Positions 1 to 36,193 of a DNA stretch of 36,193 nt are shown piece by piece. Position 1 is the first letter of the stretch. Each line of letters begins with the position of its first letter. The stretch covers positions 1 to 36,193 of the forward strand of contig JAJPWX010000006.1 in NCBI GenBank assembly GCA_021205755.1, given 5' to 3'. Made by a program: the position numbers and the translations under genes. The stretch comes from Lachnospiraceae bacterium. GTDB lineage: Bacteria; Bacillota; Clostridia; Lachnospirales; Lachnospiraceae. The notes under the pieces were generated by a model that was given only the letters and a program-made list of their open reading frames with translations, searched no databases and was not told where the DNA came from.

Positions 1-18
1 TTTGGAGGGCCAAAATCA

Positions 19-41
19 AACCACCAGTTGAACTGGTGGTT
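19..41. repeat. Palindrome resembling an IS200/IS605-type subterminal hairpin
   Basis: An 11-bp inverted repeat (AACCACCAGTT / AACTGGTGGTT) surrounds a single G and would fold as a stem with a short TTGAA loop. IS200/IS605-family elements carry subterminal hairpins of this general type, recognised as single strands by the Y1 transposase. No tnpA or tnpB is visible, because the window starts 18 bases away. It could be an element end, an orphan remnant or an unrelated terminator. Confidence 0.35.
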
Positions 42-74
42 GCTGAGTTAGTTACAAATTTTTATACACAGACC

Positions 75-110
75 GGGCAAGAGGACTCGCGCCCTCTTCC
101 CACACTGCCC
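75..110 (-). terminator. Possible terminator after the 45-residue ORF
   Basis: Read on the minus strand, GGGCA and TGCCC form an outer stem and AAGAGG/CCTCTT an inner stem, just downstream of the small ORF that ends at 125. The following bases are T-poor until an ATAAAAATTTG stretch, so it is an imperfect intrinsic terminator. Confidence 0.35.
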
Positions 111-124
111 GCATCATATTCTGA

Positions 125-262
125 TTATATCATTTTCCCCCTCTCCACAGGAAACCATTCGCGCTCCAAAATCGGCCATTCGTGAAATGCGCAGGCAATT
201 ATCAAAGCGTATAATATATCGTCATCAGTCTGACCCCTCCGTCTGATTAACAGCTCTTTCAC
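125..262 (-). CDS. Small ORF (45 aa), translationally coupled, unknown function
   Basis: A 45-codon frame starts with GTG. The AGGAGG ribosome-binding sequence lies 2-3 nt before it, inside the end of the preceding gene. The GTG overlaps that gene's TGA as GTGA, a classic translational-coupling arrangement. The peptide starts MKELLIRRRGQTDDD, continues with a hydrophobic helix (ILYALIIACAF), and ends in an aromatic, charged tail rich in Trp, Glu and Arg. It has no signal peptide and I recognise no family. It could be a truncated remnant of a longer mobile-element protein rather than an intact microprotein. The SD sequence and the overlap are the evidence that it is translated. Confidence 0.45.
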   Translation of the reverse strand: MKELLIRRRGQTDDDILYALIIACAFHEWPILEREWFPVERGKMI

Positions 263-660
263 TGCCTCCTGCTTCCATTCTCTATCTCACAAAGTTTACG
301 GCGAAGAATCTCCACCTCATTCTCTAAAGCAGCATTTCTGTCTTCAAGAGCTGCTTTCTCATCTGTAAGTGTCGCATTCTTATCCGCAAGAGCTGCTTTT
401 TCATCCGCAAGAACTGCTTTCTCATCCGCAAGTGTCGCATTCTCTGCCTCTAATTCATCAATACGAAAACGGTATTTATCGTTAGGAAGCTCCATCGCTC
501 CCGGAAGCAATGGTTTCATCTCCCTGTCGCCCCCTTTCCTCTGATACTGCAGCATAATCTGCTGGTAAAGCTTATTTAGAAGCTCCAGTAATTGATTGTA
601 ATCATCCAGAGTGATATTTCCAACCTCCAGATTTGTTTTTATGCTTAAAAAGAGTATCAA
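259..660 (-). CDS. Leucine-zipper/coiled-coil protein, unknown function
   Basis: The frame encodes up to 133 residues. Residues 67-126 form a textbook coiled coil: Leu occurs every seventh position at 70, 77, 84, 91, 98, 105, 112 and 119. The a positions are mostly Asn or Lys (N74, K81, K88, N95, K102, N109), which favours dimers or a specific partner. The N-terminal part has a helical stretch near residues 17-38. The 5' end is uncertain: the frame opens at a TTG (660) without an SD, while an ATG at 519 (residue 48) follows a GGGGGC/GGGAG stretch. The gene may be N-terminally truncated. Its stop overlaps the start of the 45-aa ORF. Similar heptad tails occur in Rpn-type and other mobile-element proteins of gut Clostridia, but no catalytic domain is present here. 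Confidence 0.55.
   Translation of the reverse strand: MILFLSIKTNLEVGNITLDDYNQLLELLNKLYQQIMLQYQRKGGDREMKPLLPGAMELPNDKYRFRIDELEAENATLADEKAVLADEKAALADKNATLTDEKAALEDRNAALENEVEILRRKLCEIENGSRRQ
325..450 (-). repeat. 21-nt minisatellite coding for heptads
   Basis: Six consecutive 21-nt units encode seven-residue repeats of the type ADEKAAL. Variants such as ADKNATL and EDRNAAL show the array has diverged at the codon level but kept its register. Confidence 0.7.
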
Positions 661-662
661 GT

Positions 663-698
663 AAAGGAACTGGAAGTATCGCTACTCCCGGCTCCTTT
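663..698 (-). terminator. Hairpin after the ECF sigma factor gene
   Basis: On the minus strand, AAAGGA pairs with TCCTTT and GGGAGT with ACTTCC (one G-U) around an AGCGAT loop. It lies about 60 nt downstream of the sigma factor stop and just before the coiled-coil ORF. The U tract is weak, so termination is likely partial. Confidence 0.4.
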
Positions 699-757
699 TG
701 TTTTAATTGCGGATATCAGATACACCGCTGCGTTCAGCCATAAGCTGACAAGTTTAT

Positions 758-1273
758 TCAAACCTCTCCGCCAAACTGTTCCCGCACAAACACACGGGCA
801 CGATGAATCCGGGAGCGCAGTACACCGGGCTTCACCCCAAGCTGCCTGGACGCCTCTTCGTAAGTCAGTTCTTCCACACAAATCAGATAAACCGTCTCGT
901 ACCACAGCGGATGTGTCTCCTTCAGCTTATCCATAATCCACGTGATCAGTTCTTCATTGTCTACGGAAATTTCCATCATCCCGGCGCTGCCCTGCGCTCC
1001 GTTTACCGCTCTCTCCAGCACATCCTCATCCATCCAAAGCTCCGGTTTACGGCAAATCTTTCGAATATAATCGATGGCAGCATTTTTCGCGCAGCGGAAC
1101 AGCCAGCACTTTTCGGCTCCCGGTATCACGATATCCATATGCTGGTAAAAAGACAGAAACACCGTCTGTGAAATATCCTCCGCGGCTTCATAATCCTTCA
1201 CCCACTCGTAAGCAATCCGAATCACATATCTTTGGTACTTTACGTAACAGTCACAAAATCTCTCGTTTTTCAT
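758..1273 (-). CDS. RNA polymerase sigma factor, ECF (sigma-70) family
   Basis: The 171-residue protein has an ECF sigma factor layout. Region 2 lies around residues 8-75, with the core-binding stretch DYEAAEDISQTVFLSFYQH. A region 4 helix-turn-helix lies near the C-terminus (LTYEEASRQLGVKPGVLRSR). It should direct core polymerase to a small alternative regulon. The ATG at 1273 was chosen because AGGGGAG lies 9 nt upstream. The longer frame to 1315 has no SD and starts about where transcription from the predicted promoter would begin. No anti-sigma factor gene is next to it: the downstream gene is the soluble coiled-coil protein. Its signal is therefore unknown. It follows nadE on the same strand but has its own promoter. 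Confidence 0.85.
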   Translation of the reverse strand: MKNERFCDCYVKYQRYVIRIAYEWVKDYEAAEDISQTVFLSFYQHMDIVIPGAEKCWLFRCAKNAAIDYIRKICRKPELWMDEDVLERAVNGAQGSAGMMEISVDNEELITWIMDKLKETHPLWYETVYLICVEELTYEEASRQLGVKPGVLRSRIHRARVFVREQFGGEV

Positions 1274-1321
1274 TTTTCTCTTCTCCCCTAATGGTATCAC
1301 TCCCTGTGATCCCATAGATGG

Positions 1322-1350
1322 AGTATACTACAATTTGTATCTTCCGTAAA
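1322..1350 (-). promoter_or_regulatory. Putative sigma-A promoter of the ECF sigma gene
   Basis: On the minus strand, TTTACG is followed after 17 nt by TATACT, giving a start site near 1315 and a leader of about 40 nt before the ATG at 1273. The match is 4/6 and 5/6 to consensus. Confidence 0.5.
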
Positions 1351-1419
1351 GGTCGAATACACGTTTTTGTGGCTTTTTCCTGCAACCGCATTTACAGGTT
1401 GCGCCCTGATCCGTTTCCC

Positions 1420-3537
1420 CTATTTCAGCCGCTCCAGTTCATCCATCCACAGCCGCGCACAGGCATCACTCGGCATACGCAGATCGCCGCGCGGGGAGAG
1501 CGCTACGCTCCCGACTTTCGGCCCATCCGGGATACACGACCGCTTGAACTGCTGCGCAAAGAATCGCCGGTAAAAGATTTTCAGCCATTTCCGAATCGTC
1601 TGCCCATCATAAGCACCCGCAAAGGCTAGCTTCGCGATACGGTAAATTTTTGCCGGCGGATAACCGAACCGAAGCAGGTAATAAAGGAAAAAGTCATGCA
1701 ACTCATACGGCCCGACAATATCCTCTGTCTTCTGGGCAATTTCCCCATTTTCCGGAGGCAGCAGCTCTGGACTGACCGGCGTATCCAGTACATCATACAG
1801 AATCTCACTCACCGTATTGTCTCCGCAGGTATCTGCGTAATAGCGCACCAGATGGCGCACCAGCGTCTTCGGCACAGAGCAGTTGACCGCATACATGGAC
1901 ATGTGGTCGCCATTGTAAGTCGCCCAGCCGAGCGCCAGCTCCGACATATCTCCCGTGCCGACCACCAGGCCGCCCGTTTTATTGGCGATATCCATCAGAA
2001 TCTGCGTCCGCTCCCGCGCCTGAGAATTCTCGTAGGTCACGTCATGCGCCTGGGGATCCTGCCCGATATCGCGGAAATGAATGTTCACAGCCTCCCGGAT
2101 GTCCACCTCCAGCAGCTTCGCACCCAGGCTTCTTGTCAGGCTGCAGGCATTCTGGTACGTGCGGTCCGTCGTGCCAAATCCGGGCATCGTCACCGCTGTC
2201 ATCGTATCGCGCGGAAGGCCGAGCAAATCACAAGCTTTCGTCATTACCAGCAGGGCGAGCGTCGAATCCAGGCCGCCGGAAATCCCGACCACAAGGCTCT
2301 TTGCACCAGTATGCCGCATCCGTTTTTTCAGGCCAAGTGCCTGAATCATCAGAATTTCCTCGCATCTGCGGCTGCGATCCGTCTCTCCTGCCGGCACAAA
2401 CGGCGCCGGATCAAAGCGGCGGGTCAGAGGAGTTTCTTCTATATATAAATGGAATGGAATTTTTGTATAACCCCCCGAGGAACGCTCCGGGGCATACCGC
2501 CCCGCCATACATTCCGAAGAATACCTTGCCGCTGCATCATCCGGCGCGCTTACACAGCCGCCTGGCCCATAACCGGAAACAACATTTCCCGCAGGAAAGG
2601 TCGTCATCCGACGGCGCTCCGCGCGCAGGCGGCTGATATCCAGCTCCGCGTATATGATTCCGCTTTCAAAGCGCGGGGACTGCGCCAAAATATGGCCATT
2701 CTCCGCAATCAGGCTGTGGCCGCCGTAGACCAGATCCTGCGTCGATTCACCTTCACCTGCGCTTGCGTAGATATAGCCGCACAGCAGCCGTGCCGACTGT
2801 CCCTCGACCAGCGACCTGCGGTAATCACTTTTCCCAGTCACCTCGTCGCTTGCTGAGAGATTTACAATCACATTGGCTCCGGCCAACGCATGGGCGATGC
2901 TCGGCGGCTTCGGCGCCCACAGATCCTCGCACAGCTCCGCCGCTACGACCAGTCCCATTTCCCTTGAAAAGCCGGAATCCGGCAAATCACGGAGCGCTCC
3001 CCAGTTATCTATACTTCCAGAACCTCTGCCTGATTCTTTGGAAAGCGGATTTTTCGCGTGTTCTTTACACTCAAACAGCAGGTTCATCCCAAACGGCACC
3101 ATTTTCCCGCCAAACTCCACATACGTAACCGTTTCGCTTCCGGGCGTAAAATGCCTCGCCTCATAAAACTCATTGTAATTTGGAAGATACCGCTTCGGCA
3201 CAAATCCCAGCAGCTCCCCATTGGAAAACGCCGCTGCCACATTGTATAATTTTCCATTTACCTCCAGTGGCAGCCCTGCAAAAATCAGCGCGTCTTTACC
3301 CGCGGAATACGCGACCAGCCCTGCCAGCGCCTGCCGCGCAGCCAAAAGCAGCGTTTCCTGCCAAAACAGATCCCCGCAGGTATACCCTGTGATGCAAAGC
3401 TCCGGAAACACCAGAATTTTCGCATGCTCCCGCACTGCTTCATCTATTCCGGCACAAATGCCCTCCATATTAAAGACACAATCTGCCACCCGGATATCCG
3501 GGGATAACGCCGCTACCTTTATAAAACCGTCCTTCAT
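1420..3537 (-). CDS. nadE: Glutamine-dependent NAD+ synthetase
   Basis: This enzyme converts nicotinate adenine dinucleotide to NAD+ using glutamine amide nitrogen and ATP. The N-terminal nitrilase-type glutaminase domain shows the Glu-Lys-Cys triad: E46 in VFPELCITGY, K115 in VPKRYLPNY and C203 in AAELCEDLW. The C-terminal synthetase domain carries the SGGLDS pyrophosphatase loop. At 705 residues it is longer than usual family members (about 630-650). The excess lies in two hydrophilic stretches, about residues 157-193 before the catalytic Cys and a Gly/Ser/Ala-rich stretch between the two domains. The ATG at 3537 is preceded by AGAAGGAG, whereas the upstream in-frame ATG at 3597 lacks an SD. 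It lies 123 nt downstream of hslO with no clear terminator between, so the two may be cotranscribed. Confidence 0.96.
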   Translation of the reverse strand: MKDGFIKVAALSPDIRVADCVFNMEGICAGIDEAVREHAKILVFPELCITGYTCGDLFWQETLLLAARQALAGLVAYSAGKDALIFAGLPLEVNGKLYNVAAAFSNGELLGFVPKRYLPNYNEFYEARHFTPGSETVTYVEFGGKMVPFGMNLLFECKEHAKNPLSKESGRGSGSIDNWGALRDLPDSGFSREMGLVVAAELCEDLWAPKPPSIAHALAGANVIVNLSASDEVTGKSDYRRSLVEGQSARLLCGYIYASAGEGESTQDLVYGGHSLIAENGHILAQSPRFESGIIYAELDISRLRAERRRMTTFPAGNVVSGYGPGGCVSAPDDAAARYSSECMAGRYAPERSSGGYTKIPFHLYIEETPLTRRFDPAPFVPAGETDRSRRCEEILMIQALGLKKRMRHTGAKSLVVGISGGLDSTLALLVMTKACDLLGLPRDTMTAVTMPGFGTTDRTYQNACSLTRSLGAKLLEVDIREAVNIHFRDIGQDPQAHDVTYENSQARERTQILMDIANKTGGLVVGTGDMSELALGWATYNGDHMSMYAVNCSVPKTLVRHLVRYYADTCGDNTVSEILYDVLDTPVSPELLPPENGEIAQKTEDIVGPYELHDFFLYYLLRFGYPPAKIYRIAKLAFAGAYDGQTIRKWLKIFYRRFFAQQFKRSCIPDGPKVGSVALSPRGDLRMPSDACARLWMDELERLK

Positions 3538-3660
3538 CGCTTTCTCCTTCTGATCGTGGTTTTTGTTGTGCCATTTGATACCGCCTGCATCTGACATTTT
3601 TACTCATCTGACCATAAAATTCTCGTTCCTGACCCATCCGAACCAGAATCAGCGATTCTT

Positions 3661-4689
3661 TCATGCACGCTGGCTAATCATTAATAAATCACGCAATTCC
3701 TCCACGCTCACCCTGTATTTTTTATCACAGAACTGACAGTTCACCTCGATCGGTTCTCCGTCCGCAATCATTTCCTCCAGTTCCTTTTTACCCAGGCTGA
3801 TCAGCACACGCTCAATCCTCTCCCGGGAACAGTCACAGTGGTACTGTGCCGGTATTTTATCCAGAATCTCCAGATGGAATTCACCGAGCAGTTCTTCCAG
3901 AATCTGCTCCGGTCCCATCCCCGCGTCCAGCATCGCGGTAACCGGACGTACCTCAGCGAGTTTCCGCTCCAGCCGGTCAATCACATCATCCGGCGTAAAC
4001 GGCATCAGCTGAATGATAAAACCGCCTGCCTGCCGCACCTTACCTACCTCAGCCAGATCGCCTTCCAGCGACAGAGATTCTTCCTGAGACTCATCCGTAA
4101 AATCCGTTTTCAACGATTCCGAATCACCAGATGATTCTCCCGCCGCATCCTGCCGCTGATCAAGGGTGTAGGAGCGTTTCTCCAGGCTGACGTTCCGCTC
4201 CAGCAGCACGCCCAGTCCTACCGAGGACGGCACCTGCTCCGACATCGCAAAATAGTAGGTCAGGTCATCCCCGATTTCCCCGGTCTGCAGCGCGCTCTGC
4301 CCGACATAAGGCTCCTTCATCCCCAGATCGCGGATCACGCGCAGAACACCATTGCCAACCGCGCCGCCTACGTCCAGCTTTCCCTTGTCCGTCGCCGGCA
4401 GGTAAACACCCGGATTGTTCACATATCCCTTCACATTCGCCGCGGAATCCGCCGTAACCGTGATCCCGCCGATCGGACCATCCCCGCCAATCTGAAGCGT
4501 CAGAAGATCCTTCTCGCCCTTCATCATAGCGCCCATCATCGCGCCCGCAGTCAGAAGCCGTCCGAGCGCCGCCGTCGCTACCGGGCTCGTATTGTGATAA
4601 CCGCGCGCCGTCTCTACCAAATCCTTTGTTGTCGCCGCAAAAGCGCGGATCTGCTGATCTGCCGCCACGGCTCTTACGATATAGTCCAT
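3661..4689 (-). CDS. hslO: Hsp33 redox-regulated chaperonin
   Basis: Hsp33 is a cytoplasmic holdase activated when oxidation releases zinc from four cysteines. Both motifs are present near the C-terminus: CxC in YHCDCSRE and CxxC in NCQFCDKKY. The N-terminal core shows the conserved stretches GRLLTAGAMMGAMMKGE and VGGAVGNGVLRVIRDLG. The protein is 342 residues long against about 290 in the family, because an acidic Ser/Glu-rich insertion of roughly 48 residues sits between the core strand ending LEKR and the GGFIIQLMP segment. The ATG at 4689 follows ATAAGGAG by 7 nt. The ATG at 4713 has no SD. A TATAAT box with a dyad in the spacer lies upstream. Confidence 0.95.
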   Translation of the reverse strand: MDYIVRAVAADQQIRAFAATTKDLVETARGYHNTSPVATAALGRLLTAGAMMGAMMKGEKDLLTLQIGGDGPIGGITVTADSAANVKGYVNNPGVYLPATDKGKLDVGGAVGNGVLRVIRDLGMKEPYVGQSALQTGEIGDDLTYYFAMSEQVPSSVGLGVLLERNVSLEKRSYTLDQRQDAAGESSGDSESLKTDFTDESQEESLSLEGDLAEVGKVRQAGGFIIQLMPFTPDDVIDRLERKLAEVRPVTAMLDAGMGPEQILEELLGEFHLEILDKIPAQYHCDCSRERIERVLISLGKKELEEMIADGEPIEVNCQFCDKKYRVSVEELRDLLMISQRA

Positions 4690-4741
4690 CCAATCTCTCC
4701 TTATCATTGTCATTAGGAGCCAGATGAACTGCTCCTACCCA

Positions 4742-4767
4742 ATTATAGTAAACGACGTAAGTCGTTT
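4742..4767 (-). promoter_or_regulatory. hslO promoter -10 box with overlapping dyad operator
   Basis: On the minus strand a perfect TATAAT (4742-4747) lies about 50 nt before the hslO start. The spacer just upstream holds a perfect dyad, AAACGAC-TTAC-GTCGTTT (4750-4767). The -35 region is poor. A weak -35 together with a dyad in the spacer fits a regulator that acts on the spacer, but which regulator is unknown. It is not a CIRCE element. Confidence 0.45.
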
Positions 4768-4925
4768 TACTTTGACGATTCTACCACACTCTGTTTTTGT
4801 TTACCATAAAAAAGTACGTGTGGACTACAGCTTTAACGTATATTTTTACAGAACATACGGTTGACCATTTCTTTCCTATTATATTTTGCACCATACCCAG
4901 CGTCAATAAAAAAATAAAGATAAGG

Positions 4926-4954
4926 TTGAGAAAGAAAAAAAATGAGAATATAAT
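4926..4954 (+). promoter_or_regulatory. Sigma-A promoter of the DUF4869/ATPase cassette
   Basis: TTGAGA is followed after exactly 17 nt by a consensus TATAAT, about 75 nt before the first gene. The surrounding 4780-5027 stretch is AT-rich and I see no gene in it. Confidence 0.65.
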
Positions 4955-5027
4955 AGAGTATGTGTAGCTGTTCGTTACCATCAGTTACAAGTATTGATTT
5001 GTTAGATTAGAACAGGGGGCGATACGA

Positions 5028-5468
5028 ATGTTATCCATCTATTATGGTGATATGCCAGAAGCAATTTATAACCCTGCCATATATTTCAAAAATTCATACA
5101 CTGATGACTGGATTACAGACGAATTATCTCGAGCCATGATCCAGGATGTAGATAAGTCTACGGTGCTCGGACCAAGGGTCATTGACTCTCCGGTTCTTGG
5201 TGGCATCAGTCCCAGGGAGTTATCCGGTGGTGTAAAAACCCTGATTTCCATTTATAAAGTTCCGTCCAAAATTTTTAATGCATCTACCTGTGGAGATAAC
5301 TGTGCTAAATGGATATTGAAAATTGGGGAATTACAGAATATTACTATCAATCTTCGGCATTTAATGGATTTTGGAGAGGACGAATTTACTGCAAGAATTT
5401 TGAACACAGAACAGATTGTTCATACGATGGATGAACTCGTGCCAATTGCGGGGATGATTGTACGCTGA
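5028..5468 (+). CDS. DUF4869 family protein
   Basis: A 146-residue soluble protein whose start (MLSIYYGDMPEAIYNPAIYF) and the CGDNCAKWIL segment (88-97) match the DUF4869 family known from gut Clostridia. Its function is unknown. Residues 65-72, LSGGVKTL, look like the LSGGQ signature of ABC-type ATPases, followed by a hydrophobic segment, although the protein has no Walker A or B motif. The start follows a GGGGGC ribosome-binding sequence by 5 nt. The stop lies 16 nt before the ATPase gene, so the two form an operon. Base composition is clearly AT-richer than the genes on either side, which suggests acquisition. I infer that the two proteins work together. Confidence 0.8.
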   Translation: MLSIYYGDMPEAIYNPAIYFKNSYTDDWITDELSRAMIQDVDKSTVLGPRVIDSPVLGGISPRELSGGVKTLISIYKVPSKIFNASTCGDNCAKWILKIGELQNITINLRHLMDFGEDEFTARILNTEQIVHTMDELVPIAGMIVR

Positions 5469-5484
5469 CGGGAGGGAAACCGCT

Positions 5485-6447
5485 ATGAAAGGAAATTACA
5501 GGGTAATTGTATCTAATTCAAATATAAGATACGATTTTATAATAAGAAGAAATATTACTATCATCAAGGGCGACAGCGCCACTGGAAAAACTACTCTGAT
5601 TGAAATGATCAGTGAGTTCTATGAATCCGGTGCAGACAGCGGTATAGACTTAAGATGTGACAAGCCATGTCGGACGCTTGATGGAAAAGACTGGAAAGTA
5701 ATTCTTTCTTTGCTTCATGAAACAATTATATTTATTGATGAAGGCAATGTATTTCTCCATAGCACGGAATTTGCAGAAGCAGTGCGAGATTCAGATAATT
5801 ACTATGTTCTGGTGACAAGAGAGGGACTGCCGAATCTCCCATATAGTGTTGAGGAAATCTATGGCATTCGCTATTCAGGAAAATATGCTGGCTTAAAGCA
5901 GGTTTTTAATGAGTTTTATCATATATATGGCCAATTAGATAACCGAGAGCCAATTCATCCGACGAGAATTTTAGTCGAGGACTCTAATTCGGGTTTTGAA
6001 TTTTTTAAGGGATTATCGATCAGTAAAGATTACAATGTAGTCAGTGCCGGAGGAAAATCAAATGTTTTTGCCTATGCTCAGCTATACGCTGATTCCGGCG
6101 TATTGATTATAGCGGACGGAGCTGCCTTTGGAGCAGAAATGGATCGAATCATGAAACTGATTAAGCAAAAACCCGACATTGTTTTGTATTTGCCGGAATC
6201 TTTCGAGTGGTTGATTTTAAAATCTGGTATAGTAAAAACGGAAAATTTAAACGATATACTGATTGCTCCGGAGAACTATATTGAAAGCAGTCAGTGTTTT
6301 AGCTGGGAACGGTTTTTTACGTCTCTGCTTGTTCAGGTAACAATTGGAAATTACTTAAAATATTCAAAGAAAAAACTCAACTCTGTATATTTACAGGATG
6401 CGATTGCGGCAAAGATAGTGGCAGCAATGGAGAAAATAGATTTATGA
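5485..6447 (+). CDS. P-loop ATPase with TOPRIM-like C-terminal half, DUF4869 partner
   Basis: The 320-residue protein has a Walker A motif, GDSATGKT (29-36), right after a short N-terminal strand, and a Walker B motif, IIFIDE (81-86). A possible sensor strand is YYVLVTRE (106-113). The first ~130 residues are thus a compact ATPase without the long coiled coil or signature of SMC-like proteins. From about residue 160 a second alpha/beta region begins with ILVEDSNSGFEFF (E165, E172), then SAGGKSN and LIIADGAAFGAE (D211). The order of an early acidic residue, a GG turn and a later acidic strand resembles TOPRIM or OLD-type nuclease folds, though the DxD motif is incomplete. GGGAGGG precedes the ATG by 9 nt. 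The longer frame from 5458 has no SD and overlaps the first gene. Function unknown. Confidence 0.75.
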   Translation: MKGNYRVIVSNSNIRYDFIIRRNITIIKGDSATGKTTLIEMISEFYESGADSGIDLRCDKPCRTLDGKDWKVILSLLHETIIFIDEGNVFLHSTEFAEAVRDSDNYYVLVTREGLPNLPYSVEEIYGIRYSGKYAGLKQVFNEFYHIYGQLDNREPIHPTRILVEDSNSGFEFFKGLSISKDYNVVSAGGKSNVFAYAQLYADSGVLIIADGAAFGAEMDRIMKLIKQKPDIVLYLPESFEWLILKSGIVKTENLNDILIAPENYIESSQCFSWERFFTSLLVQVTIGNYLKYSKKKLNSVYLQDAIAAKIVAAMEKIDL

Positions 6448-6477
6448 GGTTAGTATACTGATAGAAAAGCTAAAAAG

Positions 6478-6518
6478 ATGCGCAGGGTTGAGAAATTTCT
6501 TTCGCCCGGCGCATTTTA
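6478..6518. terminator. Bidirectional terminator between convergent genes
   Basis: ATGCGC and GCGCAT form the base of a hairpin with further GGGT/CGCCC pairing, flanked by A-rich sequence on the left and TTTTAT on the right. It sits between the ends of the ATPase gene and the serine hydrolase gene. Confidence 0.6.
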
Positions 6519-6558
6519 TAACAGTCTTCTTTTTGATGAAAGAGAATAACGGCCACGT

Positions 6559-7797
6559 CTATTCTATGATTGAGTATGCGGTATTTCGCAACCTGCGGAT
6601 CATCTCCGGGTGGTAGTAGCCGCCGACCTGGAGCATCAGGACGAACGCAAACTCTTCTTTCGGATTTGTGAGAAAATACGGGCCGGTCCAGCCGTCCCAG
6701 CCAAATTCGCCTTTGTCTCCGCTGCAGCCGGATTCGGTGCGGTCGTCGTAGACGCGCATGAAATTGCCATAGCTGTAGCCGCGAATCTGATCGAAATAAA
6801 TGGTTTTTTTCTGTGCTTCGTCCAACTGGCCGTGTTCGAAGCACTCGACGGTCTTGCGGCCAAGGATGCGATGACCGTTGCCAACGCCATAGTGTGCCAG
6901 CATATCCGCGAATTTCGCGTAGTCATCCAGTGTAGAGACAATACCGGCACCGCCGGACTCGAAAGCGGGCGGGGTCAGGCATTTTGTCAGACAAAGATGG
7001 CGGGAAGTCGCCTCTTTGTAGCGGAGCGGACGGATGTTTTCTGTTATTGCTTTGGAAATCGGGACGTCTGCTGCTTCTGGTTCTGAGGATGCGTTGGTTT
7101 CCGCCTGCGCTTCTGCATTCACTTCATACAGGGTCGTAAAGCGGCTCTGTTTTTCTTCCGGCACATAAAAGCCGGTATCAATCATGCCGAGCGGCTCAAA
7201 GATTTCTTTCTCCATGAATTCGCTTAACGGCTGATCGGCGACTTTCTCAATGACCGCGCCCATCACATCGCAACTCAAACCGTAACGCCAGCGCTCGCCT
7301 GGGTGGAATGCCAACGGCTGCTGCGCGATCAGGCGGCACAGTTCCTGCGTCGAAGTCTGTTTTCCGCTGACAATCTCCTTCTGGATACGGTCAAAAAGCT
7401 CCTGCATTGGCTGGCCGGGAAGGTCATTGTCCGGGTAGACTAGTCCGGAAGTCATTCGCAGCAGGTCTATCAGCAAAATCGGGCGGTTTGCTTCTGTCAG
7501 TCCGGAATCGGTGAGTACCTTCATATGGGCGAACTCCGGCAGATAGCAGGAAAGAGGGGTAAGCCAGTCTAATTCGCCGCGCTCCCAGAGAATATGGGCG
7601 GCGACGGCAGTGACTGGCTTGCTCATGGAATAAACTCGGAAAATGGCATCCGGCTCGTAGTTGATGTGCCGGCGAATAACGGTTTCGCCATGGTACAGCA
7701 CGGCGAAGGAAGCGCCCGGCACACCGCCGGCCGCGATCTCCTCTCTTAAAATATTTTCCATTTCGTCGGCTGCGCGGTTGATTCTGGTGGTATTCAT
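6559..7797 (-). CDS. Serine hydrolase, class C beta-lactamase/esterase family
   Basis: A 412-residue protein of the beta-lactamase-related (class C, EstB-like) family. The catalytic SxxK is S57-M-S-K60 in FRVYSMSKP. The tyrosine of the YxN/S motif is in RWRYGLSCDVMG. The third motif region is a Trp/Gly-rich WDGWTGPYF stretch instead of KTG, which is usual in esterases of this family. There is no signal peptide, so it acts in the cytoplasm. It is the last gene of the carbohydrate locus, 92 nt after the GH3 gene, and may remove acyl groups from imported oligosaccharides. A D-aminopeptidase or true beta-lactamase role is less likely. GGAAAGGAA lies about 9 nt before the ATG. Confidence 0.85.
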   Translation of the reverse strand: MNTTRINRAADEMENILREEIAAGGVPGASFAVLYHGETVIRRHINYEPDAIFRVYSMSKPVTAVAAHILWERGELDWLTPLSCYLPEFAHMKVLTDSGLTEANRPILLIDLLRMTSGLVYPDNDLPGQPMQELFDRIQKEIVSGKQTSTQELCRLIAQQPLAFHPGERWRYGLSCDVMGAVIEKVADQPLSEFMEKEIFEPLGMIDTGFYVPEEKQSRFTTLYEVNAEAQAETNASSEPEAADVPISKAITENIRPLRYKEATSRHLCLTKCLTPPAFESGGAGIVSTLDDYAKFADMLAHYGVGNGHRILGRKTVECFEHGQLDEAQKKTIYFDQIRGYSYGNFMRVYDDRTESGCSGDKGEFGWDGWTGPYFLTNPKEEFAFVLMLQVGGYYHPEMIRRLRNTAYSIIE

Positions 7798-7851
7798 CGT
7801 GAAATATTCCTTTCCTTATGCCTTTATCACAGGTCTTCCCCCGTTCACCAA

Positions 7852-7889
7852 AAAACTCTTGTAGCTGTTAATAAACTTAAAGTTACAAG
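7852..7889 (-). terminator. Terminator after the GH3 gene
   Basis: On the minus strand CTTGTA and TACAAG close a hairpin directly after the GH3 stop, followed by AGTTTTTT. The stem is only six pairs, so read-through into the serine hydrolase gene is likely. Confidence 0.5.
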
Positions 7890-10019
7890 CTATCTTTTCA
7901 GTTCAATCTCCATCGGCTTTTTCCCGGTCAGCTCCACGCTCTTTTCATCCGGCTGACTGCAGCCCACGTAGATTTTACAGGTACCGCCTGCTTCCCTGCG
8001 AACGCCCCCGGCGTCAACTACGGTAAACGCATTCGCCGCAAGCGGCAATGTCACCTGCTTTGTCTCGCCCGCTTTTACAAAGACCTTCGCAAAGGCCGCA
8101 AGCTGCGGATTCGGCACCGCATCCGCGGAATCCGTGTTTTTCACATAGACCTGCACGACATCCTGCGTGTCCTGGGCTCCATGATTGGTAACCTCAGCCA
8201 CGACTGCATTCTTTCTAACGCCATCCGTCCCACTCTGGAGTTCAGCCGTCGCATCCCCGGTCTCTACCCGCGCCGCAGTCACTTCTACGTCTCCATAAGT
8301 CAGTCCGTATCCGAACGGATACTGCGCTTTCCCGGTCATATAGCGGTACGTGCGCCCCTGCATGGAGTAGTCGGTAAATTCCGGCAGCTCTTCCAGCGTC
8401 TCATAAAAGGTCACCGGCAGCTTCCCGGACGGAGAAACGTCGCCAAACAGCACACGCGCCGCCGCGTGTCCGCCCTCACAGCCCGGATACCACAGATCGA
8501 GAATCGCATCGAAATGCTCCGCCGCGTAGCTTAAGTCAATGTCGCTGCCTGCTGTCAAAAGCAAAATGACCGGCTTGCCGCAGGCTGCCACGGTTTCCAT
8601 CAGCTCCCGCTGCGCCTTTGGAAGCTGCAAATCCTCTTTATCGCCGGATGCGTACCGGTTCCCGGTATCACCCTCTTCGCCCTCAAGTGTCTCATCCAGG
8701 CCAACGCACAAAAGCACTACATCGCTGTTCTTCGCGACAATCCGCGCCTCGGACAGGCGATCCTGCTCCTGCGATAGCGCCTCAGTCCGGTCCTTGGACA
8801 GATGGCAGCCGGCACTTGTCAGCACACGTACACTCGTCCCCAGGTAATCCTGAATGCCCTCCTGGATGGTGACATAGCGTGAAGCTGTGCCGTGATAGTT
8901 CCCGGCGAGCGCCACGCGGCTGTCCATATTCGGCCCGATCAGACCGATTGTTTTTATCTTTTCTTTCTGTAATGGCAGGATTCCATTGTTTTTCAGAAGA
9001 ACGAAGCTCTCCTCCGCTGCTTTTTGGGCCAGTGCCAGATGCTCCGGCGACTCGACCTCCGTGTAGGGGATCGTGTCATACTCGCTGCCGTCAAACAGGC
9101 CGAGCAGATACCTCGTTGTAAAGAGGTGCACAGCCGCCTCGGTAATCGTCTCCTCCGTTACCAGCCCCTCCTGGTACGCTTTCATAATATAAAGGTAGGT
9201 ATTCCCACAGTTCAGGTCGCAGCCGGTATTGACCGCCAGCGCCGCAGACTCTGTCGCGTTCTTTGTCACCAGATGATTCTCATGGAAATCGCGGATAGCC
9301 CAGCAGTCGGAGACAAAATGTCCCTCAAATCCCCAGTCGCCGCGCAGCTTCTTTTGCAGCGCTTTGCTCGCGCAGGCTGGCTCGCCGTTCACGCGGTTGT
9401 ACGCGCCCATCACAGCCTCCACGCCCGCCTCCTGCACCAGCGCCTCAAACGCCGGAAGATAAGTCTCCTCCATATCCTTCGCCGTCGCTTCCGCGTCGAA
9501 CTCATGACGGAGTGCCTCCGGTCCGGAATGTACCGCAAAATGCTTCGCACAGGCCGCCGCTTTCATCGTCTCGCCGTCCCCCTGCAGCCCTTTTACAAAG
9601 GCCACGCCCAGGTGGCTGGTCAGGTACGGATCCTCCCCGTATGTCTCATGTCCGCGCCCCCACCGCGGGTCGCGGAAAATATTCACATTCGGCGACCAGA
9701 ACGTCAGCCCTTTATAAATATCTCTGTCCCCTTCAGAAGAGAACGCGTTGTACTTCGCACGCCCTTCCGTCGAAATCGTGTCTGCGATCTCACCGATCAG
9801 TTCGGTATCAAACGTCGCGCCAAGCCCGATCGCCTGCGGGAACACGGTCGCCTGGCCTGCGCGGGCCACTCCGTGGAGCGCCTCATTCCACCAGTTATAC
9901 GCCGGAATCCCCAGTCTCTCAATCGCGGGCGCGTCATAGCGAAGCTGGCTGGCCTTTTCCTCTAATGTCATCTTCGAAACAAGCTCCTGTGCCTTACTTC
10001 GCGCCTCTTCTCTTTTCAT
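7890..10019 (-). CDS. Glycoside hydrolase family 3 (beta-xylosidase/beta-glucosidase)
   Basis: A 709-residue cytoplasmic GH3 enzyme with no signal peptide. Residues 1-300 are the TIM-barrel domain, with the KH pair at 159-160 and the nucleophile D238 in HFVSDCWAI. About 340-560 is the alpha/beta sandwich domain that supplies the acid/base residue, and about 610-700 is the fibronectin III-like domain. The SDC form of the nucleophile motif is commoner in xylosidase-like GH3 proteins than the SDW form of classical beta-glucosidases, so beta-xylosidase activity is my first guess. It lies downstream of the CUT1 permeases and would split imported oligosaccharides. GGAGG lies about 11 nt before the ATG. 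About 490 nt of repeat-bearing DNA separate it from the permease gene. Confidence 0.93.
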   Translation of the reverse strand: MKREEARSKAQELVSKMTLEEKASQLRYDAPAIERLGIPAYNWWNEALHGVARAGQATVFPQAIGLGATFDTELIGEIADTISTEGRAKYNAFSSEGDRDIYKGLTFWSPNVNIFRDPRWGRGHETYGEDPYLTSHLGVAFVKGLQGDGETMKAAACAKHFAVHSGPEALRHEFDAEATAKDMEETYLPAFEALVQEAGVEAVMGAYNRVNGEPACASKALQKKLRGDWGFEGHFVSDCWAIRDFHENHLVTKNATESAALAVNTGCDLNCGNTYLYIMKAYQEGLVTEETITEAAVHLFTTRYLLGLFDGSEYDTIPYTEVESPEHLALAQKAAEESFVLLKNNGILPLQKEKIKTIGLIGPNMDSRVALAGNYHGTASRYVTIQEGIQDYLGTSVRVLTSAGCHLSKDRTEALSQEQDRLSEARIVAKNSDVVLLCVGLDETLEGEEGDTGNRYASGDKEDLQLPKAQRELMETVAACGKPVILLLTAGSDIDLSYAAEHFDAILDLWYPGCEGGHAAARVLFGDVSPSGKLPVTFYETLEELPEFTDYSMQGRTYRYMTGKAQYPFGYGLTYGDVEVTAARVETGDATAELQSGTDGVRKNAVVAEVTNHGAQDTQDVVQVYVKNTDSADAVPNPQLAAFAKVFVKAGETKQVTLPLAANAFTVVDAGGVRREAGGTCKIYVGCSQPDEKSVELTGKKPMEIELKR

Positions 10020-10181
10020 ATCGCCCCGTGCCTCCTGTCATCCTGTTTTCGTTCTTAATTATTTCTATTAGATCAGCACCTGTCTTTTCATTTCGATGCT
10101 GTTCTAAACAGCAGGCCACAGACCGCCTTCTTCGAAGGCTATATGCCGCTTGCGCGTCATATGTCTGAGGCTTGATGGGCG

Positions 10182-10235
10182 TCTCCGTTTCACTTCGGTC
10201 GGCGCTAAGCGAACGTCCACTGGACGTTCAGCGCC
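10182..10235 (+). repeat. REP-like hairpin module 1
   Basis: The module starts TCTCCGTTTCACTTCGGTCG. It then folds as GGCGCT / AGCGCC (outer stem) and GAACGTCC-ACT-GGACGTTC (inner stem), with an unpaired AAGC on the 5' side. It replaces the three-base loop TTC seen in copy B of the surrounding repeat. Confidence 0.75.
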
Positions 10236-10282
10236 CGCCCATCCCGAAATGAAAATACAGCCTTTAGCAGGTAAACCTGCAC

Positions 10283-10334
10283 ATCTCCGCTTCGCTCCGG
10301 TCGGTGCTAAACGAGCGCCGCTGGCGCTCAGCAC
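10283..10334 (+). repeat. REP-like hairpin module 2
   Basis: This has the same architecture as module 1: ATCTCCGCTTCGCTCCGGTC, outer stem GGTGCT / AGCACC, 5' bulge AAAC, and inner stem GAGCGCC-GCT-GGCGCTC. It occupies the place of the three bases AGT in copy B (12553-12555). Confidence 0.75.
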
Positions 10335-10420
10335 CTGTCTTTTCATTTCGATGCTGTTCTGAACTGTTTAGAATATAGCAAAAAATACCGCCATTGCTCT
10401 CCGTATTTATTGCTTAATAG

Positions 10421-10456
10421 CTGTCAGAAATTGCTCATTTTTTGCCGTATCTGTCA
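10421..10456 (-). promoter_or_regulatory. Possible operator: two CTGTCA repeats 30 bp apart
   Basis: In the AT-rich gap between the GH3 gene and the permease gene, CTGTCARAA occurs at 10421 and 10451, exactly three helical turns apart. AraC-type regulators often bind direct repeats, so the local YesN-type protein is a candidate. The wider 10366-10512 region shows no gene and no clear terminator for the permease. Confidence 0.3.
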
Positions 10457-10512
10457 AAACCAGGATGTATTTATTCCTATTTTTGTGCATATTTGTAATA
10501 GTTACACTTTCT

Positions 10513-11412
10513 TTATTCCTTCACACCGCCAATCGTAAGACCTGTCACGAAGTACCGCTGCAGGAACGGATACAGGCAGATGATCGGAAGCATGGTAAGG
10601 ATGGTCGCCGCCGCACGGATCGAGTTCGGCGTGACCGCTCCGGAGGTAGCGGAATTCTTTGCACTCTCCAGGCTGGTGGTCTGCGACATCACCGATGACA
10701 GCAGCTTCATCAGCTCATACTGAAGGGTGGTATACTGTTCACTCATGCGGTTGTACAGCATGGCGTCAAACCAAGAATTCCAGTGGCCAACCGCCACAAA
10801 CAGCGCGATTGTCGCGTATACAGGCTTGCACAGCGGAGAAATGATTTTCACAAATATGGTCATATAGCCTGCGCCGTCCAGCTGCGCGGATTCCTCCAGC
10901 GCGTCCGGAAGACCTTCCATGTAGGTTCGAAGCACCAGCATATTAAAGGCGCTGATCATTCCAGGAATCACATATACCCAGAAAGAGTTTGTCAATCCCA
11001 GATTTTTGTAAAGAAGAAACGTCGGTATCAACCCTCCGTTCACATACATGGTAATGACCCAAAACAGGGAAAGCTGCGAGCGAAACAGAAAGCGTTTGCG
11101 GCTCACAATAAACGCAAGCAGAGCATTCGTGGCAAGAGATGCAAATGTACCGATTACCGTTCTAAGAACAGTGATATACGCACCCGTTGCAATACTCTCT
11201 TTATGTAAAACAGTGATAAAATTCTTTAGTGTGAATACTCTGGGCCACAGGTAAATGCCGCCCCGGAGCGCATCCGTTCCGTCATTAAACGCAATCGCCA
11301 GTGTATTTAATACCGGATAGAGCGTAATCACCACAAACGCCACCATGAACAACGTATTAAATATGACAAAAGCTCTGTTTGATACGATTGATTTTATTCT
11401 GTCTTTATCCAT
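10513..11412 (-). CDS. Carbohydrate ABC transporter permease, CUT1 (LplC/AraQ-like)
   Basis: A 299-residue inner-membrane subunit with about six transmembrane segments. The EAA loop, which contacts the ATPase, is EESAQLDGAGYMTIF followed by Pro-Leu, and the typical C-terminal FVTGLTIGGVKE ending is present. It should pair with the permease 13 nt upstream and the solute-binding protein to import oligosaccharides. No ATPase gene is nearby, so a shared MsmK-type ATPase elsewhere in the genome is expected. AAGGAGG lies 7 nt before the ATG at 11412. The upstream extension to 11478 overlaps the other permease gene and was rejected. Confidence 0.93.
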   Translation of the reverse strand: MDKDRIKSIVSNRAFVIFNTLFMVAFVVITLYPVLNTLAIAFNDGTDALRGGIYLWPRVFTLKNFITVLHKESIATGAYITVLRTVIGTFASLATNALLAFIVSRKRFLFRSQLSLFWVITMYVNGGLIPTFLLYKNLGLTNSFWVYVIPGMISAFNMLVLRTYMEGLPDALEESAQLDGAGYMTIFVKIISPLCKPVYATIALFVAVGHWNSWFDAMLYNRMSEQYTTLQYELMKLLSSVMSQTTSLESAKNSATSGAVTPNSIRAAATILTMLPIICLYPFLQRYFVTGLTIGGVKE

Positions 11413-11425
11413 CCGTATTTCCTCC

Positions 11426-12367
11426 TTAGAACAACCGTTCTTCGCCGGTTCTCTTGGCAATTTCATTCGCCACCACAATCAGAATGATACTGACGACGCT
11501 CTTAAAAATACCGGCTGCCGTACCCAGAGAATAATCCATCTGGCTGATGCCCCAGTTCAGCACATAAATATCGATGGTCTGAGACACCTTCTGCACAAGG
11601 CCATTGGTGAGCAAATACTGTATTTCAAAACCGGCGTTTAACACATTGCCGATGTTCATCAAAAGCAAAATCATAATCGTCGGGCGAATCCCCGGAAGCG
11701 TAATATATTTAATCTTTCCCCAGCGCCCCGCGCCGTCAATCGCGGCCGCCTCATAAAGACTGGGGTCAATCGCCGTAATGGCGGCGAGATATACAATCGC
11801 GTTCCAGCCGGTTTCCTTCCACACATTGGCAAATGCCACAATCGGCCAGAAATAAGCCGGATACGCGAAAAAGTTAATGCCAGTCTTGATAATATTGAGT
11901 TTTAACAAAACTTCATTTACAATGCCGGACGTAGATAAAGCGTCATGCAAAATGCCGGTAACAATAATCCATGACAGAAAATGCGGAAGATAAGAGATCG
12001 TCTGTATAATCTTTTTCCCCCATTTGGAACGAATTTCATTTAACAGAATCGCGAACAAAATCGCCATGACGAAAGTGGAAACCAGATTCAGAACACCCAT
12101 CGCCAACGTATTTCGGATGACACGAATAAAAGTACTATCCGAAAAAAGCGTCTGAAACTTTGCAAGTCCGACAAACTGTGAATGCAGAAAACCATCCTTC
12201 GGCTTATAATTCTGAAAGGCCATAATCCATCCGCCCAGAGGCAGATAGTAAAAAACAAAACCGTATACCACAAAAATCCCCGCCCAAATCAGGAGAAATT
12301 TTTGCCGTTTTAATTCTTTTACCGTAATCTTTGTGCCTGATTTTTGTTTTTTGGGTTTACGAGCCAT
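11426..12367 (-). CDS. Carbohydrate ABC transporter permease, CUT1 (LplB-like)
   Basis: A 313-residue membrane subunit with a Lys-rich cytoplasmic N-terminus and six predicted transmembrane helices. The EAA motif reads YEAAAIDGAGRWGKIKYITLPGI. LplB and YteP-type permeases are its relatives. It forms a heterodimeric channel with the LplC-like protein. AAGGAGG precedes the ATG. Repeat B and the terminator of the binding-protein gene lie immediately upstream, so the two permeases may be made in smaller amounts than the binding protein. Confidence 0.93.
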   Translation of the reverse strand: MARKPKKQKSGTKITVKELKRQKFLLIWAGIFVVYGFVFYYLPLGGWIMAFQNYKPKDGFLHSQFVGLAKFQTLFSDSTFIRVIRNTLAMGVLNLVSTFVMAILFAILLNEIRSKWGKKIIQTISYLPHFLSWIIVTGILHDALSTSGIVNEVLLKLNIIKTGINFFAYPAYFWPIVAFANVWKETGWNAIVYLAAITAIDPSLYEAAAIDGAGRWGKIKYITLPGIRPTIMILLLMNIGNVLNAGFEIQYLLTNGLVQKVSQTIDIYVLNWGISQMDYSLGTAAGIFKSVVSIILIVVANEIAKRTGEERLF

Positions 12368-12391
12368 TTTCCCCTCCTTGTTCTATTGCAG

Positions 12392-12586
12392 CTGTCTTTT
12401 CATTTCGATGCTGTTGATGCTGTTCTGAACAGCAGGCCACAGACCGCCTTCTTCGAAGGCTATATGCCGCTTACGCGTCATATGTCTGAGGCTTGATGGG
12501 CGTTCCGCCCATCCCGAAATGAAAATACAGCCTTTAGCAGGTAAACCTGCACAGTCTGTCTTTTCATTTCGATGCTGTTCTGAACT
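12392..12586. repeat. Dispersed intergenic repeat, copy B (no modules)
   Basis: This is a direct copy of the element at 10080-10365 without the two hairpin modules. It carries a 9-nt tandem duplication (GATGCTGTT twice) near its left end. The two copies lie in the same orientation and bracket exactly the two permease genes. Confidence 0.85.
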
Positions 12587-12591
12587 TTTTG

Positions 12592-12643
12592 AAAAAAAAG
12601 AGCAGTCACAGATACTGATGCACACCGCAACTGCCCTTTTTTC
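12592..12643 (-). terminator. Terminator after the solute-binding protein gene
   Basis: On the minus strand GGGCAGT pairs with ACTGCTC (one G-U) across a ~25-nt loop and is followed by eight T residues. Partial read-through would give the usual excess of binding protein over permease. Confidence 0.7.
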
Positions 12644-12700
12644 ATTTAAGTTCTATACAATTTCAAACACGCACGCTTACCTGTTTTGAAAAGCCGCCCA

Positions 12701-14395
12701 TCAGCCTTCTGCTGCCGCGATCCGGCGATCCAGCTCTTCCTGCATCTCATCCAGGAAGTCCTGCGGATTGCAGCCCTCATAAGCTTCCATGTACTGCTCC
12801 CACAACGAATCAAAGTCATCCGACATAACAACCTTCGGCAGCCACTCATGCTTTACTTCGCCCATCTTATTCCAGGCAACGCCGCCGGCGGTCGCTGTCG
12901 TCATCGAGTTGGAATAAGAGTACATCGGATACCACGGGCCAGTCTCTACCTTTGCGGAGCCAAGCATATCCACATAATTTCCTGCGCCATATGCTTCGAA
13001 GCAGGCTACAAGCGGCTCTGCCAGATCACTAAAGAACTCGGAGCTCTGCTGGCTAGGCTGCATTGCGTTGATTCCATCCCTGCTGGTACCCAGCCACTGC
13101 GGGAAATAGGAATAATTGCATATATGAGACGCCTGATACTCGGAGTCACTCCAGTTTGCTCTCATCTCATCTGTCCGGTAAAACAGTCCGTCGTCGTCTA
13201 CCAGATAATCAACACCCTCAACGCCCCAGAAGCGCAGGTTGTGAATATCCTGATCCAGAAGGTCACTCATAAACTTAAAAGCAGCGTCCACATTCTTGCA
13301 GCTTGTGGTAACCGCGATTCCGCTGGAGTTGTTCAGCGTGTCGCCGTAGGAATGCCACTGGTTTTCCATTCCCTCGTCAATCGTAAGGCCTAGCGGAACA
13401 AAATTGCAGCCTTCATCCGCCAGTCCGGTCTGTGTAAACACATCATTTACGGTATAGGCAAAGTTCCACCACTGGTCACACATACCCAGTACACGGCCCG
13501 TAGAAAGCTTTGCGGTATACTCATCTGTGGTCTGCGTCGCAAATTCCGGATCGATCATGCCCTTATTATACTCTTCATTCAGCTTGCGGAAATACCGAAC
13601 CGCGGTATCTGTCGTATTGTAATCAACAATCGTCAGCGTATCCGTATCTACGATTACAGAACCATCGTTTGGATATCCATCCAGGAACTGCGGAGCGTTC
13701 TCCAGGCAATAGTAATACCAGTCATAGCAAAGAATGGTATAAGGAATATACTCTGTACCGTCATCCATCGTCGGATTCTCCGCTACATAGCTTTCGATCA
13801 GGTCAAAATACTGATCCAACGTCTTGATCTCCGGATAGCCAGCCCACTCAAGGACTTTCGCCTGAATCCAGAATGCCTCATCATTGTGCGTCGTCGTTTT
13901 GTCTTCGCCATAAGAGTTCTGGAATACATTCGCCCAGTAAATCTTGCCGTCATCCTGGCGGAATTTATCCCACTCTTCATCTGAATACATTTCCTTCAGG
14001 TTCGGATACTGCTCAAGATAATCATCCCACGCAATCAAAGCGCCTGCTTCGTACAGAGAAACCATCGCATCATTGCCATTAATGAAATCCGGATACTCTC
14101 CGCCGGCAACAATCGTACCGATCGCTTCTGAGCTGGTCTGACCGGTCAGCCAGGTCTCATCACATGACGCACCCGTCTGCTCCGCGATCATTGCGGCGAT
14201 CTCATTATCACTGTTGATTTCTGAACCAGACATTGCAAAAAATGCACTGAATTCAACAGTTTCCTCATCCGCCATCGCGGTCAGCGTCGTAAACTGTCCC
14301 ATCATGCCGCCCAGACTGCCGGCTACCATCATCCCCGCTGCGCTGGCTGCTGTCCCCTGCAGGAATTCTTTTCTGGATATCTTTTTCTGTGACAT
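12701..14395 (-). CDS. Extracellular solute-binding protein, family 1 (LplA-like)
   Basis: A 564-residue sugar-binding protein that starts the ABC operon. The two lobes contain many aromatic residues (for example CYDWYYYCLENAPQF and CDQWWNFAY), as expected for stacking on sugar rings. The N-terminus is unusual: SRKEFLQGTAASAAGMMVAG resembles a twin-arginine signal with RK in place of RR, ending near TAMADE as a type I cleavage site. There is no lipobox cysteine, although Gram-positive binding proteins are normally lipoproteins. AAGGAGG lies 8 nt before the ATG. The substrate is probably a plant-derived oligosaccharide, judged by the GH3 and esterase genes downstream. Confidence 0.92.
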   Translation of the reverse strand: MSQKKISRKEFLQGTAASAAGMMVAGSLGGMMGQFTTLTAMADEETVEFSAFFAMSGSEINSDNEIAAMIAEQTGASCDETWLTGQTSSEAIGTIVAGGEYPDFINGNDAMVSLYEAGALIAWDDYLEQYPNLKEMYSDEEWDKFRQDDGKIYWANVFQNSYGEDKTTTHNDEAFWIQAKVLEWAGYPEIKTLDQYFDLIESYVAENPTMDDGTEYIPYTILCYDWYYYCLENAPQFLDGYPNDGSVIVDTDTLTIVDYNTTDTAVRYFRKLNEEYNKGMIDPEFATQTTDEYTAKLSTGRVLGMCDQWWNFAYTVNDVFTQTGLADEGCNFVPLGLTIDEGMENQWHSYGDTLNNSSGIAVTTSCKNVDAAFKFMSDLLDQDIHNLRFWGVEGVDYLVDDDGLFYRTDEMRANWSDSEYQASHICNYSYFPQWLGTSRDGINAMQPSQQSSEFFSDLAEPLVACFEAYGAGNYVDMLGSAKVETGPWYPMYSYSNSMTTATAGGVAWNKMGEVKHEWLPKVVMSDDFDSLWEQYMEAYEGCNPQDFLDEMQEELDRRIAAAEG

Positions 14396-14431
14396 ACTTC
14401 AATCCTCCTTCAGATTTTTTTGGATAAACCT

Positions 14432-14460
14432 ATTTTATCTGACATCCATTCATTCTGTAA
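14432..14460 (-). promoter_or_regulatory. Putative promoter of the solute-binding protein gene
   Basis: On the minus strand TTACAG is followed after 17 nt by TAAAAT, about 35 nt before the ATG. The poor -35 box fits dependence on an activator such as the YesN-type regulator encoded next door. Confidence 0.45.
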
Positions 14461-14474
14461 CCGGAGGAATCCCA

Positions 14475-14508
14475 CAAAAAAACCGGACAAACTTCAGTTT
14501 ATCCGGTT
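14475..14508 (-). terminator. Strong terminator after the response regulator gene
   Basis: AACCGGATAAAC and GTTTGTCCGGTT pair almost perfectly around a four-base loop and are followed by seven T residues on the minus strand. Confidence 0.85.
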
Positions 14509-14557
14509 ACGTAGATGGTCTCTGAAAATGATTCGGTTCCATAATCGCCGCAGCCTC

Positions 14558-16150
14558 TCAGCCACGGTTTTTTCGATATTTCGAAGGCGTACAGCCCTTG
14601 CGCTCAATGAATTTATTGACAAAATAATCCGTGTCGAGATACCCGACCTCCTCCGCGATCTGGCTGATTTTTTTATCGGTCTTCAGCAAAAGCTCCGCCG
14701 CCTTGCAGATCCGATAATTCGACAGATAATCCTTGAAGGACTTCCCGTATTGCTTCCGGAAAATCTGTCCAAGATAGGAACTGTTTACATAATACTTTTG
14801 CCCCAGCTCCCGCAGAGTCAGATTTTCCGCGTAGTGCTCGCTAATCTCCTTCTCCACCATCGCGAGTACCCCGCAGGAAACATTCTGCCGGAGCTGGACC
14901 AGGTAATCCGCGTACTCACAGGCAAATTTCCGCAGATATGCCCGGCTGCCGTTCGACAGCTCCGTCTGGCTGATATGTTCATTCATATACAGCATAATTT
15001 CGTCCTGCCGAACCGTCTCATCCCGTCGGGTCGCAAGATGAATCAGTTGAAACAAAAGATAGTTCATATTCATCGCTACCATCTTTTCTGAGAAAGCCGC
15101 TTTGCTCATTTCATCGTAAAAATCGTCCACACTCCTGTAGATCGCCGGCCTGTCGTTCTGCTCGATTGCCTGAAGCAGCCGATCTAAATTATCCTTGCAC
15201 AGGAAAAAAGAGTCCGATTCCGGAATCTGAATTTCATCTTCGTAATAATAAATTTTCTGAAGCGTACCAAACCGCACAAAATTGCGCAGGGTGCAGGCAG
15301 ATGTATAAGAAGTGGAAATCCTGGAAATCGTCTCCACCCGCTTTCCCACGAGAAGAAAGACCGGCATTTCCATATTTTTCGAAATTTCTCCCAGCATCTC
15401 TTCCATGAACTCTTCCAGCGTCTCCTTTTTACTCTGAAACATGGAATCACAGCAGAGGAAGCCAACCTCATTCTCTTCTTCACAGTCTGTGGTATCACGA
15501 ATACAATATTCTTTCCTGCCCTCCCGCAGGAATCGTTCACAGTTTTCCGCCAGGCGCTCCCTTAACGCTGCTACCTCTCCGTCCGACATCTCCTCCAGCA
15601 TGGCGATGTTCCCCATATGAATGTGGACATAACGCAGCCCTCCGGTTAAGTCCATATTTTCCTGCACGAACTGTGCCTGGTTTTCCGTATATTTTCCCCG
15701 GATCAAGGCGATCAGACTCTGAGAGAGATACGCCTGCCGCATTTTCCGCGCGTCTTCCGCGTGTTGCTTGGATCTCGCCCGGTCGCTCGCCGCGCTCCGC
15801 AGGCATTCGAGCAGCCCGCTTTTCTGAACCGGCTTCAGGATATAGTCCAGGCAGGAATAGCGGATGGCGCTCTGCGCATAGTGAAAGTCGTTGTATCCGC
15901 TCAGGATAATAAAATACGCATCCGAAATCTGCTCCTCGCGGATGGTTTTCAGAAGCTCCAGTCCAGACATAATCGGCATCTTGATATCCGCAATAATCAG
16001 ATCGACCGGATGCGTTTCCAGATACGTGAGCGCCTCCTGCCCATTCGCGCACATCCGGACAATCTCATACCCTTCCGCTTTCCAGTCAATCAGCACAGAC
16101 AGCCCCTGCAGAATGACCGGTTCATCATCTACCAACAGTACTTTCATCAT
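14558..16150 (-). CDS. YesN-type response regulator, AraC family
   Basis: A 530-residue transcription factor. The receiver domain (2-120) shows DD at 8-9, the phospho-acceptor D55 in LIIADIKMP and a K in YILKPV. A long middle region resembling other YesN proteins follows. The last ~100 residues hold the two helix-turn-helix units of AraC proteins (LTLRELGQKYYVNSSYLGQIF and ISQIAEEVGYLDTDYF). It probably activates the binding-protein operon when phosphorylated by the neighbouring kinase. The start overlaps the end of the kinase gene by 26 nt. Adjacent ATGs at 16147 and 16150 are both possible, with a weak AAGAAG before them. Confidence 0.93.
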   Translation of the reverse strand: MMKVLLVDDEPVILQGLSVLIDWKAEGYEIVRMCANGQEALTYLETHPVDLIIADIKMPIMSGLELLKTIREEQISDAYFIILSGYNDFHYAQSAIRYSCLDYILKPVQKSGLLECLRSAASDRARSKQHAEDARKMRQAYLSQSLIALIRGKYTENQAQFVQENMDLTGGLRYVHIHMGNIAMLEEMSDGEVAALRERLAENCERFLREGRKEYCIRDTTDCEEENEVGFLCCDSMFQSKKETLEEFMEEMLGEISKNMEMPVFLLVGKRVETISRISTSYTSACTLRNFVRFGTLQKIYYYEDEIQIPESDSFFLCKDNLDRLLQAIEQNDRPAIYRSVDDFYDEMSKAAFSEKMVAMNMNYLLFQLIHLATRRDETVRQDEIMLYMNEHISQTELSNGSRAYLRKFACEYADYLVQLRQNVSCGVLAMVEKEISEHYAENLTLRELGQKYYVNSSYLGQIFRKQYGKSFKDYLSNYRICKAAELLLKTDKKISQIAEEVGYLDTDYFVNKFIERKGCTPSKYRKNRG

Positions 16151-17927
16151 TCGAAACATCTTCTTTCTTATTCAGCGCATCAATCGGAGCCCGAAGCAGG
16201 AAAAAGGTACCCACACCTTTCTCACTCTCCAGTTCAAATTCCACCATGCCTTTCGTCCACATCCGCATCCGCAGACAGGCATTGATCATCCCGACGTGTT
16301 TGCAGTTCACCAGTTCCTCTATTTTGCTGATTCGCATTTTTTCCAGGATCGAAGCAACCTGCGCCTCTTCCATCCCCACACCGGTATCTTCCACCTCCAT
16401 GCACACCCAGTCGTCCTTTCGGTACACACGTATGTAAATCCATACCTGGGATGGCTTCTTTTCAATCCCGTGCACGCAGGCGTTCTCCACAAAGGTCGCA
16501 ATCGTCAGCCGCGGAATATAAGGGTCTTCACACTCCTTTTCCATCTCGATTTCATAAGAAAAACGTTCGCCAAAACGATACTGCTGCAGCTTCAGATACG
16601 CATCTACAAACCGAAGCTCCTCACTCACAGGTATGGAATCCTCCGACCAGTTTACATTTTGCCTCTGCAGAAGCGCCAGCCGTTCAATCATCTCCGCCGT
16701 TTCGTCCTCTTTTTTCAAAATGCTGTGCATTCGGATGCTCTCCAGAACATTAAAGAGAAAATGCGGATTGATCTGGCTGTGCAGAGCCAAAAGCTCTGCC
16801 CTCTGCCGGGCAAGCGCCATTTCCTGGCGTTCCAGCTTATCCTTATAAACCGTCTGAATCAGTTCCTGCTGCCGCCGGACCATCCGATTATAATTTCTCA
16901 TCAGGCCGCCGATCTCATCCTTCCCCCGGACATTCTCGATTTCCTTTAAGCTGTCCGAATTCACCTGTTCAAATGCCCCGCTCAGCTCCTGAATACGAGT
17001 GGTCAAAGAACGGTTGATCGCGAACGTCAGAAACAGGGGCAACATCAGATTCACAGCAATCATCAGCAAAATCCACGGTAAGTGTTCCCATAGAAAAGCT
17101 GAAATTGATTTCTCCGATTCCATCACCAGAATGCGAAATGTCATTCCATAAACGCTGTACTCCAGCTCGTAGCCGATCTGTTCCTCCCCGGAGAGACTCT
17201 CAAAATCCGCTTTTGTAGCAGAATGGCCATCGTTTGCGTACAAAATGGTATCCCCGGAGCAAATGTAGACAGACAGATCGTAATTCATATTTGTAAGGCT
17301 GCGCACCAGTGTGCTGTAATCCAGATCCAGCCGCGCCAGCTTTTCACTCTGGAAATCTTTGTAATAATTCAGCCAGCGCACCAGAGAAATTCTTCTCTGC
17401 GAAGAGGCGGAAGGATCACTCTCACCCACATAGTAAAAACACAACGCCATGTCCAGCCCGGAAGCCTCCAGCTGCTGATACCACTGCGTATCCTTCGCGT
17501 CCGACAGGCTGTAAAAATGGCCGCCGTTGACGATCGTGTCATTGTCGCCATACAGCACCATCCAGCCATCCCCGGAAGCTGTACTTCCAGTTGCAAAATA
17601 GGCCATATCTGAAATTTCCAGGCTTGCTTCCCAGAAATCCAGCGCCGATTCATAATTCTGTTCCAAAAACTCATTTAATGTGCGGTTCAGGTAGACGCTG
17701 GTAATCTCGTTTGCCGCTTCCTCCAGCGTATTCGAGAGATCATATTGCACGGCACTTGCTATATTCTCCATTCTGGTTTGCAGCTCTGCCCTCTCACTTC
17801 TCTGGAAAAGAAACAGAATAACTCCGTCCGTCAGAAAAAGCGGCACTAAGACACAGAAGAGGTAAAAAAAGATCAGCTTCTTTTTAAAATTCAGATTATT
17901 CAGTTTTTCTTCCAACGCCTGGAGCAT
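16125..17927 (-). CDS. YesM-type sensor histidine kinase
   Basis: A 600-residue membrane kinase. A transmembrane helix near residues 18-42 is followed by an extracellular Cache-like sensor of about 235 residues, a second helix near 280-305, a HAMP segment, the His_kinase domain with H389 in LHSQINPHFLFN, and a HATPase domain with the N box FVENACVHG and the G box DTGVGM. It senses an extracellular sugar or cell-envelope cue and phosphorylates the YesN-type partner. The ATG at 17927 has only a distant AAGGTG. A GTG at 17942 is the alternative start. It forms an operon with the regulator. Confidence 0.92.
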   Translation of the reverse strand: MLQALEEKLNNLNFKKKLIFFYLFCVLVPLFLTDGVILFLFQRSERAELQTRMENIASAVQYDLSNTLEEAANEITSVYLNRTLNEFLEQNYESALDFWEASLEISDMAYFATGSTASGDGWMVLYGDNDTIVNGGHFYSLSDAKDTQWYQQLEASGLDMALCFYYVGESDPSASSQRRISLVRWLNYYKDFQSEKLARLDLDYSTLVRSLTNMNYDLSVYICSGDTILYANDGHSATKADFESLSGEEQIGYELEYSVYGMTFRILVMESEKSISAFLWEHLPWILLMIAVNLMLPLFLTFAINRSLTTRIQELSGAFEQVNSDSLKEIENVRGKDEIGGLMRNYNRMVRRQQELIQTVYKDKLERQEMALARQRAELLALHSQINPHFLFNVLESIRMHSILKKEDETAEMIERLALLQRQNVNWSEDSIPVSEELRFVDAYLKLQQYRFGERFSYEIEMEKECEDPYIPRLTIATFVENACVHGIEKKPSQVWIYIRVYRKDDWVCMEVEDTGVGMEEAQVASILEKMRISKIEELVNCKHVGMINACLRMRMWTKGMVEFELESEKGVGTFFLLRAPIDALNKKEDVSNDESTVGR

Positions 17928-17988
17928 CTTGAATACACCCACACCTTTTTACCACGCTTTTTGTATTCTGATATAAACTATCCCATTA

Positions 17989-19011
17989 TTAAAGAAAACC
18001 CATCGCCCCCGCCAGCATCCCCGCCAGCGTCCCGCTCACATAGAGAACCAGCGTAAACAGCAGATTCTGCCTCTGGTTCCCATTTTCCCGGAACAGAACC
18101 AGCAGCCCGGTACCGGCTCCGCAGAGCAGCCCGGCAAAGAGCGCGCCGCTCGCAAGGACGCCCTCCAGATAAAGCTGCGTAATCAGCACCGATGCGGCAC
18201 AGTTCGGAATCATGCCGATCAACCCCGCCAGAGCGGCCTGGATGCCCGGCGCCGCAAAAATGCCTCTGGAGAACGCCGTCCCCTGAAACCAGTCCATCCC
18301 AAAGCCCAGCACCAGAGAGATCAGGAAAAGGAAGACAGCCGTCTGCGCGGTATGGTGAAGCGAAGCCCGGAAAATGCCCTGTTTCTCGCACTGACAGTGG
18401 CCATGCTCGCACATGTGGTGAATTGCGTCTTCGCTGTCAATACCCTGTAAATCTCTTTCCGTATTTTTGTTCCGTCTGTAATTCCGGTTCTCACCATCAT
18501 CCAAATCTGAGTCCATCTCTCCCATTCGATGCAGCTTTTTTTCCACTCCGTTTGAGGTATTTCGCCGAGACGCACGGCTAATTTTCGCAGGTCTCACGAC
18601 GGATGGCTTCCATAAATTCAATCGTACCGCCGCAAAATCCGCCAGCAGTCCAATCACAGCCCCGGCAATTACTTTCACGGCTAAAACCCGAATAATAAGA
18701 TCCGCGCCAATCCCCTGCGAAAGCATCAGCGGGAGCATTTCATCCGAAGTCGACAAAAACACCGCCAGAAGCGTTCCCGGCGAAATGACCCGCGCGGCAA
18801 ATAACCCCGCTGCCGCCGCGGAAAATCCACACTGCGGAATAATTCCAATCAAACTGCCCAGAATCGGGCCGGCCCAGCCTGCCCCGTAAATCCAGGCCTT
18901 CGCGCTGTCACTCATGCGGTGCTCAATATATTCCACCGCCAGATACGACAAAAATAAAAATGGCAGAAGCTTTAAGCTATCAATGAGGCTGTCTAATATT
19001 ACGTCAATCAT
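17989..19011 (-). CDS. Putative metal exporter, ArsP_2/DUF2899 family (10-TM)
   Basis: A 340-residue membrane protein of the family annotated as putative manganese/heavy-metal transporter. Two related halves each carry a conserved Pro-Asn/Gln-Cys turn, GIIPQCGFSAAA and GMIPNCAASVLI. They are split by a hydrophilic loop of about 80 residues. The loop ends in a His/Cys cluster, HHMCEHGHCQCEK, which is likely to bind metal. The substrate cannot be told from sequence. AAAGGA lies 7 nt before the ATG at 19011, which is only 10 nt after the argS stop, so it is cotranscribed with argS. Confidence 0.8.
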   Translation of the reverse strand: MIDVILDSLIDSLKLLPFLFLSYLAVEYIEHRMSDSAKAWIYGAGWAGPILGSLIGIIPQCGFSAAAAGLFAARVISPGTLLAVFLSTSDEMLPLMLSQGIGADLIIRVLAVKVIAGAVIGLLADFAAVRLNLWKPSVVRPAKISRASRRNTSNGVEKKLHRMGEMDSDLDDGENRNYRRNKNTERDLQGIDSEDAIHHMCEHGHCQCEKQGIFRASLHHTAQTAVFLFLISLVLGFGMDWFQGTAFSRGIFAAPGIQAALAGLIGMIPNCAASVLITQLYLEGVLASGALFAGLLCGAGTGLLVLFRENGNQRQNLLFTLVLYVSGTLAGMLAGAMGFL

Positions 19012-19021
19012 ACAATGTCCT

Positions 19022-20812
19022 TTACATCCGCTCCGGCGCCTCAAAGCCCAGCAGGTCAATGCCGGTCTCCAGCACGCGCTTTGTCAGATCAAGCAGAGCA
19101 ATCCAGCCGCATTTCTGTGTCTCGTCTTCACAGGCCAGAATTTTCGTCTCATGGTAGAAGCGATTCAGCGCATTTGAGAGATCATAGATAAAAGAACAGA
19201 TCTTGTGCGGTGCCAGCTCCTCGGAGGCCTGCTCAATGACACTGTTCAGCTTCGCAAGCTCCAGCATCAGAGCTTTCTCACTCTCGCTCGCCGGGGCAAG
19301 GATTTCCCTCGGCAGTGTTACTCCATCCTCCGGTTTCTGTGTTGCAGCCGCCTGCGCGCGATATTTGTTCAAAATGGACTTAATCCGCACAATCGTATAA
19401 AGAATATACGGTCCGGTGTTGCCCTCAAAGGACGTAAACTTGTCCACATCAAACACATAATCCTTGGACGCCTGGTTGGAGAGGTCGCCATATTTGATCG
19501 CGGAAAGCCCGACCAGTGCCGCGGTTTCCCTTGCCTCTTCCGGATCCGCCTCATGGTTTTCCATGATCTTTTTATACATTTCCTCATCTATTTCAGCAAT
19601 CAGCCGCTCCAGGCGCATCACGCCGCCTTCACGGGTCTTGAACGGCTTGCCGTCCCTGCCGTTCATGGTGCCGAAACCAAGGAACTTCAATTCGGTATCC
19701 TCATTTACCAGTCCGGTCTTGCGCGCGCAGCGGAAGACCTGCGTAAAGTGCATCTCCTGACGCTTATCCACCACGTAAATGATCTCATCGGGATGATACG
19801 TCTGCATACGATCTATAATCGTTGCCAGATCTGTCGTCGTATAAAGCGCGGCTCCGTCCGATTTCAGAATCATGCAGGGAGGAACCTCTTTCGTGTCGCT
19901 CTCCTCCTTGATATCCACGATCAGCGCGCCCTGATCTTCGTATGCGTACCCGTCCCGCTTCATAGCCTCCACCATATCCGGTATAAAGGGCTGCGCGTCT
20001 GATTCCTTTTTCCAGAGGTCAAATTCCACATTCAGGTTATCATAATTCTTTTTCAGGTCGGCAATTGACACATTCAGGATGTGCTGCCAAAGCGCGCGGT
20101 AACCGCGCTCGCCGTCCTGCAGCTTTGCCGTCGCCTCCAGAGCCTCGTTTTTATAAGCCTCATCCTCTTTCGATTTTCCGCTTGCAAACGGATAAATCTC
20201 CTCCAGCTCCGAGATCGTAAATGGAGCTTCTTCGGGGTATTCGCCCTCAAATGATTCATCAAAATACGGCAGAGACGGATTGCGGTGGCGCACCTCCGTG
20301 ATAATCAGTCCCATCTGCAGACCCCAGTCGCCCAGATGTACATCCCCGATCACCTGATGTCCCGCAAAACGGCAGATGCGTTTCACACTCTCTCCGATAA
20401 TGGCCGAGCGCAAATGTCCCACGTGGAGCGGCTTCGCGACATTCGCCCCACCAAAATCGATGATAATCGTCTTCGGCTGCTCTGCTTTTTCCACGGACAG
20501 ATCCGGATCGGCCGCCATCTGATCCAGATACCCGGCCAGATAGCTGCCCGACACCCGCAGGTTAATAAATCCGGGATTGACCGCTTCCACGCTCTCAAAT
20601 ACCGGATTTCCCGCCAGTTTTTCCACTACCTCTTTCGCGATAAGAATCGGCGCCTTCTGATATTTCTTCTTCGCCGCCATCGCGCCATTGCACTGATACT
20701 CGCACAGATCCGGGCGGTTCGAAATGCCCGTCTTGCCATACGCGGCCTCATAGCCGCACGCCTCAAACGCCGCCGATACCTCGCGGCTGATTAAATCCAG
20801 AAATTTTTTCAT
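19022..20812 (-). CDS. argS: Arginyl-tRNA synthetase
   Basis: A 596-residue class I synthetase that charges tRNA-Arg. It shows the N-terminal tRNA-binding domain, the HIGH motif as HVGHLRS within GGANVAKPLHVGHLRS, the catalytic core and a C-terminal anticodon-binding domain rich in helices (ending in GIDLLGFEAPERM). There is no canonical KMSK. The equivalent region near GKPFKTREGGVMRL fits the variant ArgRS type. The ATG at 20812 follows GAGGAGTAGGA. The frame upstream to 20878 lacks an SD. It is the third gene of the ispE-led operon. Confidence 0.96.
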   Translation of the reverse strand: MKKFLDLISREVSAAFEACGYEAAYGKTGISNRPDLCEYQCNGAMAAKKKYQKAPILIAKEVVEKLAGNPVFESVEAVNPGFINLRVSGSYLAGYLDQMAADPDLSVEKAEQPKTIIIDFGGANVAKPLHVGHLRSAIIGESVKRICRFAGHQVIGDVHLGDWGLQMGLIITEVRHRNPSLPYFDESFEGEYPEEAPFTISELEEIYPFASGKSKEDEAYKNEALEATAKLQDGERGYRALWQHILNVSIADLKKNYDNLNVEFDLWKKESDAQPFIPDMVEAMKRDGYAYEDQGALIVDIKEESDTKEVPPCMILKSDGAALYTTTDLATIIDRMQTYHPDEIIYVVDKRQEMHFTQVFRCARKTGLVNEDTELKFLGFGTMNGRDGKPFKTREGGVMRLERLIAEIDEEMYKKIMENHEADPEEARETAALVGLSAIKYGDLSNQASKDYVFDVDKFTSFEGNTGPYILYTIVRIKSILNKYRAQAAATQKPEDGVTLPREILAPASESEKALMLELAKLNSVIEQASEELAPHKICSFIYDLSNALNRFYHETKILACEDETQKCGWIALLDLTKRVLETGIDLLGFEAPERM

Positions 20813-20929
20813 TATCCTACTCCTCGTCTCTTTATACTTTCCTGGCTTCCTGTTCCCTTTATCCGACCTGTTTCGCAAAAACCCGCCAACGGGTCGGTAC
20901 GCTTCCCCATTACAAAAAATGCCCCATTT

Positions 20930-21613
20930 TTATTCTTTACTTTCCTTGCGGCTCAGCTCCGCAATAATATGCTCCTTCTGCCGCGCGATATGGCGGCTCG
21001 TCGCCTCCAGCGCTTTCTGCTCATCACACGCCTCCAGCGCCTGCAAAATCTCCTCATGCTCCTGCGCCAGCACCTGATGCGACTCCTTATCTTTCAGGTA
21101 TTCCATGCGGTAGCGGTACATCTGCTCCCGCAGGTTGTTTAAAATCTGAATAAGACGCTTATTCCCGGTCGCATTGTAAATGGCGTCGTGGAATTTCATG
21201 TCAGCCTCCGCACACGCCACCACGTCATCCCCGTTGAGTGTTTCGCAAAATTCCGCGGCCAGCGCTTTCAGCTCATCCAACTGCTCTTTTGTCAGCTTTT
21301 TGCAGATAATCTGCACCGCCAGTTCCTCCAGAGCCAGGCGAACCTCCAGCACATCCTCCAGGTCAGAAACCGTAATCTCCGCAACCACCGCACCCTTTCG
21401 CGGGATGGTGGTGACCAGCCCCTCCAGCTCCAACATCCGAAGCGCCTCCCGCACCGGCGTCCGGCTGACGCCAAGCTTCTTGGCCAGATGAATCTCCATC
21501 AGGCGCTCTCCCGGCCGGATCTCGCCTCTCAGAATCGCCTGCCGCAATGTCTGAAACACGACATCCCGAAGAGGAAGATACTCATTCATTTCCAAATGTA
21601 ATGTCTCAATCAT
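20930..21613 (-). CDS. GntR family regulator, FadR/FCD subfamily
   Basis: A 227-residue regulator with a winged helix at about residues 12-78 (LGVSRTPVREALRMLELEGLV is the recognition region) and an all-helical FCD effector domain at 85-215. Typical metal ligands of FCD domains are visible as Asp/His in EADMKFHDAIY, His in QEHEEIL and His in SRHIARQ. The effector is unknown. Many relatives sense small carboxylates. It lies 24 nt after ispE, with AGGAG before the ATG, so it is inside a housekeeping operon rather than next to an obvious catabolic target. Confidence 0.92.
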   Translation of the reverse strand: MIETLHLEMNEYLPLRDVVFQTLRQAILRGEIRPGERLMEIHLAKKLGVSRTPVREALRMLELEGLVTTIPRKGAVVAEITVSDLEDVLEVRLALEELAVQIICKKLTKEQLDELKALAAEFCETLNGDDVVACAEADMKFHDAIYNATGNKRLIQILNNLREQMYRYRMEYLKDKESHQVLAQEHEEILQALEACDEQKALEATSRHIARQKEHIIAELSRKESKE

Positions 21614-21637
21614 ATCGTTTTTCTCCTGTCTTCCGGA

Positions 21638-22582
21638 TTACGTAACTGTTTCCGGTGTATAAAACTCCGTGAGATACACCTCTCCTGCCAATTCACCCTT
21701 TGAAAGCTCCGTGTAAGCTTCTCTGGCCTTTTCCGGATCATCAAACAACCCAAACACCGTTGGACCGCTCCCGCTCATCATGGCATTCACCGCGCCGCAG
21801 TGCATCATCCGATCCCGGATTTCCCCAATGACCGGAAAAGCGGGAATCGTCACCGTTTCCAGCACATTTCCCATCAATTCCGCCATCCGGTACAGATCTC
21901 CCTCCCGAATCGCCTGCACCTGCGCGTCAATATCCGGATGCCGGACGCTCTGGGCGTCACTGTCACCCAACCGCAGATTCGAATACACAAACTTTGTCGA
22001 AACCTGAATCGGCGGCTTTGCGAGAAGCACATGAGCCTGCGGAACCGAAGGCAGGCGCGTCAGCTGCTCACCGATGCCCTCCGCGAGAGCCGTTCCGCCC
22101 ATGATACAGTAGGGAACATCCGCCCCAAGCTTCACGCCGCGCTCCATCAGCTCCCGCTCATCAAGCCCCAGGTCAAACAGCTGGTTCACAGCAATCAGTA
22201 CCGCCGCCGCATCCGTGCTGCCGCCCGCCAGACCCGCGGCCACCGGAATCTTTTTCGTCAGCGTGATATCCAGCCCCTGCCGAATAGCAAACTCCTTCAT
22301 CAAAAGCTCCGCCGCCCGATAAGCCAGATTCTGCGAATCCGCTGTCACGAGGCCACCTCCGCCCTGCACCCGAAGGCGGATCGCCGCGTCGTCTCCTGCC
22401 GTGCCGTTTCCGATCGTATCGGCTCCTGCCGCGCCAGACTCCGTCACCCGCAAAGCAATCTCATCATACAGATCTATGGTCTGCATCACCATACGCAGAT
22501 CATGGTATCCATCTGGGCGCTTCCGCAGCACATCCAGTCCAAGATTAATTTTCGCCCTTGCTTTCCATGTCAGCTGATCCAT
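21638..22582 (-). CDS. ispE: 4-diphosphocytidyl-2-C-methyl-D-erythritol kinase
   Basis: A GHMP kinase of the MEP isoprenoid pathway. Residues KARAKINLGLDVLRKRPDGYHDL form the substrate-binding start, PVAAGLAGGSTDAAA is the Gly-rich ATP loop, and MMSGSGPTVFGLF is the C-terminal motif. The protein has 314 residues, about 25 more than usual. The excess is an Ala/Gly-rich hydrophilic insertion near residues 48-70. The ATG at 22582 follows GGAGTGGAG. The frame from 22606 has no SD. It is the first gene of the operon served by the promoter at 22649-22677. Confidence 0.96.
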   Translation of the reverse strand: MDQLTWKARAKINLGLDVLRKRPDGYHDLRMVMQTIDLYDEIALRVTESGAAGADTIGNGTAGDDAAIRLRVQGGGGLVTADSQNLAYRAAELLMKEFAIRQGLDITLTKKIPVAAGLAGGSTDAAAVLIAVNQLFDLGLDERELMERGVKLGADVPYCIMGGTALAEGIGEQLTRLPSVPQAHVLLAKPPIQVSTKFVYSNLRLGDSDAQSVRHPDIDAQVQAIREGDLYRMAELMGNVLETVTIPAFPVIGEIRDRMMHCGAVNAMMSGSGPTVFGLFDDPEKAREAYTELSKGELAGEVYLTEFYTPETVT

Positions 22583-22648
22583 TCTCCACTCCATTTCCGA
22601 GCACACGCTTCGCTACGCGAATGTTTTCTTTTGTATACAATATACCAT

Positions 22649-22677
22649 ATTCTAACTGGTGCACGATTTCTTGTCAA
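22649..22677 (-). promoter_or_regulatory. Sigma-A promoter of the ispE-gntR-argS operon
   Basis: On the minus strand TTGACA is followed after 17 nt by TAGAAT (5/6), about 65 nt before the ispE start. Confidence 0.75.
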
Positions 22678-22777
22678 TATGCGTTTCTATACTTTTCCTT
22701 TACCTATAGGCAAAATCTTTGTTATATATATTATATGTCTTTGTATAACCTTTTTATTCATTCCAATAAATTTGTGA

Positions 22778-22806
22778 TTGACACATCTACCATTTTATGA
22801 TATTGT
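22778..22806 (+). promoter_or_regulatory. Putative promoter of the Rpn-family gene
   Basis: TTGACA is followed after 17 nt by TATTGT (4/6). A transcript from here would have a leader of about 110 nt. No further gene is seen between the two divergent promoters. Confidence 0.6.
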
Positions 22807-22925
22807 AGTTTCACTATCAAAAAAGAGCCATCAGATGCTCACCCAGCAGGTATGACGATGACGTACATACGCGATCAGGGACTTTTCATTTTTCGCATTA
22901 CATGTTAAAATCAGGAGGAAAACAT

Positions 22926-23870
22926 ATGGCAGAAAAAGATATCACAGAAAAACTTCTGGAAGATTACCCAGACGTCTTTGCCGACATCGTGAATGTCCTT
23001 ATTTACGATGGCAAAGATATCGTGAAAGCAGGTGATCTCGAAATGTCCGGTACGCTAAGCCAGTATAAGGCGGCAAACATCATTCACGGACAGGATCGGG
23101 ATGTTGCTAAGTACTGGACGAAAGGCCAGGTGCGCATTGGCCTGCTTGGTCTGGAAAACCAGTCGTCCCGGGATCCGGACATCGCGCTGCGCGTAATTGG
23201 CTATGATGGTGCAGCGTACCGTGACGAGTTGAAGCAGGGAGACGCGAGATATCCTGTCGTGACCCTTGTCCTGTACTTCGGGACAGACCACCGCTGGGGA
23301 CAGAAATCCCGCAGTCTTTACAGCGTGGTCGGCGCACCAGATGAAGAACTGGGTCGATACGTTCACGACTACAAAGCAAATATATTTGAGATCGCATGGC
23401 TTGACGATGAGACCGTTGCAAAGTTTAAAAGCGATTTCCGAATCGTCGCAGATTATTTTGTGCAGATGAGGAAAAATCACCAATATATTCCCTCTGTACT
23501 GGAAATGAAACACGTAGAGGATGTAATGAATCTCCTGGCGGCCGTGTCAGGAGACCGGAGATTTCAAATCACACAAAATGAACCCGAAGAAAGGAGGATC
23601 ACGAAAATGGAAGACTGGTTAACGAAAGCATTGGACACGGCAACAGAAAAAGGTATGAAAGACGGTATGGAAAAGGGTATGCAGAAAGGTATTGAGAAAG
23701 GTATTGAGAAAGGTATGCAGACCGGCCTCGAAAAGTTTGTAAAATGCGTTGATTCGTTAATGAAAAATGAAGGTTACTCAAAGGAACGCGCCTGCAGTGT
23801 TCTGGATTCTACCGTAGATGAATACGAAAAAGCCAAAAAGCTTCTGGCAGAGGCCGCTATTCTTGTCTGA
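22926..23870 (+). CDS. Rpn family recombination-promoting nuclease/putative transposase
   Basis: A 314-residue protein of the Rpn/YhgA-like group with a PD-(D/E)XK-type nuclease core in about residues 1-220. The stretches VRIGLLGLENQSSRDPDIALRVIGYD and VVTLVLYFG correspond to the family's catalytic E/Q region and following strand. Family members are reported to cut DNA and raise recombination. The C-terminal tail has a run of MEKG-type tetrapeptides followed by a helix. AGGAGG lies 7 nt before the ATG at 22926. It stands alone with its own promoter and ends before a long palindrome. Whether it is still mobile cannot be told. Confidence 0.82.
   Translation: MAEKDITEKLLEDYPDVFADIVNVLIYDGKDIVKAGDLEMSGTLSQYKAANIIHGQDRDVAKYWTKGQVRIGLLGLENQSSRDPDIALRVIGYDGAAYRDELKQGDARYPVVTLVLYFGTDHRWGQKSRSLYSVVGAPDEELGRYVHDYKANIFEIAWLDDETVAKFKSDFRIVADYFVQMRKNHQYIPSVLEMKHVEDVMNLLAAVSGDRRFQITQNEPEERRITKMEDWLTKALDTATEKGMKDGMEKGMQKGIEKGIEKGMQTGLEKFVKCVDSLMKNEGYSKERACSVLDSTVDEYEKAKKLLAEAAILV
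23646..23717 (+). repeat. 12-nt tandem array in the Rpn gene
   Basis: Six 12-nt units of the type GAGAAAGGTATG encode EKGM/EKGI tetrapeptides. Two neighbouring units are identical, which suggests recent slippage. Confidence 0.75.
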
Positions 23871-23882
23871 TTGTAAAGGATC

Positions 23883-23915
23883 GGCGCCCGATACGTAAAT
23901 TACGTATCGGGCGCC
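23883..23915. repeat. 33-nt near-perfect palindrome
   Basis: Sixteen bases (GGCGCCCGATACGTAA) are followed by one A and their exact inverse complement. It lies between the ends of two convergent genes and may work as a bidirectional transcription barrier, but it has no T tract on either side. Confidence 0.8.
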
Positions 23916-24006
23916 ATCGTGCATCGCCAGCCCAGTGTATTGCAGCTTTACCTGCCCCAAGGATACGTAATACCGCACACCTTCATACAGGTAGATTTCA
24001 ATTTTG

Positions 24007-27000
24007 TTACAATAGTGTAAACCCGGCCAGCCGCAGGTCTCCCTCGATATAAAAGGTCAGATCGTCCCCGGACGGCACAAGTTCCAAAGAGATTGTCTCA
24101 AATCCGGATGTAAACCGCCCCCAGTATTCCGCGGAAAATGCGTCGGTAAATGCGCAGCGCGCAGTTCCCGCATCCGCGGACGCCGCTCCGGCAGCTGCCG
24201 GTTCCGCATCTGCACAGCCCGTATTCATGTTTACATAGGCCTTCGTTCTCCCCGCAGACATTTTGCTGTCCCAGCGAGCCGCCTCACGCCCTCCGCTGAC
24301 CACACGGAAACTGCCTTCTTTTTCTACCGCAAGCACCACCGACAGGTGAATCTTCTCCCCGACAGCATCTATGCCCTCATAGCGCGCCCAGCCCTGCTCC
24401 GGCAGCGCAGCCTGAGAACACGTTCTTTCCGAAGCACTGGTTTTCACGGAGGCGCTGCAGGACTCGCTTCCGCCCCGCTTGCCGGTATCCGGCCCTTTTC
24501 CCAGAATCAGGTTCTCATACTCATCCCAGTGATCGACGCTCACAAACGTTCCTCTCTGCCTCGGCTGCAGCCGGTCTCCCGGGATAAAAATCTCCTCCTG
24601 CAGTCGAATATCGCCGCTCGACGCGCCCGCCTCGATGCAGTAAAGGCCTTCCTCTACTATAAAATCCGCCCGCGCCACATCATACACGCGCAAATCCGAG
24701 CGCGGTACTGTAAAAGTAAGCTGCCTCGTCTCACCCGGACGCACATCGCGCTCCCGCCGGAAAGCGATCAGCCTGCGAATCGACTTGTGAATCCGGCTTT
24801 CGGGATCGCGCAGGTAAACCTGCACCACCTCATCGCTGGTGCGGATACCTTGATTCGTAATCCTCAACTGTATGATAAGCTCCGAGGCTGACGCCTCCCC
24901 CGTCTTTTCCACTTCGGATGCCCCACACAGTTCCGCCGACAAATCCTCATAATTAAAGGCGCCGTAGGTCAGCCCATACCCAAACGGATACAGCGGCTTT
25001 TGATCATAAAAACGATAGGTGCGGCAGGTCTTGCGGATATCATAATCATCCTTGTCCGGCAAAACAGTGTCGCCCTTATACCAGGTCATATTCAGGCGCC
25101 CCGCCGGTGCGCAGCGCCCAAACAGGGCATTTGCCACCGCCGTACCGAAATCCTGGCTGCCCGTCGCGGTCTGCAAAATCGCCGGCAGGTTCGCCTGCTC
25201 CCAGTCAATCGCGTACGGATAATTCGCGTAAAGCACCAGCACCGTATTGGGATTTGCGGCAAAAACAGCCTTCGCCAGCTCCCGCTGCTGCGGCGGGAAC
25301 TGAATCGACGGACGATCCGCGTCCTCTTTTCCATTGATCACCGGGCAATTTCCAAGCGTCAGTATCGCAACCTCAGACTCCGCGGCCAGCTTTACGGCGC
25401 GCGCAATGCCGCTTTCCAGCACCTCCGCCTCAAAACAAACCGCGCCGCCTCCGGCTTCGCGATTCTTCTCACCTTCCAGTGCCTCCGTCTGCGGTACACC
25501 AATCCCGTGCTCGTATACGGTCATTTCCGCCGAAAGTAATCCATCCGGACGCACCGCGAGCTTCGCGCCATACCAGGTCACAATTTCTCTGCCTGACGCA
25601 CTGCGGCTGCTATCCTCCGCAGCCAGGCAACTTGCTGTCTCTGATTTTTCCTTCGGCGAAATCTCCTCTCCCCAGTGGAAACACTCATGCACAAACCACC
25701 CAAACGGAATCTCCTGCTCCGCCGAGAGCAGTCCATCGTCACGTACACAGATATATTTTCTCAGGCGCGGCACATAAAACGTAATACTGTTATCGCCCCA
25801 GTCCTGGATATAAATCGGCTCCGCCTGGTCGCGGCTGGCAGTCACAGCAAGCTGATCTTCTGCATTAAAATACACATACAATGCCTCTTCCTGCGGCAGC
25901 ACCGATTTCCCGACTACCGCGCCCCCCGACAAAGCGCTTTTCTCTGCGCCTGCCTCCTTCTGCGAAGCCGGACACCAGACATTCCCCACTCCGCTTCCCT
26001 TCACCCGCAGCAATACCAAGTCCAATCCGCGCTCCGTCGGCACCTCGCTTCCGGCCACAGCCCGCACGCCATCCAGAACCGTCGTCCGCCAGTTCGGCTC
26101 TCCGCCGTACCAGTCCTGGAACCACTGATCCGCCACCGGACCGATCACGCAGACCTTCGCATCCTCAGCAAGCGGCAGAAGGCCGTCATTTTTCAGAAGC
26201 ACCAGAGACTCCTCTGCCAGCTGAAGGCTGACACGGTTGTGCTCTTGAGAGCGCATCACCGACTCATCTACATGGTTCCACGGATTCGCGTCCCAGGCGT
26301 CATACAACCCTAAGCGAAGCTTTGTCCCAAACGAATGGCGAAGCGCCCGGTCAATCTCTTCCTCCGTAATCATACCGGCCGCGTAAGCCTCACGCGCCGC
26401 CTGTTCCACCAGCTCCCGCTCGTCAGTCATACAGTCCACACCTGCTTTCAGCGCCAATGCCAGCGACTCGGCGTGCGACTTCGTCTCATGGCGGGCATTC
26501 AGCTCCATCCCCAGAGCGCCGCCATCGCTGACCACATGTCCGCTCAGTCCCCATTTTTCCCGTATCAGTTCATTTACACGGTGATCCAGGATCGACGTCA
26601 CTCCGTTCACCGCATTGTAAGAGGTCATCAGCGAGGTCGCCCCCGTCTCCTCAATCACGCGCCGGAACGGTTCATAGTAATAATCATGCCGGTTCGCCGC
26701 GTCCAGGCCAGAGGACTTTATGCCCCTGCCCTCCTCTACGTTATTCGCCTCAAAATGCTTCAAAGCGGAAGAAATCAGCAAATGCTGCCGGTCACCCTGC
26801 ATCCCGCGCACATACGCGCCCGCCATTTTTCCGGTCAGATACGGATCTTCTCCATATCCTTCTTCTGTTCGGCCCCACCGCGGATCACGCTCCATATCCA
26901 CCGTCGGCGCCCAGCGAAACAGGCCGCCCACCGGATTGCGCTGATACAACACCCGCGCCTCCTTGCCAACCACTTCGCCCGCCTCGCGCAGCAGCTCCGG

Positions 27001-27273
27001 ATCCCAGGACGCGCTCATCCCAATCGGCTGCGGAAACGAAGTCGTCGGCTCCGGCTCTTTTTTATGCTGTCCCTGATCATGACGCGCCTCTACCCCATGC
27101 GCCGCCTCAGAACCGATAAACTGTTCCCCGATGCCAAACCGCGGCAGCGCAGGCGTCCCTGTCCCCAGACAGGAAAGCTTTTCCTCAATCGTCATCTCCG
27201 CTAACAAATAATCCAGCCGTTCTTCTATCGGCAAACGTGAATCCCACAAAGGTGTCTTCTTAAAATCTTCCAT
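24007..27273 (-). CDS. Large GH3 beta-glucosidase-like enzyme with inserted and C-terminal domains
   Basis: A 1088-residue GH3 protein without a signal peptide. Residues 1-320 form the TIM barrel, with KH at 172-173 and nucleophile D250 in HVVSDGGAL. The second GH3 domain starts near 355 and is interrupted after about residue 430 by roughly 200 residues. The insert contains the stretches LYVYFNAEDQLAV and ITFYVPRLRKYICVRDDG, whose short beta-strand pattern resembles a fascin-like beta-trefoil. The second domain resumes around 640-780 and a fibronectin III-like domain follows near 815-890. The last ~150 residues are a further beta-rich region. The protein is thus 300-400 residues longer than a standard GH3 enzyme. 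No transporter is adjacent. AGAGG lies 8 nt before the ATG. Confidence 0.9.
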   Translation of the reverse strand: MEDFKKTPLWDSRLPIEERLDYLLAEMTIEEKLSCLGTGTPALPRFGIGEQFIGSEAAHGVEARHDQGQHKKEPEPTTSFPQPIGMSASWDPELLREAGEVVGKEARVLYQRNPVGGLFRWAPTVDMERDPRWGRTEEGYGEDPYLTGKMAGAYVRGMQGDRQHLLISSALKHFEANNVEEGRGIKSSGLDAANRHDYYYEPFRRVIEETGATSLMTSYNAVNGVTSILDHRVNELIREKWGLSGHVVSDGGALGMELNARHETKSHAESLALALKAGVDCMTDERELVEQAAREAYAAGMITEEEIDRALRHSFGTKLRLGLYDAWDANPWNHVDESVMRSQEHNRVSLQLAEESLVLLKNDGLLPLAEDAKVCVIGPVADQWFQDWYGGEPNWRTTVLDGVRAVAGSEVPTERGLDLVLLRVKGSGVGNVWCPASQKEAGAEKSALSGGAVVGKSVLPQEEALYVYFNAEDQLAVTASRDQAEPIYIQDWGDNSITFYVPRLRKYICVRDDGLLSAEQEIPFGWFVHECFHWGEEISPKEKSETASCLAAEDSSRSASGREIVTWYGAKLAVRPDGLLSAEMTVYEHGIGVPQTEALEGEKNREAGGGAVCFEAEVLESGIARAVKLAAESEVAILTLGNCPVINGKEDADRPSIQFPPQQRELAKAVFAANPNTVLVLYANYPYAIDWEQANLPAILQTATGSQDFGTAVANALFGRCAPAGRLNMTWYKGDTVLPDKDDYDIRKTCRTYRFYDQKPLYPFGYGLTYGAFNYEDLSAELCGASEVEKTGEASASELIIQLRITNQGIRTSDEVVQVYLRDPESRIHKSIRRLIAFRRERDVRPGETRQLTFTVPRSDLRVYDVARADFIVEEGLYCIEAGASSGDIRLQEEIFIPGDRLQPRQRGTFVSVDHWDEYENLILGKGPDTGKRGGSESCSASVKTSASERTCSQAALPEQGWARYEGIDAVGEKIHLSVVLAVEKEGSFRVVSGGREAARWDSKMSAGRTKAYVNMNTGCADAEPAAAGAASADAGTARCAFTDAFSAEYWGRFTSGFETISLELVPSGDDLTFYIEGDLRLAGFTLL

Positions 27274-27383
27274 TCTACAAACCTCTCAATCCTGTAAACA
27301 TACATTTCTCTTCCTCACAGTTACATCCATCTTACCATAACCCGTTTCAAAAGTACATGAAATTTCTCAGTAAAACAGAATCG

Positions 27384-27411
27384 AGCAGGGGCGGTCTTAT
27401 GCCCCTGCTCG
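27384..27411. repeat. Hairpin in the gap between GH3 and cell-wall hydrolase
   Basis: GAGCAGGGGC and GCCCCTGCTC form a 10-bp stem with an 8-nt loop. It lies beside the third REP-like module and seems part of the same compound intergenic repeat. Confidence 0.6.
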
Positions 27412-27420
27412 CCCGCGCGG

Positions 27421-27474
27421 TTGCTGCGTGCCAGTGGCACGCGTTTAGCAACGACCGGAGCGGCAGCGGAGATA
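27421..27474 (-). repeat. REP-like hairpin module 3 (inverted)
   Basis: Read on the minus strand this is ATCTCCGCTGCCGCTCCGGTC, outer stem GTTGCT / AGCAAC, bulge AAAC, and inner stem GCGTGCC-ACT-GGCACGC. The fold equals modules 1 and 2 at 10.2-10.3 kb, but nearly all stem pairs have changed together. Confidence 0.75.
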
Positions 27475-27518
27475 GCGTCCGGTGACAGCCGGAAAATACT
27501 ATTCGCAGCCCTGCGCAC

Positions 27519-27553
27519 AAAACAGGCTGCCTTCCGGCAGCCCGCTTTGTTTT
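27519..27553 (-). terminator. Terminator after the cell-wall hydrolase gene
   Basis: On the minus strand GGGCTGCC-GGAA-GGCAGCC is preceded by AAAACAAAGC and followed by TGTTTTG, about 30 nt after the stop codon. Confidence 0.75.
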
Positions 27554-27575
27554 CATCTGTAGTTGTCATAGAGTC

Positions 27576-29405
27576 TTAATAGAACCAGTGGTCTCCTATC
27601 TGAATGCCTTTGTTCGCGGTGGTGTTAAAGTAAAGGGCACCACCTGTCGGATCCTCTCCGGCGATCGCTGCCGCCGCCGCGGTATAGCAGGTGCTGGGGA
27701 CACCATTCGCTAATGCCGTAGCCAGAGCGCCGCTGGAAGCTGGGGAGAATTGGCCGCTCTGATAAATCACTTCGCTGATCGTATTCGGGAAAGAGGAGCT
27801 GCTCACGCGGTTCATCACAACCGCGCCGACTGCAACCATTCCTTCATAACTCTGATTCCCTGCCTCACAGTAAATCAATGCAGCAAGGAGTGTCGTGTCA
27901 TCCACGCTGGCGGAGGAGCTTGCTGCCGCAGCTTCGGTCTCGGTCGAAGCCGTTGTCTCCGCTTCTGTATAAACTGTCTCGGTCTCAGTATATACGGTCT
28001 CTGCTTCTGTGTATACCGTCTCTGCCTCGGTCGACGCAGTCGTCTCAGCCTCTGTGTAAACGGTCTCCGACTCTACGGAAGCCGCAGCTGCTGTCTCAGA
28101 CACCTCATAGGAAGCAGTCGAAATCGCATTGCCATCCGCGTCATAATAGGTATCTGTATCCGCGTCATAATATCCTTCGTCATCCGAAGAGGAAGAACTG
28201 CTGCTCGAGGAAGAGCTTGTCTCCGTCTGAGTCGCTTCGGTAGCGGTCGTCTCCGTCTGTACAGCCTCTGTAGCGGTCGTCTCGGTCTGTGCAGCTTCCG
28301 TCTGCGTCGAAGAAGAACTGCTCGAGGATGAACTGCTACTTGAAGAAGAGCTGCTGCTCGACGAAGAGCTCGAGGACGAACTGCTGCTCGACGAAGAGCT
28401 GCTGCTCGATGAGCTGCCCGACGAGGAACTACTACTCGAGGAACTGCCGCTCGAAGAGGATGAGCTCGATGGCTTCGATCCGCTCGAGGACGAACTTGAG
28501 GAAGAGCTGCCCGTCGAAGAAGAACTGCTGCTCGAAGTGGTTCCGCTCGAGGAAGCTGCCTCTGTCTCTGTATAAGTATATGTATCCGTGTCTGTCTCTT
28601 CCGCGTAATCGGTTTCACCGTAGATATCTACCAGCTCCACCCGTTCGCCGTCCTTCGGCGTCGCGGACTCAAACAGCATGACGCTCGTCACATCTTCACT
28701 CGAAACGTACGCGGTCGTGTCTTCACTGTACCAGATCTCAATCCAGTGGCCATAATCATTCACCACCTGATAGACTTCACCGGCATCCATCGTATCCATC
28801 ACGGTAGCCGCGTCGTCGGACGTATAAATATTCACATCATCCCACTCGGCGCGAACGCCTTCCGCTCCGTAATACTCCGCAATCTCTGCCACATCTGCGT
28901 CAAAAAGCAAATACTGGGTCATCACATATCCGGTGATCCCATTTGAATAAAACTCCGTCCAGGTCTCTCCCCGCTCAAGCACCCATACTGCTGTGCCCTT
29001 GTAAAGATAGCCAAGAACTTCACTCTCTACATCCGCAGCACTCCGGATAATCACACCGGTGTCTACATAATCACTGTTCGTAATCGCGACCTGCGCCCAG
29101 GCGTCTTCCTCCTGATACGCCACCGCGAGATAAAGGGGCTCTTCGTCCTCTTCCGTCTCGGTCTCCGTCTCGACCTCTGTCTCACTCTCAACAGACGCCG
29201 CATCTGCGGCTTCCGTCTCAGCCGCCTCAGTCTCTGCTGCGTCCGTCTCAGAAACAGCGGCTTCGGATGCCTCTGCCTCCTCCGACGACAGCTCTGCACT
29301 GACCGCGACCGTCTCGCCGTTCGCCATCACCAGAGCGCCAGTCACGGAAGCGATACACATAACCGCTGTCATCCCGAGGGCAACCCCGACTGTCCTTTTC
29401 CTCAT
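27576..29405 (-). CDS. Secreted cell-wall hydrolase (SleB/CwlJ type) with SH3-like domains and poly-Ser linker
   Basis: A 609-residue exported protein. A signal peptide covers about residues 1-40 (MRKRTVGVALGMTAVMCIAS, cleavage near VSA). An acidic Glu/Thr/Ala-rich stretch follows, then two SH3b-like domains (about 90-160 and 165-235) that may bind peptidoglycan. Next come a poly-serine tract of roughly 80 residues and Thr/Glu/Ala repeats of the type VYTEAET. The C-terminal Hydrolase_2 domain (about 500-609) starts with LLAALIYCEAGNQSYEGMVAVGAVVMNR, whose Glu in YCEAG is the likely catalytic residue. The family cuts cortex or vegetative peptidoglycan. The ATG at 29405 was chosen for its SD, GGAGG, 9 nt upstream. 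The promoter starts inside the longer frame. Confidence 0.92.
   Translation of the reverse strand: MRKRTVGVALGMTAVMCIASVTGALVMANGETVAVSAELSSEEAEASEAAVSETDAAETEAAETEAADAASVESETEVETETETEEDEEPLYLAVAYQEEDAWAQVAITNSDYVDTGVIIRSAADVESEVLGYLYKGTAVWVLERGETWTEFYSNGITGYVMTQYLLFDADVAEIAEYYGAEGVRAEWDDVNIYTSDDAATVMDTMDAGEVYQVVNDYGHWIEIWYSEDTTAYVSSEDVTSVMLFESATPKDGERVELVDIYGETDYAEETDTDTYTYTETEAASSSGTTSSSSSSSTGSSSSSSSSSGSKPSSSSSSSGSSSSSSSSSGSSSSSSSSSSSSSSSSSSSSSSSSSSSSSSSSSSSSTQTEAAQTETTATEAVQTETTATEATQTETSSSSSSSSSSSDDEGYYDADTDTYYDADGNAISTASYEVSETAAAASVESETVYTEAETTASTEAETVYTEAETVYTETETVYTEAETTASTETEAAAASSSASVDDTTLLAALIYCEAGNQSYEGMVAVGAVVMNRVSSSSFPNTISEVIYQSGQFSPASSGALATALANGVPSTCYTAAAAAIAGEDPTGGALYFNTTANKGIQIGDHWFY
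28313..28555 (-). repeat. Poly-serine coding tract with mixed codons
   Basis: The tract encodes almost only Ser, with a few Gly, Thr, Lys and Pro. All six serine codons (TCG, AGC, TCT, TCA, AGT, TCC) occur within short distances of each other, so it is not a simple microsatellite. Confidence 0.85.
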
Positions 29406-29481
29406 AAAATAGTACCTCCAATACCTTGCTACGTTTTTATTAAAAATTATTACATATTTGTTAAATCTTGATGACAGGGTT

Positions 29482-29510
29482 ATTGTAATATGTTTCGGCG
29501 CCTTTGTCAA
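29482..29510 (-). promoter_or_regulatory. Sigma-A promoter of the cell-wall hydrolase gene
   Basis: On the minus strand TTGACA and TACAAT are separated by exactly 17 nt, giving a leader of about 70 nt. Upstream, 29511-29640 is pyrimidine-rich on the plus strand and I see no gene or clear site in it. Confidence 0.8.
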
Positions 29511-29664
29511 TTACTTTTTTTATATTCTCCGCTTTTTCTCCGGTTTTTTGCGCTGTTTTCCGCGATTTTTCCGGTCTTCCGTCCTTCCCTTCCCTCTGTT
29601 CGCATGATTTTCTTCCTTATTTTTATCTAACTCAGAACAGCAGAGCCAGGCCGCCTGCAATTCA

Positions 29665-29878
29665 TATCATATCATGATTCGAGCGACAAAAGGGGTATGA
29701 TACTACGGATTGCTACGTGCTTCGCACTCTCGCAATCCTAAAAACACTCAGAATCCGCTCATTTTGACCAAAAATCATGGTCAAAATGGCTACTTCTTCG
29801 TGTTTTTGCGGTCCCCAAGGTCATGAATAGGAACGCAAGCGTTCCATTCCTGACCTTTTGTCCCTTGTATCATATCAT
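29665..29878. mobile_element. MITE-like structured repeat at the pdxK-like gene stop, flanked by 11-bp direct repeats
   Basis: The direct repeats TATCATATCAT at 29665-29675 and 29868-29878 bracket about 190 bp. Inside lie terminal inverted repeats GACAAAAGG (29685-29693) / CCTTTTGTC (29854-29862) and four nested stems: GGATTGC/GCAATCC, AAAAACAC/GTGTTTTT enclosing ATTTTGACCA/TGGTCAAAAT, and the long hairpin 29818-29856. The right direct repeat contains the stop codon of the kinase gene. No transposase is encoded, so if mobile it is non-autonomous. A structured 3'-UTR or ncRNA is the other reading. Confidence 0.55.
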
Positions 29879-30714
29879 TTACACAGCAGCCCCATCAGTT
29901 CTTCAAAGCACACGCCATCCTCCAGCGGCAGATCCAACTCAATGGATTTCTGGATACACCGCTTGATAAACTGGGAAGCCTTGTGTACAGACTGCTGAAA
30001 TTCTACGCCATTCACCGCGTCCGCGGCAATCATGGCGGCAAACACATCTCCCGTGCCGCAGCGCTGCGTGCCAACCCGATGCGTGCGCACAAATCTCGGC
30101 TCAACGCCTTTCTCATAGCAGAGATTCGCAATAAATTCCCCCTGCAAAATCCCGGTAATCACGACCCGATCCGGCCCCATTTCAGAAAGCTCCCGCGCCA
30201 GGGAGATCACCTGCTCCGTCTTCCACTTTCCATCGTGATACTCCTGTCCCGCCAAAATGCAGGCCTCCGTCAGATTCGGCGTCAGGATATCCGCGCGCAC
30301 AGCCAGCTTCTTCATCTCCGAACACATTTCCGGCGTATAAGTCGAATACGGCACACCATCGTCCCCCATCACCGGGTCTACAATCACCACCGTATCCTCA
30401 CCCGCAAAATCATCCAGAAAACGCAGAACAATCTGAATCTGTTCCTTAGACCCGAGAAATCCGGTGCTGATGCCATTAAAAGTAAGACCCAGCTTCTTCC
30501 ATTCATCAATATAAAGCTGCATCCGATCCGTATAATCTTCAAAATAACAGCTCTCGTACGCCGTGTGGTTCGAAAAAATGGAAGTCGGCACCGGACAGCA
30601 CTGAACCTTCATAGCGGAAATAATCGGAATCGACACAGTAAGCGAACACCGCCCAAATCCGGTAAAATCATTGATAACTGCAATCTTCTTCTGACGATTG
30701 TGATCCTGCTGCAT
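29875..30714 (-). CDS. Pyridoxamine/pyridoxal kinase (PdxK/PdxY type)
   Basis: A 279-residue ribokinase-fold enzyme that phosphorylates vitamin B6 vitamers with ATP. It begins KIAVINDFTGFGRCSL, the usual start for Clostridial pyridoxamine kinases, and has the acidic DPVMGDDG segment and the anion-hole motif RCGTGDVFAA with the catalytic Asp. The ATG at 30714 follows AAGGAAGGG by 9 nt. The ATG at 30723 touches the SD and is unlikely. It lies alone behind a nested inverted repeat and its stop lies inside the direct repeat of the structured element. Confidence 0.9.
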   Translation of the reverse strand: MQQDHNRQKKIAVINDFTGFGRCSLTVSIPIISAMKVQCCPVPTSIFSNHTAYESCYFEDYTDRMQLYIDEWKKLGLTFNGISTGFLGSKEQIQIVLRFLDDFAGEDTVVIVDPVMGDDGVPYSTYTPEMCSEMKKLAVRADILTPNLTEACILAGQEYHDGKWKTEQVISLARELSEMGPDRVVITGILQGEFIANLCYEKGVEPRFVRTHRVGTQRCGTGDVFAAMIAADAVNGVEFQQSVHKASQFIKRCIQKSIELDLPLEDGVCFEELMGLLCK

Positions 30715-30733
30715 GAGAAACATCCCTTCCTTG

Positions 30734-30801
30734 CCCGGCTCTGCTCTTCCAATCGGACAGGAGGCGTTTTTTCCGTCTCCTGTCCGCCCGCGCGAGCCGG
30801 G
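30734..30801 (-). promoter_or_regulatory. Nested inverted repeat in the kinase leader
   Basis: CCCGGCT/AGCCGGG encloses CGGACAGGAG/CTCCTGTCCG. On the minus strand the outer stem ends two bases before the AAGGAAGGG ribosome-binding sequence of the kinase gene, so folding could mask or expose it. It could also be an intergenic repeat: TGCCCGGCTCTGC recurs at 30826-30838. Confidence 0.4.
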
Positions 30802-30842
30802 TGCGACATCAGCCGCAAAGCTCCCTGCCCGGCTCTGCGCAT

Positions 30843-30872
30843 CAAAACAGCAGGCCGCACATTGCCTGCTGT
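30843..30872 (-). terminator. Terminator after the small membrane protein gene
   Basis: On the minus strand ACAGCAGGC and GCCTGCTGT pair around an 8-nt loop and are followed by four T residues, about 30 nt after the stop at 30901. Confidence 0.7.
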
Positions 30873-30900
30873 CAGAAACTGTTGCCTATTCTATCTCATT

Positions 30901-31107
30901 TTAACTCGGATTGCAAGTAATAATGTCTCCTCGTCTTCCGCCTCGCCCATTTCCTCGAAGCCATCCGGAATGAGCCGGCAGCCCTTCACTGCTGTGTCTG
31001 TTTTTTTTGCTCTTATAATTGTTCCAGGCCGCCGCTCCCCCAATCATCAAAGCAAGCGCCGCCACCGCGATCACATATCCAATCAAAGAAATCATATTAC
31101 TGGTCAT
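30901..31107 (-). CDS. Small single-pass membrane protein
   Basis: A 68-residue protein with one transmembrane helix (about residues 5-27, ISLIGYVIAVAALALMIGGAAAW). A basic cytoplasmic tail follows, ending in a Gly/Arg-rich segment. GAGGAGG lies 8 nt before the ATG at 31107. It starts 23 nt after the stop of the Na/Pi cotransporter-family gene and shares its transcript. It may be a small partner of that transporter. I recognise no family. Confidence 0.6.
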   Translation of the reverse strand: MTSNMISLIGYVIAVAALALMIGGAAAWNNYKSKKNRHSSEGLPAHSGWLRGNGRGGRRGDIITCNPS

Positions 31108-31130
31108 ACCATACACCTCCTCAAAAAAAC

Positions 31131-32171
31131 TCATGCAGCCGTCGCATCTCCAGCCTGTAACTCTCCGTCTTCATCCAGATCCACCACTTTCAATTTTCCA
31201 TCCGGGATCAGCTTCATCACCAGCTTCACCATAACCCCCAAAAGCGGAATCCAGAGCACGGTCATCGTAATATTAAAAATCGTATGCGCGTTCGCGATCT
31301 GCCGCGAAATCACTTCAATCTCCGCCCCGCTCGGAGAAATCCACTGAATCAGCGCCGCGTACGGCTTTATAAACCAGATAAACAGCAGCGCGCCGGAGAT
31401 ATTAAAAAGGGAATGCGCGACAGCCGTCCGCTTCGCGTCCTTCGACTGCCCGACCGAAGCCAGAAGCGCTGTAATCGTCGTACCAATGTTATCGCCAAGC
31501 AGAATCGGAATCGCACCGGTCAGGCCCAGAATACTGGTCACACCGTCCGCTCCCGCCTGCGACGCAAAATTCTGCAGCACAGCGATCGTCGCACTGCTGC
31601 TCTGCACCACCAGCGTCATCAGCGTACCCACCAGGACGCCGAGCACCGGCACATCCGCCACTCTCGCAATCATATTTATAAAGACCGGACTGGACGCCAG
31701 CGGCTTCATCACATCTCCCATCGTCTCAATCCCCAGAAACAGCAGTCCAAACGCAAACAGCGTCAGACCAATGTTTTTGATCCGCTCCTTTTTGCAGACA
31801 AAGGAAATGATAAATCCGGCAAAAATAAATACATAAATATAATCCGAAATCTTAAAAGCAATGATCTGCGCTGTAATCGTCGTACCGATATTCGCGCCAA
31901 AAATGATCGAAATCGCCTGCGGCAGCGTCATCAGCCCCGCGCTGACAAACCCAATCGCCATCACCGTCGTCGCACTGCTGCTCTGCAGCACTGCCGTCAC
32001 CAGCGCACCCGCGAGAACGCCGAGCAAACGGTTCCGCGTCAAAAGCCCCAGAATCTGCTTCATCCGCTCGCCCGCCGCCTTTTGCAGACATTCGCTCATC
32101 AGGTTCATACCATAAATAAAAATTGCCAGGCCTCCAAACAGGCCAAAAATAATCTCTACTGTGCCGTTCAT
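31131..32171 (-). CDS. Na/Pi cotransporter family protein (NptA-like, no PhoU domain)
   Basis: A 346-residue membrane protein made of two inverted halves, each with the hallmark QSSSAT motif: TAVLQSSSATTVMA and TLVVQSSSATIAVL. Each half also has a GxNIGTTITA segment. The C-terminus ends shortly after the last helix in an acidic tail. The C-terminal PhoU-like domain found in many ~540-residue relatives is absent. It should move phosphate with sodium, although direction and substrate are uncertain in this family. AGGAG lies 7 nt before the ATG at 32171. The small membrane protein gene follows in the same operon. Confidence 0.9.
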   Translation of the reverse strand: MNGTVEIIFGLFGGLAIFIYGMNLMSECLQKAAGERMKQILGLLTRNRLLGVLAGALVTAVLQSSSATTVMAIGFVSAGLMTLPQAISIIFGANIGTTITAQIIAFKISDYIYVFIFAGFIISFVCKKERIKNIGLTLFAFGLLFLGIETMGDVMKPLASSPVFINMIARVADVPVLGVLVGTLMTLVVQSSSATIAVLQNFASQAGADGVTSILGLTGAIPILLGDNIGTTITALLASVGQSKDAKRTAVAHSLFNISGALLFIWFIKPYAALIQWISPSGAEIEVISRQIANAHTIFNITMTVLWIPLLGVMVKLVMKLIPDGKLKVVDLDEDGELQAGDATAA

Positions 32172-32287
32172 CTCTTTCTCCTGTACCCTCTTCCTTTGTT
32201 CCTGCACCGGTCAAGCCCATTTAAAATCGCTGCGTCACTTTCTTTCCCGCACGGTGCAATCCTCGTATACTGTCATTCTTCGTCATC

Positions 32288-32321
32288 TGTACGTGTACAG
32301 TTTACCGTATTTGCGGTAAAC
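32288..32321. promoter_or_regulatory. Two adjacent dyads upstream of the Na/Pi gene
   Basis: GTTTACCG-N6-CGGTAAAC (32300-32321) is a perfect 8-bp dyad. TGTAC-GT-GTACA (32288-32299) lies directly beside it. They are about 120-130 nt before the Na/Pi gene and have no T tract, so an operator is likelier than a terminator. The rest of 32172-32442 shows no gene. Confidence 0.5.
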
Positions 32322-32442
32322 GAAATATCGGCTTAGAGTAAAGAGAATGTAAAATCTATGTAAGGCAGGCCCTTTGCAGGTAAAATCTTTGCAGTCCTAT
32401 ACCCGTGCAAAACGGCTACTCCGCTCGTCGCTCTTCGGGAAT

Positions 32443-32483
32443 AAAAATCCCTGCACCAGATTCTGCCCGGTACAGGGATTTTC
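32443..32483 (-). terminator. Terminator after the AlbA_2 gene
   Basis: AAAATCCCTG and CAGGGATTTT form a 10-bp stem followed on the minus strand by further T residues. The A/T ends on both sides would let it work in both directions. Confidence 0.8.
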
Positions 32484-32556
32484 CTTTCAATATATGTTCT
32501 CATACATATTGTGCAGTGCGTGCGAAGCATTGTCCCGAATAACCACGAGATATCAT

Positions 32557-33999
32557 TTACTCTCTCATTACCATATCCGGATTCGTCTTGAAATAATTTG
32601 CTCTTGCGATTTTACTCCTCTCCAGATACTGGTTCTCTTCCAGATTTCCCAGTACCTGTTTTCTCAAATAAGTCGAATCACTGAGTCCCAGGTATTCCGC
32701 GATCTCAGAAACCCTGCGCGCCTGATAGTAGCAAAACGAAAGCACCTTGTCATCATAAGCAGTCCCATTTGGCACGGGAGCAAATGTAAGGACAGGAACA
32801 CTGCTGTCCCCGACCCCTTCCAGATAAGTCAAATCCGGCAGCACAAGCGTAAAATGATCCGAAGTTGAAAAAATATACGGGCGATGCGTCTCATCCTGCC
32901 CTGCATATTCCTCAATGATTTTATCAAAACCAGTACCGGCAGCCTCCATCACATTACAACTCACCAATACCGACGCAATCAATTCATTTCTTCTTTTGGA
33001 AATAATACCGGACAAATCATAGGTTTTTCCCAGCTTCTCCCCTCTGTAAAAGCTCCCAGGCGACGATATTTCCAGCCGGTCCTTAAACATATCCACCTGA
33101 ATCTGCGTCCCATCCAGAAAATAATCACGATGCGCCACGGCATTAATGACCCCCTCAAACAAAGCCCTCTGGGGATAAGCGTCTATATTCTTTCTCGTAT
33201 TTTCCAGCTTAATGATCGAATGATTCATCCGCTGCGTCACAAATTCCATCACAGAATTAATCACCGAAATCAGATTCCCATGATAACGATTGATCGTCAC
33301 AATCCGCTCGCTGCCCTTCGTAAAACCGGAAAAAACTGAGCACTGAACCTCCGTCTTCTTCTCCTGATAATCATCGCCGAACAGCACCGCCCCGTTCGCC
33401 AGAAACCCTTCTTCATTATAAAATCCCATAGACCGCAGCGCCTTATCCGTCAATGTTTTCCCATCATTACGGGAAGCGTAAAACTCCCGAAGAACCGTAA
33501 AATTCGCCGCTTCGTAGCGCTTATCTGAAATCAGGACATCATATTGCGTGTTTTTGCTCTTCACACCCATCTCTATGATTTCTTCATAGGTCGCACCATT
33601 TGTAAATCCATCCCTTCGCATAAAAATAGAAGGAACACCTTTATATTTTAAAATGACCGGCTTAATCGCCGACTCCGGAATCTGTATACGAATAATAAAC
33701 CGCTCCGTCCCCTTACTTTCATATCGGAGAAAAGACACCTTCATCTGTGGTCTCGGCACCAGGTGTTCGTTCACCTGATTATTAAAATAATTGCGTTCAT
33801 TATCCGCCTCTGTCCGTTCAAAACCAATCAGCTTATTTGACTTATCTTCCACTCCAATATAAAAATCCCCGCCTGATGCATTCGCAAACCCAGCTATACT
33901 TTTCAACCAACCAAGCACATCCTCGCGGTTCAACCTGCTTTTACACTCGAGCTGCTCATTTTCCAGCTGTATATCATTTAAAAGCTCTTCCAGATACAT
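32557..33999 (-). CDS. AlbA_2 (Schlafen-like) domain ATP-binding protein with C-terminal winged helix
   Basis: A 480-residue protein of the group annotated as RecG-like or Schlafen AAA-4. The AlbA_2 domain spans about residues 10-130 (LECKSRLNREDVLGWLKSIAGFANASGGDFYIGV). A HATPase-like region follows near 280-380 (FEGVINAVAHRDY, EISSPG, EAAGTGFDKI). A winged helix lies near 425-470 (RVSEIAEYLGLSDSTYLRKQVL). Members are thought to be nucleic-acid-binding regulators, some in defence or toxin loci. The ATG at 33999 has AAGGTGG close by. The ATG at 34047, with AGGA, is an alternative. The iteron-covered promoter lies just upstream, consistent with self-control. Confidence 0.85.
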   Translation of the reverse strand: MYLEELLNDIQLENEQLECKSRLNREDVLGWLKSIAGFANASGGDFYIGVEDKSNKLIGFERTEADNERNYFNNQVNEHLVPRPQMKVSFLRYESKGTERFIIRIQIPESAIKPVILKYKGVPSIFMRRDGFTNGATYEEIIEMGVKSKNTQYDVLISDKRYEAANFTVLREFYASRNDGKTLTDKALRSMGFYNEEGFLANGAVLFGDDYQEKKTEVQCSVFSGFTKGSERIVTINRYHGNLISVINSVMEFVTQRMNHSIIKLENTRKNIDAYPQRALFEGVINAVAHRDYFLDGTQIQVDMFKDRLEISSPGSFYRGEKLGKTYDLSGIISKRRNELIASVLVSCNVMEAAGTGFDKIIEEYAGQDETHRPYIFSTSDHFTLVLPDLTYLEGVGDSSVPVLTFAPVPNGTAYDDKVLSFCYYQARRVSEIAEYLGLSDSTYLRKQVLGNLEENQYLERSKIARANYFKTNPDMVMRE

Positions 34000-34080
34000 G
34001 CGGCCACCTTCCCTCAATCGGATTTCACAATTGTTCCGTACCTTCATAGCACTGTCCTGAATTATTATCGAATTTCTTCT

Positions 34081-34138
34081 ATTTTACTTCAATGTCACTT
34101 CAATGTCAACTTCAACGTTACTTCAATATCACTTCAAG
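34081..34138 (-). promoter_or_regulatory. AlbA_2 promoter overlapped by five 11-bp iterons
   Basis: On the plus strand ACTTCAATGTC and variants start at 34086, 34097, 34109, 34120 and 34131, spaced 11 or 12 bp. On the minus strand the same bases contain TTGACA (34104-34109), a 17-nt spacer and TAAAAT (34081-34086). The last unit forms a CTTCAAG-CACT-CTTGAAG dyad reaching 34148. This looks like a cooperative operator. Confidence 0.7.
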
Positions 34139-34194
34139 CACTCTTGAAGCTCTACATTGCCTCCTTTTTAAGCGGATAAAATATGAATCTTTTC

Positions 34195-34223
34195 TTGCAA
34201 TTTTCGCTCATTTCGGTTAAAAT
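34195..34223 (+). promoter_or_regulatory. hipB-like gene promoter giving a leaderless transcript
   Basis: TTGCAA is followed after 17 nt by TAAAAT (34218-34223). The ATG is at 34231, so the expected start site lies at or within a base or two of the start codon. A TAAAATATGA copy also lies at 34176-34185. Confidence 0.6.
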
Positions 34224-34230
34224 ATGAGCC

Positions 34231-34512
34231 ATGAATAGTTTCGATTTTTTTAAATCACCTCAGGATGTGAACCTGTCCGTTGCGAAACGTATGAGCACCA
34301 GGAGAAAGGAGAAAAAAATCACACAGGTGCAGCTCTCTGCGTACTCCGATGTCAGCCTCGGCTCCATCAAACGCTTCGAGCGCACCGGCGAAATATCACT
34401 GTCCTCGCTCATAAAAATCGCATTTGCCCTGGGCTGCCAGGACGACTTTGACGCCTTATTCGCCAAAAAAGGATATGCTTCCATAGAGGAGGTCATCAAT
34501 GAACCAAGATAA
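34231..34512 (+). CDS. XRE family regulator, HipB-like antitoxin
   Basis: A 93-residue protein with a helix-turn-helix at about residues 17-72 (ITQVQLSAYSDVSLGSIKRFERTGEISLSSLIKIAFAL). In HipBA systems the small XRE protein binds its own promoter and the HipA kinase. No SD is found before the ATG. The -10 box ends only 7 nt upstream. The end overlaps the HipA start by 14 nt. HipB identity rests on the HTH plus the HipA partner. Confidence 0.88.
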   Translation: MNSFDFFKSPQDVNLSVAKRMSTRRKEKKITQVQLSAYSDVSLGSIKRFERTGEISLSSLIKIAFALGCQDDFDALFAKKGYASIEEVINEPR

Positions 34513-35653
34513 CAGCAAAAAAAGAGCCCTTTCCGTCTTTTTTGAAGGGCAAAAAGTAGGCACACTCGCCTCTACAGCAAACTATCTGACCGCCTTCGAG
34601 TACGATACCAGCTGGCTTCAGAACGGCTTTTCCATCAGTCCGCTCTCGCTGCCCCTCCGCAAAGAAGTATTTGTGCCAAAAGGATATGAGCCTTTTGAAG
34701 GCACATTTGGCGTATTCGCGGACAGTCTCCCAGACGGCTGGGGCCGTCTGCTCACCGATCGCATGTTAAAAAAGAACGGCCTGGATCCGGCCTCCGTTGA
34801 CTCCTTGAACCGTCTGGCCATCGTCGGCGCTTCCGGGATGGGCGCGCTGACCTATCAACCCGAGAGTCCCCTCGGAAATGGGATAGAGGGCAGCTCTCTC
34901 GATGAACTCGCACAGGAGTGTACTCGGATTCTGCAGTCCCAGGAAAGCCAAAATCTGGACGAGCTCTTTAAAATGGGCGGTTCCTCCGGCGGCGCCCGGC
35001 CAAAAGTTTACTACCAGCTCGACGGAGAAGAGTGGATTGTAAAATTCGCTTCCTCTTTCGACAAAGCAGATATCGGCCTGCAGGAATACGAATACTCCCT
35101 CTGTGCCAAAAAATGCGGTATCCAGATGGCCGAAACACGTTTATTACCAAGCGACCGCTGCTCCGGATACTTCGCAGTGAAACGCTTCGACCGTATCAGT
35201 CAGTTAGACAGCGCACCCACCCCTGCACGCCGGGTACACATGATTTCCGCCAGCGCACTGTTGGAAACCTCACACCGGATTCCAAATCTGGATTACCATA
35301 CTCTGATGCGGCTGACGCTTTTACTGACAAACGACTACCGTCAGCTGGAACAGCTTTACCGCCTGATGTGCTTTAACGTCTTCGCGCATAACCGCGACGA
35401 CCACTCAAAGAATTTTTCCTACCTATATAGTATAAGCGAAAATCGCTGGTTCCTTGCCCCTGCCTATGATCTGACCTACAGCAATTCCATCGGCGGCGAA
35501 CACGCCACAACGGTGGATGGCAATGGCCGAGATCCCGGTATGAAAGAATTGCTCGCCGTCGCAAAGGCGGCCAAGCTTGACACAGGCAAATCGAAGAGGA
35601 TTGCTGCGGATATCCGGGAGATCGTATACGCAGATCTGAAGAAATGGCTGTAA
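34499..35653 (+). CDS. HipA family serine/threonine kinase toxin
   Basis: A 384-residue HipA protein. The N-terminal Couple_hipA domain covers about 1-125 (FADSLPDGWGRLL is typical) and the HipA_C kinase domain about 150-380. Visible motifs are the Gly-rich loop GGSSGGARPK (160-169), the ATP-binding Lys in VKF (K182), the catalytic HNRDDHSKN (297-305) and the metal-binding D324 in PAYDL. All key kinase residues are intact, so it should be active. Known relatives phosphorylate aminoacyl-tRNA synthetases such as GltX and cause dormancy. GAGGAGG lies 6 nt before the ATG, inside the antitoxin gene, so translation is coupled. Confidence 0.93.
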   Translation: MNQDNSKKRALSVFFEGQKVGTLASTANYLTAFEYDTSWLQNGFSISPLSLPLRKEVFVPKGYEPFEGTFGVFADSLPDGWGRLLTDRMLKKNGLDPASVDSLNRLAIVGASGMGALTYQPESPLGNGIEGSSLDELAQECTRILQSQESQNLDELFKMGGSSGGARPKVYYQLDGEEWIVKFASSFDKADIGLQEYEYSLCAKKCGIQMAETRLLPSDRCSGYFAVKRFDRISQLDSAPTPARRVHMISASALLETSHRIPNLDYHTLMRLTLLLTNDYRQLEQLYRLMCFNVFAHNRDDHSKNFSYLYSISENRWFLAPAYDLTYSNSIGGEHATTVDGNGRDPGMKELLAVAKAAKLDTGKSKRIAADIREIVYADLKKWL

Positions 35654-35676
35654 GAGAAAGTTCAAGCTTAATGATT

Positions 35677-35721
35677 TTCAGCAACCCCAAGCGGGAGCTC
35701 AGGACTGCTGAATTTTATTTT
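35677..35721 (+). terminator. Terminator after the HipA gene
   Basis: TTCAGCA and TGCTGAA close a hairpin that is followed by TTTTATTTT, about 25 nt after the stop. Confidence 0.65.
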
Positions 35722-35733
35722 GTGATTGTCACT

Positions 35734-36193
35734 TTAAGCTTGCTGCACAACTTCAATCCTGCAATGATGGTCTTTCTTCTTTTTGTCATACCCGATTCCA
35801 ACCAATAGCACCCTTCCGGCATGACGTTTTTTCTCCGCCATCTTCCCCCGGAATTTGAGAATATAGTTCCGGTCTTTAATCTGAGCAATCGCTGTCTCCG
35901 GCGTATCATCTACCTTTAATTCGAGGATAATCCCATCATCCCCCGCCCGCTCTGGGTAAAAGATAAAATCAGCATAGCCTTCTCCGGCTTTGTTTTCGCG
36001 CTCCACATAATAGCTGTCTCGCGCCGCCAGATAGACAAGATTCACGATCGCAGTCAGCTCGGTCTCATCGTTGTAGTCCAGCAATGGAGTCTCCGTATCG
36101 TGAGCAAACTGCAGGATCTCCTCCATTGTCTTTGTATTACCTTTCAGCGTGGCTCTCAGCATCCGGTCTGATTCCACCGCCAGGCGATTGATA
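35734..36193 (-). CDS. PD-(D/E)XK nuclease domain, C-terminal end of an AAA-ATPase-like (DUF1703) protein, partial
   Basis: The frame is open to the window edge, so the start lies outside; the GTG at 36177 is internal. The 152 visible residues hold a PD-(D/E)XK fold: GEGYADFIFYP supplies the Asp, and GIILELKVDDTPETAIAQI supplies the ExK and following helix. The upstream sequence (TELTAIVNLVYLAARDSYYVERENKAG) is typical of the C-terminus of AAA-ATPase-like/DUF1703 proteins, which are abundant in gut Clostridia. The Walker motifs would lie beyond the edge. It converges on the HipA gene. Confidence 0.85.
   Translation of the reverse strand, partial: INRLAVESDRMLRATLKGNTKTMEEILQFAHDTETPLLDYNDETELTAIVNLVYLAARDSYYVERENKAGEGYADFIFYPERAGDDGIILELKVDDTPETAIAQIKDRNYILKFRGKMAEKKRHAGRVLLVGIGYDKKKKDHHCRIEVVQQA

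Follow-up and report, generated by a model that had tools for sequence, protein, structure and literature searches.

Filled and empty sites of a ~52-nt mobile hairpin in and outside a MITE-like element of Lachnospiraceae

The spread of tiny, gene-less palindromes through genomes has long been a puzzle, and it is chiefly for REPs with RAYTs that an answer exists. Rickettsia palindromic elements (RPE) insert into protein genes in frame and are tolerated there, and the modular repeats ERIC and BOX have optional inner pieces at fixed points. GTAG-REPs follow two rules, namely that an unpaired GTAG-type tetranucleotide lies 5' of the stem (PMC3733652; PMC8266576), and that the RAYT (Y1) gene has a copy of the repeat on either side, the two being inverted relative to each other, as described in PMC2817692; the main text of PMC3733652, which assigns the intragenic repeats of R. 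conorii to RPE-4 and RPE-6, makes no mention of Clostridi-, Lachnospir- or Firmicutes. The GC clusters (GC42 in yeast) and double-hairpin elements of mitochondrial DNA are hairpins of ~40 nt with rapid turnover and merging palindromes; AG or ACT direct repeats are described as flanking the GC clusters, and RNA-mediated ligation and retrotransposition as the favoured routes (PMC4478555), the mechanism of their spread being unsettled. Here, we describe a hairpin module of 52–54 nt which takes the place of one to three bases at its target.

The window, that is, the whole stretch of 36,193 nt that was analysed, is an entire contig of a 4.02-Mb Lachnospiraceae bacterium genome in 136 contigs, and contains two copies of one repeated element, filled and empty, respectively, at sites A and B (Table 1). 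Alignment of the two states confirmed the earlier claim that modules of 54 and 52 nt each replace three bases in one repeat copy, the net gain being 51 nt at site B and 49 nt at site A. The arms GATGGGCG / CGCCCATC around site B are identical in the filled and empty copies; at empty site A, GTC can equally be read as AGT, one base further left. The site B module (TCTCCG...AGCGCC on the plus strand) comprises a GGCGCT stem, an 8-bp inner stem with an AGT loop, a GCTT bulge and the tail GACCGAAGTGAAACGGAGA. Both element copies lie among minus-strand genes for binding-protein-dependent transport. One of them separates a permease gene from its upstream neighbour; the other is situated between the second permease gene and a GH3 glycosidase gene. 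With the 286-nt repeat as query, 86 matching pieces were recovered from the same genome, and a module core pattern matched 40 times as compared to once for the reversed-pattern control. The filled/empty observation is real and not due to chance. A third module of the window sits in a different repeat (CGCCCGCGCG / module / AGCGTCCGG.GACAGCCGG), located between a GH3 gene and a cell-wall hydrolase gene, the frame of which includes a repetitive coding stretch at 28189-28548.

Table 1. Positions of modules, empty sites and element copies within the window
Feature	Position	Strand	Remarks
Module at site B	10182..10235	(-)	54 nt; covariance model match E 3.0e-17
Module at site A	10284..10335	(-)	52 nt; 7-bp inner stem, tail GACCGGAGCGAAGCGGAGA
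Empty site B	12503..12505	(-)	triloop GAA (+ strand TTC) between 8-bp arms
Empty site A	12554..12556	(-)	GAC between ACA and TGT (+ strand GTC)
Host element copy 1, A and B filled	10097..10368	(-)	ends approximate
Host element copy 2, A and B empty	12423..12590	(-)	ends approximate
Third module	27420..27472	(+)	53 nt; different repeat family, flanks CGCCCGCGCG / TAGCGTCCGGTGACAGCCGG

The preliminary description rightly recognized a single repeated element, but its length of 186 nt is too great: 30 nt of it belong to a partial second copy, which is missing from most other copies; judging from copies fetched from the same genome, the intact host element measures ~165 nt. In the window, the end of copy 1 is overlapped by a partial second copy (about 10080-10109) and another one (12392-12415) adjoins copy 2. 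On the minus strand, the element extends from GTAACAGTTCAGAACAGCA to TGCTGTTCTGAATAGTTAC, terminal inverted repeats that form helix 1 of its predicted structure (97.7% of cells paired), and it has no long gene. A signal of an 8-bp target-site duplication was detected across 22 copies, with a mean best match of 5.59/8 versus 4.79 in shuffled data (0/1000), the score being the best of 16 offsets per copy and the shuffles being treated alike; the duplication is imperfect in many single copies. The element folds far better than shuffled sequence (z -9.4). Among 20 empty copies, 98.3% of cells are paired in a structure of 64 pairs and 7 helices, which was derived from one of the tested sequences and is thereby favoured; 17 pairs have changed on both sides (shuffled mean 6.2; 0/500 shuffles), and the 50 double-change cells (shuffled 11.9; 0/500) are located in five of the seven helices. 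Given its inverted ends, duplication signal and fold, the 165-nt host element is MITE-like with a strongly conserved fold. The label ‘MITE-like’ given in the preliminary description is thus apt for the element and not for the module, which, unlike MITEs, has neither inverted ends nor a target duplication. The element would spread separately as a MITE with modules carried along, so that part of the module copy number would represent hitch-hiking. The structural model also leaves room for the possibility that the 165-nt element could be a stable RNA.

The presence of the host element varies at orthologous places among the closest relatives. At the downstream site, the element is absent in G015 and G020 and partial in G021, and the contig of G019 stops at this point; at the upstream site, an element whose A module is interrupted is present in G021, a short form containing one hybrid module in G015 and G019, and a mere remnant in G020. 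A known Rfam family was rejected as the identity of the element, a scan of window positions 9500-13000 at E up to 1 having yielded four sub-threshold matches, none of them over a module. A plasmid- or phage-borne source was likewise rejected, with no match to the filled element in the plasmid and phage collections searched. Two further features of the element may be recorded: the seven-helix fold, shared by copy 2 and the 20 aligned copies, is unusually well conserved for a MITE, and one element copy (L041) carries at its 3' end a tandem run of ~35-nt units (GCAGCAGCGGTCTGYGGCCTGC).

The host element has four fillable sites, A to D, and in its various copies module positions are filled or empty at exactly identical points. 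Rather than all other copies being filled and having decayed ends, which the preliminary description had named as the sign of simple deletion, 21 of the 29 near-full copies in the own genome are empty at both A and B and 8 are filled; the 29 were drawn from 42 element stretches after 13 partial, rearranged or module-only ones had been left out, and 27 of them were parsed (21 empty, 6 filled), C64b and C87 being called filled by reading. Across the genus, a strict site-B pattern identified 147 empty sites in 32 of 47 genomes, and the loop, among the matches listed (75 of 147), is 3 nt long in 73 cases, 4 nt in one and 5 nt in one. Among the filled contexts that were matched, orientation is invariable, being the same in 11/11 distinct B contexts, containing 7 module sequences, and in 9/9 A contexts. 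Thus, at sites A and B the module occurs on one strand only, and this is so even though the arms of site B form a perfect palindrome. In the filled/empty pairs that were read, the module is not bordered by short direct repeats, and there is no target-site duplication; instead, 1-3 nt are lost, a result obtained from few pairs compared at the DNA level, mostly within the host element. L010 and L021 are readable as a loss of 1 nt rather than 3 nt. The first base of the module is G and its last is A, which is common for targets too, so that its exact limits are ambiguous.

These patterns bear on a scenario which reverses the direction of change, whereby modules would be ancestral in the 165-nt element, slippage or palindrome deletion would leave a 3-base loop, and gene conversion would spread both states. 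Long palindromes are prone to deletion, and two own copies (L017 and L019) have GAGA at site B, which could, judging from its sequence, be the scar of a module-end deletion. On a backbone tree of 34 copies (27 own and 7 chosen from relatives; no well-supported branches), site B occupancy requires 9 changes versus a shuffled mean of 9.4-9.6, and hence is not clustered by descent; this allows losses, and fits repeated gain and loss or gene conversion alike. Indeed, gene conversion, rather than new insertion, may shuffle module copies, and many filled host-element sites may descend from few insertions, as suggested by the tail RAGTGRAACG shared by 6 of the 7 distinct B modules. In six copies (L025, L026, L045, L027, L122 and L123), a single module has the left flank of one site and the right flank of a different one, the element centre between them being lost. 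These hybrids are probably products of recombination between modules, which would delete the intervening DNA, and the first three, resembling deletions that join modules of different sites, speak for loss. Against ancestral modules stand the different module subtypes found at one and the same site, the lack of flanking direct repeats in the pairs read, and the occurrence of modules at unrelated sites and nested within each other, so that we regard this scenario as improbable. Of the earlier suggestion that the small hairpins either move or are precisely lost, the first part holds for the module in general; precise loss is possible at individual sites.

The module itself consists of a bulged stem-loop of 33-35 nt followed by a 3' tail of ~19 nt, which mostly ends in GGAGA or GTAGA. 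Alignment of 26 modules revealed an unpaired G(G/T/A)AG at the 3' end behind a linker of ~14 nt, whereas the 5' end starts directly with the stem; there are no terminal inverted repeats, the single hairpin being on the 5' side and the single-stranded tail on the 3' side. The inner and outer stems covary, with 99.5% of cells paired and 18 double-change cells (0/500 shuffles). A covariance model was built from 15 of the 26 modules, all of the 54-nt class, because MAFFT misaligned the two stem lengths. When the best candidates, up to 123 per genome, were scored with this model, at least 1,321 matches at E <= 0.001 were obtained in 43 of the 47 genomes of the genus; the number per genome ranges from 0 to 104, with 20 or more in 23 genomes, and where it is one or two, the matches are possibly due to chance. 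With a module-bearing relaxase locus as DNA query, at least 29 of 299 sampled genomes of the family matched at 1e-10, nearly always over the module part, this being a lower bound since two candidates were scored per genome. A 24-base pattern matched at least 116 stretches in named genomes, including Oliverpabstia, Sporofaciens and Hominisplanchenecus, among them genomes titled Oliverpabstia intestinalis, Sporofaciens musculi and [Eubacterium] cellulosolvens. Among the matches listed, genomes with the module core are mostly Lachnospiraceae, the others being named as Clostridiales, Clostridia and Eubacterium and a few as Oscillospiraceae. Six pattern matches in viral contigs were rejected by eye, as the short pattern lacked the hairpin and tail around it.

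Beyond the four sites of the host element, reading of the loci placed modules within tRNA-like sequence, in further repeat families and at palindrome tips elsewhere, as well as inside each other, up to three deep. Some modules lie within protein genes. In L216 and L095, a 54-nt module is in frame within a 473-aa relaxase frame, yielding GKG-RWTSSGRPFSADRSGAET-GYARW, whereas P0001, a homologue with 90% identity over 96%, has GKG-A-GYARW, with a single Ala at the module position. One residue has become 18, a net increase of 51 nt, which is the same arithmetic as at site B of the window. Among the best 120 of 7,995 relaxase homologues, the insert is present in one, P0014, which probably represents the same locus as L228. 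Because the other 119 of these best homologues are listed without the module peptide, the peptide reads, on this protein comparison, as a gain; the relaxase case has already weakened the proposal that modules are ancestral and were lost. A protein search at the family level retrieved only distant relaxases of no more than 57% identity. In L219, a module is in frame in an rlmD homologue at about residue 509, just past the methyltransferase domain (TIGR00479 at residues 71-493). The module peptide was listed in none of 120 rlmD homologues, many of which end before the site; of 25 examined, 8 continue through the site without an insert. In both genes, the empty state is known at the protein level only. 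Elsewhere, a module introduces a stop into a frame that we take to be integrase-like (L151), or lies antisense to a frame matching the beta-galactosidase GalB (L163). Several of the long frames over modules are antisense, and some are possibly spurious. In view of the unlinked sites, the nesting, the in-frame insertion in the relaxase and the turnover between close relatives, the conclusion that the ~52-nt hairpin is a separate mobile unit is well supported.

What the module recognizes was approached through its flanks, using 54 independent-looking sites drawn from 174 distinct flank pairs. Pairing between the two flanks of a site is stronger than that with shuffled partners at all lengths considered (8, 12, 20 and 30 nt; 0/200 each), with a mean over 12 nt of -5.71 versus -4.47 kcal/mol, and 13-17% of sites fall beyond the 5% tail of the shuffles. 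Position by position, pairing is raised at few offsets only; the base before the module is G in 33/54 sites and the base after it is C in 27/54. Palindrome tips are thus favoured, not required, and the effect is modest; some sites, such as that in rlmD, are not palindromic. The modules at large show no strand bias with respect to neighbouring frames, the left frame, picked by length alone, being co-directional in 43 of 79 cases. The single orientation at palindromes, together with this lack of bias, points to a step on single-stranded DNA. The substrate would be the hairpin that the module forms on one DNA strand, exposed either in a cruciform or while the DNA is replicated. A trans-acting enzyme would cut a second hairpin at its tip or close to it, and the module would replace the loop. 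Our preferred reading, to which we assign a probability of about 0.6, is that the module is a non-autonomous mobile hairpin which inserts strand-specifically, prefers palindrome tips and would depend on an enzyme supplied in trans.

Nesting and tip preference also speak for an RNA route like that proposed for yeast mitochondrial GC clusters, with the transcribed hairpin joining the tips of further RNA hairpins through cleavage and ligation or through reverse transcription. Such a route gains from the covariation seen in both module and host element, and from the left-hand neighbour frame of the host element running in its sense direction in 19/25 cases. The modules themselves, in contrast, show the co-directionality of only 43/79 given above; of the 15 modules inside open frames of at least 200 aa, 10 are antisense to the longest frame, L163 with its GalB frame being an example, and no reverse transcriptase was recognized by eye in the 15 widest clusters of neighbouring frames. 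An RNA route thus appears about as improbable as ancestral modules followed by loss.

A DNA-level mobilizer was sought among tyrosine transposases and neighbouring genes. If modules were REPs, they would be mobilized by a RAYT/TnpA-REP tyrosine (Y1, HUH) transposase cutting single-stranded DNA beside the hairpin. Strand-specific insertion fits this scheme, and the E. coli enzyme is described as recognizing a bulged hairpin that has an unpaired GTAG close by (PMC8266576). The own genome has two Y1 genes, and across the 47 genomes, 25 with and 22 without Y1 matches, the numbers of Y1 and modules are weakly rank-correlated (Spearman 0.29, p 0.048), which counts against a non-RAYT reading; Y1 is present in 15/23 genomes with at least 20 modules versus 10/24 others (Fisher p 0.15). 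Yet the tag of the module lies 3' of the hairpin, behind the linker, and not 5' of the stem. Moreover, eight genomes with at least 20 modules are devoid of a Y1 match, among them G010, which is 100% complete and has 29 modules, and G015 (98%, 52), whereas the module-free G029 has two; these absences are no proof, as most of the assemblies are split into tens to hundreds of contigs and IS elements can be missing from such drafts. Linkage to a RAYT-type gene, a type that the preliminary description had proposed to look for, fails: among 30 Y1 loci scanned, chosen from the 50 match pieces listed, a module core is absent nearby in 28, two have one each, and none has two. Finally, bases are lost at the target, and the Y1 mechanism is not known to entail such loss. 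Mobilization by Y1 is therefore unlikely, albeit marginally less so than the RNA route, and membership in the REP/RAYT family was rejected in view of the misplaced tag, the module-rich genomes without Y1 and the Y1 loci rarely near modules. IS91-type Y2 transposases were rejected as well, with matches in 9 of 47 genomes and none in the own genome, and so was a recurrent neighbour gene, no transposase having been recognized by eye when the open frames of module loci were clustered and the 15 widest clusters inspected. No mobilizing gene was identified among the Y1, Y2 and neighbour-cluster candidates.

Set against the known systems, the non-autonomous hairpin that we favour would belong with the small non-autonomous mobile palindromes; no description of it was found in the literature searched, which covered few subscription papers. 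Like REPs and BIMEs, whether GTAG- or CGTC-tagged, it is short, palindromic and multicopy, has compensatory stem changes, and is mostly intergenic and sometimes intragenic, and bulged hairpins are present in E. coli REPs too. Unlike them, it measures 52-54 nt, carries its tag, mostly GGAG or GTAG, at the other end, and combines target loss with a lack of RAYT linkage. The earlier term ‘REP-like’ is hence acceptable loosely, for a short palindrome in many copies, and does not extend to a 5' GTAG-type tag or a RAYT gene flanked by repeats. As in RPE and intragenic REPs, palindromes occur inside protein genes; RPE are longer and unrelated in sequence. From ERIC and BOX, to which it may be likened, the module differs in that the inner piece is mobile elsewhere and nests. 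Mitochondrial GC clusters offer perhaps the nearest working analogy, minus the AG duplication: the module nests as they do, without duplication and with loss of bases, and is bacterial, not organellar. A bolder possibility, which we put forward tentatively and consider doubtful, although likelier than a Y1-driven origin, is a bacterial class of mobile hairpins that preferentially targets a structure (the tip of another single-strand hairpin) instead of a sequence, the loop being swapped for the module in one orientation by a new enzyme, neither RAYT nor IS91-type. If so, each module would offer a new tip, such that repeats would grow as Russian dolls, and hairpin-on-hairpin insertion may also have given rise to the 165-nt seven-helix element. 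In any case, one hairpin whose filled, empty and nested states can be read at numerous sites, two of them in frame within genes for a relaxase and a homologue of an rRNA methyltransferase, makes for a compact natural system. With mobility clear and the RAYT link missing, a different enzyme or a replication-based route becomes testable in cultured Lachnospiraceae, and in-frame units of 54 nt would provide for the addition of 17 codons to a protein in one stroke.

Modules also occur in the company of other small repeats. In L101, L202, L205, L230 and L191, they interrupt tRNA-like 3' halves (e.g. CGGGACGCAGA / module / CGCAGGTTCAAATCCTGTCGC). In L359, L360, L362, L363, L053 and L120, the module in turn harbours an insertion of a second small hairpin family (CCTCGCCGGGTGGCATCCCGCACTTCGTGCGGGATATTC), in these loci always directly after the T(T/A)AG(C) of the module; the first four represent the orthologous site of L086. 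A third hairpin family (CCCGCGAAGCAACGAGCCAAGTAGCCGTGCTTGCACGGATATTTGGC...), the outer part of which has dozens of matches in relatives, carries a module at its tip in L079 (C87 near 1579), where it lies in a presumably acetyltransferase-like gene that is uninterrupted in G021 and G013 (L369 and L366).
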